Notes under the pieces: model-generated
Told to the model about the DNA's origin: nothing
Databases searched by the model: none
What the model saw: only the letters and a program-made list of their open reading frames with translations
Program-made: the position numbers and the translations under genes
NCBI GenBank assembly: GCA_016196065.1
Contig: JACPYL010000008.1
Span: 310,001-374,000, forward strand
Origin: Acidobacteriota bacterium
GTDB taxonomy: Bacteria > Acidobacteriota > Terriglobia > Terriglobales > Acidobacteriaceae
Length of the DNA stretch: 64,000 bases
Direction of reading: 5' to 3'
Shown: positions 1 to 64,000 of the stretch, piece by piece
How positions within the stretch are numbered: the first letter of the stretch is position 1
Layout of the letters: every line of letters starts with the position of its first letter

Positions 1-2
1 CC

Positions 3-1232
3 AACAGCACCAGCCCGTACGTCGAACTCACCAACGGCGGCGCGAACACCGGGATCACTAGGAACAACTGGTATCCAATCAACCTTTACGATACCCGTGA
101 AGGCGAACCGCGCGACGTGGCGGCGGGCAACAACTCGTGCTCTGCGGCGGGCGTGCTCAATGCCGTTGAAATCGATACCGGCAACCTGAAGAGATGGCTC
201 TGGGGAGCGATTGGAGCAAGCGGCACCAACGTCGACTTCCTGGCCCAGAACGGATGGGTGTTGTACTTCTCCGATCGGCGGGGCATGTTAAAGAACCCGA
301 ATCCGCCGTACAACGGGATTGAAAAATCGGGAGACTCCGGGCTCGAGGACGTGATCAATTCAGCTTCGGCGGGCGGCGTACCCGATGGCGTTTTGGACCC
401 GATCGCGCCGGGCAAGAAGTTCTCCGCAGAAGATGCCAGCCAGAACAAGCTTCCTGATTTCTATGGCCCGGCGAACATCGGCCTGGGTTTCTACAACGGT
501 GCCATCAACATCAACGGCCAGATCATCGGCGCGGTGCCGGACAACCCGTATCTTCCGCGCATCAATGCCTGTCTGACAACAGGGCGCAAGAACTGGGTGA
601 GCGGCGCACGTCACGCGCTCAAACTGGTGGATGGTTCACTGGGCAACGTGCCGTTGCGTACCGATAACACCGGAGGATTTACGGTGGCTTCGGAGAATCC
701 TGTCTACGTGCAGGGCAACTACAACTCCAACGCCGCGGACCCGACCTGGGGCGGTGGCGCGGACGTCGGCGGACATGCGGCCGCCGCGGTCATCGCGGAC
801 ACCGTGACGCTGCTCTCAAACAATTGGACGGATCTGAACAGCATGGCGAACCCGACCACGGTCGGAAATCGCAATGCGGCGACCACCTACTACCGCCTGG
901 CAATCGCAGGCGGCAAGAACCAGAACTTTCCGAAGCCGGCCTGGGGTGCGAATGACTATGGCACTGACGGCGGCACGCACAACTTCCTGCGCTATCTGGA
1001 AAACTGGGGCGGACAGACTCTGAACTACAAGGGTTCGCTGGTCAGCCTCTACTATTCGACTTACAACACGGGCGTCTTCAAATGCTGTACCACGGTCTAC
1101 TCGCCGCCGGTGCGTAATTACAGTTTTGACGCTGACTTCGCATTGCCGTCAGGACTGCCACCGGGAACACCGTTGTTCCGCGATGTGGACACGCTCGGAT
1201 ACCGCCAGATGTTCGCAGTGCGTGACAAGTAG
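3..1232 (+). CDS. PilX-like giant prepilin-type protein, C-terminal part (5' end outside window)
   Basis: The reading frame is open from the first bases of the window, so the N-terminus is missing. The visible ~410 residues align along their whole length with the C-terminal part of the next gene (1508-4546). Shared blocks include NLKRWLWGAIGASG, NGWVLYFSDRRGML, KNWVSGARH, VDGSLGNVPLRTDNTGGFTV and the closing FRDVDTLGYRQ. The pair is therefore a tandem duplication. By analogy with the downstream copy it is probably an exported protein with a type IV pilin-like N-terminus, possibly a minor pilin or pilus-tip subunit, but that part is not visible. The C-terminal region is rich in Gly, Asn and aromatic residues and has a conserved CC pair (FKCCTTVY). 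No catalytic motif was seen. Confidence 0.75.
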   Translation, partial: NSTSPYVELTNGGANTGITRNNWYPINLYDTREGEPRDVAAGNNSCSAAGVLNAVEIDTGNLKRWLWGAIGASGTNVDFLAQNGWVLYFSDRRGMLKNPNPPYNGIEKSGDSGLEDVINSASAGGVPDGVLDPIAPGKKFSAEDASQNKLPDFYGPANIGLGFYNGAININGQIIGAVPDNPYLPRINACLTTGRKNWVSGARHALKLVDGSLGNVPLRTDNTGGFTVASENPVYVQGNYNSNAADPTWGGGADVGGHAAAAVIADTVTLLSNNWTDLNSMANPTTVGNRNAATTYYRLAIAGGKNQNFPKPAWGANDYGTDGGTHNFLRYLENWGGQTLNYKGSLVSLYYSTYNTGVFKCCTTVYSPPVRNYSFDADFALPSGLPPGTPLFRDVDTLGYRQMFAVRDK

Positions 1233-1352
1233 TTGGGTGCGCGTAGAAAGCCCTGTGATGAGGTGGAATGTCAGGAAAGAGTTAAGGTACAACTTCCGCC
1301 GGCACGATAGGTTTCCTCCACCGCCGGCTACGTTTGACCCGCTGAGGATCCG

Positions 1353-1375
1353 GGAGCAGGCCGCCAACCTGCTCC
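1353..1375. other. Hairpin in the gap between the two PilX-like genes
   Basis: GGAGCAGG (1353-1360) pairs perfectly with CCTGCTCC (1368-1375) around a 7-nt loop. There is no T-run, so it is at best a weak terminator or an RNA 3' end structure for the upstream gene. The rest of the 1233-1507 gap shows nothing recognisable. Confidence 0.35.
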
Positions 1376-1507
1376 GGGACTCCCACGATTGCAAATCCAC
1401 AAACTTTCGTAACTCTGTGAATAACTGAGGTTTGCGGGTATCTATTGGCAGGCGAGGCAAGTGCCGATCTAATAGAAGACGACACTAACTAGGCCATGAG
1501 GGACACA

Positions 1508-4500
1508 ATGATCCGGTCACGTGGATTCACTTTGATAGCGAGTTTGCTCTTGTTGCTGTTGTTGTCCGGCGTCGCTATCGGCCTGATGATGATGGTCACC
1601 ACGGAAGGCAAGGTGGGTGGAGTCGACCTGCAGAACAACGTCGCTTACCACAATGCTGAAGGTGGCATCGAAAAGATGACCTCCGACCTGGCGGCGACCT
1701 TCAAGTCGGTACAGGCCCCGAAACCCAGTGACATATGCGCTCTGAGTTCCCTGCAGCCCACAATCACCGGAGTCACGTGGAAAGACTACCAGGTGCAGCC
1801 GGCGTCAGGATGCTCCGCTCCGCTGTCGAACAATTACGGGCAGATCCAATCCGGACCGAACCAGGGTCTATGGGCACAGATCATCCCGGTCAGCATGCTG
1901 GCGACGGCCGCTCAACCGGGAGGCCAGGAAGTCAGCATGGCGCGCACCGCACAGGTGGCGCTGATTCCGGTATTTCAGTTTGGTGTCTTCTCGGATAGCG
2001 ACCTTGGTTTCTACAGCAGTCCCGATCTGAACTTCGCGGGACGTGTGCACACCAACGGCGATCTGTACGTAGGCGTTTCGAATAGCGCGACGCTGACTTT
2101 CCACGACAAGATCACAGCCTACGGCAACGTGGTTCGCCAGAACCTGCCGAACGGTCTGGCCTCGAGTTCTTACAACAACACGGGGACGGTATTGATCCCG
2201 ACCGCGTCGCAAGGATGCGACGGAACCAAGCCCGCTTGCCGCGCGATCGGACAAAGCGAGGGAAGCGTGACCGGGCTGGGCGGAAACCCGCCTCAGTCAG
2301 GTCAAAATACAGGCTGGCCGAGTATCTCCCTGAGTACATATAACGCGCGCATCATCGACGGGAACTACGGAAACACGGGCGGAACGGGCGCCAAGAATCT
2401 GTCTTTGCCGTTCGTGAACGGCACCACACTCGCGAATGAGATCGTGCGCCGGCCGCCGGCCGGGGAAAATCCTTCGACCGCGTTGGGCGCATCGCGCGAA
2501 TACAATCTGGCGCAGATTCGAGTGTTGATTTCGGACGATCCGGCGGAACTGCCGGGCGGAGCGGGCGATGCCGAGAATGTCCGGCTAGCCAATGTGCCGG
2601 GCAGCAACCAGTTTGGAATTTCGACCTCGTATCCGGGTGGCTTGCCTGGGCTGGCTGCGGGCGCGTCCTACAACACCTACTTCGCGACTGGTTCGACGGC
2701 GATCCCGGATATTTCGACGTGTACGTCTGCTTCACCGGGTGGACCGACTTGTCCGCCGTTGAATACGACTGGCCCAGCGACCGCTTTGTCCTTCGATTGG
2801 CCGCTCGCGCCGGCTGCACCGGGCGCAGGCAACCAGACACTGGTTCCGGCAGGCGCTCCGAATCTGACTGCGGCGGGTGCTCCGGCACCAGTGGTCACAC
2901 TTTGTCCTCCCGGCAACCTCAACGTTGCACCGCCAGTAGGATGCCCGGCTATCAATCCGCCTTATCCATACGACATCACTGCGAACCTGGATAAAGCTGC
3001 TACCTGGAACATGTTGGATGGCTATCTGCGTGTCGAGTACAAAGACACGGCAGGAAACTGGCATCCAGTAACGAACGAATGGCTACGGCTGGGATTTGCG
3101 CGTGGACCCGTTTCGCCCAATGCTCCTGGAGCAAACTCGGTGAATCCCAACGCCATCCTGATCCTGCAGCAACCGGCGGATCGCAATGGCGACGGCGTCA
3201 TCGACCCAGACGGACTGGCTCCGGTCTGCACGAGAACGAACGCCCCGACGGTGCCGACCAAGTGCATTCAATGGAATTATGGACGTCCGCCCGAGGTCAT
3301 CAAGGAGACCCTGAGCACCAGTCCCTATGTCGAACTCACGGCCGGTGGCATCAACACAGGCGTGACGCGCATCAACTGGTATCCGATCAATTTCTACGAT
3401 GCCCGTGAAGGCGAACCGCGCGATACGAACGCCGGCAACAACAGCTGCACTGCGAACGGTGTTATGAACGCGGTGGAACTCGACGTGGGCAACTTGAAGC
3501 GCTGGCTATGGGGAGCGATCGGTGCGAGCGGCCCCAACGTTGATTTTCAGGCGCAGAACGGGTGGGTCCTGTATTTCTCGGACCGGCGCGGAATGTTGCC
3601 CAATCCCAACGCGGCCAACGCGAAGACTGGCGAATCGTTGCTGGAGGATACGGTCAACGCGGGTTCAGCTGCCGGAGCTCCCGACGGCGCCCTGGAAGCA
3701 AAGGCTGCCGGCAAAAAGTGGTCTTCGGAAGACGTCAACCAGAACAACTTGCTGGACGGGTCCGGCGCGCGAAATATCGGACTGGGCTTCTTCAACGGCG
3801 CAACCAATATCAATGGCCAGATCCTGGCGGCGAATCCTGACAACCCATATTCTCCGCGCATCACGAGTTGCAGCACGGCGGGACGCAAGAATTGGGTGAG
3901 CGGTGCGCGCCACGTCCTGAAACTGGTCGACGGATCGCTGGGAAATGTCCCCTTGCGCACCGATAACACCGGAGGCTTCACGGTAGCTGCGGAAAATCCT
4001 GTATACATCCAGGGCGACTACAACTCCCGCGCAGGCGATCCGATTTGGGGTGGTGGCGCCGATCTGGCTGGACACGCCGCAGCAGCGGTCATCGCCGATG
4101 CGGTCACAGTGCTCTCCAACAACTGGTCGGATCGAATCAGCCTGACGGGAACGCCGACGGATGCGTTGACTCGTCCGGCGTCAACGACCTACTACCGCGT
4201 CGCGATTGCGGCTGGAAAGAACATGAACTTCCCGTTCCCCAACTGGGAAAACGGAACGAACTTCGGCACCGGCACCGACGGAGGCGTGCACAACTTCCTG
4301 CGCTTCCTGGAGAGTTGGTCGGGCGTCAACCTGAACTACGAAGGGTCGCTCGTCAGCCTCTACTATGCGACGTACAACACCGGCATCTTCAAGTGCTGTA
4401 CGTACTCGGTGTATCGCCCGCCGGTTCGTAACTACGTATTCGATCCGGACTTTGCAACGCCCACCGGACTGCCGCCCGGAACCCCGTTGTTCCGCGACGT

Positions 4501-4546
4501 CGATACCTTGGGCTATCGGCAGGTGTTTACCACGCGCACTTACTAG
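1508..4546 (+). CDS. PilX N-terminal-type giant prepilin-like protein
   Basis: A ~1012-residue exported protein. The N-terminus MIRSRG|FTLIAS followed by a long Leu-rich helix is a type III (prepilin peptidase) signal, cut after Gly6. The following pattern with the AEGGIEKM block is typical of PilX_N proteins. Position +5 after the cut is Ala rather than the usual Glu of major pilins, as expected for a minor pilin-like protein. Residues ~160-1012 are a Gly/Asn/Pro-rich ectodomain of unknown fold whose last ~400 residues are duplicated in the preceding gene. The ATG at 1508 is preferred to the in-frame ATG at 1496 because AGGGA lies 4 nt upstream, but both are possible. A strong terminator follows at 4568. 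Likely role: minor pilin or adhesive pilus-tip subunit (inference). No other pilus genes lie in the window. Confidence 0.8.
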   Translation: MIRSRGFTLIASLLLLLLLSGVAIGLMMMVTTEGKVGGVDLQNNVAYHNAEGGIEKMTSDLAATFKSVQAPKPSDICALSSLQPTITGVTWKDYQVQPASGCSAPLSNNYGQIQSGPNQGLWAQIIPVSMLATAAQPGGQEVSMARTAQVALIPVFQFGVFSDSDLGFYSSPDLNFAGRVHTNGDLYVGVSNSATLTFHDKITAYGNVVRQNLPNGLASSSYNNTGTVLIPTASQGCDGTKPACRAIGQSEGSVTGLGGNPPQSGQNTGWPSISLSTYNARIIDGNYGNTGGTGAKNLSLPFVNGTTLANEIVRRPPAGENPSTALGASREYNLAQIRVLISDDPAELPGGAGDAENVRLANVPGSNQFGISTSYPGGLPGLAAGASYNTYFATGSTAIPDISTCTSASPGGPTCPPLNTTGPATALSFDWPLAPAAPGAGNQTLVPAGAPNLTAAGAPAPVVTLCPPGNLNVAPPVGCPAINPPYPYDITANLDKAATWNMLDGYLRVEYKDTAGNWHPVTNEWLRLGFARGPVSPNAPGANSVNPNAILILQQPADRNGDGVIDPDGLAPVCTRTNAPTVPTKCIQWNYGRPPEVIKETLSTSPYVELTAGGINTGVTRINWYPINFYDAREGEPRDTNAGNNSCTANGVMNAVELDVGNLKRWLWGAIGASGPNVDFQAQNGWVLYFSDRRGMLPNPNAANAKTGESLLEDTVNAGSAAGAPDGALEAKAAGKKWSSEDVNQNNLLDGSGARNIGLGFFNGATNINGQILAANPDNPYSPRITSCSTAGRKNWVSGARHVLKLVDGSLGNVPLRTDNTGGFTVAAENPVYIQGDYNSRAGDPIWGGGADLAGHAAAAVIADAVTVLSNNWSDRISLTGTPTDALTRPASTTYYRVAIAAGKNMNFPFPNWENGTNFGTGTDGGVHNFLRFLESWSGVNLNYEGSLVSLYYATYNTGIFKCCTYSVYRPPVRNYVFDPDFATPTGLPPGTPLFRDVDTLGYRQVFTTRTY

Positions 4547-4567
4547 TCCGTTTCGTCCTATCAATCC

Positions 4568-4603
4568 GGCCCCGGTCCTGCGAAGGATCGGGGCCTTCTT
4601 ATT
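4568..4603 (+). terminator. Rho-independent terminator of the PilX-like gene
   Basis: GGCCCCGGTCC (4568-4578) and GGATCGGGGCC (4585-4595) form an 11-bp stem with one G-T wobble and a 6-nt loop. TTCTTATT follows. It lies 21 bases after the stop codon. A second small hairpin, GGCTCAA/TTGAGCC, lies at 4604-4620. Confidence 0.85.
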
Positions 4604-4660
4604 GGCTCAATTTTTGAGCCGACAAATAAAATCCCGAAGGCCGCATCCGCGAGATCAGTC

Positions 4661-4828
4661 GTCCCTCCCGGGACTTTCTTCGTACTAACGCGGGCCAGAC
4701 CCCGGCGTTGAAACGCCGGGCTATTGTCGGTTGTCCCTCCGGGACTCTTTGCGTTGGGTTGAAATAACCGTCCCTCCGGGACGCGTTGGATTGAATAGCA
4801 GTACCGCCGGGGCAGCAGTGCTGCCGGG
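4661..4828. repeat. Cluster of REP-like palindromes
   Basis: The gene-free stretch 4547-4952 holds, besides the terminator, several short palindromes. GTCCCTCCCGGGAC lies at 4661-4674, and GTCCCTCCGGGAC at 4733-4745 and 4770-4782. CCCGGCGTTGAAACGCCGGG lies at 4701-4720, and an imperfect palindrome CCGGGGCAGC..GCTGCCGGG around 4807-4828. They alternate with related direct repeats of the type GCGTTGGRTTGAAT. This is the architecture of REP/BIME clusters. No gene is seen between 4547 and 4952. Confidence 0.7.
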
Positions 4829-4952
4829 CTGCATGGGGTTGAATTCGGTTTCCGAACTGAGCTACTGCCTGGGGTGTTTGTTGGTTCGCGTACTCGTGAT
4901 ATTGCGGTCTACGATTTCTTTAGAAGGACTGTCATCAGAAGAGCTTTCATCC

Positions 4953-5921
4953 CTACCGAACTTTTCGCGCGGGAGGTGGTTCAGGCGCTTTTCGCGCTGG
5001 ATCGGCAGGCGATGCTGGACTTACCACGGTGTCGCTCGACCAGCAATCGGCGAGAATCTTCCAGGCACCGGCCGGCTGCCGCACTAACACGATCAGATAT
5101 TTTCCTCGCTCTTCGCGGCGCTTCCCCATGGCAACGGGGACCAGCATTTTGCAGCGGCCAAGATCGATGGCGACTTCTCCCATGACATCGGTGCGAAGCG
5201 ATTCCATTTCCACGTCGCCCAGCCCCGCTTCGAGCAGCGAGAAAAGAAATTCGCGAATTGCGGGCAGGCTGCGTACGGGCGGCAAGCTGGCGCGGATCAC
5301 GGTCGCGTCGGCGGCGTAGAGTTCGAGCACATCGTCAAGATGCTTGATATTGCAGGCTTGCGCCCAATCCTGGACAACCTGTCGCACCGCAACTTCGGCG
5401 CGGCTGTTCCCGGTGCCACTCGAAGACGCGGCGGACGCCTTGCCGCGCGGCGCCGATGACCCCGGCTCGGCAACGGACGCAGAGGGATCCGCTCCTTGCC
5501 CGCCAGCGAAGTGATGATAGTGGTGGTGATAATGATGCTGGCCGCTCGCGCGAGGAGCTGATTCGGATGCCGATCCGGCGGAAGCTCCGTCTTGGGCAAG
5601 CCCGCACCATACACAAAAGCGCGCGCCCGGAGGCAGCTTTCCTGCGCAGCCGGAACAACTGCCAGTCAGTTCCGCAGCCGCTTCCGCGAGCACGGCTTCA
5701 GCGCCGCTCCCGCCCGATAAACGCTGGATGGCTTCTACGGCCGCCGCAACTGCTTCATCGCTGGGCTTCGGCCACTTGAAGTTCGCGGGCAGGCGCTGAA
5801 AGAACTCATCCAGTTCGGAGTTTTCGGGAACACCACCGGTTTCAACCCCCGCTTCCGGGAGCTTGGGCTTTTCTGGATTCAAAGCAACCTCTCCGTTGCC
5901 ATTGTAGGAGAATCCGGCCAT
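4953..5921 (-). CDS. Zinc-ribbon / His-rich / NTF2-like (SnoaL-type) protein
   Basis: 322 residues in a modular layout. A double CxxC zinc ribbon uses Cys89, Cys92, Cys103 and Cys106. A His/Tyr-rich stretch follows at ~129-137 (HHYHHHYHH). After a Ser/Ala/Gly linker comes an NTF2-like domain at ~174-300 of the DUF4440/SnoaL kind, recognisable from VVQDWAQACNIKHLDDVLEL, YAADATVI and GAWKILADCW. There is no signal peptide, so it is probably cytoplasmic. The start ATG overlaps the stop of the upstream TonB-C-like gene by one base (TGATG), so the two are likely translationally coupled. The ligand and role are unknown. The His run suggests metal binding (inference). Confidence 0.7.
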   Translation of the reverse strand: MAGFSYNGNGEVALNPEKPKLPEAGVETGGVPENSELDEFFQRLPANFKWPKPSDEAVAAAVEAIQRLSGGSGAEAVLAEAAAELTGSCSGCAGKLPPGARFCVWCGLAQDGASAGSASESAPRASGQHHYHHHYHHFAGGQGADPSASVAEPGSSAPRGKASAASSSGTGNSRAEVAVRQVVQDWAQACNIKHLDDVLELYAADATVIRASLPPVRSLPAIREFLFSLLEAGLGDVEMESLRTDVMGEVAIDLGRCKMLVPVAMGKRREERGKYLIVLVRQPAGAWKILADCWSSDTVVSPASPADPARKAPEPPPARKVR

Positions 5922-6373
5922 CAGCGGATGCCGAATTGTATGCGGGCTTCCGAATCGGTTGGTACACCATTGCAGAGCGCAGGACGATAGCGCCAGCGCC
6001 CAACCGCGCGCAGCACCATCTGGTCCTCGCGCGTGCCGCCGGAATCGAGAATAAATGGACTGTGCACGCGCCCGTCCGCGCCCACAATGAAGCTGACGCG
6101 AACCCGCGGCCCCTCTTCATCGAACTGAAGCATCGGGTCGGGAGTTACCAGGGCTTCGGGTGGTCGGACATTCCCGCAACGAGGCAAGGCGAGAGGTTCA
6201 GAAACTGGAGAGAACTCGGAGAGGTGCACCGGAAGATGGCGCAACTGATCTTCCATCTCCGCCAGAGCGGGCTGATCAAGGCGAACACGGGATTGGGATG
6301 ACGTGGCGCTCCACCCTGGTATCCCGGTAACCCCGATTATCACAACGCATGCTGCCAGTGTCTTTGTAATCAT
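5921..6373 (-). CDS. TonB C-terminal-like secreted protein
   Basis: 150 residues. Residues 1-23 form a signal peptide or anchor (TLAACVVIIGVTGIPGWSA). The C-terminal ~90 residues resemble the TonB C-terminal fold: a VRVSFIVGADGRV strand, VLRAVGRWRYRPA and NGVPTDSEARIQFGI. In Acidobacteriota such single-domain TonB-C proteins are common and need not power a receptor. It lacks a Pro-rich periplasmic linker, so it is not a classical TonB. It is coupled to the zinc-ribbon/NTF2 gene through a 1-bp overlap. Confidence 0.65.
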   Translation of the reverse strand: MITKTLAACVVIIGVTGIPGWSATSSQSRVRLDQPALAEMEDQLRHLPVHLSEFSPVSEPLALPRCGNVRPPEALVTPDPMLQFDEEGPRVRVSFIVGADGRVHSPFILDSGGTREDQMVLRAVGRWRYRPALCNGVPTDSEARIQFGIR

Positions 6374-6675
6374 CGCGCTCTCATGCGGCCAGCTAGAGAT
6401 ACCGCGTCACAGGTTACACGGGCAATCGACGGCCCAGTTTTGCGTCACCAGGATCACCTTTTTTATCAATTAGTTAGAGATCGGGTATCGACAGGAGTCG
6501 GGATCGTGTGTGAAACAGGTTGCAACACTGCGAAAAACGCGATTTCATGGCTGTTGGAACGGTGCCCCTCGAACATCGCGATGTGAGCTACGTCACTGGG
6601 TATGGGCCGTTCCAAGCGGAGAATAACACTCAAGCGACGGCGCTACGCTGCATCGCGAACCTGCCGGAGGATGCC
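6374..6675. other. Divergent intergenic region, 302 bases
   Basis: It separates the minus-strand TonB-C-like gene from the plus-strand membrane protein gene, so it must hold the promoters of both. No convincing -35/-10 pair, palindromic operator or RNA fold could be assigned by eye. The open frame before 6676 lacks a good start signal and is not supported as coding. Confidence 0.4.
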
Positions 6676-7341
6676 ATGTTTGAACAAGAAATTGAGATGG
6701 AGAAAAAGAATTCATCGATCGTTCCGCTGTTTCTCATCTTGTCCCTGATTGTAGGCGTAGTCGGAGTCGCACTCTATTTCGTGATCCAAAGCCGCAAGGT
6801 GCTGACCAATGCCGAGGCCTCGACGGCCATCGTGTCCGTCCTCGATGGGCAGGGTCCCGCACTTCTTAAATTCCAGACTGGAATCGTCAGAGGAAGTGAC
6901 AACCCGCATGATCCTCACTATCGATTGCTGGAAAAAGCGGGCTACCTCAAGATCGGCAAAGACACGTCTGATTGGAAGACTCCGGTTAGCCTCACTGCCA
7001 AAGGGGAAGCTTTCCTCGGCGAGATTCCTGGAGTAAAGAAATCCAAGAAGGACACCACCGAAGACTACACCGTGCCGCTCGCGCAACGGAAACTGATGGA
7101 GATCAACAAGATCACGATGCTGACTCCGTCGAAGGCGGTCGTGGACTACACATGGAAGTGGGAAACGAATCAGGCAGGCGAACTGCTCGACGCGGCCGGA
7201 CCTGCAGTGAAGGCGTTCAACACCTGGGATCGCTCAACATTGATCGACAAGCACGGCGCGCACTTTTACCACGACGCTCCGAGCAAAACCAAGATTGCGC
7301 TGATGAAGACTGAAAAGGGCTGGATGCTCAATAACGAGTAA
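6676..7341 (+). CDS. Single-pass membrane protein of unknown function
   Basis: 221 residues with a short acidic N-terminus (MFEQEIEMEKKN), one transmembrane helix at ~14-36 (VPLFLILSLIVGVVGVALYF), and a ~180-residue soluble domain. The start at 6676 is chosen because GGAGG lies 5 nt upstream and because it places the helix near the N-terminus. The soluble part has Lys-rich stretches and a late YTWKWETN block. No known domain was recognised. It is convergent with the next gene, with a perfect hairpin between them. Confidence 0.65.
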   Translation: MFEQEIEMEKKNSSIVPLFLILSLIVGVVGVALYFVIQSRKVLTNAEASTAIVSVLDGQGPALLKFQTGIVRGSDNPHDPHYRLLEKAGYLKIGKDTSDWKTPVSLTAKGEAFLGEIPGVKKSKKDTTEDYTVPLAQRKLMEINKITMLTPSKAVVDYTWKWETNQAGELLDAAGPAVKAFNTWDRSTLIDKHGAHFYHDAPSKTKIALMKTEKGWMLNNE

Positions 7342-7389
7342 CCACGAAGAATTGAACGAGAGGCTTGCCGCGTCTTCGAGTCCGGCAGT

Positions 7390-7413
7390 GGAGACGCGGC
7401 GGGCCGCGTCTCC
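7390..7413. terminator. Perfect hairpin between convergent genes
   Basis: GGAGACGCGG (7390-7399) and CCGCGTCTCC (7404-7413) form a perfect 10-bp stem with a CGGG loop. It lies between the ends of the 6676-7341 (+) and 7432-9066 (-) genes. Neither side has a strong T-run, so factor-independent termination is not certain. Confidence 0.5.
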
Positions 7414-7431
7414 AACCGAAAGACCTTCCGC

Positions 7432-9066
7432 TTACTGCAATCCGTTCTGCGTTAGTTTTATGGCCAGGTTAGGCGCCGCTGCTCCAGTGAAATAAAGACT
7501 GGATGCCTGTGCGTCACCGCTGTCGTTGTCAATCACGATTCCACTCGGTCCGCCAGTGACGTTGGCAGTGCTGATGGTTCCATCGCCGTTGCGTACTGCG
7601 ACGCAGCCCGACGTTCCCGCGCCACTGCAATCCGCAGTCAACCCGAAGAAAAACAAATCTGTACCGCCGTTGAGATTGGTATTGAAGAACTCAGTCCAGG
7701 CGGTGCACCGGGCGGTGGTTGAGGTGAGCAACTGCGCCGAGAACGTTGGCGTGGTGTTCATCACAAACTTGCCGGACTGCAGCGTGAATCCGCCAAAAGC
7801 ATATTGCCAGGGCGTATTGTCGGCGGCGCCAGTTCCGCAGAGGCGGACTGTTCCAGTTGTTGGATCATTGAAGTAGGCATCATCGAATGCGGGTTGAAAC
7901 AGGCTGATCGCGGTTCCAGAGTGCGAGGCTTGTCCAATTTGCCCTTTGGCAAGCTGCGTCATGGTCTCGGAGTTCACCTCGACGAAGACTCCCGATGTGC
8001 CGTCATTTGAGCTGACGACGAAACTCGTGCCATTGGTTACATCGACGACCGGCGCGGCGAGAATGCCGGGGTTAGTGCCGCCGCTCCGACCCACGACGAG
8101 AGACTTGACGGCTCCGGTCGTGGCGTCCACGGAAAAGAAAGTTCCGCTTTGGTTGCCGACCATGACCAGTCCCAGAGTCTTGTCCAGAACAGGGCTGGAG
8201 ACGCGCACATTGGTGGCAAGCGTAACCGGCCAGGGAGCGCCCGCCAGAGTGGGCGTTCCAGTAAAGACCGTCAGTATCTTGTAAAGTTTGCCGTCGTCAG
8301 ACCCGACATACGCAGTATCGGTGTTGTAGTCGATCCAGGGAGAGGATCGGGTGTTGAGGGCAGCGGCGTAAACAAGCGAAGTCATCGCTCCGCCCGGAGC
8401 AGCTGCGGCGGCGATGGCACCTGTTCCAGGGGTCCAAGTCAGCACATGGAAGGTCGAACTGCCCGCGCCACTCTCAACGAATGCGATCTTCGTGCCATCG
8501 CGGGAGAGCGCGGGAGAATCCAAAATTCGACCGGCCGCCACGGTGCTGATGTTGTAGGCAAAGAGCACTGTGGGTGCAAGACCGCAGATCCCGGGGACCA
8601 CAGCATCGGAATAAAGGTTATTGAAGGCCACCAGGTTGGCTTGGCCGCCGTTGGCGCCGACGCGGTTCAGGCCGAACACGACGTAATCGTTTGTGCAATC
8701 CGGAGCCGCTTGCGGATCAAAAGAGAATTTCGCGGGAAACATATTGGGCGCGATGCGTCCCAAGCCCAAGGATACGTTCCAATCGCGTTGCGGTTTAGAT
8801 CCACTCGGGCTGGGGACCAAGCCGGAGATTCCTGTTCGAGCGTGTTGCCAGCGGGTGACTACCTGGTTGGCGATGCGAGGCTCCGCGGAAACCAGGCTCG
8901 GGTTCTTCAGCAGTGCAGATCGACTGAATACGATGTGGTGTTGGGTCCAGTCCTGTACCACTCCGTTGTGAACGGGCTGCGCTGGCGACTGCGCATGAAG
9001 ATAGGAAACGAGCAGGAATAGACCTGTAAAGATAGCGAATGCACCCTTCGCATGCCTGTGCTCCAC
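7432..9066 (-). CDS. Secreted protein of unknown function, probable beta-propeller
   Basis: 544 residues. A signal peptide lies at ~1-26 (FTGLFLLVSYLHAQS). Repeated segments such as DSPALSRDGTKIAFVESG, IDYNTDTAYVGSDDGKLYK and SPVLDKTLGLVMVGNQSG look like PQQ/WD-type propeller blades that show or read values. Several Cys in the mature part may form disulfides (PDCTND, GICGL, TADCSGAGTSGC). The GTG start is supported by GGAGG 5 nt upstream. The gene stands alone between a hairpin and a 467-base gene-free stretch. The family is not identified further. Confidence 0.65.
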   Translation of the reverse strand: MEHRHAKGAFAIFTGLFLLVSYLHAQSPAQPVHNGVVQDWTQHHIVFSRSALLKNPSLVSAEPRIANQVVTRWQHARTGISGLVPSPSGSKPQRDWNVSLGLGRIAPNMFPAKFSFDPQAAPDCTNDYVVFGLNRVGANGGQANLVAFNNLYSDAVVPGICGLAPTVLFAYNISTVAAGRILDSPALSRDGTKIAFVESGAGSSTFHVLTWTPGTGAIAAAAAPGGAMTSLVYAAALNTRSSPWIDYNTDTAYVGSDDGKLYKILTVFTGTPTLAGAPWPVTLATNVRVSSPVLDKTLGLVMVGNQSGTFFSVDATTGAVKSLVVGRSGGTNPGILAAPVVDVTNGTSFVVSSNDGTSGVFVEVNSETMTQLAKGQIGQASHSGTAISLFQPAFDDAYFNDPTTGTVRLCGTGAADNTPWQYAFGGFTLQSGKFVMNTTPTFSAQLLTSTTARCTAWTEFFNTNLNGGTDLFFFGLTADCSGAGTSGCVAVRNGDGTISTANVTGGPSGIVIDNDSGDAQASSLYFTGAAAPNLAIKLTQNGLQ

Positions 9067-9533
9067 AGCGACCTCCGAATGTTAGGAAATTGCCGTTATT
9101 GTAGCTGCTTTGAGGCACAGGATGGGAACTGAATTTTGCAACCCGTCGCTCAGGCGCCCATTAACCACAGTGGTCCATCTCCGACTGGACAGCTGTATTG
9201 CTCTGCTTGCAATGGCAAGGCGGCTTCGTTCAATCGCATTGGAACAAAAACTAAGAACTCCGAACGCTCTGGATCAACCTACTTCCGGTCGTGCGAATTC
9301 CATCGGTGTGATTCATTTCTGCGCCACTCGAAATTCCAGGGATACTCAATCGCCCGGATGGAAAGGCATCTATCTTGGACAGATGCCCCACCGGCCCTCG
9401 AGTACAGGCCGGAAGGGCCGCCCCTAGCGGATTCTCGGAATCGCGTAAGACGATTTTTTTTTGCACTGGGCTGTAGCGTAAGTGCGAGGTTATCACTACA
9501 ATGCTCGTGCAAGTAACCTGAGGGGGTTTTCTA
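9067..9533. other. Gene-free stretch, 467 bases
   Basis: Open frames here have poor starts, unusual Cys/Ser/Arg-rich translations and no recognisable domain, so none is called. It must hold the promoters for the minus-strand secreted protein and the plus-strand small basic protein. A short GGCCCT...GGGCCGCCC inverted motif occurs near 9393-9424. No clear tRNA or ncRNA was seen. Confidence 0.4.
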
Positions 9534-9776
9534 ATGACCAATATAAGTAAAGCTCTAGCTCGGCTCCGCGAGGATCGCCGGGATGCGCAAAAGCAAGTCG
9601 ATAAACTCGCGGAAGCGATTTCCGTCCTGGAAAGGCTGACGCGGGGGCACGGAGCGTCTTACGCTGGCGGACCGGGTCGCGCCAAGCGGGTGCTCTCGGC
9701 GGCTGGACGCAGGAGAATTTCTCTTGCTCAGAAGGCGCGTTGGGCCAAGATTCGCCAGATCAAGAAAGCGGCCTAA
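9534..9776 (+). CDS. Small basic coiled-coil protein of unknown function
   Basis: 80 residues. Residues 4-36 are a charged heptad-like helix (ALARLREDRRDAQKQVDKLA). The C-terminal half is strongly basic with a Gly/Arg-rich hinge and the motif SAAGRRRISLAQKARWAKIR. This tail resembles small putative nucleic-acid-binding proteins common in Acidobacteriota (recalled pattern, not checked by search). The start is well supported by GAGGGGG 7 nt upstream, and a long terminator hairpin follows directly, so it is probably a monocistronic and well expressed gene. DNA or RNA binding is an inference from the composition. Confidence 0.7.
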   Translation: MTNISKALARLREDRRDAQKQVDKLAEAISVLERLTRGHGASYAGGPGRAKRVLSAAGRRRISLAQKARWAKIRQIKKAA

Positions 9777-9784
9777 CGACAAAG

Positions 9785-9836
9785 CGGGCTGCATACTATG
9801 CGAGACTTCCCCTGGCATAGTTGCAGCCCGTTTTCC
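9785..9836. terminator. Strong rho-independent terminator
   Basis: CGGGCTGCATACTATGC (9785-9801) pairs with GCATAGTTGCAGCCCG (9815-9830), a ~16-bp stem with one bulge or mismatch, followed on the plus strand by TTTTCCTT. It ends the small basic protein gene and may also end the convergent pntB transcript. Confidence 0.8.
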
Positions 9837-9900
9837 TTGTACCGCTAACCCAGTAACTTCCCCGCTTCCTGCTCGGATACACGAAAAACCTTATTGGATT

Positions 9901-11298
9901 TTACCCGTGGCCGCCGCTGAGTTCCCGCACAATGCTGCCGACGAAAGCCTTCGCGTCTCCAAACAGCATCAGGTTGTTATCCAGATAGTAGAGCGGGTTA
10001 TCAATGCCCGCGAAACCTGGATTCATGCTGCGCTTGATCACCATGACGGTGTGCGCCTTGTCGACGTCGAGAATCGGCATGCCAAAGATGGGACTCGTCG
10101 TGTCAGAACGCGCGGCGGGATTGGTCACATCATTGGCTCCGATGACCAGGGCTACATCGGTTTGCGGGAAATCGCCATTGATCTCGTCCATTTCAATTAG
10201 ACGGTCGTAAGGAATATCCGCTTCCGCGAGCAACACGTTCATGTGGCCGGGCATTCGGCCCGCGACCGGATGAATCGCAAACCGTACTTCGACGCCACGC
10301 TTGGTGAGCGCGTCATAGAGTTCGCGGACTTTGTGCTGCGCCTGGGCTACTGCCATTCCGTAACCGGGAACCACAACGACCTTGTTGGCCGCGGCAAGGA
10401 TGGCCGCTGCTTCTTCGGGCGTTGCGCTGCGAACGGGCTTCGCTTCCTGTCCAGCGGCAGCGGAAGTCTGCACCTGTCCGAAGGCTCCGAATAACACGTT
10501 CGAGAACGAACGATTCATGGCCTTCGACATGATGATGGAGAGGATCAATCCCGAAGACCCATCGAGCGCGCCGGCGATGATCAGCAGTTTGCTATCGAGC
10601 ACAAAGCCCATCGCTGCGGCAGATAGTCCGGCATATCCATTCAAGAGCGAAATGACCGTCGGCATGTCGGCGCCACCGATTGGAATAATCAGCAGGACGC
10701 CAAACGCAAGCGCGATCAGGATCATGAACGGGAAAAGGTGACGCGCTTCCGGATGCAGCACCAGAAACACGGCCAGAGTGGCTGCGACCGCGAGCAGGAG
10801 GAAGTTGACGAAGTTCTGCCCCTTGTATGTGAGAGGGCGTTGCGGAAGAATTTCCTGCAACTTACCGGCCGCCATCAAGCTGCCCGTGAACGTCAGTCCG
10901 CCGAGGATCACTTCCAACGACAGTACCGACATCATGAATTTCGAGATGTTGGGCGAGCGTAAATAGAACTCGGCGGATCCGACAAGCGTTACGCACAGGG
11001 CACCGAAGGCATGACTGAGTGCGGTTCGTTGCGGGACAGCAGTCATCGCAACGCGTCCGAGAGGAATGCCGATCACGGTGCCGAGCACGAGAGCAATCGC
11101 GATCAGGCGGTAGTCGACGATGCCGTGGTGCAACAGGGTGCCGCAGATAGCCAGCAGCATGCCTGCTTCGCCGGCCCATATGCCGTGCCGGGCCGTGGTG
11201 GGAGAACTCATCCACTTGAGCGAAAAGATGAAAAGCACGCTCGCGATGAGATAGAGGATCTCAATGACGATCTGGCTGGTAGCGAGGTCCGGGGTCAT
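9901..11298 (-). CDS. pntB: NAD(P) transhydrogenase subunit beta
   Basis: 465 residues, the normal length for PntB. The N-terminal half (domain II) has about eight or nine membrane helices. The C-terminal domain III binds NADP(H): VVVPGYGMAVAQAQHKVREL, GANDVTNPAARSD and the closing KRSMNPGFAGIDNPLYY. With PntA1 and PntA2 it forms the inner-membrane enzyme that reduces NADP+ with NADH, driven by the proton gradient. The start overlaps the pntA2 stop by 4 bases (ATGA), showing translational coupling and one operon. Confidence 0.96.
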   Translation of the reverse strand: MTPDLATSQIVIEILYLIASVLFIFSLKWMSSPTTARHGIWAGEAGMLLAICGTLLHHGIVDYRLIAIALVLGTVIGIPLGRVAMTAVPQRTALSHAFGALCVTLVGSAEFYLRSPNISKFMMSVLSLEVILGGLTFTGSLMAAGKLQEILPQRPLTYKGQNFVNFLLLAVAATLAVFLVLHPEARHLFPFMILIALAFGVLLIIPIGGADMPTVISLLNGYAGLSAAAMGFVLDSKLLIIAGALDGSSGLILSIIMSKAMNRSFSNVLFGAFGQVQTSAAAGQEAKPVRSATPEEAAAILAAANKVVVVPGYGMAVAQAQHKVRELYDALTKRGVEVRFAIHPVAGRMPGHMNVLLAEADIPYDRLIEMDEINGDFPQTDVALVIGANDVTNPAARSDTTSPIFGMPILDVDKAHTVMVIKRSMNPGFAGIDNPLYYLDNNLMLFGDAKAFVGSIVRELSGGHG

Positions 11299-11600
11299 GC
11301 TTTCCCCGCTGGCCGGCTGGATTTGAACATCTTCAACATGCGGTCCGTGATGAGGAAGCCGCCCACGATGTTGCTGGTCGCGGCGACCACGGCGATGAAT
11401 CCCAGGGTGGCGGCGAGTTGGGTCTCGTGTTGACCGACGAGCACAATCGCGCCGACGACCGCGATCGCATCGAGGGCATTGGTGAGCGACATCAGCGGCG
11501 TGTGCAGCAGAGGCGAAACTCGCCGGATGACTTCAAATCCGATGAATCCCGCCAGCACAAATATGAACAGCGAATCAATCAGGTTCGAACTGCTGGCCAT
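11295..11600 (-). CDS. pntA2: NAD(P) transhydrogenase subunit alpha, part 2
   Basis: 101 residues with three hydrophobic helices (~8-27, ~47-63, ~70-88), matching the separate membrane fragment of the alpha subunit found in three-gene transhydrogenase systems (as in Rhodospirillum). It contributes to the domain II proton channel. It lies 38 bases after pntA1 and overlaps pntB by 4 bases. Confidence 0.93.
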   Translation of the reverse strand: MASSSNLIDSLFIFVLAGFIGFEVIRRVSPLLHTPLMSLTNALDAIAVVGAIVLVGQHETQLAATLGFIAVVAATSNIVGGFLITDRMLKMFKSSRPAGKA

Positions 11601-11638
11601 CTATCCTCCGTGAGCAATCGCAGCCAACTTCGCGCGGG

Positions 11639-12811
11639 TTAGCTTTGCGCAACCAGCGCCGGCAAAGCCAAATATTCCCGTACGCGCGCATTCACAATTT
11701 CTCCGCCGCGTGTGACGAGCGTCTCCCGCACAATTTCATCCTGCAGGTTCAGGTTCAATTTCTGGTCTTTGATCAAGTGCGTCAAAAAGGCGGTGATGTT
11801 CTTGGCGTACATCTGGCTGGCATGGTACGGAATGCCAGTCGCGATATTGATCGCCCCGATGATGGTGACGCCGTGCTTGATCACAGTCTTTCCGCGTTCG
11901 GTAATCTCGCAATTGCCGCCCCGTTCAGCTGCCAGATCAAGGATCACGGAACCTGGCGCCATCCCCTTGACCATGTCTTCGGTGACCAGTACCGGCGATT
12001 TCTTGCCGGGAATTACAGCCGCGGTGATGACGACATCGCTTTCCTTCACAACCTGACCAAGCAGTTCGCGCTGGCGGCGATAGAAGTCTTCGCCCTGTGC
12101 GGTGGCATAACCGCGGGCATCCTGCGCGTCCTTCGCTTCAATCGGCAATTCCACGAAGCGTCCACCCAGGCTCTGCACTTGTTCTTTCGCAACCGGACGC
12201 AGATCGTAAGCAGAGATCACCGCACCCAAGCGACGCGCGGTCGCGATGGCCTGCAAGCCGGCAACACCCGCACCGATCACAAAAACGCGCGCTGGAGTGA
12301 TCGTTCCGGCGGCAGTTGTCATCATGGGGAAAATCCGCAGATGCGAGTCAGCCGCCATGAGAACTGCTTTGTAACCGCAGATCGTGCCCATCGAGGAAAG
12401 TGCGTCCATGCTTTGGGCGCGAGTGGTGCGCGGCATCAGTTCGACAGAGAACGATGTCACGCCCGCCCCGGCGATATCCTGCGCCACTTCGCGTTCGCCG
12501 AAGGGACGCAGGAATCCCACGAGTATTTGATCTTTATGGAAGAGCGGGATGTCCTGCTTGCCGGTGATATCGTTCGATCCATAACAGAGGACCTGCACGA
12601 TGATGTCGGCGGCGGCAAACAGCGACTGCCGGTCGGCAATGATCTTGGCGCCTTTGTCGGAGTATTGCGAGTCGGGATACCCAGCTTCGATTCCCGCGCC
12701 AGCCTGCACGTGAACTTCGAAACCTGCCTTGGTGAGAGTCGGCAGGACGGAGGGCACCAACGCGACCCGCCGCTCCCCGGGATAAATTTCCTTCGGAACA
12801 CCGATGATCAA
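11639..12811 (-). CDS. pntA1: NAD(P) transhydrogenase subunit alpha, part 1
   Basis: 390 residues. The protein has an AlaDH/PNT fold: an N-terminal domain beginning MIIGVPKEIYPGERRVALVP, and a Rossmann NAD-binding segment VFVIGAGVAGLQAIATARRL at ~170-190 followed by the acidic residue in AYDLRP. This is soluble domain I, which binds NAD(H). It is the first gene of pntA1-pntA2-pntB. The hydrophilic and membrane parts are encoded separately, the three-subunit form. The 135 bases upstream separate it from the HAD phosphatase gene on the same strand. Confidence 0.95.
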   Translation of the reverse strand: MIIGVPKEIYPGERRVALVPSVLPTLTKAGFEVHVQAGAGIEAGYPDSQYSDKGAKIIADRQSLFAAADIIVQVLCYGSNDITGKQDIPLFHKDQILVGFLRPFGEREVAQDIAGAGVTSFSVELMPRTTRAQSMDALSSMGTICGYKAVLMAADSHLRIFPMMTTAAGTITPARVFVIGAGVAGLQAIATARRLGAVISAYDLRPVAKEQVQSLGGRFVELPIEAKDAQDARGYATAQGEDFYRRQRELLGQVVKESDVVITAAVIPGKKSPVLVTEDMVKGMAPGSVILDLAAERGGNCEITERGKTVIKHGVTIIGAINIATGIPYHASQMYAKNITAFLTHLIKDQKLNLNLQDEIVRETLVTRGGEIVNARVREYLALPALVAQS

Positions 12812-12946
12812 GAGTCCCTACCTGTTCCGCGCCCGGCGCTTACCGCTCTGCGCGCCGGATGAGCGCCTTTTCAGTGCTGCTTGAGAACTGAGGATTTTAG
12901 ATGAGCCGGCGGGGATGCGCAAATGACATCGATCACAACCGGTTGT

Positions 12947-13609
12947 TCATTCTTGCTCGCCGAGCGTTAACAGCAGACTATTGCCATCGAGAACCGCCTG
13001 GATGTCCGCGCAATTGCGAACGATCCAATCCGCGCCCGCCTGTTTCAGTTCTGCCCGATCGGAGGTGGTGGGAAAACCGATGACCCGTGCTCCGGCGGCT
13101 TTCCCCGCACGAATACCAGCGGGCGCATCTTCGACAACGACGCAATCGGGAGCGGCAAATCCCAGTCGGGCAGCGGCTTTGAGATATGGCTCAGGGTGCG
13201 GCTTGCCATGCTGAATGTCGCCGGCGGTGATCAGGGTGGGCAATACGGGTATACCCGCAACCCGCAAACGTACCTCGGCGAGAGGACGTGTGGCGGAAGT
13301 GACTACGGTCCAACGTCCGGCGGGCAGGCTCTTGATGAGTTCTGGCGCGCCGGAAATTGAAACTACTCCCTCGACATCCTCAATTTCCTGGCGCTCGACT
13401 TCAAGGTTCTCGGCATTGCTATCTGCGTTGGGCAAAAAATCGCGGACCGTATCGATGCTGGGCCGCCCGTGCGCAGCGCGGACAACTTCATCGGGATCGA
13501 ATCCTCGAGCGATCGCCCATTTGCGCCAGACACGCGCTACGGCGTCGGTGGAATCGACGAGTACACCGTCCATGTCAAAGAGCATGGCCTGGCAACGAAC
13601 CTTGGTCAT
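12947..13609 (-). CDS. HAD-family (subfamily IA) sugar-phosphatase-like hydrolase
   Basis: 220 residues, the usual size of beta-phosphoglucomutase or sugar-phosphatase-like HADs. Motif I is FDMDGVLVDS with nucleophile Asp12 and acid/base Asp14. Motif II is VVTSATRP, motif III the Lys of GKPHPEPYL, and motif IV is VVEDAPAGIRAG. The helical cap follows motif I (class C1). The substrate is probably a small phosphorylated sugar or polyol such as glycerol-3-phosphate or a hexose phosphate, but sequence alone does not decide. It may be transcribed with pnt, 135 bases downstream. Confidence 0.85.
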   Translation of the reverse strand: MTKVRCQAMLFDMDGVLVDSTDAVARVWRKWAIARGFDPDEVVRAAHGRPSIDTVRDFLPNADSNAENLEVERQEIEDVEGVVSISGAPELIKSLPAGRWTVVTSATRPLAEVRLRVAGIPVLPTLITAGDIQHGKPHPEPYLKAAARLGFAAPDCVVVEDAPAGIRAGKAAGARVIGFPTTSDRAELKQAGADWIVRNCADIQAVLDGNSLLLTLGEQE

Positions 13610-13691
13610 GCTTTCTACTTTAACCGGAAACGCGCGATCACTTCACTGCGGGGTAGAAAAATTGGGTGGATTTCCGTGGACCTCGAAACGA

Positions 13692-13724
13692 AACGCGAGG
13701 ACGAACCAAATTCGTCCTCGCGTT
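13692..13724 (-). terminator. Perfect 14-bp hairpin terminator
   Basis: AACGCGAGGACGAA (13692-13705) is perfectly complementary to TTCGTCCTCGCGTT (13711-13724) around a 5-nt loop. It lies 28 bases past the stop of the minus-strand secreted protein gene, and on that strand T-rich sequence (TCGTTTCG) follows. It also insulates the HAD gene. Confidence 0.75.
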
Positions 13725-13752
13725 CGGTTTCAGTGCGTCAGCGAACTCGTTG

Positions 13753-14277
13753 CTAGTTTCCGCCGTTGCTTTGGGTCACAGTGAAACTCCAATCATCCAA
13801 GCGGAAGGTTGAAGCCGGATCCGTCACTCCCCACTGTACTTTCACGAAATAAGTGCCGGAAGCCAGCACAATGGAGCGGTCCACGGCGTGTCCCTGCCAG
13901 AACGTCTGCGGGCTGTTGACGGCGTCGAACGCGTAGTCGAAGCCGGAAGCAGGAGAAAGTTCCGTGGTGGCATTACTGGAATCCACTACCACAATCCGGA
14001 CTGAGCACCAATTGCCGGCAGTGGGCCCTGCACAAATCGACTCCGCCGTGTAGCGCGTGGTGATCAGTTGTTTCTTGTTGGCGGGAACAGTGATCGCCAC
14101 GACTCCGCCCGGAAGGTCCACAAAGGCGTTGGACGACGTGGTGAGAGCGTTCGTCTCGCTCACGACCGTAACCTTCGCCTGGGCCGTACCTTTGTGCGTG
14201 CTCGCCGCAAAAGCAGCACTGGATAATGACATCGCAAATAGAACGGCTCCAACCATAAACTTCTTAGAACTAGACAT
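13753..14277 (-). CDS. Small secreted protein of unknown function
   Basis: 174 residues with a clear signal peptide (~1-24, FMVGAVLFAMSLSSAAFA). The mature part is beta-rich with two Cys (ICAGPTAGNWCSVRI) that may form a disulfide. It looks like a small beta-sandwich domain, but no family was recognised. AAAGGA lies ~8 nt before the ATG. It is flanked by its own terminator and a 264-base upstream gap, so it is a single transcript. Confidence 0.65.
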   Translation of the reverse strand: MSSSKKFMVGAVLFAMSLSSAAFAASTHKGTAQAKVTVVSETNALTTSSNAFVDLPGGVVAITVPANKKQLITTRYTAESICAGPTAGNWCSVRIVVVDSSNATTELSPASGFDYAFDAVNSPQTFWQGHAVDRSIVLASGTYFVKVQWGVTDPASTFRLDDWSFTVTQSNGGN

Positions 14278-14541
14278 GGAATAGTCCTTTCAGGACAGGT
14301 CTCACCCGTCCGGTCTAGGGGGGAAGTCAGGTTGTGGTTTGCGCGTCGACAGAAACATTGCCTTATGTCGACACATTCAGAAAATTAATAAGCGGGGAAA
14401 AATACTGGGGTAGTTACGGGAAAGGACTTGCTGAACGAGACTATGATGCAAGACGTTTCGGTTGTCAACAAAAGACTCCGCGCCTGCTGCAAATAAATAG
14501 TCGACACACTCTGTAACGTTTTGCGAATTGCTTCACGAAGG

Positions 14542-16611
14542 CTACGGCTCCACTCCCAGCGCGGAATAGAGTTCGGCGGGCCGGTACAGGTCGCCGTCTC
14601 TTACCACCAACGCCGTCTTTCTGATGTCACTGATGTTGGCCACGGGATCGCCGTCGATCAGCGCGAGGTCCGCGAACTTACCCGGAGTGATGGAACCGAG
14701 ATCGCGATCCATGCTCATGATGCGCGCGGCGTTCAGCGTCGCGTCTTGCAACACGCGAGAAGACGGAATGCCTGCCTCCACATGGAGTTCAAGTTCCCGT
14801 TGCAGTGCGAATCCAACAATCGAGTCCGTGCCCGCTTCCATTTGGATCCCGGCGCGGTAGAGCAGTCCGACCAGATCGACCATCTTCGCGAACGACTGGC
14901 GATAAGTCTGGTCCATGCCCTCCGGAGGCGTGAGGCCGCTCGACAACAACCCGCGGCGGACTTGCGGCGGAAGGCGTTTTGCAATGGGCTGAAAGCCGCG
15001 TGGAATCTCTCCGGCGCGATTCAGAAACATGTCTTCGAAGACACTGAGGGTTGGATCGAGCGTGGTGTGATGATCCTGCAGCAGCTTCACAAAAGACTGC
15101 ACATCCGAAGACTTCAGATCGATACCAGCGCCGCGCTTGGCAACTTCGGTGAAGCGAGTCGGCGTATTCGTGTTCTTGACGTCGGGCAGGAAGTTCAGCA
15201 TGAGAAAGTTAGCGTGCTGAATTTCGTCGTAGCCGAGTCTCACGCACTGGGCGGCAGTCATCTCCGCTGGAATGTGCCCGCTGACGCGCAGACCTTTTTT
15301 GTGAGCCTCATCAATGATTGCGGGAACTAGTTCGGGCTTCACCGAACTGTAAATCTTGATCTGAACGTATCCGAGGTGAGCGTAGTTGTCGACCGCAGCC
15401 CGAGATTCCTCCTCGGTCGAGACCAGCACTTTGGTTGGTCCTTGAAACGGCCCGCGCCCGTCAATGATCCCTGCGAGAACGATGCGGGTGCCGATCTCCT
15501 TGCCCTCTTCGATGCGCTTGCGGCGGGCCAGAAGTGTGTCGGTATCGTTCGCGAGATCGCGAACGGTAGTCACTCCGGCGGCGAGATTCAGGAATCCATC
15601 GTTGTCGGAGACATGGGTGTGCATGTCCCACAGGCCGGGGAGAAGAGTCTTGCCGCTCGCATCAACTACTTCTGCTTCAGCATTCGGTGTTGGCGAAGAA
15701 TTTGCGGGCCCCACGCTCTGGATGCGATTGCCTGCAACGACGACGGTCTGGTCTTTGACGATCTTGCCGGACTCGGCGTCGAAGACATTGGCGTGCTGGA
15801 ATACGATCCCCTTGGAAACGCGGTGAGCCAACTTGCTCGCCAACTTCGCTGAGCGAGCATTCGCGATTTCGTCCTGGACCTTATTGAGAGTGGCAGCGTT
15901 ACCTTCCCATCCTTCGGGGACAATCGTGCTCCAGGGGCTAACGGTGCCAAAGAACTTTTCGTGATCGTCGAGCCACACGTACGTGGGAGAAAAGTCCAAG
16001 CCAGTGACGGCGTAGAGCGCAACGTGTTTCTTCTGGCCGGAATTTTCCAGATCGCTTTCGGCGACCCGTTCGATCTTCGCCTCCCCTTCAGGCAACAGAG
16101 AGAGCTTGCCGCCATTCGCAAGGGCCGCATGCGCCAGTGTGCCCAATTCGGACGGCGCTCCGTTGATGGAAACGTACAGGGCTGGCACGCCAATTTTCTT
16201 CTCACCCTTTTCGGAGTCGTTCTTCCAACTCGCGGTTCCGTCTTTCAACGAGTAGTTCTCATTTACCGGGGACTTGAGATAGTCGTTACCGCTAACGATT
16301 TCCGCCACCGGCACCCCGTGCGCGTCGAGGGTCAAGATGCTGGTCGTCTTGGGACCACGGCCACGGTCATTGAACTGAAAAAACATGTGCGTGGTGCCGT
16401 CGGGAGCTGTCCAGACTGCCTGTTGTCCGGCCAGGTTTCCCATGATCGTGACGGAGTAACGCTCCGCGTTCGCGGGAATATCAGCGGGGAGCGCGGGCAC
16501 GGCGCTGGCTTCTTTCGGCGCTTGCGCCCACATGGACGTGAGCAGCAGGCAGAACAGCATCCCAAACAACAAAACTGCTGCAGTTTTTCGGGTCATGAAA
16601 ATTCCTCTCAT
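14542..16611 (-). CDS. Secreted amidohydrolase (imidazolonepropionase-like family)
   Basis: 689 residues. A signal peptide lies at ~6-29 (AAVLLFGMLFCLLLTSMWA). An N-terminal beta-rich region fills ~30-265. A TIM-barrel amidohydrolase domain starts at ~268, with the metal-binding His331-x-His333 (GLWDMHTHVSD), later ligand candidates in SGHIPAEM and IQHANF, the catalytic Asp in GTDS, and the closing LGSITPGKFADLALIDGDP. Such proteins hydrolyse cyclic amides or peptides in the periplasm; the substrate is unknown. The ATG at 16611 overlaps the dipeptidase stop by 4 bases. An ATG five codons on (16596) has a better Shine-Dalgarno (AGAGGA, 6 nt) and may be the real start. It forms an operon with the dipeptidase-like gene. 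Confidence 0.88.
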   Translation of the reverse strand: MRGIFMTRKTAAVLLFGMLFCLLLTSMWAQAPKEASAVPALPADIPANAERYSVTIMGNLAGQQAVWTAPDGTTHMFFQFNDRGRGPKTTSILTLDAHGVPVAEIVSGNDYLKSPVNENYSLKDGTASWKNDSEKGEKKIGVPALYVSINGAPSELGTLAHAALANGGKLSLLPEGEAKIERVAESDLENSGQKKHVALYAVTGLDFSPTYVWLDDHEKFFGTVSPWSTIVPEGWEGNAATLNKVQDEIANARSAKLASKLAHRVSKGIVFQHANVFDAESGKIVKDQTVVVAGNRIQSVGPANSSPTPNAEAEVVDASGKTLLPGLWDMHTHVSDNDGFLNLAAGVTTVRDLANDTDTLLARRKRIEEGKEIGTRIVLAGIIDGRGPFQGPTKVLVSTEEESRAAVDNYAHLGYVQIKIYSSVKPELVPAIIDEAHKKGLRVSGHIPAEMTAAQCVRLGYDEIQHANFLMLNFLPDVKNTNTPTRFTEVAKRGAGIDLKSSDVQSFVKLLQDHHTTLDPTLSVFEDMFLNRAGEIPRGFQPIAKRLPPQVRRGLLSSGLTPPEGMDQTYRQSFAKMVDLVGLLYRAGIQMEAGTDSIVGFALQRELELHVEAGIPSSRVLQDATLNAARIMSMDRDLGSITPGKFADLALIDGDPVANISDIRKTALVVRDGDLYRPAELYSALGVEP

Positions 16612-17723
16612 GCAGTCCCCCAGATATCTCCGAGTACCCGCTGAAAATTTGCTCCCAGGACTTTTTCAATTACGGCTGACGGCTGCCCACGTTTCGCGAG
16701 CTCAGAGGCAATGACTTCCATGTGATCCGGTCCATTCAGGTCCGGGACATACGGAAATCGGTCCTCGCCCGGTGCGCCGATGCCGAGTTTCTTGCGCTGC
16801 GCAATGTCGGCCTGGAAAGCCTGCTTCTGCTCATCGGTGAGAACGACTCTTTCAATTGCGCCGTCGGAGCCGATTCCGACATGGTCAGCACCACAGACAT
16901 TGATGGCGTGCAACAGGTGCGCCATCACATGCTCGCGCGTCGGCACCGTCGGTGACGCCACCAGATAGGGCATAAGGAACACGCCGAAGTATCCGCCACG
17001 GTCGGCGAGTGCCTTGAGAATCTCGTCAGGCTTGCTGCGCGGATGCGCGTAGACGGCGGCACAGCCAGAATGCGAGATCAGTACAGGCTTCGTGGACGCC
17101 GCAATCCCCTCCGCGGTCGTCCGGTATCCACTGTGGGATAGATCGACGGCCACGCCGATCTCATTCATTGTTTTGATTGCAGCGAGTCCCGCTTTGCTCA
17201 GACCTGCGTTGCCCGGCTCGAGGCATCCATCACCGAAATTGCTCCGGTTGTTATAGGTGATCTGCATGATCCGAACACCCATCTTGCGGAACATCGCGAT
17301 GCGATCGGGATTCTCTTCCAGAAACTGCGTGTACTGAAAACCGGGCAAGATGCCGATCTTGCGCTCCCGTTTGGCACGCGCAATATCGGAATGTTGGCGC
17401 ACGAGGGTGAAACTATCCGGAAGCTTTTCGACCAGTTCGTCAACTGTGGCCAGGGCATTGATCGTCTCCTCGAAGGTCGGGTAGGAGATCGTCCAGTTCA
17501 CGGCTGTGATTCCCGACGAGCGCACGGCGGCCAGACTTTCGGCACTCGGCAACTTTTCCAAGTCGGTAAATGGAGCGGCCAGGGAGTCGATGACGATAGC
17601 ATTCCTGTAAAGCGCAGAGATATCGCGCGAGGTGTCGTCGAGCGCGGTCGCGAGCAGGGGCCGGGCGATCGCTAGCGCGGCCGACAGCTTCGGAATAGAG
17701 ACGAGAAAATCCCGGCGATTCAT
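16608..17723 (-). CDS. M19 membrane-dipeptidase-like protein, Tat-type signal
   Basis: 371 residues. The start at 17723 gives MNRRDFLVSIPKLSAALAIA, a twin-arginine-like export signal. The longer open frame reads through the tRNA-Lys gene and is not credible. Family signatures are VDLSHSGYRTT, LISHSGCAAVYAHPRS and DHVGIGSDGA. The usual first metal motif HxD is absent (IDSLAAPF at 45-52), and the position of the bridging Glu appears to read PGFQYTQFL. It may therefore be a divergent dipeptidase with one metal site, or a non-catalytic homologue. It is followed by the amidohydrolase with a 4-base overlap, suggesting a secreted peptide or amide degradation pair. Confidence 0.82.
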   Translation of the reverse strand: MNRRDFLVSIPKLSAALAIARPLLATALDDTSRDISALYRNAIVIDSLAAPFTDLEKLPSAESLAAVRSSGITAVNWTISYPTFEETINALATVDELVEKLPDSFTLVRQHSDIARAKRERKIGILPGFQYTQFLEENPDRIAMFRKMGVRIMQITYNNRSNFGDGCLEPGNAGLSKAGLAAIKTMNEIGVAVDLSHSGYRTTAEGIAASTKPVLISHSGCAAVYAHPRSKPDEILKALADRGGYFGVFLMPYLVASPTVPTREHVMAHLLHAINVCGADHVGIGSDGAIERVVLTDEQKQAFQADIAQRKKLGIGAPGEDRFPYVPDLNGPDHMEVIASELAKRGQPSAVIEKVLGANFQRVLGDIWGTA

Positions 17724-17773
17724 GCAACGTTTCCCTGAAAAACATTCGAAAGCGGGATCAGGCGAGCGATGGG

Positions 17774-17849
17774 TGGTGAGCGCGGCAGGATTCGAACCTG
17801 CGACCCACGCCTTAAAAGGGCGTTGCTCTACCACCTGAGCTACGCGCCC
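17774..17849 (-). tRNA. tRNA-Lys (anticodon TTT), CCA encoded
   Basis: The cloverleaf is complete on the minus strand. The acceptor stem is GGGCGCG/CGCGCTC (one G-T pair). The D arm is GCTC..GAGC, the anticodon stem ACGCC/GGCGT with loop CTTTTAA, and the T arm GCAGG-TTCGAAT-CCTGC. The discriminator is A, followed by encoded CCA. Length is 76 nt. The anticodon TTT reads AAA/AAG. It lies 50 bases upstream of the dipeptidase-like gene on the same strand and may share its transcript. Confidence 0.97.
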
Positions 17850-17958
17850 ACACTCATTTCAATCTAACATATCCGCGCCGATTACTTTGGTGGCGTTCGA
17901 CTGGCGCGGCTCGCTGATACACTGACGTTTCGGCGATCTGCGGGAATGTTTCGCCGAC

Positions 17959-19008
17959 GTGCAAGCGATTTTTCGTGGTCGCAACGTTGTCCGAAGATTC
18001 GATGGTGATTCCGCAACTACGGCAAAAATGAGACCTCCGGTCTTTATCGTTGGTTGTCCCCGTTCGGGAACGAGTTTTCTCTATCACCTCCTGCTCTCCG
18101 CGGGAGGCTTCGCGCGCTTCCACACGCAGATGAACGTTTTTGACGTGCTGGAGCCGATTTTTGGCGACCTGAATTCTCCCCCGAACAAGCAGAAAATGCT
18201 GCGGGAATGGCTGCGCAGCAAGGCTTTCGCGGTCTCGGGCCTGGATGCTGCCGAACTGGAAGCGCAAGTCTTGTCAGAGTGTCACAACTACGGCGACTTC
18301 ATGCGCATCGTGATGGATGGCGTGGCGCGCAAGCAAAACGTCGATTGCTGGATCGATTCCACCCCCACGAATGTCCCGCACATGTTGCGCATTGGCCGCG
18401 ATTTTCCTGAGGCGCTGTTCATTCACATCATCCGCGATGCACGCGATGTAGCGCTTTCGCTCGACAAGCGGCAGTGGAGCCGTCCTCTCCCGTGGGATAA
18501 GGAACGCAGTCTGCTGGCCGCTGGCCTCTACTGGGAGTGGATCGTCCGCAAGGGGCGAAAGTATGGAACGCAACTCGGGGCACGATATATGGAGGTGCGC
18601 TACGAGGATCTGGTCGAGCAACCGGAATCGGCGCTGAAGAAAATCGGCGACTTCACCAAGCACGACCTGGATTATGCCCGCATTCAGGAAACCAGCGTTG
18701 GATCCGTGAAGAAGCCTCTGACTTCTTTCAAGGAAGATCTAAAGGAAGGGCACTTCACGCCGGTAGGCCGGTGGAAGGACAAGTTTCCAGCGAAACAGCT
18801 GGTTCAGTTCGAAGAACTGATCGGACACTACCTTCAAGAACTCGGCTATGTGCTTTCCGATCCCAGCCATGCTTCTGCAAGTTCTCTCGCTTTGCGAAAA
18901 ATGCGCTGGACCTATCGCAACTTCTACGAGTTCAAACAGTGGGCGAAAGTGAACACGCCACTCTCTCGCTGGATGGTGACGTATTCAGACATTCTGATTG
19001 ATAAGTAG
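17959..19008 (+). CDS. Sulfotransferase family protein
   Basis: Up to 349 residues. The 5'-phosphosulfate loop is FIVGCPRSGTSFLYHLL and the 3'-phosphate-binding motif is FIHIIRDARDVALSL, both diagnostic of PAPS-dependent sulfotransferases. YMEVRYEDLVEQPE and the late GRWKDKF are also typical. It transfers sulfate from PAPS to a hydroxyl or amine on a carbohydrate, lipid or small molecule; the acceptor cannot be inferred. The GTG at 17959 opens the frame. The ATG at 18028 (MRPPVFIVG) is an equally good start, since neither has a clear ribosome-binding site. Confidence 0.88.
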   Translation: MQAIFRGRNVVRRFDGDSATTAKMRPPVFIVGCPRSGTSFLYHLLLSAGGFARFHTQMNVFDVLEPIFGDLNSPPNKQKMLREWLRSKAFAVSGLDAAELEAQVLSECHNYGDFMRIVMDGVARKQNVDCWIDSTPTNVPHMLRIGRDFPEALFIHIIRDARDVALSLDKRQWSRPLPWDKERSLLAAGLYWEWIVRKGRKYGTQLGARYMEVRYEDLVEQPESALKKIGDFTKHDLDYARIQETSVGSVKKPLTSFKEDLKEGHFTPVGRWKDKFPAKQLVQFEELIGHYLQELGYVLSDPSHASASSLALRKMRWTYRNFYEFKQWAKVNTPLSRWMVTYSDILIDK

Positions 19009-19018
19009 GGGCGCGAAC

Positions 19019-19471
19019 TCAGGCGACGCGGCGCAGGATCCACAGGGCGATCTTTAATCCACGCATGACCTGCCCGGCCGCTTGCATCGGTTCGACAACG
19101 TCGCGGTAGATTCCGCGGCGTCCTTGCTCGCCTTCGACTGTCCCCACGCCTTCGATCAATCGCAAGCGGATCCGCTCGGCACGCCGACTGGTATCGTCGA
19201 GCGCGGCTTGAATCGATTGCGAGCGCGCGGAGACAAGAGTCGCAATTTCCTGGCTGTCGCGGCTGATCGACTCGATCCTCGGCTGAATGTATTGCTGTAA
19301 GTCCTTCGCCATCCGAACCGTGGGTTCGATCTGTTGCTGAATTTGCTCTGCAATTTCGGAAGCACGGCGAGCCGACCGCGCGGCAACCACAGCCATCCCG
19401 ATGAAGGCAAACATTTCTACCAGAAGAGCCGCTGCCATCAGGATTACGACCGTCCACAGGAATGTCGTCAT
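19019..19471 (-). CDS. Membrane-anchored coiled-coil protein (DUF948-like)
   Basis: 150 residues from the ATG at 19471, which has AGGAG 4 nt upstream and puts the hydrophobic helix at residues 3-28 (TTFLWTVVILMAAALLVEMF). A long charged amphipathic helix follows (~30-110; SARRASEIAEQIQQQIEPTV), then a Gly/Arg-rich tail. The layout resembles DUF948/YtxH-type envelope proteins. It is convergent with the sulfotransferase gene, whose stop is only 10 bases away. Function unknown. Confidence 0.7.
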   Translation of the reverse strand: MTTFLWTVVILMAAALLVEMFAFIGMAVVAARSARRASEIAEQIQQQIEPTVRMAKDLQQYIQPRIESISRDSQEIATLVSARSQSIQAALDDTSRRAERIRLRLIEGVGTVEGEQGRRGIYRDVVEPMQAAGQVMRGLKIALWILRRVA

Positions 19472-19574
19472 GGGGCTCCTAAGCTCCGGAGATGGTAACA
19501 GGTCAGGCGTGCCGCCCAAAGGCCTTTCCCTTGCCCCGTCCGGCCCGGTTGAGTAGTCTTGCCACATCTCTGCC

Positions 19575-20306
19575 ATGCGTATGCTGCGCCGCCGCGCCTC
19601 GAATCAGAAGCTCGCCCTTACTCTTTGCGTGTTACTCGCCGGATTTCCGTGTTACGCCAAGAAGAAGGAATTGCCCGCCCGACGCTGGCAACAGGGAACA
19701 CCCGGTTGCGAGTTTCAGCGCGGGGATGACGGCCGATATCGTTGGCGGATGGTTGGCGACAATCTCGATATGACGGTCTTGATGGACTCGCAGGAGTTAT
19801 CGAAGAGCGAGCACCGCCTTTACAAGCCCCTCGGCTTGTACATGACCGTGACCTACACCGGTTCCGGCAAATTCGACTTCCCTGCCGACTTGAGGATGGA
19901 GTTTGTCCGCCATCACAACGTGATCGAGGGGTTTCTCGATCCGACGGACTTCTCGACCAGAATGCAGAATGATGTCGATACGCTGGTATTCGAAACTGAG
20001 CGTGAAATCAAGAAGCATCCAGAAAAAGCGGAAGAGAAAACCAATCGTGCACGCGAGTTCCAAAAAGAGGTGGCTGAGTTCATTGAATTTCTCAGCACGC
20101 AGAGCCTTGAACCCGCAATTCTCAGTGCTGCGAACCCCGAAGTTCACGGCTGGGTCTTTTTCGGCACCAAGAACAAGTGGCTGGGATCGTGGAAGAGCCG
20201 CGAAGATTTCATCCTCCGGGTGTGGATGAAAGACAAGATCTACGAATTTCCCTTTTCGCTGCCGCCCAGCGAAGGCGACCTGATCCTGCGGAAGCGGGAC
20301 GAGTAG
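19575..20306 (+). CDS. Secreted protein of unknown function
   Basis: 243 residues with a signal peptide (~10-28, KLALTLCVLLAGFPCYA) preceded by an Arg-rich n-region. The mature protein is charged, with a central helix (~130-170, KKHPEKAEEKTNRAREFQKE) and flanking beta-like segments (YMTVTYTGSGKF, EVHGWVFFGTKNKW). No known domain was recognised. It lies just before the zinc-ribbon/permease pair on the same strand and is divergent from the coiled-coil gene. Confidence 0.65.
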   Translation: MRMLRRRASNQKLALTLCVLLAGFPCYAKKKELPARRWQQGTPGCEFQRGDDGRYRWRMVGDNLDMTVLMDSQELSKSEHRLYKPLGLYMTVTYTGSGKFDFPADLRMEFVRHHNVIEGFLDPTDFSTRMQNDVDTLVFETEREIKKHPEKAEEKTNRAREFQKEVAEFIEFLSTQSLEPAILSAANPEVHGWVFFGTKNKWLGSWKSREDFILRVWMKDKIYEFPFSLPPSEGDLILRKRDE

Positions 20307-20358
20307 CGCGGGATATCGTGCGAAGCGCGGGGGCGGTTTGTGCTAAAGTTTGTCGCGC

Positions 20359-20532
20359 ATGGCTTCCATCCGGCCCCAGGAACCTGTAACCCAGAAAACT
20401 GCTGCAAGCCTCTACTGTCCAGTGTGCGCGGTTGAAGTTGCCGACCCCCTCATTTGCGGGGACTGCTCGTCTGTGATCTGCAGGATCTGTGGAACTCCTC
20501 TTGAGTCTTCCGACGAATTGGGGATGGGATAA
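20359..20532 (+). CDS. Small zinc-ribbon protein
   Basis: 57 residues containing three CxxC knuckles: CPVC, CGDC and CRIC. The spacing suggests one or two zinc sites. The ATG at 20359 is preferred over a TTG nine bases earlier. The stop is 3 bases before the APC permease ATG, so translation is probably coupled. A conserved little metal-binding protein is plausible; its partner could be the permease (inference). Confidence 0.6.
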   Translation: MASIRPQEPVTQKTAASLYCPVCAVEVADPLICGDCSSVICRICGTPLESSDELGMG

Positions 20533-20535
20533 CGA

Positions 20536-21966
20536 ATGAGTCTCTCTCCCGCTTCCCCGGCCGCTCCCACTGACGCTTCCAAAGAAAAACCAAGTCTCGT
20601 TCGCGGACTGAGTTTGCTGGACGCTGTGCTCCTGCTGGTGAGTGGCATCATCGGGTCTTCGATTTTTCTTACCGCCAAAGACATTGCGGCTCCGCTGCCA
20701 AATCCATTCTGGTTCTTTCTGGTCTGGATTCTGGGCGGAGCCATCTCGCTGTGCGCCTGCGCCGCCTTTGCGGAACTCGGCTCCATGTTTCCAGATTCGG
20801 GCGGACAGTACATCTATCTGCGCGAGGCCTACGGAGACCTGGTCGCGTTTCTCTACGGATGGATGCTGTTTGCAGTCGCCAATGGTGGCACGATCGCTGC
20901 GTTGTCGGTAGCGTCGGCAGCGTACATGGGCAACATCTTCCCGGCAATCTCACAACAGCATGTGATTTTTTCAGTGCTCGGCATGGCGTTCACGCGGTCT
21001 CACGCGGTGGGATTGCTGTTGATCGTCGTGCTCACCTATGTGAACGTTTTCGGATTGCGATGGGGCGCGCTGCTGCAGAACCTTTCGACTTGGACGAAGT
21101 TCATCGCCATGTCCGCGTTTGTGGTGCTGGGATTCACGATCGGCAAAGGTCATTGGTCGAACTTCACCGCTCATTCCGGCGGCATGAGCATGGGACTGAG
21201 CCCCGGACAGCTGATCTCCGCGCTGGGCGTGGGACTGATCGCCGTCTTCTGGGCCTATGACGGATGGGTCTACGTCACATGGGTTGCCGGCGAAATCAAG
21301 GATCCGCGGAGAAACGTGCCGCTGGCCATGGTTTTCGGCGTGCTCGCTGTCGGCGCCATCTATCTGGCGATGAACATGGTTTATGTCTACGCGATGCCGC
21401 TGAGCGAAGTGGCCAAGCATGACACGATCGCGCACGCTGCGGCCGCCGCGTTGTTTTCGCCTGAGGCCGCCGTCTGGCTCTCAGCCATGATTGCCATTTC
21501 GTGTTTCAGCGCTGCGGCTTCGTGCACTCTTTCCGGGTCGCGCGTCTATCTCGCCATGGCGCAGGACGGCGCCTTCTTCAAACGCATGGCGGAGATCCAC
21601 CCCAAATGGCGAACGCCCGCTTTCAGCTTGATTGGACAAGGGATCTGGGCCGCATTGCTCACGATGAGTGGCCGCTACGATCAGCTTTACACCTACGTCA
21701 TTTTCGGGATGGTGCTTTCGTACACGCTGACGGTGATCGGATTGTTTGTCCTGCGTTGGAAGCAGCCCGATACTCCGCGTCCTTACCGTTGCACCGGGTA
21801 CCCGTGGCTACCGGGTTTCTATGTATTGATCGGCGTCATCTGGACGTTGAATACGATTTTCACGCGTCCCACGGAGGCCTTCTGGGGCGCCACGATTGTG
21901 CTCGCGGGCGTGCCCGGGTATGTGTATTGGAAGTACGCGAACCCCAAAACACCGGCGGCGAATTAA
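20536..21966 (+). CDS. APC-family amino acid permease
   Basis: 476 residues with about 12 membrane helices. The first helix has the APC signature LLVSGIIGSSIFLTAKDI, with the substrate-binding GxxG-type break. The second helix region ELGSMFPDSGGQYIYLREAY and the later FSAAASCTLSGSRVYLAMAQDG are also typical. It is probably an amino acid/cation symporter or exchanger in the inner membrane; the substrate is unknown. It is coupled to the zinc-ribbon gene and followed by the HerA-like ATPase gene 64 bases on. Confidence 0.92.
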   Translation: MSLSPASPAAPTDASKEKPSLVRGLSLLDAVLLLVSGIIGSSIFLTAKDIAAPLPNPFWFFLVWILGGAISLCACAAFAELGSMFPDSGGQYIYLREAYGDLVAFLYGWMLFAVANGGTIAALSVASAAYMGNIFPAISQQHVIFSVLGMAFTRSHAVGLLLIVVLTYVNVFGLRWGALLQNLSTWTKFIAMSAFVVLGFTIGKGHWSNFTAHSGGMSMGLSPGQLISALGVGLIAVFWAYDGWVYVTWVAGEIKDPRRNVPLAMVFGVLAVGAIYLAMNMVYVYAMPLSEVAKHDTIAHAAAAALFSPEAAVWLSAMIAISCFSAAASCTLSGSRVYLAMAQDGAFFKRMAEIHPKWRTPAFSLIGQGIWAALLTMSGRYDQLYTYVIFGMVLSYTLTVIGLFVLRWKQPDTPRPYRCTGYPWLPGFYVLIGVIWTLNTIFTRPTEAFWGATIVLAGVPGYVYWKYANPKTPAAN

Positions 21967-22030
21967 TCCCTGTAAAATCACTTTTACACTGCCACGACGC
22001 TGACTGATCTTATACGGGAGACTCTTGCCG

Positions 22031-23506
22031 ATGCCTGATCCGCTGCTGATTGCACAAAGCACCGATCCGCTCTATTTACTGCCGCAGATGGCGAATCGCC
22101 ATGGCTTGATCGCCGGGGCAACCGGGACTGGCAAGACTGTGACCTTGCAGGTGATGGCGGAGAATTTCAGCCGCATCGGCGTTCCCGTTTTTGCTGCGGA
22201 CGTGAAAGGCGATCTCTCGGGAATCAGCCAGCCCGGCAAGGACAATCCTAAAATCGCGGACCGCGTGAAGAAGCTCAAGCTCGACGACTTCAAGTTTGAA
22301 AGCTGCTCCGCCACGTGTTGGGATGTTTTTGGAACCCAGGGTCATCCCGTACGATCCACAATTTCGGAGATGGGGCCTCTGCTCTTTAGCCGCATCCTGA
22401 ACCTGAATGACACGCAGGCCGGTGTGCTGACTCTGGCCTTCAAGATTGCGGACGACAACGGCCTGCTCGTTCTAGACCTGAAGGACCTGCAAGCTTTGCT
22501 GCAGCATGTCGGCGATCACGCCGCCGACTACCAGACGCAGTATGGAAACATCTCCGCTGCCAGTATCGGAGCGATTCAGCGGGGGCTACTCACACTGCAA
22601 CAGCAAGGCGGCGACAAGTTCTTCGGAGAACCAGCCCTCAACCTCGACGATCTGATCCAGACTGACACGAACGGACGAGGCATCATCAATCTGCTGGCCG
22701 CCGACAAATTGCTCGGCTCACCACAACTCTACGCGACGTTTCTCCTGTGGCTTCTCTCGGAACTGTTCGAGAAGTTGCCGGAGGTGGGCGATCCCGAAAA
22801 GCCCAAGCTGGTTTTCTTTTTTGACGAAGCGCACCTGCTGTTCACGGATATTCCGCCCTACCTCCAGGAGCGTATCGAGCAGGTCGTGCGGCTGATTCGG
22901 TCGAAGGGCGTGGGCATCTATTTCATTACGCAGAACCCGCTCGACATTCCGGACGTGATCCTCGGACAACTGGGAAACCGTGTGCAGCACGCCTTGCGGG
23001 CATTCACTCCGCGCGACCAGAAATCCGTCAAAGCGGCGGCAGATACATTCCGCGTAAATCCCAAACTCGATGTCGCCACCGTCATCACTCAGCTCGAAGT
23101 GGGAGAAGCACTGGTTTCTTTTCTCGACGAGAAAGGCACGCCGGGGATCGTGCAGCGCGCACTCATTTGCCCGCCGCACAGCCAGATTGGCCCGATCACT
23201 CCGGACCAGCGAGCGCAACTGATACAGAATTCCATCGTGCAGGGCGTCTACGAAAAGACAGTCGATCGCGAGTCTGCCTACGAGCGGCTGAAGGGGCGAG
23301 CCGAACAGACTCCTGCCCCGGGCGCGTCGCAGGACAAACCGTGGTATGCGAACCTGCCTTCGCTCGGCTTCCCCTCAACTGGCAGGCGCGGCGACAGCGT
23401 GGTCGAAGCGATGGTGAAGAGTGCCGCACGATCGGTGGGCAGTTCGGTCGGGAGGCAGATCGTGCGCGGAGTACTCGGGTCGCTTCTGGGCGGAAACCGG
23501 CGCTAG
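22031..23506 (+). CDS. HerA/YjgR-type P-loop ATPase (DUF853)
   Basis: 491 residues. The N-terminus [20 protein letters not shown] leads into the Walker A motif [10 protein letters not shown]. Walker B is [12 protein letters not shown], and [16 protein letters not shown] is a sensor-like motif. Length and order match the DUF853/YjgR family of HerA-FtsK-type hexameric ATPases, cytosolic, function not settled. The ATG at 22031 is chosen (GGGAG upstream) over a TTG two codons earlier. It sits between two APC permease genes on the same strand, an arrangement with no obvious functional logic. Confidence 0.9.
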
Positions 23507-23591
23507 ATCAGCTGGAAATACGACTTGCCCGAACCTCAACTCTCTGCAATCCTTACCGCTCGCCATTTGACGGCGCCATACAAACTCACGC

Positions 23592-25052
23592 GTGAGTGAC
23601 CCAGGGCCAGAGTCCATCGCTATCGCCGGATCCGGCGTTTCTGTCGCCGAGGCCGCCGATCCTAACCGCCCCAAGCGGGTCATGGGATTCCGCGACCTGC
23701 TTCTTTTCTATGTTGTCACAGGCATCAGCCTGCGCTGGATCGCAACCGCGGCAGCGGCGGGCCCAAGTTCGATCGTCATATGGATCGGGGCGTGGCTCGC
23801 TTTTTATACTCCGCTCGCGCTGTCGGTCATCGAGATGTCGTCGCGGTATCCGAATGAAGGCGGCCTGTACGTTTGGACCAAGCGGGCGTTCGGCGACTTC
23901 TCCGGGTTCATGGCGGCGTGGACTTACTGGACTTCGAATCTTCCCTACTTCCCTGCCGTGCTGTATTTCGCCGCCAGCAACGTCATCTTCATTCGCGAGG
24001 CGGAGTGGGGATATCTTTCCGGCAACGCGACTTTCTACATCACGTTCGCACTGCTGACCCTGATCGCGGCAACGCTGCTGAACATCGTCGGACTCGATGT
24101 CGGGAAATGGCTGCACAACATCGGCGCGCTGGCCATGTGGATTCCCGTGATGATCGTGATCGGCATGGGCCTGCTCGCGTATCACCGTTACGGATCGGCA
24201 ACTACTTTCTCGCTGCACACTATGACGCCGAGCATCCACATGAATGACATTATTTTCTGGTCGGTGCTGACCTTCGCGTTCGGCGGTTGTGAGGCGGCCT
24301 CGTTCATGGGAGAGGAAATCAAGAACGCCCGCCGCACGATTCCTCTCACGCTCTTCGTGGCCGGACTAACGGTGAGTTTCTGTTACATCATCGGCACAGT
24401 GTGCGTGCTGCTGGCGCTGCCCTCGACGGAGATCAACAGCCTGCAAGGCCTGGTGCAGGCGATCGGCAAGACGGCGGAACGCGTCGGCATGCCCGGAGTT
24501 CTACCGCTAGCGGCTTTTTTGATCGCGCTCAGCAACATCGGCGCTTCGGGTGCGTACCTGGCCGCATGTGCGCGCCTGCCTTTCGTGGCCGGCATCGACC
24601 GCTTTCTGCCGCCCGCGTTCGGTGCACTCCATCCGCGGTGGGGGACTCCGTGGGTCGCTATTCTGACGCAGACCTTCATCGGGAGTGTTTTTATCTTTCT
24701 CGGACAGGCAGGCACCACCGTCAAGGGAGCCTACGACGTGCTGGTCAGCATGGGCGTGATCACCTATTTCATTCCCTACCTTTACGTTTTTGCGTCCATG
24801 TTCAAACTGCAACGGGAGGAAGCGGGACCGGACGTGATTCGCGTCCCCGGTGGCAAGCCCGTCGCCTATGCGCTCTCGATCGTGGGATTCACGACCACGG
24901 CGTTCACTATTGCAGTTTCCGTGATTCCACAGCCGGATGAGCCGCACAAATTGCTGGCTGTCACCAAAATCGTGGGCGGTTGCGGTGCGCTGGTGCTGAT
25001 CGGAGTGTGGATTTATTGGGCCGGAAGAAAACGAGCCGCAAAACTTCAGTAA
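23592..25052 (+). CDS. APC-family amino acid permease
   Basis: 486 residues, ~12 membrane helices. RDLLLFYVVTGISLRWIATA at helix 1, then IEMSSRYPNEGGLYVWTKRAF and FGGCEAASFMGEEIKNARRT are characteristic of APC transporters of the amino-acid/glutamate-antiporter group. The GTG at 23592 is the most plausible start. It is not a close copy of the permease at 20536. Substrate unknown. Confidence 0.9.
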   Translation: MSDPGPESIAIAGSGVSVAEAADPNRPKRVMGFRDLLLFYVVTGISLRWIATAAAAGPSSIVIWIGAWLAFYTPLALSVIEMSSRYPNEGGLYVWTKRAFGDFSGFMAAWTYWTSNLPYFPAVLYFAASNVIFIREAEWGYLSGNATFYITFALLTLIAATLLNIVGLDVGKWLHNIGALAMWIPVMIVIGMGLLAYHRYGSATTFSLHTMTPSIHMNDIIFWSVLTFAFGGCEAASFMGEEIKNARRTIPLTLFVAGLTVSFCYIIGTVCVLLALPSTEINSLQGLVQAIGKTAERVGMPGVLPLAAFLIALSNIGASGAYLAACARLPFVAGIDRFLPPAFGALHPRWGTPWVAILTQTFIGSVFIFLGQAGTTVKGAYDVLVSMGVITYFIPYLYVFASMFKLQREEAGPDVIRVPGGKPVAYALSIVGFTTTAFTIAVSVIPQPDEPHKLLAVTKIVGGCGALVLIGVWIYWAGRKRAAKLQ

Positions 25053-25161
25053 TGCATCCCAACATTCGTTGCCTGTGCGGTATCCAGCACAACAATTACG
25101 CAGGTATTACAAAGCGGGGCGTAGCGGCGTGTTCCAATTGAGCTGGGACCCGAAACTCCGC

Positions 25162-26001
25162 ATGAGCATTTTCAGCCGCGACAAGACCTTTAGCCAGCCG
25201 GTCAATCTGACCATTTCATTGTCATTGGCAATCTTTCACGTTTGCGCCATCGTTGCCTTATTCATGTTCAGCTGGAAAGCCTTGGCATTCGGCCTGTTGA
25301 TGTGGTGGGTTGCCGAGAGCCTCGGGATCGGCATGGGATACCATCGCCTGCTCACGCACCGCGGGTACAAGACGCCGAAGTGGGTGGAATATTGCCTCAC
25401 CATCTGCGGTACGCTGGCTCTGCAAGGCGGGCCGATTGGCTGGGTGGCGACGCATCGCCTCCATCACCAGAATTCCGATAAAGACGGCGATCCACACTCG
25501 CCACGCGATGGCGGCTTCTGGGCTCACATGGGATGGATCATCACCGGCGAGTCGCTGCACAACAAGTCCATCGAACTTCTGCCCTACGTCCCGGAACTTC
25601 GCAAAGACAAGTTCATGATCTGGATCAGCGAATGGCACTGGGTACCGCTGACCGTGATTGCAGTCCTCACGCTTGCGCTGGGTGGATGGAAATTCGTGAT
25701 GTGGGGAATCTTTTTGCGCACCGTGGTCGGCCTTCACGCCACCTATCTGGTCAACTCGGCCACTCATATATGGGGATCGCGCCGCTTTCGCACCACCGAT
25801 GCTTCAACCAACAATTTCTGGGTCGCGATGCTGAGTTTCGGCGAAGGCTGGCACAACAACCATCATGCGCATCCGCAATCGGCGCGCCATGGACTGGCTT
25901 GGTACGAGTTCGACTTGAACTGGTACGGGATCGCCGCTCTGCGCACCGTGGGCCTGGCATGGGACGTGAAAGTGCCCTCTGCAAGCCGTCTTTCAAGTTG
26001 A
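25162..26001 (+). CDS. Fatty acid desaturase (acyl-CoA delta-9 type)
   Basis: 279 residues from the ATG at 25162; upstream starts are only TTG. Three histidine boxes are visible: HRLLTHRG, HRLHHQNSD and GWHNNHHAHP, which bind the di-iron centre. Two pairs of membrane helices lie around ~15-60 and ~160-210. It introduces a cis double bond into a membrane-associated fatty acyl chain, using a reductant and O2, and adjusts membrane fluidity. The absence of a cytochrome b5 domain means an external electron donor is needed. Confidence 0.93.
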   Translation: MSIFSRDKTFSQPVNLTISLSLAIFHVCAIVALFMFSWKALAFGLLMWWVAESLGIGMGYHRLLTHRGYKTPKWVEYCLTICGTLALQGGPIGWVATHRLHHQNSDKDGDPHSPRDGGFWAHMGWIITGESLHNKSIELLPYVPELRKDKFMIWISEWHWVPLTVIAVLTLALGGWKFVMWGIFLRTVVGLHATYLVNSATHIWGSRRFRTTDASTNNFWVAMLSFGEGWHNNHHAHPQSARHGLAWYEFDLNWYGIAALRTVGLAWDVKVPSASRLSS

Positions 26002-26102
26002 CAAGATCGCTTCTCTAAAGCAAACTTCTGCAACTGATTTTTAGCCGCAAGCGTTAGTCCCCGTACGCTGCATTCACCCACGCACCACACAGAAAGGCTG
26101 CT

Positions 26103-27497
26103 ATGAAGACCCTTACCCACCGCACGCTCTCCTTCTCGTCGATCGTTCTCCTCACCGTTCTCCTGACTTTTGCATTGGGCGCCACCGCCGCTGCGCAGTC
26201 CCACCTTACCGGGACATTGCCAGACGGTGCGACCTATGTCATCGATGTGCCGGCTAACTGGAACGGAACGCTTCTGCTCTATAGCCACGGCTATGTTTTC
26301 CCGGGCGGCGCCAATCCGGCTCAGGACGTGGGCGATGGGATCACGGCAACCTATGTTTTCGGCGCCGGATACGCGCTGGCAGGTTCTTCTTATGCTTCGA
26401 CTGATTGGGCTGTAAAAGAGGCGATCCCGGATCAGATCGCGGTGCTCGACGCTTTCAAGACCCGCGTCGGCACGCCCACCACAACCATTGCATGGGGACA
26501 CTCGATGGGGGGCATGATTTCAGCGGCGCTGGTTCAGCAGTTCCCCACCCGGTTTAATGGCGCGCTGCCCATGTGCGGGATCGTCGCCGGCGCCGTAGGA
26601 CAATGGAACCAGTGGCTCGACGGTGCGTTCGTTTTCAACACGCTGCTGGCGGGCGGCACACTCCAACTCGTTCACATCACCAACCCTAACAATTTTGCAA
26701 ATGCCGAAACAATCCTCGGCGCCGCTCAGGGAACTCCGCAGGGGCGGGCGCGTCTTGCACTCGCGGCGGCCTTTACCGACACACCAGGCTGGGCCGATCC
26801 GTCTTTGCCGGAGCCTGCACCGACCGACTATACGACTCGGCAGGTAAACCAGTTCTTGTGGCTGGCCAATGGCGAGTTCCCGTTGATGTTCGCGTTCCGC
26901 GCGGAACTGGAAGCGCGCGCCGGAGGGAATCCATCCTGGAACACGGGCGTGAATTACGCCACGCTCCTGAAAAAATCGAATTCACTGGCCGAAGTGCAGG
27001 CGCTGTATGCCGCTGCGGGCCTCAGTCTGGATGCCGATCTGGCCACGCTGAAGGGTGCAAAGAGAATTTCCGCGGATGCCGCGGCGAAGACCTATCTGAC
27101 CCAGAACGTTACTTACAACGGCCAGATCACCGTCCCCGTGCTGACCTTGCACACCACCGCCGACGGCGGTGTAAATGTCGAAAACGAAAAAGCCTACAGC
27201 ACGACTGTACACACGGCAGGCAACACTCTGCTCTTGAAAGAAACGTTCGTGCATCGCGCGGGGCATTGCGAGTTCACGCCCGCGGAAACCATCGCAGCAT
27301 TGCAGAAACTTGCAACCCGCGTGACGACTGGAAAATGGAAGGCGATCACACCGGCAAGCATGAATAGCGCAGCGACTGCGCTCGGTCCGGGATACAACGT
27401 CCTCTTTCTCAATAACCAGCTCGTACCGGTGGCCCCGGAGTTTGAGAAATTCACTCCGCTGAATTTCCTGCGCCCGTTTGACGCGTTCAGCAACTGA
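26103..27497 (+). CDS. Secreted alpha/beta hydrolase
   Basis: 464 residues with a signal peptide (~8-29, SSIVLLTVLLTFALGATAAA). The nucleophile elbow is GHSMGGM. The oxyanion region is LLLYSHGY, and VHRAGHCEF near the C-terminus provides the catalytic His. Residues ~150-340 form a large helical insert or lid. Probably a periplasmic or extracellular esterase or lipase. AAAGG lies 5 nt before the ATG. The substrate is unknown. Confidence 0.8.
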   Translation: MKTLTHRTLSFSSIVLLTVLLTFALGATAAAQSHLTGTLPDGATYVIDVPANWNGTLLLYSHGYVFPGGANPAQDVGDGITATYVFGAGYALAGSSYASTDWAVKEAIPDQIAVLDAFKTRVGTPTTTIAWGHSMGGMISAALVQQFPTRFNGALPMCGIVAGAVGQWNQWLDGAFVFNTLLAGGTLQLVHITNPNNFANAETILGAAQGTPQGRARLALAAAFTDTPGWADPSLPEPAPTDYTTRQVNQFLWLANGEFPLMFAFRAELEARAGGNPSWNTGVNYATLLKKSNSLAEVQALYAAAGLSLDADLATLKGAKRISADAAAKTYLTQNVTYNGQITVPVLTLHTTADGGVNVENEKAYSTTVHTAGNTLLLKETFVHRAGHCEFTPAETIAALQKLATRVTTGKWKAITPASMNSAATALGPGYNVLFLNNQLVPVAPEFEKFTPLNFLRPFDAFSN

Positions 27498-27650
27498 GTA
27501 GGGCGTGCCCCTGAAACACGTTGCTACAGGGCCGTAGTTTGAAGACCGACCAAAGTGGCTGTGACGGGGGCCACAGACTGCGGCCATTGATTGCCTCATC
27601 GTAGTAACGTCCTCGAAACACATCGTTGCCGCCGCACCCTCAGTTGCCTC

Positions 27651-27736
27651 AGCCGCGTAGCGGCGGCATGCGAAAGCCCGGCACGGCAGTGCCGGGTAGG
27701 CGAGCGGCGGGCACGAGTCCCGCAGGGACGGCACCC
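27651..27736. repeat. Left REP array of the RAYT unit
   Basis: Three nested palindromes (GCCGCGTAGCGGCGGC, CCCGGCACGGCAGTGCCGGG and GTCCCGCAGGGAC) lie immediately upstream of the RAYT ATG. They are the inverted equivalent of the array at 28181-28268. Confidence 0.8.
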
Positions 27737-28180
27737 ATGGCGCACAAATATCCGAACGTCCTGATTCATCTCGTTTTCAGCACCAAACAACGCCGCGACC
27801 TGATCCCGGTCCAACTCCACGCAATGTTATGGAAATATCTCGCTGGCATAGGACGGAATCACAAGATCCCTGTCTTCTGCGCGGGGGGCACATCCAATCA
27901 TGTCCATCTTCTAATTGCATTGCCGTCGGATGTGACCGTTGCCAAGGCGGTCCAGGTTTTGAAAGCGAACTCCTCCCGTTGGATCGGTGAGCATGGGATC
28001 GCATTCGCCTGGCAGGAAGGTTACGGAGCATTCAGCGTAAGTGCGTCAAACGTCGCGATCGTGCGCCATTACATCGAACATCAGGCGGAACATCACGCCA
28101 AACGCAGCTACGAGGATGAGTTTGTGACATTGTTAAGAAAAACCGGGGTGGAATTCGAACCCGATCAGGTTTTCGGGTGA
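27737..28180 (+). CDS. REP-associated tyrosine transposase (RAYT, Y1_Tnp/IS200-like)
   Basis: 147 residues, the size of compact RAYT/TnpA_REP proteins. The HUH motif is SNHVHLLIALP, and the likely catalytic Tyr is in VRHYIEHQAEHH. The start FSTKQRRDLIP is typical. Such proteins nick and process REP palindromes as single strands. Starting at the ATG at 27737 keeps the flanking REP array out of the coding part. The gene is intact, so the element may be active or domesticated. Confidence 0.92.
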   Translation: MAHKYPNVLIHLVFSTKQRRDLIPVQLHAMLWKYLAGIGRNHKIPVFCAGGTSNHVHLLIALPSDVTVAKAVQVLKANSSRWIGEHGIAFAWQEGYGAFSVSASNVAIVRHYIEHQAEHHAKRSYEDEFVTLLRKTGVEFEPDQVFG

Positions 28181-28268
28181 GGGTGCCGTCCCTGGCGGGA
28201 CTTGATCTTTGCTGATGCCTACCCGGCACTACCGTGCCGGGCTTTCACGTTCCGCCGCTTCGCGGCTG
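28181..28268. repeat. Right REP array of the RAYT unit
   Basis: GTCCCTGGCGGGAC, CCCGGCACTACCGTGCCGGG and CCGCCGCTTCGCGGC, arranged as the reverse complement of the left array, directly after the transposase stop. Confidence 0.8.
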
Positions 28269-28284
28269 GTCATCAGAACGGGAG

Positions 28285-28776
28285 TCAAACACCGTGATCA
28301 TTTGACCGCGAGTAGACCCACAACGCTCTCCGGCGCGCCAGAATTCCCTCACACCAACTGGAGAGCCCATACAGCACCGCACCCACTAAGAGGCCAAGCG
28401 TTACCATTACTCCGACTTCGGCTAGGCCCCCTGCAGCGGCCGCCAACCAAAATTGCTTCTCTTGTGCAATCCCGACCAGGATGTTCGTGACGCCGTCCGT
28501 GAGCATTACAAAGGCAAGGATCAGCGTAAGTACAGCCATTCTCTTAATTCCCACTGCTTTGGAAGCACACATTTCATATGCATACAGAAATGAAGCGTCG
28601 GGAGGCTTTTTGCTTTTCGACAATAGTCCTCCAAGCCAGAGTTGGCGCGCCATGCCTACTGACCTGATGATAGAGATCCCCAGAACCAAAAGTAGATAGA
28701 GAACAAACAGTTTGTTCTGCCAAGGCATCTGGCGGTCGACTATGATCGGATCCCACGCAACGTTTGTCTCTTGCAC
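28285..28776 (-). CDS. Integral membrane protein of unknown function
   Basis: 163 residues with three or four predicted membrane helices (~18-38, ~76-100, ~107-135). The GTG start is supported by GGAGG 4 nt upstream. No known motif was recognised. The stop lies 16 bases from the right REP array. Confidence 0.6.
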   Translation of the reverse strand: MQETNVAWDPIIVDRQMPWQNKLFVLYLLLVLGISIIRSVGMARQLWLGGLLSKSKKPPDASFLYAYEMCASKAVGIKRMAVLTLILAFVMLTDGVTNILVGIAQEKQFWLAAAAGGLAEVGVMVTLGLLVGAVLYGLSSWCEGILARRRALWVYSRSNDHGV

Positions 28777-28900
28777 TCAGCCTCCGGGATACAATTCGCT
28801 CTATCGACTAGAGAATCTGTCACTCTATTAGACACCGGCAGTCTGAAATTGGCGCTGGCACGCAACCCATACCCGCAACAACAAGAAAGGCACGAAGATA

Positions 28901-28930
28901 TTCTCCGTGCCTCTGTGTCTCTGTGGTGAA
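28901..28930. repeat. Dispersed repeat, 'CTCCGTG...CTGTGGT' type (copy 1)
   Basis: TTCTCCGTGCCTCTGTGTCT followed by CTGTGGTGAA, just after the gcvT-like gene stop. It shares its wording with copies at 30155-30189 and 62391-62421. The remaining 28777-28937 gap shows nothing else. Confidence 0.6.
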
Positions 28931-28937
28931 TAAGTCC

Positions 28938-30134
28938 TTAGACCGGCGTCGCCGTCTTCCTCTTCGGATTGAAGAACGGCAAAGGCACGACCGTCGCGGT
29001 GGTCTGCTTGCGTTGCGCTTCGATGGTTAATTCCATCTGGAGCTTTGTCCCGACTTTCGAATGATCGGAATCGACGCTGGCTAGCGCAATCAACTTCTTC
29101 AATAGGGGCGAGAACGCAGTGGTCGTGGCTTTCCCTACCTGGCGGTCTCCGGAATAGACCGGCACTGGTGTTCGCGAAGCCTGGCTGGGCGCGGCGGGAG
29201 ACAATCCGAATTTGTCGAACTGCTCTTCGACTTCGACCCAATCGACTTCGAGTCCAACCAACTGGCGGGCTACTCCCTGTCTGACATCGCGCGCCAATGC
29301 ACGTTTCCCGATGAAATTCTCTTTATCGAGATGCACCATCTTCCCGAAACCCAATTCGTAGGGCGAATATTTCTGGGAAGCAATCAGCGCTTTCTTGGAA
29401 CTCGAGTAGTCCACTTCGATCAGTAACAGGCCGGCTTCCACGCGAGAGACATCCAACGCCAGCATTCCGGCGGGATGAATATCGAACTGCTTGCCCTTGG
29501 ACATCAGTTCATCCCAGACCTTGACAGCGTCATTCCACGGGATCCAGATTTCGTAGCCGAGATCGCCGGTATATCCGGTACGCGAAATGTCCACGGGCAC
29601 GCCTGCGATCTTGCCACTCGTCTTGCGGAAGTATTTCAGGTTGCTGATATCCGCGTCGGTCACGGCCTTGAGCAACTTCGCCGAGGTCGGCCCTTGCAAT
29701 GCGAGGGCAGCAGTCTGTTCCGAGATGTCTTCGACCTGAACGTCCATGTTTAGACCGTTCTGGCGAATCCAGCGCAGGCTGGGATCGGCAGCGGTCCAGC
29801 GATACTTGTTTTCTTCGAGGCGCGTAATCGTACCGTCGTCGATCACCTTGCCGTCTTCATCGCACCAGCAGCAATAGATCACCTGCCCGACCGCGACTTT
29901 GTTAACGTCGCGCGTGATGATGCGGTTCACGAGCTTGGTGGCATCCTTGCCGGTGATCAGATACTTGTAGAGCGGTGAGATATCAATCAGCGCACACGCG
30001 TTGCGGATCGCGTTGTACTCGTGCTCGTGATGTACTTCATAAACGCTGACCGTGTAGTATCCCGACCATTCCCGGTAGTTCAGGCTGTGGCAGAGGGCAA
30101 GAGTTCGCTCGTGAAATGCAGTTCCAACTGGCAA
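28938..30134 (-). CDS. GcvT-family aminomethyltransferase
   Basis: 398 residues. Folate-binding T-protein fold: the YNAIRNACALIDISPLYKY segment near the N-terminus, then CDEDGKVIDDGTITRLEE, GYTGDLGYEIWIPW and DVSRVEAGLLLIEVDYSS, and a C-terminal barrel with PVPVYSGDRQVGKATT. It transfers a C1 unit to tetrahydrofolate, either in glycine cleavage or in related demethylation of methylated amines. The TTG start is supported by GAGG 6 nt upstream and by the MPVGTAFHERTLAL opening usual for this subfamily. No gcvH or gcvP is nearby, so it may act in a reaction other than glycine cleavage. It is divergent from the FAD oxidoreductase pair. Confidence 0.88.
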   Translation of the reverse strand: MPVGTAFHERTLALCHSLNYREWSGYYTVSVYEVHHEHEYNAIRNACALIDISPLYKYLITGKDATKLVNRIITRDVNKVAVGQVIYCCWCDEDGKVIDDGTITRLEENKYRWTAADPSLRWIRQNGLNMDVQVEDISEQTAALALQGPTSAKLLKAVTDADISNLKYFRKTSGKIAGVPVDISRTGYTGDLGYEIWIPWNDAVKVWDELMSKGKQFDIHPAGMLALDVSRVEAGLLLIEVDYSSSKKALIASQKYSPYELGFGKMVHLDKENFIGKRALARDVRQGVARQLVGLEVDWVEVEEQFDKFGLSPAAPSQASRTPVPVYSGDRQVGKATTTAFSPLLKKLIALASVDSDHSKVGTKLQMELTIEAQRKQTTATVVPLPFFNPKRKTATPV

Positions 30135-30154
30135 GGGTGGCCTCGTGTGTCGGC

Positions 30155-30189
30155 TTTCCTCTGTGTTCTCCGTGACCTCTGTGGTTAAG
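30155..30189. repeat. Dispersed repeat, 'CTCCGTG...CTGTGGTTAAG' type (copy 2)
   Basis: TTTCCTCTGTGTTCTCCGTG followed by ACCTCTGTGGTTAAG, in the divergent gap upstream of the gcvT-like gene. Confidence 0.6.
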
Positions 30190-30395
30190 ACTTTGCCTTC
30201 CTAACCGAAGATGTCACACGATACACAGAGAAAACCTTGAACGCCGGATTATATGAGCCAGCAGGCTCGCTCAGCAAGGGTGGAAATACATTGACCCAAA
30301 GTCAGAACTGGCGCGTAAGTGTAGAGACAAAAAGATAGTTTACCGATAGAATGGCGAGTCACTTTCGAAGCACTTCCTGCCCTCTGGATCGAACT

Positions 30396-32000
30396 ATGCC
30401 TGCAGCCGCAAGCAGTAACAAATACGACGTGATTGTGATTGGCGGAGGCCATAACGGCCTGACCACGGCCGCCTACCTGGCCAAAGCGGGACGAAAAGTT
30501 CTGGTGCTGGAGCGCCGGCACGTTCTCGGCGGCGCTGCGTGCACGGAAGAAGTTTTTCCCGGATTCAAGTTTTCGGTTTGCTCTTACGTCGTGTCGCTGC
30601 TGCGGCCGGAGATCATCCGCGATCTCGATCTGCCGCGGCATGGCCTGGAAATTCTTCCGCTCGATGGGACGTTCACACCCATGCCGAGCGGCGATTATCT
30701 GTGGCGCGTCAACGATCATGGCAAGACGCACCGCGAAATCGCGCGCCACTCGCGGGTTGACGCTGAGGCTTACGACGAATTCGGCAAGGCGATGCAGGCA
30801 ATGTGCCGCTTCGTGAAGCCAATCCTGAGCATGGTCCCGCCGGACCCCGCGACGCTGAATCCGAAAGAACTGATGAAGATGTTGTTCCTGGGACGCCGTT
30901 TTCAGGACATGACGAGCGGCGACAAATACAACCAGGTCCAGCTCATGACGATGAGCGCGATCGATTTCCTCGATCAATGGTTTGAGACGGACGTGCTGAA
31001 AGCCACCATGTCGGCGTCCGGAATTATCGGGACGTTTCTCGGCGTGCGCTCGCCGGGGACGGCCTACGTACTGCTCCATCACTACATGGGAGAGATCGAC
31101 GGCGCATTCCGCGCCTGGGGATTCGCGCGCGGAGGTACGGGAGCAATCTCGAATGCGATCGCGGCCGCGGCCGTGGAGGCAGGCGTCGAGATTCGCACCC
31201 AGACGCCGATTTCAAAAATTATCGTCAAGAACAATCGCGCGGTTGGCGTCGCTCTGGACAATGGCGACGAAATTTATGCGGATGTGATTTCTTCGAGCGT
31301 CGATCCCCGGCTGACGTTCGTCAAGATGATCGATGCAGGAGTCCTGCCAGCCGAATTCATGGAAGGCGTGAATCGCTACAAGTTCCGAGGATCGTCGGGT
31401 AAAGTGAATCTCGCTCTCGACGGCCTGCCGAATTTCAAGTGCCTGCCCGGCGTAGGCGCGCACCTTCGCGGTGCGATGTCGATCTCACCAAGCGTCGAGT
31501 ACATGGAAAAGGCGTACGACGAAGCGAAGTACGGACACTGGTCCTCGCATCCTTACATCGACATGGTGATCCCGACGCTGACCGATCCCTCGGTTGCGCC
31601 TCCGGGCAAGCACGTGATGTCGTGCTTCGTGCAGTACGCGCCGTACAAGCTGGCGCCCGGCCTCGACTGGGATACGGAAAAAGAAAAGTTTGGCGACGCG
31701 GTCATCAACGCCATTGCCGAATACGCGCCCAACATTAAAGACATCATCCTGCATCGGCAGGTAGTGACGCCGCTTGATCTGGAGCGCGAATGGGGATTGA
31801 GCGAAGGCAATATCTTCCAGGGTGAACTCTCGCTGGAGCAACTGTTCTTCCTGCGTCCAGTGGCAGGATGGGCGGCTTTCCGCACTCCCATCAAGAACCT
31901 CTATCTGTGCGGTTCGGCGACGCATCCGGGCGGCGGCATCATGGGCGCTCCGGGACGATTGGCGGCGCTGGAAATTCTTAAAGACGGAAAGGCTGCCTGA
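30396..32000 (+). CDS. NAD(P)/FAD-dependent oxidoreductase, phytoene-desaturase-like (copy A)
   Basis: 534 residues from the ATG at 30396; an ATG at 30351 is also possible. The Rossmann FAD motif is DVIVIGGGHNGLTTAAYLAK with the GG-doublet LERRHVLGGAAC. The C-terminal flavin motif is NLYLCGSATHPGGGI. It belongs to the flavoprotein family that includes CrtI and human PYROXD2. No other carotenoid genes are present, so a desaturase role is not supported. It is followed after 17 bases by a paralogue (copy B) and then by purU on the same strand. Confidence 0.87.
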   Translation: MPAAASSNKYDVIVIGGGHNGLTTAAYLAKAGRKVLVLERRHVLGGAACTEEVFPGFKFSVCSYVVSLLRPEIIRDLDLPRHGLEILPLDGTFTPMPSGDYLWRVNDHGKTHREIARHSRVDAEAYDEFGKAMQAMCRFVKPILSMVPPDPATLNPKELMKMLFLGRRFQDMTSGDKYNQVQLMTMSAIDFLDQWFETDVLKATMSASGIIGTFLGVRSPGTAYVLLHHYMGEIDGAFRAWGFARGGTGAISNAIAAAAVEAGVEIRTQTPISKIIVKNNRAVGVALDNGDEIYADVISSSVDPRLTFVKMIDAGVLPAEFMEGVNRYKFRGSSGKVNLALDGLPNFKCLPGVGAHLRGAMSISPSVEYMEKAYDEAKYGHWSSHPYIDMVIPTLTDPSVAPPGKHVMSCFVQYAPYKLAPGLDWDTEKEKFGDAVINAIAEYAPNIKDIILHRQVVTPLDLEREWGLSEGNIFQGELSLEQLFFLRPVAGWAAFRTPIKNLYLCGSATHPGGGIMGAPGRLAALEILKDGKAA

Positions 32001-32017
32001 TTTCCAGGAAAACGATC

Positions 32018-33598
32018 ATGGCTGAAACACGCGATGTGATCATTGTCGGTGGCGGGCACAATGGCCTGGTCACAGCCTTTTACCTCGCCAAGGCGGGATT
32101 CAAACCACTCGTGCTGGAACGCCGCGCGCAGGTGGGCGGCTCGGCAATCACGGAAGAATTTCATCCCGGGTTTCGGTGCTCCACACTTGCCCATAACGCG
32201 GGATCGCTGCGCGCCGATGTCGTGCGCGACATGCAGCTCAAACAGCATGGCTTGGAATTAGTGACCCCCGAGGTCAGCACCGCTTCGTTGCTGCCGGACG
32301 GCCGCGCATTGCTTCTCTATGCCGATCCGAAACGGGCGGTGCAGGAAATCGCCCAGTGGTCGCAGAAAGACGCCACCGGCTATACCGACTTCGGAGCCGC
32401 GCTCGGCAAGATCGGCAAAGTCATTGGTCAGGCGCTGACGTTGACTCCCCCAAACATTGACAACCCAAGCAGTGGCGATCTTTGGGGCATGTTGAAGACG
32501 GGCCGTGCGATCCGCAACCTCGGCAAGAAGGATATGTATCGCGTGCTGCGCTGGGGACCGATGGCGGCAGCGGACTTAGTATCCGAATTCTTCGACACCG
32601 AACCGTTGCGGGCAACGGTTGCGGCCAGGGGAATTTTTGGGACGTTTCTCGGACCGTGGTCAGCGGGAAGTGCATTGGTCCTGATGTTGCGTGCGGCGGC
32701 GGATCCGACGCCCGCGGGCACGGTACAGTTTGCGATCGGAGGCGCCGGCCAGATTACGCAAGCCATGTCGGCGGCCGCCCGACAGGCGGGTGCAGAGATT
32801 CGTCCGTCCGCTGACGTCGTCGAAATTCGAGTCAAGGATGGCGTCGCAACCGGAGTGGTGCTCGCTTCGGGAGAAGAAATCTCCGCGAAGGCCGTGGTCT
32901 CGAACGCAGATCCAAAACGTACTCTGATGCGTCTTGTGGATCCGACTCACCTCACGCCTGACTTCGTGCAGAAGATCCAGAATTATCGCTCGCTGGGAAC
33001 AGTCGCGAAAATCAACCTCGCACTTTCAAGTCTGCCGGAGTTCCCTGCTCTCAAAGACTTCAACATGCTGAAAGGCCGCATCCAGATTAGTCCTGAGATT
33101 GACTACATCGAGCGCGCATTCGACGAATCCAAGTACGGAAACTTCTCGCGCCAGCCTTATCTCGAGATTACTTTCCCTTCGCTCACCGATCCATCGCTCG
33201 CTCCAGCGGGCCAGCACGTGATGTCGATTTACATGCAGTACGCGCCTTACAAACTGAAGAATACCGATTGGGAAAGCCAGAGGACGGCTCTCGGCGAGGC
33301 CGTGGTAAAAACGATCGCTCAATATTCGCCTTCGTTGCCGCAGAAAATCCTGCGCCACCAGATCATCACCCCCAAGGATTTGGAAGACAATTACGGACTT
33401 ACGGGCGGCCATATTTTCCATGGCGAGCTTTCGCTGGATCAGTTCTTCACGATGCGGCCGTTGCTCGATTGGGCGCGCTACCGGACTCCAATCGAAAAGC
33501 TCTATTTGTGCGGGAACGGAACGCATCCTGGAACAGGGTTGACCGGCGGTTCGGGCGCCAACGCCGCGCGGGAGATTGTACTCGCTCTCAAAAAGTGA
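32018..33598 (+). CDS. NAD(P)/FAD-dependent oxidoreductase, phytoene-desaturase-like (copy B)
   Basis: 526 residues with the same layout as copy A: DVIIVGGGHNGLVTAFYLAK, LERRAQVGGSAI, and the C-terminal KLYLCGNGTHPGTGLTGGSG. Shared internal blocks include GTFLG, PYLEITFPSLTDPSLAP (copy A: PYIDMVIPTLTDPSVAP) and LSLDQFF (copy A: LSLEQLF). It is a tandem paralogue, probably a heteromeric partner or a duplicated enzyme. The ATG at 32018 has AGGAAA upstream, and the gap to copy A is only 17 bases, so they form one operon. Confidence 0.87.
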   Translation: MAETRDVIIVGGGHNGLVTAFYLAKAGFKPLVLERRAQVGGSAITEEFHPGFRCSTLAHNAGSLRADVVRDMQLKQHGLELVTPEVSTASLLPDGRALLLYADPKRAVQEIAQWSQKDATGYTDFGAALGKIGKVIGQALTLTPPNIDNPSSGDLWGMLKTGRAIRNLGKKDMYRVLRWGPMAAADLVSEFFDTEPLRATVAARGIFGTFLGPWSAGSALVLMLRAAADPTPAGTVQFAIGGAGQITQAMSAAARQAGAEIRPSADVVEIRVKDGVATGVVLASGEEISAKAVVSNADPKRTLMRLVDPTHLTPDFVQKIQNYRSLGTVAKINLALSSLPEFPALKDFNMLKGRIQISPEIDYIERAFDESKYGNFSRQPYLEITFPSLTDPSLAPAGQHVMSIYMQYAPYKLKNTDWESQRTALGEAVVKTIAQYSPSLPQKILRHQIITPKDLEDNYGLTGGHIFHGELSLDQFFTMRPLLDWARYRTPIEKLYLCGNGTHPGTGLTGGSGANAAREIVLALKK

Positions 33599-33620
33599 TC
33601 CGCAAAGTTGTTTCTTGTAG

Positions 33621-33702
33621 CTGTCATCCCGAGCGGAGCGAGGGATCTGCAGTCTCCCCTGGGCGAATACCTGCAGATCCCTCGCTCCGCTCGGGATGAC
33701 AG
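33621..33702. repeat. Perfect 32-nt inverted repeat (CTGTCATCCCGAG family, full unit)
   Basis: The left arm starts CTGTCATCCCGAGCGGAGCG at 33621-33652. The right arm at 33671-33702 is its exact 32-nt reverse complement, ending GGGATGACAG. The 18-base spacer is a loop. On RNA it is a very strong hairpin between copy B and purU. Related units are at 60142-60216 (full), 53332-53363 and 55077-55108 (single arms), and 60886 (diverged). Confidence 0.85.
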
Positions 33703-33735
33703 AGCTCTTAGAGCATCGTGGAAATTGGATTATCC

Positions 33736-34593
33736 ATGCATAACTCCGCCATCCTTCTCGTCTCCTGCCCCGACCGCAAGGGCGTGGTGGCTTCGATTGC
33801 GGACTTCATCTTCCGGCACAACGGCAACATCCTGTTCGCCGACGAGCATGGAGACGAGGAGTCGAATCTATTTCTGACCCGGGTCGAGTTCGATCCATCG
33901 CAGTTCAATTTTGACCTTGCGGAATTTTCCGATCGTTTTGCCTCGATTGCCAGGGAATTTGAAATGTCATGGCGCCTGGCCCATTCGACGGACCGGCCGC
34001 GCCTGGCGATTTTTGTTTCCAAGTACGACCACTGCCTGCAGGACCTGCTCTACCGGCATCAGAATGGAGAATTGCGCTGCGACATTCCCCTGATCATTTC
34101 CAATCATCCGGACAACCAGCGTATCGCCGACTTCTATCACGTACCCTATGTTGTCGTTCCGGTAAACAAAGACAATAAGCGGGAAGCAGAACAGAAGCAG
34201 ATGGCGCTTCTCCGCGAGCACCAGTGCAACCTGGTCGTGCTGGCGCGCTACATGCAGGTGTTGTCAACCGAATTTACGGCCGCCATCGGCTCCCAAAATC
34301 TTATTAACATCCACCATTCCTTTCTTCCGGCCTTTGTTGGCTCGCGTCCTTATCACCAGGCGTTTCAACGGGGAGTCAAGCTGATTGGGGCCACCGCCCA
34401 TTACGTCACCGAGGTACTCGACGACGGACCGATCATTGAGCAGGACGTGGTCCGGATCTCGAACCGGGACACGGTCGAACAGCTCACCGAAAAGGGCCGC
34501 GATATCGAAAAAGTCGTACTTTCGCGTGCCGTTCGCTGGCATGTGGAAAACCGCGTGTTGCTGTATGGGAACAAGACGGTCGTTTTTCAGTAG
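33736..34593 (+). CDS. purU: Formyltetrahydrofolate deformylase
   Basis: 285 residues. An N-terminal ACT domain (LVSCPDRKGVVASIADFI, HNGNILFADEH) is followed by a formyltransferase-type catalytic domain with ISNHPD, INIHHSFLPAF and DDGPIIEQDVVRI. It hydrolyses 10-formyl-THF to formate and THF, balancing one-carbon pools. The ATG at 33736 fits the family start; a GTG six codons upstream is less likely. It lies 137 bases after the FAD copy B gene, with the strong inverted repeat between them. Confidence 0.95.
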   Translation: MHNSAILLVSCPDRKGVVASIADFIFRHNGNILFADEHGDEESNLFLTRVEFDPSQFNFDLAEFSDRFASIAREFEMSWRLAHSTDRPRLAIFVSKYDHCLQDLLYRHQNGELRCDIPLIISNHPDNQRIADFYHVPYVVVPVNKDNKREAEQKQMALLREHQCNLVVLARYMQVLSTEFTAAIGSQNLINIHHSFLPAFVGSRPYHQAFQRGVKLIGATAHYVTEVLDDGPIIEQDVVRISNRDTVEQLTEKGRDIEKVVLSRAVRWHVENRVLLYGNKTVVFQ

Positions 34594-34749
34594 CAACTCG
34601 AAAGCCCGCCAGCTCGCGGATCGGGGTTCCTGCCTGCGGTCGTGTCACTTCCGTAACCACGCTTACAATTGCGCCCCAATCCCGTTTCGGCTTTACTAGA
34701 GTTAACCCTTTAGAAGATCAGTGGGGACTTTGCCTCCAAAGGAGCGCGT

Positions 34750-36213
34750 TTGGCAGAGGATCCAAAATGGGAACTGGCCCTTCTGGTTACCGTCCAGAGC
34801 TTTTATCAGCGCCTGATGAGCGACCATCTGGGCGGGGAAATTCCTACGCCTGCCGAACTCAACGCTGAGGCGATTGGGCGGGATGAGGATGTCCGCGGCA
34901 CGCTGGCTCGGATGAAAGTCTGGATCCAGTTGCTCGACATCGCGGTCACGCCGGCGATCTTGCGAATCGGCATGGGCTCCGACCTGGATGCCGAAATTGC
35001 CGAAGCGCTGCTCCGTTACTTTGCCCGCCATCGCGATGACTCGGCTACGAATCGCGATAAGACTGATCTCGTAGCGACCTTCTTGTATCGCCGACCCAGA
35101 GTCTCCGGTCAGTGGGAACAGCGCGGTTATGGCCTGGATGGATCACTGCCGCTGGCGCCGTTTGAAATTGCGTTGCTGGAGATTCTCTCGGAGTCCGAAG
35201 CCCCGAATCTGCCCGAACAGCATGTCCAGCGGCTGCGCGAGTTTGGCCCGCTCCTGGACGAAGCCAACCGTTTCCAGGATTTCAACGCACTCATGGATTC
35301 GGGAATCATTCCGCGTGTCCGCGCATTGAAAGCCTCGCTGGGAGACTCGTTTTATCATCCCGGAGTGCTGGCTACCCTGGCTCCCTATAACGCCGCGTTT
35401 GGGCAACGGTTCGATGAACTGTTCGCTGCAGCGACTACCGAAATCAAGGACTTTGCGAACCGCCTGGAAGAACTCGGCGGCAACATCCTGAGCACCGTCG
35501 ATGGCGTGGAAGTCACGGTCGAACACGTGGCCGCCCTTAACGAGGGCGAACTGCTGAAGGGCGATTACGCGACTGCCCTCGAAAAATTCGGGCGCGTGTC
35601 CAAACTGAAAAAGGAATTAGAGCGCCGGCCTCCGTTACGGCGTGCCCCGCAGCCGGCGACCGCAGCACATTCGGTAGGTAGTGGCGGTGCGGCAGCAGCG
35701 CCTGCTCGCGCCCCGAAGTTCGTTCCATCCGCGATCACGCCGCAGGCGCTTTCCATTGAGGAAGCCAAGCTGCGCCGGGTGGAGGAATCGATTCGCGTTT
35801 TTGTGCGGGTTGCCGATCCCAAATTTCGCCAGATCGTCCCCATGCGCTATTTCAACCTCATGCTCAGTCCCTCCGAAGTCGAGGCGTACACCGCCGACTA
35901 TCTGGAGGAGGCAAGTCCGCGCGCCGGGATTGGCCGGATGCTGCTGCGCGTCGTGGCCGTGATTGCGCGCATCACCACTGAACTGGAAGAACTCAAGCGC
36001 TCGCAAAATTCCCCTTCCGTCTGGAAGTTACATGCCGACTCGCTGGTAGTATTGTTGGACTTGGCACGGCGGCTTTCTGGAGCTGTCGAGCAACTTGCTC
36101 TGGAAATCGGCCAGCAACCGGACACGAATTCCCGTAGTGAAGGGCTCCGCGATACACTGGGAAAGCTTCAGGAAAGAACGGGCCAGGTCGTAAAAATCCT
36201 CGCGCAGGCCTAG
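34750..36213 (+). CDS. Conserved-looking cytoplasmic protein of unknown function
   Basis: 487 residues, no signal peptide or membrane helix. The N-terminal ~290 residues are mostly helical (ELALLVTVQSFYQRLMSDHL, LARMKVWIQLLDIAVTPAIL). An Ala/Pro/Ser-rich linker fills ~300-335. A second helical region follows (SIEEAKLRRVEESIRVFVRV, LEEASPRAGIGRMLLRVVAV). The TTG start is preferred because GGAG lies 5 nt upstream. I do not recognise the family. It could be a scaffold or chaperone-like protein, but there is no direct support. Confidence 0.65.
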   Translation: MAEDPKWELALLVTVQSFYQRLMSDHLGGEIPTPAELNAEAIGRDEDVRGTLARMKVWIQLLDIAVTPAILRIGMGSDLDAEIAEALLRYFARHRDDSATNRDKTDLVATFLYRRPRVSGQWEQRGYGLDGSLPLAPFEIALLEILSESEAPNLPEQHVQRLREFGPLLDEANRFQDFNALMDSGIIPRVRALKASLGDSFYHPGVLATLAPYNAAFGQRFDELFAAATTEIKDFANRLEELGGNILSTVDGVEVTVEHVAALNEGELLKGDYATALEKFGRVSKLKKELERRPPLRRAPQPATAAHSVGSGGAAAAPARAPKFVPSAITPQALSIEEAKLRRVEESIRVFVRVADPKFRQIVPMRYFNLMLSPSEVEAYTADYLEEASPRAGIGRMLLRVVAVIARITTELEELKRSQNSPSVWKLHADSLVVLLDLARRLSGAVEQLALEIGQQPDTNSRSEGLRDTLGKLQERTGQVVKILAQA

Positions 36214-36272
36214 CCGTTTGCGCCACAACGTGAGTGCGTGGATGATCGATCCACCGTCACGGACCGGCAGTA

Positions 36273-36653
36273 ATGACACCGACACTCATCTGGATTGACG
36301 AACCGGGCAACGAAGCATGGGCTTGCTCAGGCTGTCGTTGGAGATATCCTGTTCCGACATTTCTGAGCGACCCGGAAGCGAAACGAGCCTACGACCGCTT
36401 AGCCACCGCCAAGTTCAGTGAGCACGTGTGCGAACTGCCCGCCCCGCAACGGGAGATTGAAGACACCTCGACCGAACCGACCTTCACGAAGCGTGTGATG
36501 AAACTACTGAAGGTCGGCTACAAGCCCAAAGACGCTGTCGATATCGCACTTGATGAGATTGCGCTCGAACACAGAAACGATCCCGATGTGATGACGCAGG
36601 CGCACGCCGATGCGAAGGACTTTCTGCAGAGAGTAAAAGAAGGACGGATCTAG
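36273..36653 (+). CDS. Small zinc-finger-like protein
   Basis: 126 residues. CSGCRW near residue 18, plus EHVCEL around 50-54, give a CxxC...HxC pattern that could bind zinc. The C-terminal half is helical and Lys-rich. No Shine-Dalgarno is evident before the ATG. It ends just before a bidirectional terminator shared with the RNase E/G gene. Function unknown. Confidence 0.55.
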   Translation: MTPTLIWIDEPGNEAWACSGCRWRYPVPTFLSDPEAKRAYDRLATAKFSEHVCELPAPQREIEDTSTEPTFTKRVMKLLKVGYKPKDAVDIALDEIALEHRNDPDVMTQAHADAKDFLQRVKEGRI

Positions 36654-36714
36654 CTACGGAGTCTGAACTTTGGCAGCGACTTCAGGCCCCATCTGAGGAA
36701 ATCGTCCACTATAA

Positions 36715-36745
36715 AAGGGACGAGCCTGATGGCCCGTCCCTTATT
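36715..36745. terminator. Bidirectional terminator between convergent genes
   Basis: AAGGGACG (36715-36722) pairs with CGTCCCTT (36735-36742). TTATT follows on the plus strand and TTTTATAG on the minus strand. It separates the zinc-finger-like gene (+) from the end of the RNase E/G gene (-). Confidence 0.8.
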
Positions 36746-36764
36746 CAAAACAAGCCCGCGAATT

Positions 36765-39443
36765 CTAGTGAATGTCGAACTGCTCCTGATGCAGCGCTGG
36801 ATCCGATTTGATGATGATCGTTTTCTTGATCATCTCTTCCATTTCGTTCAGCAAGCGAGCGTTGTTGGCCTTGAGCGACTTTGCGACTTCTGGATTCACT
36901 CGCAGCATGGCATCCGTATGCTCGATCTGTTTCGAAATCTTCCGCATTTCGACGTAGATTTCGTTACAGACGGTGTTCACCGACTTCACGTACCCGGTGG
37001 CCTGGCAATAAGGGCAGGAGGTCCCGATGGTACGTTCCAGCGATTGCTTGACGCGTTTACGGGTAATCGCAACTAGGCCGAAGTCATTAAACTGGAGGAC
37101 TTTTGAGGGCGCGCGATCGGCACGGAGCGCTTCTTCCAGAGCCTGCATGACTTTCTGCCGGTTGCGGCGTTCATCCATATCGATGAAATCGATGATGATG
37201 ATACCGCCCAGATCGCGCAGACGAACCTGACGCACGATCTCCTTGATCGCGTCCACGTTCGTTTTGACGATGGTGTCTTCCAGGCGAGACGTCTTGCCGA
37301 CGTATTTGCCGGTGTTGACGTCGATGGCGACCAGCGCTTCGGTCTGGTTGATGACGATGTATCCGCCACTCTTCAGCCAGACTTTCGACTTCAGGGCTTT
37401 GTTGATTTCTTCATTCAGCCCGAATTGTTCGTAGAGCGGCGTTTCCTTCGTATACAGCTTGACTCGCTTCACGAGTGCCGGCTGAAAACGGTTTGCGAAA
37501 CGCAGGATGCGTTCGTATTCGCTTTCGGTGTCGACCCAAATGACTGAGAAATCGGACGTCACCTGATCGCGCAGCACACGTTCCACAACGTTCAGATCGT
37601 GGTAAATCAACGCCGGCGACTTCCCGCTATCGGACCGCGACTTGATCTCGTTCCATAGATTCTTCAGGAACCGGATGTCGGCGCGAAGTTCCTCGTCCGA
37701 GGCTCCCTGCGCCGCGGTGCGGACAATGAAGCCGCCGTGACCGTTTTCGCGTTCACTCTGGATGATGCGCTTGAGGCGCAGCCGCTCTTCTTCCGACGCG
37801 ATCTTGCGAGACACTCCCGTATGGTTCACGGTGGGCATGAACACCAGGAAGCGTCCCGGCAAGGCGATGTGACTGGTGATTCGAGCGCCCTTCTTGCCAA
37901 TCGGTTCCTTGGCAATCTGGACCAGAATCTCCTGGCCTTCCTTGAGCAGTTCGCTGATCTGCGGAACGACTGTATTTTCGCGACGCTTAAAACGACGCCC
38001 GCCGCGCCGTCCACGATGTCGATCAAAGGCCGGTGCGGGACGCTGTGCTCGTTGCAATCTCGCTTCGCCCGGTGATGTGCGCACTTCTGCGCTGGCGTCC
38101 AAAGTGCCGGCGCCAATGGCTTCCGCTTCCAGCAACGCTTCGGCTTCTTCTTGCGCTTCTTCGAGTTCGAGTTCTTCGGCTTCGATCTCCGATTCTTCGA
38201 CGGCGGCTTCCGGATGCTCCGAGCCTGCTTCATGAACTTCCTGAGCGGCGCCTTCCGCAACCGGCTGGGCGCCTAATTCGTGCTCTTCATGAAATTCCTC
38301 ATGCTCATCGTGCTCGCGATCTTGATGCTCCGTGGAGACATGCTGCTGTTCCCCTGCGGAAATATGTGTGTCTCCGGCGGCTCGAGTTTCTTCTTCCAGT
38401 TCTTCGAATGCGGCATCGTCTTCGAGCTCTTCGGCGTAAGCGTCGAGATCGGCTTCTTCCTCTTCGATTTCCTGCTCTTCCATGTGTCCAACAGGAATTT
38501 CGACAATGGAGCGGAAGTGCTCCTCATGAGCAATGTCCGGAAGCGAGGCCGAAGCAACTTCACGGGGCTCGAAAACTTCGGAAGGTGCGCTCGAAACCGT
38601 CTCCTGCACATCTTCATAGGTTTCGGTGGGCGCAACGTGCTCGTGTTGCTCATGGAGGGGTTCGACGGCCGCGAATATCGGCTCGTCGTCAGGGAAGTTC
38701 CCTGCTACAGACGTTGGCACCGGACGTTCCTGCACCGGCGCTTCCGCTCGAGGGGATGCCGCTTGCGGTTGTTGGCGATATTTCGAGATCGACTCGCCAG
38801 GAAGGATGATCGGCTGATATCCGGCGGGCGGACCGTAATCATAGTCGCGTCCTACGCGCGATTCTGGAACGGCAGGGCGCGACGGGCGAGCTTCAACGGG
38901 AGCACGATCCCGTTCCGGTGCTCGTTCGGCTCGCGGTTCGGTGCGCTCCCCACGATCACGCTCGCCAGTACGTCCACGACGACGACGGCGACCGCGGAAA
39001 CCACGAGGCTCACGTGCTCCGTTGGTCCCATTTGAGCTTTCCAGCGACTCATCCTGCGCGCCACCTTCGGCGGGCTCGCTGGCAACCTGGCTGGATGAAT
39101 TAAACGAGCGAGTTTCGCCCGACGGCGACGCTTGCTCCGAGTTCCTGGGCGGACGTCCCTCCCCGGCCGGACGACCGGCGGGAATGGGCTCATCCAGATC
39201 TTCGTCCTGCTGCTCCAGATCCATGAAATCGGAAACGTACAGGAATGCATCGCGTTCCAGTCCTATGTCGACAAAGGCGGATTGCATGCCAGGCAGCACG
39301 CGGGTCACACGGCCCTTGTAGATGGAACCGGCTAAGGTGTATTCGTTCTCAAGTTCGAGGTAAACTTCGGCGAGTAAATCGTCTTCCACAATGCCCACTT
39401 TGGTTTCGTGGGGTGTGGAAGTTACATACAATTCTTTGTTCAT
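36765..39443 (-). CDS. Ribonuclease E/G with a ~420-residue acidic insertion in the S1 domain
   Basis: 892 residues. The S1 domain starts normally (NEYTLAGSIYKGRVTRVLPG, AFVDIGLERDAFLYVSDF) but is interrupted from ~76 to ~495. The insert holds a Gly/Arg-rich part, Glu/Asp/His-rich stretches and low-complexity sequence. The S1 fold resumes at ISELLKEGQEILVQIAKEPI. Catalytic acidic residues are ~Asp708 (VAIDVNTG) and ~Asp752 (IIIDFIDMDE), and the zinc-link CPYC lies at ~810-813. There is no long C-terminal scaffold. It cleaves single-stranded RNA in rRNA/tRNA maturation and mRNA decay. The gene lies downstream of rodA, a usual neighbourhood, and its ribosome-binding site sits in a hairpin (39449-39470). 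Confidence 0.92.
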   Translation of the reverse strand: MNKELYVTSTPHETKVGIVEDDLLAEVYLELENEYTLAGSIYKGRVTRVLPGMQSAFVDIGLERDAFLYVSDFMDLEQQDEDLDEPIPAGRPAGEGRPPRNSEQASPSGETRSFNSSSQVASEPAEGGAQDESLESSNGTNGAREPRGFRGRRRRRGRTGERDRGERTEPRAERAPERDRAPVEARPSRPAVPESRVGRDYDYGPPAGYQPIILPGESISKYRQQPQAASPRAEAPVQERPVPTSVAGNFPDDEPIFAAVEPLHEQHEHVAPTETYEDVQETVSSAPSEVFEPREVASASLPDIAHEEHFRSIVEIPVGHMEEQEIEEEEADLDAYAEELEDDAAFEELEEETRAAGDTHISAGEQQHVSTEHQDREHDEHEEFHEEHELGAQPVAEGAAQEVHEAGSEHPEAAVEESEIEAEELELEEAQEEAEALLEAEAIGAGTLDASAEVRTSPGEARLQRAQRPAPAFDRHRGRRGGRRFKRRENTVVPQISELLKEGQEILVQIAKEPIGKKGARITSHIALPGRFLVFMPTVNHTGVSRKIASEEERLRLKRIIQSERENGHGGFIVRTAAQGASDEELRADIRFLKNLWNEIKSRSDSGKSPALIYHDLNVVERVLRDQVTSDFSVIWVDTESEYERILRFANRFQPALVKRVKLYTKETPLYEQFGLNEEINKALKSKVWLKSGGYIVINQTEALVAIDVNTGKYVGKTSRLEDTIVKTNVDAIKEIVRQVRLRDLGGIIIIDFIDMDERRNRQKVMQALEEALRADRAPSKVLQFNDFGLVAITRKRVKQSLERTIGTSCPYCQATGYVKSVNTVCNEIYVEMRKISKQIEHTDAMLRVNPEVAKSLKANNARLLNEMEEMIKKTIIIKSDPALHQEQFDIH

Positions 39444-39785
39444 GCATACTCCGGTTTTTCTTCACCGGAGCAAAGAGATGGTAAGCGGAAGGATTGAGGA
39501 GTTCAGCGCGGTTTCTGGCACACATCTGGGAAGTTCCGGAATCAGTTCCGGAGCCCACACCATCGTGAAAATTCAGAACTCGTCTGTACTGATCGCATCT
39601 TGTACTTCGTCAGGTTGTGACCGCTCTCTCAGATTTCTGAGGGGGCCGTTACCCAAGCCTGACGGATTCAATCCTGTCCGGCTCTCTTCGCCGGTGAATT
39701 GCCCTCCTTTTTCGCGAGGGCGTTCGTAATTGCGTAATCTTGTTCGTGGCACCGTTCTCAAGGGCGCCAGATATTGCCTTCCGTC
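39444..39785. other. 342-base gap between rodA and the RNase E/G gene, rich in hairpins
   Basis: No credible gene. Besides the ribosome-binding-site hairpin it holds TCCGGAA/TTCCGGA (39535-39541 with 39546-39552, 4-nt loop), CCGGC/GCCGG (39678-39682 with 39690-39694) and GCCCTC/GAGGGC (39701-39706 with 39716-39721). The last two, near the rodA stop, may end the rodA transcript. The first two would sit in the 5' UTR of the RNase gene. Confidence 0.5.
39449..39470 (-). promoter_or_regulatory. Hairpin that hides the RNase E/G ribosome-binding site
   Basis: On the minus strand, CTCCGGT (39470-39464) pairs with ACCGGAG (39455-39449), a perfect 7-bp stem with an 8-nt loop. GGAG at 39452-39449 is the Shine-Dalgarno, 5 nt before the ATG at 39443, so it is inside the stem. 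This could repress translation until the structure is opened or cut. Autoregulation by the enzyme itself is known for Escherichia coli rne through its 5' UTR; here it is an inference. Confidence 0.55.
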
Positions 39786-40886
39786 TTAGTTCACGAAGCG
39801 GCGCATCCGGACATTCATCACCATCCCCAGCGCCAGAAACATAAACAAGACAGAAGATCCGCCGTAACTCATGAGCGGCAGGGGTATTCCGGTGACTGGC
39901 ATAAAGCCAACCACCATGCCCACGTTGACCAGGATGTGAAAGCTAAGCACAGCCACCACTCCCATAACCAGGAAAGCTCCGGCGCGGTCGGGCGCCGTTT
40001 GAGCGTTCTGGGTCAAACGCATCAGCACTATGAAGTATAACAGCAGCACCCCCAGAGCTCCTACAAACCCGTGTTCTTCCGCAAATGCCGCAAAAATGAA
40101 GTCCGTTTGCGGCACCGGCAGGAAAGCCAGGTGGGTTTGCGATCCCTGGCTGCTACCCCAGATCCCACCCGATCCGACCGCGATCAGGGACTGGTTCACC
40201 TGGTATCCGGAGCCTTGACGGTCCGCATCCGGATTCAGAAAACTGGTAAGACGCTCTTTCTGGTAAGGCTTCAGGACGTGTACCCGGTCCGAGAAAAATA
40301 CAGCGCCGATTAGGACAGCCCCGATCAAGACCACTGGTAATGCCTGTCCGAGCCTCAGTCCGCCCAAAAACAATGCCATGACAGCAATGGGGATAAATGT
40401 CAGCGCGGTTCCGAGATCAGGCTGGGCGAGCACCATCAGCATCGGAAAGCCAACAATCAGCCCTGCCTTGATGAAATCTGACCAGGCAAGTTCCCGTTGT
40501 TGCAGATCGGAAAAGTACTTGGCGACGGCCAGAATCAGGATCAGCTTTACCCATTCGGAAGGCTGGAAATGCACGTTGCCGGGGAGTTTGATCCAGCGTC
40601 GCGCGCCCAGATATTTCTGCCCAAAGAGGAGGACCGAAATCAGCGACGCCAGCGCAGCAATGTAAATCCAGTGGATTCTTTCGAGCAGCGCCTGGTAGTT
40701 GATTAGGCTGACCAAAAACATCGCGCCCACACCGGCAACCACCCAATAGATTTGCCGGATGTGCGCACCCGCAAACTTGGTATGTTCCGTGGCGCTGTGG
40801 ATTTGAAGCACGCCGAGTGCGCAGATGATGAGCACGAAGGTCATCAGCACCCAGTCGAAATCCCGGTAGGAGACGTAACGCGACAT
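39786..40886 (-). CDS. rodA: Rod-shape-determining protein RodA (SEDS glycosyltransferase)
   Basis: 366 residues with about ten membrane helices, the usual SEDS layout. Signature segments: DWVLMTFVLIICALGVLQIH at the start, the loop FQPSEWVKLILILA, PDLGTALTFIPIAVMALFLG, and the C-terminal GIPLPLMSYGGSSVLFMFLA. With a class B PBP it polymerises peptidoglycan during cell elongation. The gene order rodA then RNase E/G is common. mreBCD and pbp2 are not in the window; upstream here lies a FecR-domain gene instead. Confidence 0.95.
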   Translation of the reverse strand: MSRYVSYRDFDWVLMTFVLIICALGVLQIHSATEHTKFAGAHIRQIYWVVAGVGAMFLVSLINYQALLERIHWIYIAALASLISVLLFGQKYLGARRWIKLPGNVHFQPSEWVKLILILAVAKYFSDLQQRELAWSDFIKAGLIVGFPMLMVLAQPDLGTALTFIPIAVMALFLGGLRLGQALPVVLIGAVLIGAVFFSDRVHVLKPYQKERLTSFLNPDADRQGSGYQVNQSLIAVGSGGIWGSSQGSQTHLAFLPVPQTDFIFAAFAEEHGFVGALGVLLLYFIVLMRLTQNAQTAPDRAGAFLVMGVVAVLSFHILVNVGMVVGFMPVTGIPLPLMSYGGSSVLFMFLALGMVMNVRMRRFVN

Positions 40887-40907
40887 GAGTTCAGTCGCTC
40901 CGAGACT

Positions 40908-41588
40908 TCATTGGCAATTCTGGGTTGGACATGCGGGACTGAGCGGATCGTCACCCTGGAGAAGGACCCAGGTGGTCACGCCGCCTACGATAGCGATGCC
41001 GGTATAGAGAGCCGCGCTGGAACTTAGGATTCCGCCGCCCGCTGCAGTTGCCGCACCCGGCCCGCGGTGTTTCCGCTTCTTCTTTTTCTCGGGATTGGAG
41101 GTATCGTCGCGAGTAGTCTGCTGTCCCTGTTGGATGGTGGTCGTACCCGACTGATCCTGAACCGTCAGATCACCTTTGCTAGCCACGATCTGGACCTGCC
41201 CATCGACGTCGGCAACCTGGAACTCAGTCCACGAATTGCCGGCAGGCTTGATGGTGACTTCGCCGGCATGCGTCGCCAAACCTTGCGCCGTGCTGACACG
41301 GACCGCACCATGTTCCACTTCAACGGCTGATCCCTGGAACTTAACAAGGGAGTCTGCAAGCACCATCACGCTGGAACCGCTGGCGTTCAGGTTAGCCGTG
41401 GAATCCAGGCGGGTCTGCACCATGTCGCCGTCAAACAATGCGGCCGACTTGGGAACCGTGCTGCCGTTGACCCAGGCAGTGCCGTTGGAATAGAGCATTG
41501 CCGATGCTGAGTCCACCGCCAATAAATGCGCAGGAAGCAACATCGCCAGCACTATACTTAACGCAGACCGCAGCGCTGTCTGTGACAT
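40908..41588 (-). CDS. Secreted FecR-domain protein with a C-terminal hydrophobic tail
   Basis: 226 residues from the ATG at 41588, which has AGGAG 9 nt upstream; an earlier GTG is possible. A signal peptide lies at ~1-27 (ALRSALSIVLAMLLPAHLLA). A FecR-like beta domain follows: WVNGSTVPKSAALFDGDMVQ, ANLNASGSSVMVLADS, EVEHGAVRVSTAQG. Then come a Lys-rich KKKKRKHRG cluster, a Gly/Ala hydrophobic segment and a short tail with two Cys. FecR domains bind surface or periplasmic partners; no ECF sigma factor is next to it. It ends 21 bases before the rodA start, so it may be co-transcribed with rodA. Confidence 0.75.
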   Translation of the reverse strand: MSQTALRSALSIVLAMLLPAHLLAVDSASAMLYSNGTAWVNGSTVPKSAALFDGDMVQTRLDSTANLNASGSSVMVLADSLVKFQGSAVEVEHGAVRVSTAQGLATHAGEVTIKPAGNSWTEFQVADVDGQVQIVASKGDLTVQDQSGTTTIQQGQQTTRDDTSNPEKKKKRKHRGPGAATAAGGGILSSSAALYTGIAIVGGVTTWVLLQGDDPLSPACPTQNCQ

Positions 41589-41651
41589 GGTCAAACTCAC
41601 TCCTGCAATGCTCACGATTTCCGATAATCCTATTCCGCAACTCGTTTGCAG

Positions 41652-42263
41652 TCAATCATGTTGTTGAACTTCTGAATATTTTTTCCCAGTTACTTCAGTC
41701 CGCAACCTGCCGTTCGGTTTTCGCATCTGCCGATCCTTCACGATGCTGAGTTCTTTTGCCAGCACTGGCACGAGCGCTTGCGTGAAAGCCACTCGATGCC
41801 GAAGCCAGCGTCCCGGGTACGGCAGCTCAAGATGATTTCCATCCCAATTCGCTCGTCGCCGCGAGCGTCGGACATTTGCCTCGATCGAACGTACAACAGT
41901 AACAATGCACTTCGGACGAAGCCGCTCCATCACTCTACTGAGGCGCAGTTCCCCATCCTGGCATGTTCTCTTGCGCCGCCTGGGTTCCATGCGATCAACG
42001 GGAATCCCACAAAGATCGACCAGATAGCAACCGAGTGCCTGAAACGATGCCAGAAAATCAGTTTCCTTGATCCCGGGGAATGCAATCTCAAACGCGTCTC
42101 GAATGGCGCGATACAGTCCGGAGTCGGCGCGATAGAAAAATCTTCCGGAAGCCGGAGGCGACTCGCCGACAAACAATATCCGCACGTCCGCTGGACGATA
42201 GCGCCTCCGCAGGCGCTCTCGGGCCAGGCTCGCACTACGACTGGTAAGCGATTGCTTCTTCAT
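41652..42263 (-). CDS. Uracil-DNA-glycosylase-like protein
   Basis: 203 residues. The segment DVRILFVGESPPASGRFFYR is the GESPP-type active-site loop of the UDG-like superfamily. CYLVDLCGIPVDR and RPKCIVTVVRSI are further core elements. The length is at the lower end, and the catalytic residues of canonical UDGs are not fully visible, so the activity is uncertain. The start overlaps the MOSC gene by 29 bases, indicating co-translation. Confidence 0.6.
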   Translation of the reverse strand: MKKQSLTSRSASLARERLRRRYRPADVRILFVGESPPASGRFFYRADSGLYRAIRDAFEIAFPGIKETDFLASFQALGCYLVDLCGIPVDRMEPRRRKRTCQDGELRLSRVMERLRPKCIVTVVRSIEANVRRSRRRANWDGNHLELPYPGRWLRHRVAFTQALVPVLAKELSIVKDRQMRKPNGRLRTEVTGKKYSEVQQHD

Positions 42264-42903
42264 GTTCCCTGATTAACTCTACTTCGTCGCCCACACGAAT
42301 CTCGCCCCCGCGAACCACGTAACAGTTCAGCGCGAGCTTGCCATCGAATTTTCGGACGATTTCTCGGAGAACGCGATGGTCCTCCTTCAGAGTGTCCGGA
42401 TCGAACGTCGTCATTACGCAGCGCATGCGCAGATCGACAACTCCGATTCGTACCTCTCCAATGCGGAGAATTTGGCCAGGCCACGTTCGCTCAGCCAGGC
42501 CCTCAACTCCGCCGATGACAATGTTCGGCCGCAGACGTCTGCTGTCATGGCCAAAGGCGGCAATGGCCCCGTCACTCGCGACCAGCAAGGGCAGGATGTC
42601 AAATCGGTCGGTAGAATCGTCGCGCACCAGCCTTGCGCCCGGTCCGACGATATCGACGACACCTTGCAAAACGTGCGCATCACTCCACGGCAAACCTTCC
42701 ACCACGGGTTCGCCTGAGGAATCCAAGGTGGCATGGTGACCCAACAGTTTGGGATGAGTCCGAGAAGTGATGACCCGACCGCGGCTGTCTTCAACATGCA
42801 CCACGCGGTCTCCGGCAATGCCGAGAGGACCGACCATGGCCGACCCAATCCGCTCGCCGGCCATGGACTTCACGGGATAACGCCAGATTTCAGCGACGTA
42901 CAT
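42235..42903 (-). CDS. MOSC-domain protein (YcbX/mARC-like)
   Basis: 222 residues from the ATG at 42903 (AAGGG upstream); an in-frame ATG at 42930 is possible. The N-terminal MOSC_N barrel opens YVAEIWRYPVKSMAGERIGS. The MOSC domain carries DLRMRCVMTTFDPDT with the Cys that ligates molybdenum cofactor in this family, and ALNCYVVRGGEIRVGDEVEL near the end. Probably a molybdenum enzyme reducing N-hydroxylated substrates or handling sulfur. There is no 2Fe-2S ferredoxin domain. Confidence 0.86.
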   Translation of the reverse strand: MYVAEIWRYPVKSMAGERIGSAMVGPLGIAGDRVVHVEDSRGRVITSRTHPKLLGHHATLDSSGEPVVEGLPWSDAHVLQGVVDIVGPGARLVRDDSTDRFDILPLLVASDGAIAAFGHDSRRLRPNIVIGGVEGLAERTWPGQILRIGEVRIGVVDLRMRCVMTTFDPDTLKEDHRVLREIVRKFDGKLALNCYVVRGGEIRVGDEVELIREHEEAIAYQS

Positions 42904-42946
42904 GCAGGCCCTTTCGAGGACATAAGCCATCCACCCCGATGCCCGG

Positions 42947-43855
42947 TTACGCGACTTTCCGCTTGTTCGTAGCCAAGTCGCCGTCCACTTTCTCTGCGTG
43001 GAATCGCAACATGTTTTCCGCGATCGCTTCGAGGCTATCCTCCACCGCAAAATGGCCGGAGTCCAGGCGGTGCATCTCCGCGTTCGGCAGGTCTTTCAGA
43101 AACGCTTCTCCGCCTTCGGGCGTGAAGAACAGATCGTTCTGCCCCCAGAAGATCAGCGTCTTCGGCTGTTTCTCGCGCAGAAACTTCTGCCACGCCGGAT
43201 ACAGTTCAACGTTCTTTCGGTAGTCGTAGAACAGATCGAGTTGGACGCGCCGCGAATTCGGACGCGCCATGAAGTGGGCGTCCATCTGCCAGTTGTCCGG
43301 GCTGATCAGTTCAGGATTCTTGTGTCCGTGCAGGTAAACCGCCTTGATCGTGTCCGGTGCCAGCAATCCTTCGACGCCTTGCTCGGTTTCAGGCGTGCGA
43401 TTCTTCCACAGAGAGTGACGCAGCCCACCCCAGGCGTCGCTGAAGCCGACTTCGTAAGCGTTGGTGTTCTGGATGATGAGCCAGTCCAAGGCGTCCGGCT
43501 GGCGCGTCATGATTCGGAAGCCGACCGGGCCGCCGTAGTCCTGCACCAACATCCCGTAGTGAGCAAAGCCTTTGGCTTGCAGAAAATGTTCGGTCACGTC
43601 CGCGAGTTTGTCGAAGGTGTAATCGAAGCTAGCCGGGTCGGGCATGTCGCTGTTGCCGAACCCGGGGTAGTCGGGAGCGACCACGTGAAAGCGGTCAGCG
43701 AGCGCGGGAATGAGATTGCGGTACTGGTGGGACGATGCCGGCCAGCCGTGCAGCAGCACCAGTTTGGGATTGGATGGATTGCCCGCTTCGCGGTACGCGA
43801 TGTTCAGGCCGTCGACGAGTAAGCTTTGATACGTAACCTTGTTTGCGTTTGCCAT
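42947..43855 (-). CDS. Alpha/beta hydrolase, haloalkane-dehalogenase/epoxide-hydrolase type
   Basis: 302 residues. The oxyanion motif is LLHGWPASSHQYRNLIPAL. The nucleophile Asp lies in MLVQDYGGPVGFRI, and the catalytic His in RLDSGHFAVEDS. An acidic residue is present in IFWGQNDLFF. The ATG at 43855 is supported by GGAG 6 nt upstream. An Asp nucleophile indicates a haloalkane dehalogenase or epoxide hydrolase mechanism; the substrate is unknown. It is divergent from a Crp/Fnr regulator gene, which may control it. Confidence 0.88.
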   Translation of the reverse strand: MANANKVTYQSLLVDGLNIAYREAGNPSNPKLVLLHGWPASSHQYRNLIPALADRFHVVAPDYPGFGNSDMPDPASFDYTFDKLADVTEHFLQAKGFAHYGMLVQDYGGPVGFRIMTRQPDALDWLIIQNTNAYEVGFSDAWGGLRHSLWKNRTPETEQGVEGLLAPDTIKAVYLHGHKNPELISPDNWQMDAHFMARPNSRRVQLDLFYDYRKNVELYPAWQKFLREKQPKTLIFWGQNDLFFTPEGGEAFLKDLPNAEMHRLDSGHFAVEDSLEAIAENMLRFHAEKVDGDLATNKRKVA

Positions 43856-44017
43856 GGAGATCTCCTTCATAACTTCTTGTCAGCCCGGCGAACCGGTGGA
43901 TGGTTTGCAGTAATTTTCGATTCTGGCGATTGGATTCGGTCAACCCGCGGAGGTTCCCGCGAAAAGGTGTAATCTGCCTTACATTGCGCGAGCAACGATC
44001 TTGCCTGTGAACAGGAT

Positions 44018-44710
44018 GTGAGCGTGACCGCGAGACGAGCCGTCGAATCCAAAAGTGGTCCCGAAATTACTTCGCTCTCCGCGATTGACTTGTTCGAGGG
44101 ACTGCCAGAGTCCCGCTTGCAGGCAGTCGAAAAACAAAGTGAGGTTTGCGAAGTTCGCGCGGGGCATGTGTTCTTCCGCACGGGTGAGAGTGGACAGGTC
44201 TTGTATCTACTGGAGAAAGGATCCGTTCAGACCTTTCGAACCTCCGGTTCGAAGAAGTTGATCATAGCTGATCTCAAGCCTCCTGCGGTGTTTGGAGAAA
44301 TGGCGTGTGTCGGTAGTTGCATTTACCACTGCTGCGCGCACGCGACCATGCCATCACGGGTGCGCGTCATATCCCGGAACAATCTAGAGGCTCTCCTCGA
44401 CGAATATCCCATTGTGGCGCGGCGGCTTCTGGACCTGGTCAGCCAGCGCTTCGTCAGCGTGTTGGTCGATCTGGATGCGACCTCGTTTCAGCACTTGATT
44501 CCACGTCTGGCGAAGCTGCTGCTCCAAAGGGCTGAGGGAGACTTCGTTCGCAACCTGACCCACAAAGAAATCGCGGAGCACCTGCGCGTATACCGGGAGT
44601 CGGCGACGGCCGCGTTAGGTGAACTCAAGAAGGCTGGGATCATCTCCGTCGAACGGAAGCAGATTCACATTCTGCATCGACCGCGCCTGGAGCGGGCCGC
44701 GCGCGAGTAA
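44018..44710 (+). CDS. Crp/Fnr-family transcriptional regulator
   Basis: 230 residues. An N-terminal cyclic-nucleotide-binding-type beta barrel (LFEGLPESRLQAVEKQSEVC, GHVFFRTGESGQVLYLLEKG, VFGEMACVG) is followed by a dimerisation helix and a Crp-type helix-turn-helix (LTHKEIAEHLRVYRESATAA). The Cys in the N-terminal part do not form a clear Fnr iron-sulfur pattern. It likely senses a small ligand or redox state. The GTG at 44018 starts the gene. The 162-base gap to the divergent alpha/beta hydrolase gene must hold both promoters. Confidence 0.88.
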   Translation: MSVTARRAVESKSGPEITSLSAIDLFEGLPESRLQAVEKQSEVCEVRAGHVFFRTGESGQVLYLLEKGSVQTFRTSGSKKLIIADLKPPAVFGEMACVGSCIYHCCAHATMPSRVRVISRNNLEALLDEYPIVARRLLDLVSQRFVSVLVDLDATSFQHLIPRLAKLLLQRAEGDFVRNLTHKEIAEHLRVYRESATAALGELKKAGIISVERKQIHILHRPRLERAARE

Positions 44711-44729
44711 CGCAGGCAAGTACTCTGAG

Positions 44730-46349
44730 CTAGTTCTTGGCGGCTTCTGAAGGCTTGATCGTAATCGGCACATCCACCGTACCGATCTTCTGGCTCCCAC
44801 GGTCGATCACTCCCAGTCGCAATGTGTACGAGCCCGGTTTCAGAGTCAGTTCCTGGTGCGCGGGGAAACCGGTCTGCATGATCTGTTTGTAGACGGCGGG
44901 CAAAAAATCGGCTTCCATCGTGTCCGTCGAAAAGCCCGCACTCTTGAAATCCCGATCCCAGGCAACCGACATGAAATCGACCGCTGCATGCTTTTTCTGA
45001 TCGGCTGTGTCCGCGAAACTGATGTCATGGGAATCGACCGCGTAGTCAATTCGTACCGTCTTGTGCTCGCTGTCGGGAAGCAGTACTTGCGCCTTCACCA
45101 GCAGCATGGTCGACGCGGGTACCATCGGCTGGATCGCCGTGGCCAGCGCCCGCGCCGCTTCATCTCCGGTGAATGGTTTTTCTTCGTTGGCGTAGTATCC
45201 GCGTCGGAAGGTCAACTTGTATCCCTTCTGCGCGAGTTTGACGTCGATCTTGCGATACTGGCCATCCCATTTGTGATTTTCAGGAGAATACGCCAGCGTG
45301 TAGTAATCGGATCCCTGTTGCAGACCGTGCAGCAAGGCGTCGTCGACGGCATTGTTTCCATAGAAAGCCTTGCCGCCGGTCTCGCGAGCGAGATCGTCTT
45401 CCGCAAAGGTGTCCTGGGCCACTCCCAGGCCTTTTACGTCGACCGGGTAAACGGCAATTTGCGCCGCCGCCAGGAGGGTGGCGGTTTCCTGTACTTCCGG
45501 GGAGTAGTGCCCTCCGATACCCGCCTTGTTGTTGGTGACATATTCTGCGTCCAGGCGAAGGGGGAAATGACCAGACAGCCAGAGCAAGTTTTTTCTGCCG
45601 GAGAATCCTGAGACGGATCGCGCGATCGCGTTCAACGTGGCAAGAGTGAGCCTAAAGCGGACGTCACCAGCTATTTCGGCGAACGCTCCGAGGCCGGAGT
45701 CGAAGGACTGACCGAGTGCACTTCCAGTGGTGATGTCCGGCATCTGCGCTGTCGTGGACGGGCCACTGAGTTGACCGGACAGCCTGTCCGGCGTAGTCAC
45801 CGACACTTCAGGACTCAACGACTTGCTCGCCGCGATCAGAGCGTCTGACGAACTCGTGAAGCCCTGCACCAGGTGCGGTTTGTCACTCAGGATGAACAAG
45901 CCGACCCGTTGGCCGGGCGGTAGGCGGCGAAGTAACTGCGCCATTGCCTTACGGGCATACGCCTGTTCCAGACGTTCGGTGTTCAAGGTGTCCAGCATCA
46001 GGATGGTCACCGCGCCACCCGGTGCCTGCTGGGTGAAGTTGGTGTACTGATTTGGAGGCAACTGCATCGGTGGCAACGCTTTCGGGGCCTCGTAGCGATA
46101 GACGTTGAAACCGGATATCTTCTGCGCTTTGTGGTTCTCCTGCACGGTGAAGTCTTCGACCTTCAGGCCCGGCACGAATTGGCCCTTGGAGTCGGTGACG
46201 ATCACATCCACCAGCACGACTCGCGTCTGCGCACGGAACGTGGGGACCGAGTCCGGCGCAGTGGTGGAAGGCTTCTCCTCAGCGGAACCCGCGGGGATGA
46301 GCAACGAGAAGAGGACCAGGGCAAGAAAAGTAGCCGTGAGCAATTTCAC
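44730..46349 (-). CDS. Secreted VWFA-related domain protein
   Basis: 539 residues. A signal peptide lies at ~5-24 (TATFLALVLFSLLIPAGSA). RTRVVLVDVIVTDSKGQFV and FTVQENHKAQKISGF are the usual lead-in of the acidobacterial VWFA-related family (TIGR03436-like). The von Willebrand A domain follows with ILMLDTLNT at the metal-ion site, then GFSGRKNLLWLSG and YYTLAYSPEN. A C-terminal beta-sandwich region ends the protein. GGAGG lies 5 nt before the GTG. The partner is unknown; it probably acts in the envelope or outside the cell. Confidence 0.88.
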   Translation of the reverse strand: MKLLTATFLALVLFSLLIPAGSAEEKPSTTAPDSVPTFRAQTRVVLVDVIVTDSKGQFVPGLKVEDFTVQENHKAQKISGFNVYRYEAPKALPPMQLPPNQYTNFTQQAPGGAVTILMLDTLNTERLEQAYARKAMAQLLRRLPPGQRVGLFILSDKPHLVQGFTSSSDALIAASKSLSPEVSVTTPDRLSGQLSGPSTTAQMPDITTGSALGQSFDSGLGAFAEIAGDVRFRLTLATLNAIARSVSGFSGRKNLLWLSGHFPLRLDAEYVTNNKAGIGGHYSPEVQETATLLAAAQIAVYPVDVKGLGVAQDTFAEDDLARETGGKAFYGNNAVDDALLHGLQQGSDYYTLAYSPENHKWDGQYRKIDVKLAQKGYKLTFRRGYYANEEKPFTGDEAARALATAIQPMVPASTMLLVKAQVLLPDSEHKTVRIDYAVDSHDISFADTADQKKHAAVDFMSVAWDRDFKSAGFSTDTMEADFLPAVYKQIMQTGFPAHQELTLKPGSYTLRLGVIDRGSQKIGTVDVPITIKPSEAAKN

Positions 46350-46411
46350 AGGAGCCTCCGAATCAAAAGAGCAACCACACCGGGGGAAGGTGCAATATTA
46401 TACGTTCGCTA

Positions 46412-47863
46412 CTAGGCAACCCGCGTGACCAACCCATCGAACGCTTCTGCGTCGACGCGCTCGACACGCGCCCGGATCCACTGATTCGGCTGCCACCGAC
46501 CTGGCACTTTCATCTTCAGATAGTTGTCGGTGAGGGCGTCTGTGAAGTTGTTGTCGCCAGATGCGAGCGTGATTGCGTCCACCATAGCTCCAACCTGCGC
46601 TTCCATGAACGCGGCCTTCTTTGCCGCGGCGATCTGTCGCAGCGTGAGGTTACGCTCGCGCGCGGTTGCGACGGGCACCTGATTCGCGTGTCCGGCGGCT
46701 GGCGTTCCGGGACGCGGAGAATACGTAAACACGTGCAGGTAGGTGAACGGCAGTTCTTCAATCATCCGCTGTGTCTCGGTGAATTCGGGTTCCGTCTCAC
46801 CCGGAAATCCCACCATAACGTCGGCTCCGATAGCGGCATTGGGCATGGCTGCCCGAATCTTCAGAATCTTCTCGCGATAGTGCCACGGCCTGTACTTGCG
46901 GTGCATGCGACGAAGGACCGCATCACTCGCCGACTGTAACGGCACATGCGCATGCTTGGCGATGCGTGAAGAGTTCGCCATCAAATCGATCAATTCGTCG
47001 CTCCAGTCCATCGGCTCGACAGAACTGATGCGGAGTTTCTCCAGCGAGGTCGTCTCCAGAATCGCGCGAATAAGATCAGGCAGTCGTTGGTCGATAGTCG
47101 TTGGTCGTTCGGGGTTGGCCTGACTTGAACAGTCATGAGAAGTCAGGAGAGTCCTGGGATCGGAGTTGCCAACGACGAAGGACGAGCGACCAGCGACGAA
47201 GTCCCTTCCCCACCGTCCCAGATTGATTCCGGAAATTACGACTTCGCGATAACCCGCATTGACCAGGGACCGCACTTCCGCGAGAACGCGATCGAGCGGC
47301 AGCGACCTGCTTTGCCCGCGAACGGACGGGATCACGCAAAACGAACAACGGTTGTCACATCCATCCTGGACCTTGAGGTTGGGCCTGGTGCGCTCGTTGG
47401 CGGCGTCAAAGACCGGGGCCGCCAGCAATTCCGTATGGGCAAAAATATCGCCAACGATGACGTCCGCGCCGATCTGGGATTCGCCTCTGAGCTGGGTAAG
47501 GGAAACAAATCCGCCATTCGATGAGCTCCGCGCCGTCGCGATGTCGGCTGCCAGATGCTTGTGGGAATTGCCGACGACCCAACTCACGCCGGGGATCGCG
47601 GCCAGTTCCTCCGGCGCCCGTTGCGCGTAACAACCAGTGACGAGAATGCGGCACCCGGGATTTTCCCTGCGCACGCGACGGATCGAGGCCCGTGCGTCCT
47701 TGTCCGCGCCCTCGGTGACAGTGCAAGTGTTGAGGACGACTACATCGGCATCGCGCGCTGTGGGAGCGCGTTCCAGCCCACGCTCCAGGAACTGGTTCTC
47801 GAGCGCGGCGCCGTCGGCCTGGGTGGCGCGGCAGCCAAAATTCTCTATGTAGAAGCTGGCCAC
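46412..47863 (-). CDS. MtaB-type tRNA methylthiotransferase with an in-frame repeat insertion
   Basis: 483 residues. UPF0004 domain at 1-~130 (FYIENFGCRATQADGAALEN, LNTCTVTEGADKDARA). Radical SAM core with CxxxCxxC in DGCDNRCSFCVIPSVRG, then GYREVVISGINLGRWGRDF, ISSVEPMDW, and a C-terminal TRAM-like region. It likely makes ms2t6A37 in tRNA (MtaB) using two 4Fe-4S clusters. After GINLGRWGRDF an extra ~40-residue stretch (RSSFVVGNSDPRTLLTSHD onward) corresponds to 47083-47198, a repeat element read in frame. It is divergent from the response-regulator gene. Confidence 0.86.
   Translation of the reverse strand: MASFYIENFGCRATQADGAALENQFLERGLERAPTARDADVVVLNTCTVTEGADKDARASIRRVRRENPGCRILVTGCYAQRAPEELAAIPGVSWVVGNSHKHLAADIATARSSSNGGFVSLTQLRGESQIGADVIVGDIFAHTELLAAPVFDAANERTRPNLKVQDGCDNRCSFCVIPSVRGQSRSLPLDRVLAEVRSLVNAGYREVVISGINLGRWGRDFVAGRSSFVVGNSDPRTLLTSHDCSSQANPERPTTIDQRLPDLIRAILETTSLEKLRISSVEPMDWSDELIDLMANSSRIAKHAHVPLQSASDAVLRRMHRKYRPWHYREKILKIRAAMPNAAIGADVMVGFPGETEPEFTETQRMIEELPFTYLHVFTYSPRPGTPAAGHANQVPVATARERNLTLRQIAAAKKAAFMEAQVGAMVDAITLASGDNNFTDALTDNYLKMKVPGRWQPNQWIRARVERVDAEAFDGLVTRVA
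47083..47198. repeat. In-frame 'CGACCAACGAC' palindromic element inside the methylthiotransferase gene
   Basis: The ends are imperfect inverted repeats of GTCGTTGGTCGATAGTCG (from 47083) and its counterpart CGACGAAGGACGAGCGAC near 47172-47197. Inside, CCTGACTT (47119-47126) pairs with AAGTCAGG (47140-47147). The same kind of sequence occurs intergenically at 61041-61084 before hisS. Confidence 0.7.
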
Positions 47864-47935
47864 GCTCCTATACTAACTGAGTGTGGGCCGGGCGCTCTCG
47901 TCTGGCGCACATTCGCGCATCTCCGTGAGGTGCTC

Positions 47936-48367
47936 ATGAAACGGCGCATCCTTCTCGTCGATGACGACCTCGCCGTCCTTCTGACCCTGAAGGCGGTTCT
48001 GGAATTCCACGGATTTGAAGTAGAAACCGCAACCAGCGCGAAAGAAGCGTTCGCTCGACTGGAGTCCGCCTCCTATCACATGGTCATCAGTGACCTGCGG
48101 ATGGACACGGAGGATGCGGGACTGAGAGTGATCGCGGCAGCCCGACAGCAGAAGTACGATCCTGCTACAGCTCTGCTCACTGCCTACCCACCTTCCGGAG
48201 ACGGTTGGGAAGCGGAGCTTTCAGGCTCATTGCTGATCAAGCCGCTCGGGATAAAAGAGCTTCTGGGCCAGGTGGAGGCGCTCCTTCTCCGCCACGCTGA
48301 CGCTCGAAACGCCCGCCTGAGCGGTGCGTCCGAAAAGACACAGGTATCCCCTCGAAAGGCCGGCTGA
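47936..48367 (+). CDS. Single-domain response regulator
   Basis: 143 residues from the ATG at 47936, which has GAGG 5 nt upstream. Receiver domain: ILLVDDDLAVLLTLKAVLEF with acidic Asp9-Asp11, phospho-acceptor Asp53 in VISDLRMD, Thr in ALLTAY, and Lys in LLIKPLGI. There is no output domain; a basic ~20-residue tail follows. It probably works by protein-protein interaction. No histidine kinase lies nearby. Confidence 0.88.
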   Translation: MKRRILLVDDDLAVLLTLKAVLEFHGFEVETATSAKEAFARLESASYHMVISDLRMDTEDAGLRVIAAARQQKYDPATALLTAYPPSGDGWEAELSGSLLIKPLGIKELLGQVEALLLRHADARNARLSGASEKTQVSPRKAG

Positions 48368-48404
48368 GGACCGTCCCGCCGAATGGCTTGATTCTTCGGG
48401 TGGA

Positions 48405-48710
48405 TCAGGCGCTGGCGACTTGCCGTTTTTGCTGAAAGCATTCCCGGCAAAGTACGGGCCGCCCTTGGGTCGGACGAAACGGAACCGTCGTCTCCTTACC
48501 GCATTGGGAGCAACTGGTACGAGTCTCGGTCTTCATGTAGGGCTGGCCATGGACGGCGCCCAATACCGCGACCCGTTTCCCCTTACAGTTTTTGCAGCGC
48601 TTGGGTTCGTTCTTGAACTGCTTGTCGTAGAAGAACAGCTGTTCGCCTGCCGTGAACACGAAGTCCGCACTACAATCGACGCACTTCAACATCTTGTCCT
48701 GGAATTCCAT
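48405..48710 (-). CDS. Zinc-ribbon protein (CxxC-CxxC type)
   Basis: 101 residues. Two pairs of knuckles: CVDCSADFVFTAGEQLFFYD with CKNC, then CSQC with CREC. The first unit matches the small zinc-ribbon family with the FTAGEQ motif. The start at 48710 is preferred over 48743 because it gives the usual MEFQDKMLKC opening and a GGAG upstream. Probably binds one or two zinc ions; cytoplasmic role unknown. Confidence 0.8.
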   Translation of the reverse strand: MEFQDKMLKCVDCSADFVFTAGEQLFFYDKQFKNEPKRCKNCKGKRVAVLGAVHGQPYMKTETRTSCSQCGKETTVPFRPTQGRPVLCRECFQQKRQVASA

Positions 48711-48919
48711 GCGAAGAGGCACTCCATTCCCCTTCCCTGCCATTGGACGCCAGAGCCGAAGGGGAATGTATTCGGTTCACGACGCGTGGCAGGGGATTTT
48801 TGGTCCTCCCCCTCAATCTGCTGCTTGAAACCCCGGACTCGGCCCGCCATGCGAAGTGCTTCGCATGGTTACAAATAGAATGCCTGGACTGCGGAATGAA
48901 AAATTGAGGATCGGGGAAT

Positions 48920-48946
48920 GGGCCGTCACGCTAGACGCGACGGCCC
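48920..48946 (-). terminator. Hairpin after rpsU
   Basis: GGGCCGTCACG (48920-48930) and CGCGACGGCCC (48936-48946) form an 11-bp stem with one A/C mismatch. It lies just past the rpsU stop. No good T-run follows, so it is a likely but not certain terminator. Confidence 0.5.
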
Positions 48947-48952
48947 GGATAC

Positions 48953-49150
48953 TCAATCTGCTTCTTTGCGCGCTTTCTTACGGCTGCGCTTTCGTGCGAG
49001 TGCTTCCTTTACGCGTTTTTTTTCGCCGGGCTTCAGGTAAAAAGAGTGACGTTTTACTTCCTTGATGATGTCCTCTTGCTGTACCTTTCGCTTGAATCGG
49101 CGAAGCGCGTTCTCGAGGGACTCGCCCTCCTGTAATCTGACTTCAGCCAA
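48953..49150 (-). CDS. rpsU: 30S ribosomal protein S21
   Basis: 65 residues, matching S21 along its whole length: EGESLENALRRFKRKVQQED, HSFYLKPGEKKRVKEALARK and a basic tail. It is the small-subunit protein near the mRNA platform that aids initiation. The start is TTG, with a G-rich stretch (GGGGGG) about 10 nt upstream. Confidence 0.95.
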   Translation of the reverse strand: MAEVRLQEGESLENALRRFKRKVQQEDIIKEVKRHSFYLKPGEKKRVKEALARKRSRKKARKEAD

Positions 49151-49251
49151 ACGGACTACACCCCCCTACCCGTCCTGAATAAGGACCAAACCAGTTATGG
49201 CAAGCCTATGGTACCGGAGTCAAGCGGAATGTACAAAACTTTTGCCTACAT

Positions 49252-52200
49252 TCAAAACAGCAATTTCAATCCCATCTGTACCATCCGCGGCGCATACGCA
49301 CTGTTGGCCTTCAGGAAATTCGTAGGCTGCTGATAGTAGGCAGGATAGGTGAGACCGCCGTTCGGCGCCCGGCCCAATGAAACAAACTGCCCCGCGGAGT
49401 TCACAAAGCCGTCTTCGCTCAAGTTGTATCGTTGATTGTCACGGTTGAAGAGATTAAACGACTCCGCGGAGAATTCGAGCCGCACCGGCTCCGTGATGTG
49501 AACGATGCGTGTGAGACGAAGATCCGTGGTGGCGTAATCGGGGCCGAGAAATGAATTTCGCCCATAGCGTGCAAGGCGGTCATTGCTGGAATTGGCGTCG
49601 CGATTGGGATCTCCGGTAACGCGCGCATCGGTGGGCCGGCCGCTACCAAAACTCAGCACTCCGGCAATTTTCCAGTCATTGAAGATTTTGGACAGGACCT
49701 CCTGTCCTCGTCCGAATGGGCGAGGCTCCGCGATCCACGACACCGACAGGCGGTTCCGTTGGTCCGTAACACTTGGACCGCGCTCGTTGCTGGTCGAGAA
49801 AGAATTCTGCACGGTCACGGGACGGCCGGCGACGAGCGCATCCTGGCCATCGTCAATCGCATGCGCCCAGGTGTAAGCCAGGCGGAAATAGAAACCCTTC
49901 GTCATCCGGCGACGCAATGACACGGTCATGCCGTGGTAAATGCTGGTCGCGACGCTCTCGAATTGATTGATTGCGCTCAACTGCGTGATGGGCCGCACAA
50001 CATCATTGATGCAAGGCGGAAACGGACAACTGAAACTCTGTTGCGTCTGCCAGGTACCGAATGACTCCACCGGGTAGAAAGAGTCGGTAAATGTGCCGCC
50101 GGTCGAGTCATAAATGGGATAGCTGTATTCGGTTGGTGGCGGCAAATTCACATCGCGCGCGCGAATCAGATTTTCTCCATGGACGTACAAGTACGAAACG
50201 CCGACCGCAAACCGGTCCGCGAACTCGCGTTCGATGCTCAGACTTCCCTGCTGCACTTTAGGAGTGATGAAGTCCGGCGCAAACGTGGAAAGATCGCTGG
50301 TCAGGAATGGCTTCAGCGAATCCGGCGGTGTGCAGGCCACCGGTCCACGATTGCACGTCACCATCGCATTCGGATACGTGGGAAAGATTTGATGCTGCGT
50401 GGTGTCGGCGTTGTCGAGAAACAGAAAAGTTCCGGTCATTCCGTCGTTATTGATGACGGCGGATTCGTAGAGTTGAGGCAAGCGTGTGTAGAAGATTCCA
50501 AAACCGCCGCGCACCACCAGGGGCTTCTGACTGCCGATGGAATAGGCAAACCCGACGCGGGGCGAGAAATTGTTCTTGTCGGAAGGCATTTTGCCGGAAC
50601 CTGCCCACAGTGGGTTCGCGACGAGATCTTTGCTGCTGAAGGTTTGCAGGTCATAACGCACGCCCAGGCTCACCGCTAACCGCCCGGTCAGGCGAATCGT
50701 GTCCTGCAGGAATGCGGAGTAGTCGTTGCTGTCGGGATGCGACACAGGATTCCCGAAGTTCTGCAGGTAGTAGCGTGGCACGCCATGCGCCCAGGCTCGA
50801 AGAGGTGTGATTCGCAGGCCTCCGTGTTCGGGCACAAAGGTGAACGGATCCACGCTGACATCGTCATAGAGATATTCCCCGCCATAGAGAGAAGGAAAAT
50901 AGTTGTAGTCGCGCGTGAACATCACGTCGCCGCCGAATTTCCAGTCGTGCCGCCCGCCCGTCAGGCTAAGAGTCTCCGCGAGATGCAGCCGATGCTCTCG
51001 CGTTTGGCGGGGCAGGATCGAAGACTGGCCGAAAGCCTCGATCACGTTATAGATGCGCGTGCGCACATCCTGCGAGTTAGAGAACGATTCCTGCAGATCG
51101 CGTGAGAACTGTGCGCGCAGGTGGCTGGTGAGTCGTGGTCCGAGTCCGCTGAGCAGCGCCAGCGATGCGCTCTCCGTCTTAACGTCTTCTTCCCCGTTCG
51201 AACTCATCGCGAAGTTAGTGATCGGGCTGGCGGGATCGAAGAACACGTTGTTCGATCCGTAATACCGCGACGTATTCACGCGCGCCGTGAGAAAGTGCTT
51301 CGGGCTCAGCGAATAATCCAGCTTGATGAAGCCGCTGTTGCCGAGCATCTGTGCGGGAAAAATCCCGCCCAGGCTGGATAGCCTGGCGGCTGCAGCAAAC
51401 ACCAGAACATGGTCACAGGCCTGCCCGCCAATCTGCGGATCACAGTCCTCGTAATCGCCATCGTGGAGCGGTTCTTCGCCTTTTTTCGGAATTACCGCGG
51501 TGTTGCCGTCGGCAAATTGCACCACTGCTGGATTGTTGAAGATGTGCTGATCGTATCCTGCAAAGAAGAAAACTTTGTTGCGCTTGATCGGACCGCCGAA
51601 TGTCCCGCCAAACTGGTGCTGTCGCCCGCTTGGATTGAATCCCACAAACGCCGGAGCAGCTCCGAACGCGTTATCTCGCAAGAGATAGAACCCGGTGCCA
51701 TGCCAGTGGTTGGAACCGGACTTCGTCACGACATTGACCACCGCTCCGCCCGCGCGTCCCAATTCTGCGCCGTACGTGTTGGAACTGACGCGAAATTCCT
51801 TCACCACTTCGTTCGAGAATTGATACGGTGCGCGATATCGTCCCCGAGCCTGCGCGAAGAAACCATTGTTGTTGTCGGCGCCGTCGAGCAGATAGCTGGA
51901 TTGATAGCCGCGAATCCCTCCGAAGGCAAGATCGCCATTCGAACTGGAAGTCAGGCCGCGTGGGTCGGTGGTGACTCCCGGTGCCAGCAAAGAAAGATCG
52001 GTATAACGTCGCCCCGGCAACGGCAAATCCCCGATTGCGCGTTCGTCGACCAGAGCGGAAACCGCGCTCGGCTGTGTCTCCACCAGTGGAGGCGCGTCGG
52101 ACACGGTCAGTGATTCCTTGGCGCCAGCCACCGCCAGTTGGAACGATAGAGAGGTCGCCGCCCCGATCTCAACTCGGATGATGGGCGAGTTTTGGGGAAG

Positions 52201-52482
52201 CATCCCCTCGGCTTCGGCGCGAGCCGAGTATTCCCCGGGTGGAAGCAGATCGAGTTTGAAGCGGCCTTCGGCGTCCGTTGCGCCGTGGTAGCGGATGCCG
52301 GTATCCACGCGGATGGCAACGATGTCCGCTGCAGTGACGGCTGCGCCTTGCGCGTCCAGCACGGTTCCACGCAATGCCCCAGTGGAAGCGTCCTGTGCGA
52401 GCAGGGAGCTACCGAAGAGGATCAGGGTGAGTAAACAGGAAAAGATCGATCGATCAGGAGCCTGCCGGCAGTCGCCAACCAT
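49252..52482 (-). CDS. Oar-like TonB-dependent outer-membrane protein with a carboxypeptidase-regulatory domain
   Basis: 1076 residues. A signal peptide lies at ~12-30 (FSCLLTLILFGSSLLA). A CarboxypepD_reg-type beta-sandwich at ~35-120 (GALRGTVLDAQGAAVTAADI, GEYSARAEAEGM) precedes a plug-like region (LPLPGRRYTDLSLLAPGV, LLDGADNNNGFF) and a long beta-barrel ending MVQMGLKLLF. This is the large acidobacterial Oar/TonB-dependent family, which imports or binds large substrates at the outer membrane. GGAGG precedes the ATG. There is no adjacent SusD-like gene, so the substrate is not inferable. Confidence 0.88.
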   Translation of the reverse strand: MVGDCRQAPDRSIFSCLLTLILFGSSLLAQDASTGALRGTVLDAQGAAVTAADIVAIRVDTGIRYHGATDAEGRFKLDLLPPGEYSARAEAEGMLPQNSPIIRVEIGAATSLSFQLAVAGAKESLTVSDAPPLVETQPSAVSALVDERAIGDLPLPGRRYTDLSLLAPGVTTDPRGLTSSSNGDLAFGGIRGYQSSYLLDGADNNNGFFAQARGRYRAPYQFSNEVVKEFRVSSNTYGAELGRAGGAVVNVVTKSGSNHWHGTGFYLLRDNAFGAAPAFVGFNPSGRQHQFGGTFGGPIKRNKVFFFAGYDQHIFNNPAVVQFADGNTAVIPKKGEEPLHDGDYEDCDPQIGGQACDHVLVFAAAARLSSLGGIFPAQMLGNSGFIKLDYSLSPKHFLTARVNTSRYYGSNNVFFDPASPITNFAMSSNGEEDVKTESASLALLSGLGPRLTSHLRAQFSRDLQESFSNSQDVRTRIYNVIEAFGQSSILPRQTREHRLHLAETLSLTGGRHDWKFGGDVMFTRDYNYFPSLYGGEYLYDDVSVDPFTFVPEHGGLRITPLRAWAHGVPRYYLQNFGNPVSHPDSNDYSAFLQDTIRLTGRLAVSLGVRYDLQTFSSKDLVANPLWAGSGKMPSDKNNFSPRVGFAYSIGSQKPLVVRGGFGIFYTRLPQLYESAVINNDGMTGTFLFLDNADTTQHQIFPTYPNAMVTCNRGPVACTPPDSLKPFLTSDLSTFAPDFITPKVQQGSLSIEREFADRFAVGVSYLYVHGENLIRARDVNLPPPTEYSYPIYDSTGGTFTDSFYPVESFGTWQTQQSFSCPFPPCINDVVRPITQLSAINQFESVATSIYHGMTVSLRRRMTKGFYFRLAYTWAHAIDDGQDALVAGRPVTVQNSFSTSNERGPSVTDQRNRLSVSWIAEPRPFGRGQEVLSKIFNDWKIAGVLSFGSGRPTDARVTGDPNRDANSSNDRLARYGRNSFLGPDYATTDLRLTRIVHITEPVRLEFSAESFNLFNRDNQRYNLSEDGFVNSAGQFVSLGRAPNGGLTYPAYYQQPTNFLKANSAYAPRMVQMGLKLLF

Positions 52483-52670
52483 GGAATTCCTCCAACGTCC
52501 GGAACCTCGGAACGGGAGGAAATTTGGGGAGACCTTTCAGGTTGTAGCACGGCGTTCGCGGCGAAGATGTGATCTTTGAACACTGCCAATGTTCGGTTTC
52601 GGCAATTCCGTCACGGCGTCTCGAAGAAGAATGCGGTGAGGGCGAGACGCCCCCACCACTGGAGACTAAG

Positions 52671-53282
52671 CTACTTGGCCGGCGCTGGCGCTGGCACAGC
52701 CTGCGGAGCGGGTTTGCCGAAATCCACTTTAGGAGTCTGGCGCGATGCTTCCGAGGCCTGGAAGTAGGCGGTGTTCTCTTTGTATCCGGCATAGCCGGCA
52801 AACAGGTTGTTGGGGAATTTCAGCAGGTAGGTATTGTAGTCCTGGATCGAATCGTTGTAGCGCTTCCGTTCGACGGCAATGCGGTTTTCGGTCCCCGCTA
52901 GTTCATCCTGCAAACGTAGGAAGTTCTCGTTCGACTTCAACTGCGGATAGTTCTCCACGACCAGCAGCAGTCGCCCGATCGCGCCGTCCAGTTGCTGGTT
53001 AGCGGCAATTTTCTCGCTGGGTGATCCAGCGGAGAGTAAGCCTGCGCGCGCTTTCGCAATGTCGCCGAATACAGTGACCTCCTGCTGGGCATAGCCTTTC
53101 ACGGTCTCAACCAGATTCGGAATCAGGTCAGCACGCCGTTGCAACACGATGTCGACCTGCGACCAGGCAGCTTTCACTGCTTGGTCCTTGGTGACGAGCG
53201 TGTTGCGCACGCCCACGTATTGCATGAAGAAAAAGCCGACGACCAGCGCCAGCACGATGAGTACGATGATGCCTTTGCTCAT
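52671..53282 (-). CDS. LemA-family protein
   Basis: 203 residues. One N-terminal membrane helix (~4-24, GIIVLIVLALVVGFFFMQYV), then the LemA helical domain with KAAWSQVDIVLQRRADLIPN, LVETVKGYAQQE, ENYPQLKSNENFLRLQDELA and ENRIAVERKRYND. The tail is Pro/Ala-rich. It is an inner-membrane-anchored protein of unclear role that often occurs with TPM-domain proteins, as here. Confidence 0.93.
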   Translation of the reverse strand: MSKGIIVLIVLALVVGFFFMQYVGVRNTLVTKDQAVKAAWSQVDIVLQRRADLIPNLVETVKGYAQQEVTVFGDIAKARAGLLSAGSPSEKIAANQQLDGAIGRLLLVVENYPQLKSNENFLRLQDELAGTENRIAVERKRYNDSIQDYNTYLLKFPNNLFAGYAGYKENTAYFQASEASRQTPKVDFGKPAPQAVPAPAPAK

Positions 53283-53331
53283 AATTTCTCTCCTGAACTT
53301 ACAAATTCTCTAACTTGCATTCTGCGGCCAA

Positions 53332-53363
53332 CTGCAGATCCCTCGCTTCGCTCGGGATGACAG
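53332..53363. repeat. CTGTCATCCCGAG-family repeat, single arm
   Basis: CTGCAGATCCCTCGCTTCGC followed by TCGGGATGACAG, one arm of the repeat seen complete at 33621-33702. It lies between the nucleotidyltransferase-like and lemA-family genes. Confidence 0.75.
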
Positions 53364-53409
53364 TTCATTAGGAGTCCTCAATTGGCCAACTGCCACTGCA
53401 GGCCCGCGT

Positions 53410-54129
53410 CTAGGCGGCGGAATCCAGCATTTTATCCACTGCCGATGTCACGTGCTCAATTTCCTTCAAATACCGCGCAAACAGGTGATTGACGTTCACT
53501 GCCTTCGGGTCGCTCTTATGCTCGCGAACGTCGAGTATCTGCAGGAATGCCGAGGAATCAAATCCGATTTTCGCCGCCAGATTCTGAACTGCTTCCCTCT
53601 TCGATGAAGTTGCCGGCTCCCCGATTTCCAGCAAAGCATGCCGAAATAGAGTCGCGAAGGCGGGAAGAGAATGCAGAAGCAGCTCCCACATTCTGGCTTC
53701 ATTTCCCCCCGCCGAAAGCAGCCCTTGGCGCAGCAGGATCACTTTCTCGCGCAGTTCATACTCGAGTTGCACACGATGAAAGCGGGTCGGAATCACGAGC
53801 GTACGTAAGACGTCCTCTCCCCACAGAACGCGGTAGCTGGTCTGCATGTCGAGTAGCTCAATGGAAAAAACGTCAGCCGAGCGTCGCAGTTCATCCATCC
53901 CCATCAGAAGCGGAGTGCGATTCTTCTCTTTCGTCCAGGATTCCATTGCAGTCGCCATCTTCCGCAGATGCTCGAACGAGGTTTCGTGCAGCACGCACAA
54001 CAGGTTCGTGTCCGAAGAATCGGGCACGTAGTCGCTCCCCGCAGCAGATCCATACAGGATGACCGAGACGAGGTTCGTACCCGCCGCGTCGCGCAACTGA
54101 CTCACGAAATTGATGATTTTCTCCGGCAT
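53410..54129 (-). CDS. Nucleotidyltransferase-domain protein
   Basis: 239 residues from the ATG at 54129 (AGGAG 5 nt upstream). The N-terminal segment VSVILYGSAAGSDYVPDSSD is the GS..D nucleotidyltransferase fold motif; the second acidic position of the usual DxD is occupied by Asn (DTN). The rest is helical. The substrate is unknown: a nucleotide transferase acting on protein, RNA or an antibiotic is possible. It lies between the TPM and LemA genes on the same strand. Confidence 0.75.
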   Translation of the reverse strand: MPEKIINFVSQLRDAAGTNLVSVILYGSAAGSDYVPDSSDTNLLCVLHETSFEHLRKMATAMESWTKEKNRTPLLMGMDELRRSADVFSIELLDMQTSYRVLWGEDVLRTLVIPTRFHRVQLEYELREKVILLRQGLLSAGGNEARMWELLLHSLPAFATLFRHALLEIGEPATSSKREAVQNLAAKIGFDSSAFLQILDVREHKSDPKAVNVNHLFARYLKEIEHVTSAVDKMLDSAA

Positions 54130-54159
54130 CATTTCATTTCTCCTGGACGTCGAACGGTT

Positions 54160-55002
54160 CTACCAGCTGCCGCCCGCCCCGCCACCACCGGTGCTGCCGC
54201 CCCCGAATCCGCCAAAACCTCCGCCTCCACCGCCAAAGCCGCCACCGCCCCAGCTGCTGCCCCCGCCCCAACTGCTTCCGCCCGAACCTCCGCCGCGGCT
54301 GTTCAAGCTATTGAACAAAATGCTCCAGAGCAGGCCCGACATAAAACCGGAACCAGCACCGCCCCCGCGGCCACCGCCGCCACGCTTGGAGAATGCGCGC
54401 AGGATCAGCAGGACGACCACGATCAAAGCGACCATGGCGACAATCCCCATGGGCCCGCTTGGCGAGGAAAGAGGTTCCCGCTGCTCAGGAACTTCCGCGC
54501 CTTCGAGCGTGATACCGGCATCCTGGGCGATGACGTTCGCCACGCGCAGTGTCATCAGCGACACCGCGCCAGCGTAGTCACTACTGCGAAGAAGAGGCAC
54601 GGCTTCGCGTCCGAACCCGCCCACTTTTCCGTCAGGAAGAATTGGCTCCAGTCCGTAGCCGACTGTGGTCCAGTATTTGTGGTCTTGTACGGCGAGCAGG
54701 ATCAGGACGCCGCGATCGCTCCCCTTCTTCCCAATTCCCCACTTCTGATAGAGCGCGACCGCGTACGCGGTGATGTCCTCGCCATCGGTAGACTTCACGG
54801 TCACAACGGCGATCTGCGCCTTCGCCTTCTCGTCGATCTGCTTAGCGACGTTGTTGAGGGTCGCCTGGGTCGAGGCATCGAGCACACCAGCGAAATCATT
54901 GACGTAGTTGGTGGGACGAAGATCGGAGACGGGCTCAGCTGCGATCGACAGTACGGTCGCTAGCACGAAGAGCACAACGCACGAGAATCGTTGCAGCCGC
55001 AT
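54160..55002 (-). CDS. TPM-domain protein (YgcG-like)
   Basis: 280 residues. A signal peptide lies at ~5-22 (CVVLFVLATVLSIAA). The TPM domain at ~28-150 has NYVNDFAGVLDASTQATLNN, QIAVVTVKSTDGEDI, GSDRGVLILLAVQDHK and VGYGLEPILPDG. A transmembrane helix (MGIVAMVALIVVVLLILRAF) follows, then a Gly/Ser-rich tail. The ATG at 55002 is chosen over a TTG one codon upstream. TPM proteins are envelope proteins that may bind metals or act in photosystem/envelope maintenance. Its partners here are the nucleotidyltransferase and LemA. Confidence 0.9.
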   Translation of the reverse strand: MRLQRFSCVVLFVLATVLSIAAEPVSDLRPTNYVNDFAGVLDASTQATLNNVAKQIDEKAKAQIAVVTVKSTDGEDITAYAVALYQKWGIGKKGSDRGVLILLAVQDHKYWTTVGYGLEPILPDGKVGGFGREAVPLLRSSDYAGAVSLMTLRVANVIAQDAGITLEGAEVPEQREPLSSPSGPMGIVAMVALIVVVLLILRAFSKRGGGGRGGGAGSGFMSGLLWSILFNSLNSRGGGSGGSSWGGGSSWGGGGFGGGGGGFGGFGGGSTGGGGAGGSW

Positions 55003-55076
55003 CAAGGATAAATTCTACAGGAATCGAACCGACTGGTTCGGGGACGTCGCAGGGGCGCATCCGTGCCGATTCAACA

Positions 55077-55108
55077 CTGCCGATCCCTCGCTCCGCTCGG
55101 GATGACAG
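55077..55108. repeat. CTGTCATCCCGAG-family repeat, single arm
   Basis: CTGCCGATCCCTCGCTCCGC followed by TCGGGATGACAG, between the PLP-decarboxylase gene end and the TPM gene start. Confidence 0.75.
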
Positions 55109-55134
55109 TATCGATGATTGCAGTCCTACTCCAG

Positions 55135-56553
55135 CTAGTGTGACACTTCCCGCGCCGCCGCCAGCACTTCTGGGACGACTGCATCGATATCCGAATCTTT
55201 CGTCAGATGATTCACGATGCATGCTCGCAGACAGAACTTCCCTTCCAACGTGGCATTCGACAGGTACACCTTACCGCGCCGCACGATTCGTTTCATCAAT
55301 GACAAGTTGAAGCGATCGCGCTCGGCGTCGGAAGCGGTCGGGCGAACCAGATGACGAAAACACACTGCACTCAACTCTCCGACCGCGACGATTTCGAGGT
55401 CCGGCGACTCTCGCACGTTTTCAGCAAGCCGCTGCGCATGATGAATATCCTGCTGGATCGCTTTGCGAAAGGCCTCCAGCCCGTGATATCGCAACGAGAG
55501 CCACAGCTTCAAAGCGCGGCATCGACGCGAGAGTTCGATCGACTCTTCGAAAAATGCAAAGCCTTCCACCGGATCGGTGCTGAGCTGTTTTGCGTAGTCC
55601 CCGGTGTACGCGAAGGTCTGGCGAGCCATCGCGAGATCGCGATAAAGCAGGCATCCGCAATCCAGAGGCTGATAGAGCCATTTGTGCGGATCCAGCGATA
55701 TCGAATCGGCCTGCGCCAGGCCTTTGAATTTCTCCGGGATAGCAATTGCCGCCAGCGCGCCATACGCTCCATCGACATGAAGCCACGCGCCGTGGGCGTG
55801 GGCGATCTCGGCAATTTCTTCGAGCGGATCGATTGCACCTGTATTTACCGTGCCCGCCGAAGCAACCACCGCAATCGGCGTGACGCCTTCGGCTTTGCCT
55901 TGCCGCAAAGCCTGATCGAGTTGCGACGGAATCATTCGATACGAGGCATCGCATGGAATCATGCGCAGATTCTTGCGCCCGAGCCCGATCATAGCCACAG
56001 CTTTCGGAACGGCCATGTGGACTTGTTCGGATGCGTAGATCACACTCTGCGGCGTATCGCGCAAGCCGCGTTCGTTGGCAAAGACGGCAGCCTCGCGCGC
56101 CATGGTCAGCCCCATCAGGTTGGCCGCGGAACCGCCGCCGGTCAGGGTTCCGACGAAGCCGGGACAGCCCACAGCCTCTGCCAGCCACTTCACCACCGTG
56201 CGTTCAATCGTGACGCCCGACGGCGAGGAGCGCCACGCCGTCATGTTCTGATTCAGGATCGAGGCCAGCAGATCGCCCAGGGCTGCAACGGGCTCTCCCG
56301 GTCCTTGTACATATCCAAAGAAGCGCCCGTTTTGCGCGCGCGAATGAGCAACCACAGACTGCAGGGCAGCCAGTGCGTCGGCGCCCATCCCCTTCTGCGG
56401 CAGATCGGTGGAAAAAAGTCGCTCGACTTCAGCGCCACTGGTCAAAGGGAAAACAGGCTTTGCGTCGAGGGTTGAAAGGAAGTCCGCGGACAGGTCGGTG
56501 ATGGTCGCTGCTAACCGCCGAAATTCTTCTGCAGAAAGATCAAGAGGGTCCAT
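55135..56553 (-). CDS. PLP-dependent decarboxylase (group II aromatic/amino acid type)
   Basis: 472 residues, the usual length. The PLP Lys is Lys291 in SLDPHKWLYQPLDCG. His179 in SEQVHMAVPKA stacks on the cofactor, and Asp261 in HVDGAYGALAAI binds its ring nitrogen. GTLTGGGSAANLMGLTMARE is the phosphate-binding region. It decarboxylates an amino acid such as an aromatic one or glutamate/aspartate; the substrate is not clear. It stands between the TPM cluster and the frameshifted regulator. Confidence 0.92.
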   Translation of the reverse strand: MDPLDLSAEEFRRLAATITDLSADFLSTLDAKPVFPLTSGAEVERLFSTDLPQKGMGADALAALQSVVAHSRAQNGRFFGYVQGPGEPVAALGDLLASILNQNMTAWRSSPSGVTIERTVVKWLAEAVGCPGFVGTLTGGGSAANLMGLTMAREAAVFANERGLRDTPQSVIYASEQVHMAVPKAVAMIGLGRKNLRMIPCDASYRMIPSQLDQALRQGKAEGVTPIAVVASAGTVNTGAIDPLEEIAEIAHAHGAWLHVDGAYGALAAIAIPEKFKGLAQADSISLDPHKWLYQPLDCGCLLYRDLAMARQTFAYTGDYAKQLSTDPVEGFAFFEESIELSRRCRALKLWLSLRYHGLEAFRKAIQQDIHHAQRLAENVRESPDLEIVAVGELSAVCFRHLVRPTASDAERDRFNLSLMKRIVRRGKVYLSNATLEGKFCLRACIVNHLTKDSDIDAVVPEVLAAAREVSH

Positions 56554-56611
56554 GCTGCATGAATTTAATCACACGACGGCCATCCAGAGATGCGGTAAGC
56601 GAGTTGTGCGC

Positions 56612-58130
56612 CTAGCGCAAATTGTCCAGCATCGTGATCTGCCGTTCTGCGGCGTCGTTGATGACGACTTTCTTGCCGTCGGCTGTGGCACCCATCCAAT
56701 GCGGCGCGCTGTGCAGAGAGACCAGTTCGTGCATGGTTGCACGAATCGGATCGTAGAGGCTCAAATGAGTCTTGCCGTCCGGTAAATCCGCTACCAGGAG
56801 AATGCCATCCTTGGTTACCGTCCAACTGGACCAGGTTCTCGGCCTGACCAGCGGTGACAACGCGGACTCGTCGCCTCCCTTCACTGCAATCTTCCATATC
56901 TCCGGATACTGACCAGCGGATTTCGAGTAATACAGATTGCCATCCGCCGACTCGAGCGCGGCAAAACCGCCTTGGGTGGTCACTTGTGTTTCCGTACCAC
57001 CGGCAACCGAGACCTTCCACACCTGCCAGTCATCCGTGCGATCGGAGGCGTAGTAGACGTATTTTCCGTCGCGCGAGAAGCTGGGAACGCGCCCTTCGGC
57101 GATCGGATGCGCGCTCTCCGGGTGGTTGATCGGCACAATAGAAGACGCGAGTCGTTCCTTCATCGGGCGCGTCAAAAGCGATGCTTTGACCATCGGGCGA
57201 CCAGCGCGGAGTACCTGCACTGTTGGTTCGGCTGATCTGCATGGGATTCGATCCGTCGGCATTGCTTAACCAGATCTGCCAGGGGCCAGACCGGTTCGAC
57301 ATGAAAGCAATTCGTGTTCCGTCCGGCGAGAATTGGGGTGCGGCATTACCAGCATTGCCGGGCACAATGGTTCGGAAATCTGCTGTTTGCAAAAGCGCGT
57401 GGGGCTCAGGCTGAAAGAGTGACTCCTCGGGTGCCGCACTCTTCTTCGGCGAGAAAAGTCCCTTCTGTTCTTGCGCCAGTTTCTCCTGTTCTGTCTGCAG
57501 CTCTTCTTGCGTTGTGAATTTCGGCTGCTCGGACCGGGGCTGTTCCTTCACCGCGTCGCAACATTGCGGATCGGGCTGCCGGAACATATCGGTGAGCGCA
57601 ATTCCAATCACGCTGCCGACGATCAAAGCCAATGAGGCCGTGACCATGATCGGCCACCGGCGCGGCTTCCCAATGGCGACCGCAGACGTAACCCACTCTG
57701 GGACAAGCTGTTTCGTCGCTATAGGCTGGACCGAGGAATCCAAGTGCTCGACAAGTTCGAGCGCGACCGGCGGGCTAGATAGAACTGCAGGGACCGTAGA
57801 TTCCACTGTGCCGATGAACCGGTATCCGCGACGAGGCAGCGTCTCAATGTAGCGTGGCAGGTCCGCGGAATCGTTGAGAACATCCCGCAACTTGTTGATT
57901 GCGGCATTCAGCCCGTGAGTCGAATCCACGAAGTGGCCTTCCGGCCAAAGGCGGCGTTGCAGGTCCTCGCGGGTCACCAGCTGCCCGGGACTGGCCACCA
58001 GCATTTCCAGTATCTGAAAGGGTTGACGGCCAAGTTTCAGCTTCGTTTCACCATTCCAGAGTTCCTGGGTGTGAAAATCGGCTTCGTAGGCCCCGAATCG
58101 AACGCGATGAGCGGATCCGTCATTGTTCAT
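56612..58130 (-). pseudogene. Winged-helix/TolB-propeller regulator, frameshifted
   Basis: The N-terminal part (from the ATG at 58130) has an OmpR/CadC-type winged helix (LKLGRQPFQILEMLVASPGQ, NAAINKLRDVLNDSADLPRY, IETLPRRGYRFIG), a transmembrane segment (PIMVTASLALIVGSVIGIAL) and the first TolB/WD40-type blades (GTRIAFMSNRSG, PRWSPDGQSIAFDAPDEG). Around 57135-57150 the frame is lost. The next blades (GRVPSFSRDGKYVYYASDRT, DDWQVWKVSV) continue one frame over, to a stop at 56612. A one-base insertion in the CTTCTATTGTG stretch would explain it. It is a real pseudogene, a sequence error, or rarely a programmed shift. Confidence 0.8.
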
Positions 58131-58321
58131 AGAAACCCAATCCTGAGTGCCCTCGGGACCGTCCAAGGCGATGTTCCCGCCTGGGCGCACGTCGGCACAC
58201 TTCCTCTACCGTGGTTTTAGATACGACTCCAGCCGGCAAAAGGTTCCATGGTAGGACGAACGGCCGGTTGCAGGGTTAGCAGGCCGAATTGTGACCTGAC
58301 CGCTCGCGCCCGGAGTTGCTA

Positions 58322-60082
58322 CTACTTCCCCTGCGCCATGTACTTCTCCACCTGCACTTGCAGCAGTTCCAGTGGCAGAGAACCGTCGCGCAAAATCACA
58401 TCGTGAAAGTCACGGACATCGAACTTCGGCCCGAGCTGCTGCTCGGCTTTGTGCCGTAGTTCCATGATCTTGAGCTGCCCCAGTTTGTAGGAGAGGGCCT
58501 GCCCCGGCCAACTGATGTATCGGTCCACTTCAGACTGTGCCTGGGTTGGCGCGTGGGAGCGGAGATAATCCTGCGCCTGCTCGCGAGTCCATCCCATGGA
58601 ATGGATGCCGGTGTCGATTACCAGTCGCGCGGCACGGAAACGCTCGCTGGCCAGTTGTCCAAAACGGTTGTAAGGATCGCGATACACGCCCAACTGCGAT
58701 CCCAGCGACTCTGCGTAGAGTGCCCATCCTTCTCCGTAGGCACTGTTGCCGTAGAACTTCCTAAACTCGGGTAGCCCTTGCTGCGAGCGGGCTAGCGAGT
58801 TCTGGAACACGTGTCCGGGGACCGCTTCGTGCAGCACCAAAGCTTCCTTGTCATAGCGGACCTGTTTCTCAGGCTGATAGGCGCGCAGGTTGAACCATCC
58901 GGGAGAACTGCCATCGGGCGCCGGCGCTTGTGCGTTCGAAGCAGTTGCCTGTTCGCGATCTTCAGGGATGGCGCGAATTCCATAGAGCAGCATCGGAATG
59001 TGCTTGAACTGGTTGGGAAGCTCGGGCTCGATGATCTTGGCCGCGTTCCGGCAGTAGGCGAGCATTTCATCTTTGGAGTGGAATTTCTGAGCAGGATCGT
59101 CGGCCAGCTTCACTTCTAGTTCGCTGACTGAGCCATTGAATCCCGTCTGCCGTGCGATCGCGAGCATCTCACCTTCAATGCGGCTGACTTCCGCTTCGCC
59201 GATCTTGTGGATTTCCTCCGGCGTCATGCTCGTGGTCGTCAAGCGCCGGATCAGAATCGCGTAGTCCTCCTTGCCGTCCTTGAGGCTGGTAACGCCGATC
59301 TGCGGCCGCACGTGTGCCGCGTAGGTGGTCTGCATGAAGTCGAGGTACTTCCGCCAAGCCGGACGAAAATCATTTTCAAACGCGTCGGTGGCTTGCTTGC
59401 GCAGGCGCGCCCGTTCAGCATCGGGGATATTCGTGGGCATCTTCTTGAGAAATTCCAGCAGCGGTGTAGCCGATGCGTCCTGCGCCACCTGTGCCTTGAG
59501 TTGATCGGTGACCAGGTCGGCGACGATCTTGGGTTGGGTAATTCCACGGTCAATCGCCTCGTTCAGGATCGCGATGTTCTGGTCCACGTAGGCCGGGACC
59601 GCGTGCAGCCGGGCAATGATGTTCTCGCAATCCTTGACGGTGAACGAAGGCATGCGGTCGATAACCAGGTAGACACGCGTGTGCGAGCCATACAACTGCC
59701 CAACGCGCAGCAGATAGGTTTCCAGATCGAGGGAATCGAGTTGCGCGCGCAGGTCGTAGCTCAGCAGGCGAACGCTCAGCGCGTCTTCATCAGAAAACCC
59801 CTTCGTGCCGAATTTCTGAACCTGGTCGAACGCTTGCTGGAGGTGAGCGCGCCGCTGATCGCGTCCCTGCTTCGAGAGATCGGACCAGCGGTTGTCGTAT
59901 TCGTGACGCCCGACATTGGTAGCGAACTCCGGGTCATCGCGCAGGCGGTCCTCGAAATACTGCGTGAAGAATTTGGACAGGTCGGAGGAGGAAGTTTGGG
60001 CAACGGCCGCCGGTGCCAAGGCACAAACGCAACTCAGAACGAAAATTAGCAAGGCAACGCGGGATTTCACGGGAGCAAACAT
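58322..60082 (-). CDS. DUF885-family secreted metallopeptidase-like protein
   Basis: 586 residues from the ATG at 60082. A signal peptide lies at ~9-28 (ALLIFVLSCVCALAPAAVA). The HEAVPGHVFQNSLA motif is the HExxGH-type zinc site of this family. GNSAYGEGWALYAESLGSQL supplies the downstream Glu ligand, and DRYISWPGQALSYKLGQLKI is typical of the C-terminal end. Mostly helical. Probably a periplasmic zinc peptidase or peptidase-like protein; its substrate is unknown. An earlier in-frame start would include part of the flanking repeat and is less likely. Confidence 0.88.
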   Translation of the reverse strand: MFAPVKSRVALLIFVLSCVCALAPAAVAQTSSSDLSKFFTQYFEDRLRDDPEFATNVGRHEYDNRWSDLSKQGRDQRRAHLQQAFDQVQKFGTKGFSDEDALSVRLLSYDLRAQLDSLDLETYLLRVGQLYGSHTRVYLVIDRMPSFTVKDCENIIARLHAVPAYVDQNIAILNEAIDRGITQPKIVADLVTDQLKAQVAQDASATPLLEFLKKMPTNIPDAERARLRKQATDAFENDFRPAWRKYLDFMQTTYAAHVRPQIGVTSLKDGKEDYAILIRRLTTTSMTPEEIHKIGEAEVSRIEGEMLAIARQTGFNGSVSELEVKLADDPAQKFHSKDEMLAYCRNAAKIIEPELPNQFKHIPMLLYGIRAIPEDREQATASNAQAPAPDGSSPGWFNLRAYQPEKQVRYDKEALVLHEAVPGHVFQNSLARSQQGLPEFRKFYGNSAYGEGWALYAESLGSQLGVYRDPYNRFGQLASERFRAARLVIDTGIHSMGWTREQAQDYLRSHAPTQAQSEVDRYISWPGQALSYKLGQLKIMELRHKAEQQLGPKFDVRDFHDVILRDGSLPLELLQVQVEKYMAQGK

Positions 60083-60141
60083 GGCTTTGCATTCTATACC
60101 GGCAGGAGAAACCTCTCCCTCTTTAAGAACCCCCATTGGAA

Positions 60142-60216
60142 CTGTCATCCCAAGCGCAGCGAGGGATCTGCAGTCCGTCGCAAAATGCAGATCCCTCGCT
60201 GCGCTCGGGATGACAG
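60142..60216. repeat. CTGTCATCCCGAG-family inverted repeat, full unit
   Basis: Left arm 60142-60172 (CTGTCATCCCAAGCGCAGCG...) and right arm 60186-60216 (TGCAGATCCCTCGCTGCGCT...) are inverted copies with one mismatch and a 13-base spacer. It lies between the DUF885 gene and the gamma-carbonic anhydrase gene. A short tandem CTGCCTTCTGC run follows at ~60250-60267. Confidence 0.8.
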
Positions 60217-60306
60217 CTGTGTAGAAGAGAACGGCGGTACTCCTGCCATCTGCCTTCTGCCTTCTGCAAGCGCCGCTCCCTTCGTGTTATTTTGACTATT
60301 CACACC

Positions 60307-60822
60307 ATGATTCGCTCATTCAAAGGCATCACCCCCGAGTTTCCTTCGACGGCGTACATCGATGAATCCGCGCAACTGATCGGCGATGTCATCTGTGGCG
60401 AGCACTCCAGCGTCTGGATGGGTGCCGTGCTTCGTGGCGACGTGCATGAAATCCGTCTCGGACACTATTCCAACGTGCAGGACAACTCCGTTCTGCACGG
60501 GATGACCCAGCAATACGGCGTGTATGTCGGCGACTATGTCACCGTTGGCCACAATGTCGTGCTGCATGGCTGCAAAATTGAAGACCGTTGCCTGATCGGA
60601 ATGGGATCGATCCTGCTGAATGGAGTCGTCGTAGGATCGGGGTCAATCATCGCTGCAGGCACTCTGCTACCTGAGAAGACCGTGGTCGAACCGAATTCGC
60701 TGTGGATGGGCTCTCCCGGAAAATTCCGCCGCAAACTCGACGAGAATGATCAGGCCATGATCCTGCGCTACGCCGAAAACTATATTGGATATAAAAAAGC
60801 GTACCTGCTGGAGAGGAAGTAG
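60307..60822 (+). CDS. Gamma-carbonic anhydrase family protein
   Basis: 171 residues. Left-handed beta-helix of hexapeptide repeats, with the three zinc His at positions 64, 82 and 87 (SVLHGM, VGHNVVLHGC). Arg43, Asp45 and Gln58 are in the usual region (AVLRGDVHEIRLGHYSNVQD). It forms a trimer. It may hydrate CO2 or act as an acyltransferase-like relative. The ATG at 60307 gives the standard MIRSFKG opening; an in-frame ATG five codons upstream is less likely. Confidence 0.93.
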   Translation: MIRSFKGITPEFPSTAYIDESAQLIGDVICGEHSSVWMGAVLRGDVHEIRLGHYSNVQDNSVLHGMTQQYGVYVGDYVTVGHNVVLHGCKIEDRCLIGMGSILLNGVVVGSGSIIAAGTLLPEKTVVEPNSLWMGSPGKFRRKLDENDQAMILRYAENYIGYKKAYLLERK

Positions 60823-60885
60823 AAGCTAGCCATCAACAGTTGCTACTCAGCGTTCAGGCGTCACCACACAGTAGATTCCTATAAA

Positions 60886-60950
60886 CTGTCATCCTGAGCG
60901 GTGCAGCCAAGGCGCAACGCGCACTGGCCGCGGAGTCGAAGGACCCCTAC
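60886..60950. repeat. Diverged CTGTCATCC-family repeat
   Basis: CTGTCATCCTGAGCGGTGCA at the left, ending GGAGTCGAAGGACCCCTAC, between the gamma-carbonic anhydrase and hisS genes. It shares the CTGTCATCC opening with the other units but has a different body. Confidence 0.5.
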
Positions 60951-61040
60951 ACGGCTTCCTTCATAGTTAAAAGTTGCAAGGCGTTCTCCCCGTTAGCGGC
61001 TATGAGCACGACGTAACGCCTGGATCGTCCGATCAAGGCG

Positions 61041-61084
61041 CGAACGACGAACAGCGAACGACGAGCGACCAACGACGACCGACC
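61041..61084. repeat. 'CGACCAACGAC' type repeat upstream of hisS
   Basis: CGAACGACGAACAGCGAACG, then ACGAGCGACCAACGACGACC, then GACC, low-complexity and purine-biased, ending ten bases before the hisS ATG. The same wording occurs inside the methylthiotransferase gene (47083-47198). Confidence 0.65.
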
Positions 61085-61093
61085 GTTAACAAC

Positions 61094-62374
61094 ATGATCA
61101 AAGCTCCCCGAGGAACGCGCGATCTGCTCCCGCCGGATACGGCGTTATGGAATTTCGTTGAGGCGGCCGTCCGCGATGTTTTCCGCGCCTACAACTTCCA
61201 CGAAATCCGCACGCCCATATTCGAGAACACCGACTTATTTGCTCGCGGCGTCGGCGAAGAAACAGACATCGTCGCGAAAGAAATGTTCACATGGGAAGAT
61301 CGTGGACGCGCTGAGAGCGATCGCGGACAGTCCCTTACGCTGCGTCCCGAAAACACTGCCGGCGTCGTCCGCGCCTACATTGAGCACAAACTCTGGGATC
61401 GCGGGATCAACAAGCTCTTCTACATCGGACCGCAGTTTCGCCGGGAACGTCCACAGAAGGGACGCTATCGCCAGTTCTACCAGATCGGCGCCGAGGTAAT
61501 CGGGCCGTCAGTCAATGGCAGCGAGTCACCCGCTCGGGATGCGGAAATCCTTGAACTGCTCGCCACGTTGCTCGACCGTCTCGGCATTACAGGATGGACG
61601 CTCGAACTGAATTCCGTGGGATGTCCCTCGGACCGCGCGAAGTTCAACGAAGCCCTGCGCATCGCGCTGGAACCGGTCGCTGCCAGGATGTGCGCGGATT
61701 GCCAGCGCCGCGCCGTCACCAATCCGCTGCGCGTGTTCGACTGCAAAGTCCCGGAAGACCAGCCCATCATCGAAACCCTTCCGCGCATCTCGCAGTTTCT
61801 CGACGAAGGCTGCCGCAAGCACTTCGACGAAGTACAAGCGATTCTCAAATCCGTCGGCGTTCCATTCACTCTCAACGACCGCCTCGTCCGGGGGCTGGAT
61901 TACTACACGCGCACTGCATTTGAGTTCACGCATGGCGCGCTCGGAGCGCAGAATGCCATCCTGGGTGGCGGCCGCTACGACGGATTATCGGAGGCCCTTG
62001 GTGGTCCAGCAGCGCCGGGCATCGGATTTGCCATTGGCGAAGACCGCCTCGTCATGTCGCTGGCGGAGTCGGCAGAATCGGTACTGCGTAAGCCGGACGT
62101 CTACATTGCTCCACTTGGCGCAGGGATGAACCGCGAAGCGGCGCGACTGGCGCGAGAGCTGCGCCGGCACGATCTAGTCGTCGATCTAGGAGACGATTCG
62201 TTTCGCCTGAAAAAATCTTTCGAAGCCGCTGACAAGATGGGAGCACGCTACATTCTGATCGTCGGCGAAAACGAAGTGAAGGCAGATGCCTTCAACTTGA
62301 AGCATCTCGCGTCCGGCGAGCAGGTTACCGTTCCCCGCGCGGACCTGGCGAAGAAGATCCTGGAGAACCGCTAG
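61094..62374 (+). CDS. hisS: Histidine--tRNA ligase
   Basis: 426 residues. Class II core: KAPRGTRDLLPPDTALWNFV at the start, motif 2 in PQFRRERPQKGRYRQFYQIG, the histidine-specific VRGLDYYTRTAFEF, GGGRYDGL, and motif 3 in PGIGFAIGEDRLVMS. The C-terminal anticodon-binding domain fills ~325-426. It charges tRNA-His with histidine. The ATG at 61094 gives the standard start; the open frame upstream covers a repeat. Confidence 0.97.
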   Translation: MIKAPRGTRDLLPPDTALWNFVEAAVRDVFRAYNFHEIRTPIFENTDLFARGVGEETDIVAKEMFTWEDRGRAESDRGQSLTLRPENTAGVVRAYIEHKLWDRGINKLFYIGPQFRRERPQKGRYRQFYQIGAEVIGPSVNGSESPARDAEILELLATLLDRLGITGWTLELNSVGCPSDRAKFNEALRIALEPVAARMCADCQRRAVTNPLRVFDCKVPEDQPIIETLPRISQFLDEGCRKHFDEVQAILKSVGVPFTLNDRLVRGLDYYTRTAFEFTHGALGAQNAILGGGRYDGLSEALGGPAAPGIGFAIGEDRLVMSLAESAESVLRKPDVYIAPLGAGMNREAARLARELRRHDLVVDLGDDSFRLKKSFEAADKMGARYILIVGENEVKADAFNLKHLASGEQVTVPRADLAKKILENR

Positions 62375-62390
62375 CACCACGTTGTCGATT

Positions 62391-62421
62391 TTCTCCGTGT
62401 CCTCCGTGACCTCTGTGGTTA
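62391..62421. repeat. Dispersed repeat, 'CTCCGTG...CTGTGGTT' type (copy 3)
   Basis: TTCTCCGTGTCCTCCGTGAC followed by CTCTGTGGTTA, shortly after the hisS stop. It is closely related to copy 2 at 30155-30189. Confidence 0.6.
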
Positions 62422-62485
62422 CGACTCTGATGTTCTAGCGGCGAAGAACGCACATTCACGGAGTAGAATCTTTGCGGAGGCAATC

Positions 62486-62956
62486 ATGCGTATGTTCTCT
62501 TTGTTGTCCGCCGTGCTGATCAGTGCAACTCTGGCCTTTGCTCAAATTGCTCCGACCAAACCGATGGCGTCCTCGAAGGAACTCACTCCGTTCGAGCAGG
62601 AACTCATCAACAACCAGCACCAGTTCACGCAAGCGTTCACGGACAAGAATATCGTCTACGTGAATCAGTCGATCGCAGACGATTTCCGGGGCATCGGCAC
62701 CAATGGCGATTTCTACGATAAAGAGGAACTCGCTGGTATCGCCCACTACGGGACATCGCCGGACGTCCGTGTTTACGAGATGCAAGTCGTGCGACTGGCC
62801 GACGACGCCGCAGTTGTCACCTACAACCTGATTATTCCTGGCGCGCATCCTCGCTACCGCCACATGAGCGACACGTGGGCTAAGGACGGCGGCAAGTGGA
62901 AGCTGAAATTTCAGCAATTGACTGCCAACCTCTGGAGTGCCACCGATTACGACTAG
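62486..62956 (+). CDS. Secreted DUF4440/NTF2-like protein
   Basis: 156 residues with a signal peptide (~3-20, FSLLSAVLISATLAFA). The NTF2-like fold is seen in ELINNQHQFTQAFTDKNIVY, FRGIGTNGDFYDKEELAGI and SDTWAKDGGKWKLKFQQLT. Such proteins bind small molecules or are stress-related. GGAGG lies 7 nt before the ATG. Confidence 0.82.
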   Translation: MRMFSLLSAVLISATLAFAQIAPTKPMASSKELTPFEQELINNQHQFTQAFTDKNIVYVNQSIADDFRGIGTNGDFYDKEELAGIAHYGTSPDVRVYEMQVVRLADDAAVVTYNLIIPGAHPRYRHMSDTWAKDGGKWKLKFQQLTANLWSATDYD

Positions 62957-63026
62957 CTTCGATTGAAGCTGCCTAATGGGATCGCTGGTTTGTCTCCATA
63001 GACCAATCCTCAGGAAGAGGTACGTT

Positions 63027-63551
63027 ATGAAGCATTTGTTGCTGGCAATGGCTGCGGCCATGCTGGTGTCTGCGGCATTTGCCCAGCAGGAAGCTGCGAA
63101 GCCCGACGCGGACCATCAGAAACTCAGCTACTTCCTCGGTAACTGGACCACGGAAGGCCACATGAAGCCGGGCCTGATGGGACGAGGCGGCAAGGTGACC
63201 ATCACCGAGGACACCGTCTGGATGGATGGTGGCTTCTTTATCATCACGCACTCGACCGTCGATGCGGGATCGATGGGCACAAGCACCGAGATCGCCTTGA
63301 TGGGCTACGATTCGGACGAAAAGGTCTACACCTACGACGAGTTCAGCAGCACCGGCGAAGTCACCCATGCCAAGGGCAAATTCGAAAATGACACCTGGAC
63401 GTGGATGAACGACATGAAGATGGGCTCGCAGACCGTGAAAGGGCGCTATACCGTGAAGGTTCTGTCTCCGACGTCCTATACCTACAAGTTCGAAATGTCA
63501 GACGGCGAAAAATGGAATCTCGTGATGGACGGGAAAAGTGTAAAGAAATAA
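63027..63551 (+). CDS. Secreted DUF1579-like protein
   Basis: 174 residues with a signal peptide (~3-19, LLLAMAAAMLVSAAFA). The body matches the DUF1579/lipocalin-like barrel pattern: LSYFLGNWTTEGHMKPGLMG, DGGFFIITHS, EIALMGYDSDEKVYTYDEFS. AGGAAGAGG lies just upstream of the ATG. It follows another small secreted protein gene, 70 bases on, and may be co-transcribed with it. Role unknown. Confidence 0.82.
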   Translation: MKHLLLAMAAAMLVSAAFAQQEAAKPDADHQKLSYFLGNWTTEGHMKPGLMGRGGKVTITEDTVWMDGGFFIITHSTVDAGSMGTSTEIALMGYDSDEKVYTYDEFSSTGEVTHAKGKFENDTWTWMNDMKMGSQTVKGRYTVKVLSPTSYTYKFEMSDGEKWNLVMDGKSVKK

Positions 63552-63558
63552 CGTTTTC

Positions 63559-63632
63559 GGTACCCGGCACCTGGTAATCAGTATCAATGAGTAGGCTCGA
63601 ATTCCAACTCTGGATACCTGGTACTGGGTGCT
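63559..63632. repeat. Imperfect inverted repeat of the GGTACC..GGCACC type
   Basis: GGTACCCGGCACCTGGTA (63559-63576) and TACCTGGTACTGGGTGCT (63615-63632) are imperfect inverted copies (13 of 18 positions) in the gap between the DUF1579-like gene and aspS. Confidence 0.5.
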
Positions 63633-63690
63633 GATCTTCTATAATTATTGATTCGGCTCACCGCCGCATTCCTGCAGACAAGGCAAAATT

Positions 63691-64000
63691 GTGCTCGATT
63701 TTCTAGGCGATCTAAGGCGAACTCATATGTGCGGGGCTCTGCGCCTCGCCGACACAGGTAAAAAAGTAGTCCTCATGGGATGGATGAACCGGCGCCGCGA
63801 TCTCGGGCAGATCATCTTTGTCGACTTGCGCGACCGCTCCGGAATTACCCAGGTCGTGTTCAATCACGAACTGAATGCCGCCGTCCACGATAAAGCCGAG
63901 GGTCTGCGTAACGAGTACGTCATCGCCGTACTGGGCACGGTCAAGAAGCGCGACGCCGACACCATCAACAAGAACATTCCCACCGGAGAAGTCGAACTGG
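63691..64000 (+). CDS. aspS: Aspartate--tRNA ligase, N-terminal part (3' end outside window)
   Basis: 103 codons are visible from the GTG at 63691. The sequence VLDFLGDLRRTHMCGALRLA leads into the OB-fold anticodon-binding domain (VVLMGWMNRRRDLGQIIFVD, LRDRSGITQVVFNHE), as expected of bacterial AspRS. The frame is open to the window edge. It charges tRNA-Asp; many bacteria have a non-discriminating form that also charges tRNA-Asn, which cannot be decided here. It lies downstream of hisS with two secreted-protein genes in between; hisS and aspS are often neighbours. Confidence 0.92.
   Translation, partial: MLDFLGDLRRTHMCGALRLADTGKKVVLMGWMNRRRDLGQIIFVDLRDRSGITQVVFNHELNAAVHDKAEGLRNEYVIAVLGTVKKRDADTINKNIPTGEVEL

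Follow-up and report, generated by a model that had tools for sequence, protein, structure and literature searches.

Why does the gene for a tRNA-modifying enzyme carry, in frame, a repeat of a kind otherwise found mainly between genes, and what becomes of it there? The question arises in the window, the whole 64,000-nt stretch of Acidobacteriota DNA that was analysed, for which a sequence-only reading had described an intergenic-type palindromic element within a tRNA methylthiotransferase gene. Very probably, dispersed and mainly intergenic heptamer repeats recurrently occupy a permissive loop of MtaB, where they are tolerated, and are exchanged by recombination and slippage.

The mtaB gene and its element

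The gene, the parts of the element and a second stretch of the same repeat are located as follows.

46412-47863, minus strand: mtaB, tRNA (t6A37-C2)-methylthiotransferase, 483 aa with the insert (TIGR01579; Foldseek top match 9a6d)
47083-47118: arm 1, degenerate (GTCGTTG)n on the plus strand, at the downstream end in the sense of mtaB (7-nt run 47081-47118; inverted repeats)
47119-47167: core between the arms; as such it has no second copy in the genome
47168-47201: arm 2, degenerate (CGACCAA)n, inverted relative to arm 1 (7-nt run 47168-47201; inverted repeats)
47099-47197, minus strand: net inserted segment of 33 residues, about 223-255 of MtaB, its placement ambiguous by a few residues
61040-61084: second copy of the heptamer wording, a 7-nt periodic run immediately upstream of hisS (hisS starts at about 61094)

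By its match to the NCBIfam profile TIGR01579, which scores 381.9 bits against a curated cut-off of 357.05 and is split into two stretches, the ORF at 46412-47863 is MtaB. The best structural match of its AlphaFold model in Foldseek is 9a6d, entitled an integrative model of MTAB-YVFG. Six cysteines (C11, C47, C78, C169, C173 and C176) are invariant in an alignment of 47 sequences, and the cysteines of both Fe-S sites are among them. Of the six frames through the element that of mtaB alone is free of stops, the other five having one or two each. The profile match, the sole open frame and the dispersal of the arms (see below) bear out the placement of an intergenic-type repeat within this gene, and the open frame and the cysteines bear out the statement that the frame and the downstream motifs are kept. 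The earlier estimate of about 40 added residues was too high, since 63 residues separate NLGRWG from EPMD in the MtaB of the window as against 30, a net gain of 33. In a phmmer alignment the match to a solved MiaB is interrupted at the insert (query 218 to 254/258, chain 220 to 225/229), so the solved protein is without it.

The 33-residue loop is in frame and is predicted to be disordered. AlphaFold gives pLDDT values below 50 over residues 227-257, preceded by a strand (block 201-210, mean 88) and followed by a helix (261-270, mean 95). Values under 50 also occur at residues 114-118 and 140-156, so that low confidence is not restricted to the insert. The element sits in a loop of the radical-SAM domain, between the strand before GINLGRWGRD and the next helix, and may be tolerated because this loop lies outside the fold. 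The insert is apparently translated, giving the protein an additional floppy loop that changes fast, with the enzyme not visibly broken.

In the element as a whole (47083-47201), two arrays of degenerate 7-nt repeats, (CGACCAA)n, inverted with respect to each other, flank a unique core of about 49 nt. Terminal inverted repeats of the kind expected in a MITE are present, the arms being 76-81% complementary over 27-33 nt (76% over the 33 nt of 47087-47119 and 47168-47200 or, in an alternative pairing, 81% over the 27 nt of 47083-47109 and 47171-47197). Its description as palindromic holds for these inverted arms, but not in the sense of a fixed cassette, the arms being 7-nt tandem repeats and the core variable. 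A target-site duplication of at least 8 nt, for which the sequence-only reading had proposed a search, was not found flanking the element; a 4-nt coincidence (GACT) was seen.

On the mtaB strand the arms pair in the predicted RNA fold (-43.1 kcal/mol), as would suit a hairpin that pauses ribosomes between domains or stabilizes the mRNA. A role of this kind is most improbable, given that the fold is only modestly better than those of shuffled sequence (z -1.49, with 15 of 200 shuffles as good), that Rfam returns no match for the element at gathering thresholds, and that the mtaB inserts of several relatives (e.g. L039, L058 and L088) have no inverted partner arm.

A scan of the window for runs with a 7-nt period finds four, two of them the arms of the mtaB element, and none in one shuffle of the window; at other periods the same scan gives 0 to 4 runs (period 6 also 4), and is not strong evidence by itself. 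A 7-nt array of (CTGCCTT)n type at 60237-60274 falls outside the heptamer families A-D described below. The window also holds a second dispersed hairpin repeat, CTGTCATCCCGAGCGGAGCGAGGGATCTGCAG, at 33615-33713, 53316-53374, 55076-55109 and 60136-60227, two of the copies being near-perfect inverted pairs. Elsewhere in it, 6-1213 and 3314-4527 are diverged copies of one stretch, about 3.3 kb apart and 73-79% identical in several segments, and 27650-27701 and 28217-28268 form an inverted repeat of 52 nt whose arms, 515 nt apart, are 90% complementary.

Copies elsewhere in the genome

The 11-mer CGACCAACGAC, taken from the arms, has 64 exact copies in the 5.5-Mb genome while the same letters reversed have 15, so that the similarity of the arms to other sites is not due to chance. 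A BLAST search of the genome with this region, in which 40 of 57 candidates were scored, lists 29 other matches; all centre on the arms, and none extends more than about 15 nt into the core. The 64 copies cluster into 44 sites, on which the census of copies in genes rests: 29 lie outside called ORFs, many of them within 30 nt of an ORF end, and 15 lie inside ORFs according to a codon-usage gene caller. Three further sites (L015, L022 and L155) overlap an ORF end. The same wording had been reported before hisS, and the heptamer array at 61040-61084 is indeed found just upstream of that gene; the HisS profile match starts at residue 43 of the ORF. In a second pass both arms were recognized at 20 of 43 sites, always with (TTGGTCG)n followed by (CGACCAA)n and never reversed. 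The spacing of these 20 pairs ranges from 7 to 95 nt, exceeds 20 nt in 17 of them, and is 56 nt at mtaB.

The proposed search for other copies inside genes yields, on reading of the 15 sites, three convincing internal in-frame copies: mtaB, mnmG (L151) and a homologue of Lgt (L143). Five others (L146, L148, L153, L159 and L160) are single 11-mers in ordinary coding sequence, probably there by chance, and seven (L002, L007, L009, L014, L141, L144 and L163) are upstream, N-terminal or ambiguous. The mnmG gene (L151:983-3100) has an in-frame insert with wording of the mtaB type (family A below), and also reads wording of the second hairpin repeat in frame (SHPDRSEG). The Lgt homologue (L143:922-1692), which is divergent and below the NCBIfam cut-off, carries a single heptamer arm in frame in a loop; it has a match in 9 of 37 genomes, and the only good homologue aligned, 54% identical, has a gap where the repeat stands.

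Inverted arms of fixed polarity, together with six Y1_Tnp matches in the genome, could suggest that a Y1/RAYT transposase mobilizes the repeat as a classical non-autonomous element (a MITE or REPIN) and that mtaB is one of its insertions; intragenic REPs and tyrosine transposases are reported, also for Koribacter (PMC3733652). We consider this unlikely. No 7-nt array or 11-mer lies within about 1.5 kb of any of the six Y1_Tnp matches, the core is not common to the copies, a target-site duplication of at least 8 nt was not found, and the number of units in an arm varies as in tandem repeats. Neither transposition machinery nor a target-site duplication was found for the element, and we infer its route of arrival. 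If dispersed repeats recurrently occupy the loop, copies would arrive or be exchanged by ectopic recombination or copying between them, slippage of the 7-nt units would alter the inserts, and events that break the frame or bring in stops would be purged by selection.

The mtaB loop among relatives

The loop was compared in the best 80 of 590 public relatives, which include Candidatus Sulfotelmatobacter and Acidobacteriaceae bacterium SbA1, and in 61 related genomes, a sample in which close relatives are over-represented. Among 137 loci, 6 had no ORF and 11 no match to the anchors (8 of these with a short loop), leaving 120 measured and, after removal of 9 duplicates, 111 distinct homologues. 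The distance from NLGRWG to EPMD is 30-31 residues in 57 of these, 32-36 in 12 and at least 37 in 42. The insertion is visible in comparison with homologues, the check that had been proposed, and the view that an in-frame repeat creates a new protein segment is supported in that most homologues outside the clade are without the insert. Nor do the homologues share one segment with conserved residues, which had been named as grounds for rejecting the idea: insert residues are not conserved and the insert peptides differ among species.

Within the genus, represented by 24 genomes, all 19 homologues measured have an insert at the site, of +12 to +47 residues; the genomes outside the 19 are G005, G015, G020 (orthologue not found), G021 and G022 (fragments). 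When read by hand, the mtaB of G015 proves to have a family A insert, the only one in a gene among 19 distinct A-sites examined in that genome (30 of 51 matches fetched). Several neighbouring lineages also have an insert. In a quick maximum-likelihood core tree the 19 same-genus rows form one clade with support of 99, while on the whole tree the insert label needs 9 changes, at least 3 of them forced by well-supported branches. From this distribution the filling of the site is dated to the ancestor of the genus or earlier, and it probably happened more than once in neighbouring lineages. The insert found in the window is real, but the idea of a single insertion does not stand, other genomes of the genus being filled too, with repeat families that differ by species.

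Close relatives may differ sharply at the site. L036 and L044 are 92.5% identical in the core over 843 nt and have inserts of 48 nt (mostly family B) and 126 nt (A-type), and L038 and L043, with 88.1% identity in the core, have inserts of 39 and 90 nt. Inserts are also inherited, because some pairs share alignable ones (L036/L047, 98%; L042/L044, 85%; L075/L096, 89%). Comparison of the species shows that, after the ancestral filling, the site was filled anew, its inserts grew and one heptamer family gave way to another. Short GC-rich palindromes of GGGCGGGCGCCCTCGCCCGCC type, perhaps another repeat family, stand at the same site in L068, L076 and L078.

The inserts are built of heptamers. Pooled, the mtaB inserts show a self-identity of 0.512 at lag 7, 0.454 at lag 14 and 0.382 at lag 21, as against about 0.262-0.263 when shuffled (z = 34.7 at lag 7); a downstream part of the same genes has 0.241 at lag 7. 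Four families were read from them: A (CGACCAA), B (TCAGCTC), C (GACCTCG) and D (CCGGCTT). With up to 2 mismatches in 16, a family is recognized in 29 of 42 inserts and in none of 315 control windows or 57 uninserted genes; with up to 3 the counts are 33, 2 and 0, nine inserts remaining without a call. The threshold was at first 4, and was later tightened to 3 and 2; at 4 mismatches the call is not specific (36/42 inserts, 15/315 control windows, 11/57 uninserted genes). Because the families were defined on these very inserts, independent evidence comes from the lag test and the genome counts. The loop does vary slightly in unrelated lineages (the 12 of 111 with 32-36 residues), and this, with the unspecific call at 4 mismatches, might be held to favour a resemblance to intergenic repeats that is accidental, or due to low complexity, in a loop that normally varies. 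That reading is refuted by the controls at 2 mismatches and by the lag-7 test, which needs no family definition, and we give it next to no credence.

Genome counts cover families A, B and D. A and B are scattered through most genomes of the genus, the reversed control for B being unclean in a few (e.g. 41 in G023 and 36 in G030). An 18-nt pattern of family A is present in 26 of the 61 related genomes, all within the family to which the genome of the window belongs, and its reversed control in 1 of 61. Family D is near the control level in most of the 61; three genomes with a D-type mtaB insert have 21, 62 and 12 matches (reversed control 0, 25 and 0), as against 2, 1 and 2 in three genomes with a C-type insert. 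The repeat family in mtaB tends, on these counts, to match that of its genome. Exceptions are G064 (L081), with a short D-type insert and no D matches, and G014, with an insert and no exact A 18-mer. Abundance of a repeat is not sufficient for an insert, because G037, G058 and G059 are rich in B (139, 81 and 256 matches) and their mtaB loop is not expanded.

Family A is free of stops in all six frames, and so are 50% of all heptamers; this permits the insertions and does not explain their tolerance. Family B is free of stops in one orientation only, and in mtaB that orientation prevails by 10 to 0 at up to 2 mismatches and by 16 to 1 at up to 3. The opposite orientation of B occurs in mnmG (L203 and L204). 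For mnmG 30 loci were fetched (L198-L227), one of them unreadable, and the loop after QAEVADVI contains inserts that are built of repeats and differ by lineage, drawn from families A, B and D, with one from C. The heptamer class is recognized in 15 of the 29 readable genes and in 0 of 232 control windows, and lag-7 identity is 0.449 against 0.232. A second loop of mtaB, at residues of about 110-135, has a different hairpin repeat (TTTCGCAAAGAACGCGAAAGAGTGGGGCACCC type) in relatives, with two copies by eye in each of L046 and L060; a strict pattern for it occurs in 17 of 61 genomes, and the reversed control in none.

The differences at codon positions 1:2:3 in eight partly overlapping pairs with alignable inserts number 28:41:41 within the inserts, compared with 153:99:497 for the flanking core (Fisher p of about 1e-8 for positions 1+2 versus 3, indicative only). 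Because the codon positions change evenly, we infer that the peptide encoded by the insert has little or no function. A functional hypervariable loop, selected to diversify and perhaps tuning the contact with tRNA, would fit the occurrence of such loops in two tRNA-modification enzymes (MtaB and MnmG) of one lineage and their rapid turnover between some close relatives. It is nevertheless very unlikely, since the even ratio is that of neutral drift, the loop is predicted to be disordered, the inserts consist of heptamers whose families A and B, and also D in 3 of the 4 genomes tested, occur scattered through the same genomes, and the unrelated Lgt homologue also bears an arm. With recurrent occupation by dispersed repeats, the loop would instead be a tolerated, nearly neutral and disordered one, conserved in nothing but its reading frame and its freedom from stops.

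A possible if doubtful extension is that a few loops of core enzymes (two in MtaB, one in MnmG) act as standing landing pads for the dispersed repeats of the lineage, into which the currently active family is written. Related species would then have different disordered segments in their tRNA-modifying enzymes, and a repeat-driven, heritable swapping of loops would act on the translation apparatus.

Relation to known repeat systems

Rickettsia and scattered intragenic REPs supply the best-known cases of repeats inserted in frame; the heptanucleotide repeats of cyanobacteria go by the name STRR. The locus adds an apparent bacterial example of junk DNA becoming protein, in a soil lineage where one site can be traced through empty, filled and swapped states in dozens of species, so that the question of whether such insertions are tolerated or useful becomes directly testable. 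It is also a warning that a variable protein loop in this lineage need not be an evolved domain and may consist of repeat DNA. In the parts of the literature on Acidobacteria or Sulfotelmatobacter that were available the element was not found; PMC3733652 comes nearest, mentioning inverted repeats next to tyrosine transposases in Koribacter.

Rickettsia palindromic elements (RPEs), as far as the available part of the source describes them, are palindromic, about 150 bp long and in frame in many ordinary genes, where they add extra peptide segments; the encoded peptide is conserved among copies integrated in unrelated genes (PMC10969869). The mtaB element is likewise a palindromic repeat in frame inside a gene. 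It differs from what is described there in that its arms are 7-nt tandem units, its core is not shared, and one loop is held by several families across species; rather than a conserved peptide, the copies have in common the arms, on which the genome matches centre.

GTAG and CGTC REPs are mostly intergenic palindromes near gene ends, some being intragenic, including in genes for tRNA synthetase and tRNA pseudouridine synthase, and the recB genes of two Xanthomonas species have different REPs at about the same site (available part of PMC3733652). In being mainly intergenic and near gene ends, with some copies in genes, the repeats described here resemble them. REP loops, in the same account, are short (4-5 nt for CGTC, 2-20 nt for GTAG) and accompanied by a tetranucleotide tag, whereas the arms here are heptamer arrays 7-95 nt apart, more than 20 nt at 17 of the 20 paired sites, with no RAYT-type gene nearby and no association at any of the six Y1_Tnp matches.

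For Xanthomonas, Nostoc and other cyanobacteria, and Beggiatoaceae, PMC4692102 and PMC4679880 describe scattered tandem repeats of 7 nt that lie mostly between genes and close to gene ends. The period of 7 nt is the same here (lag-7 identity of 0.512 in 42 inserts, 0.262 when shuffled). The known repeats are, in those accounts, direct arrays, whereas many of those described here are inverted pairs of fixed polarity that persist in conserved genes. Set against these sources, the general phenomenon is already known from RPEs and intragenic REPs; what is new is the heptamer build, the fixed polarity of the arms and the recurrent filling of the same loops in two tRNA-modification enzymes.
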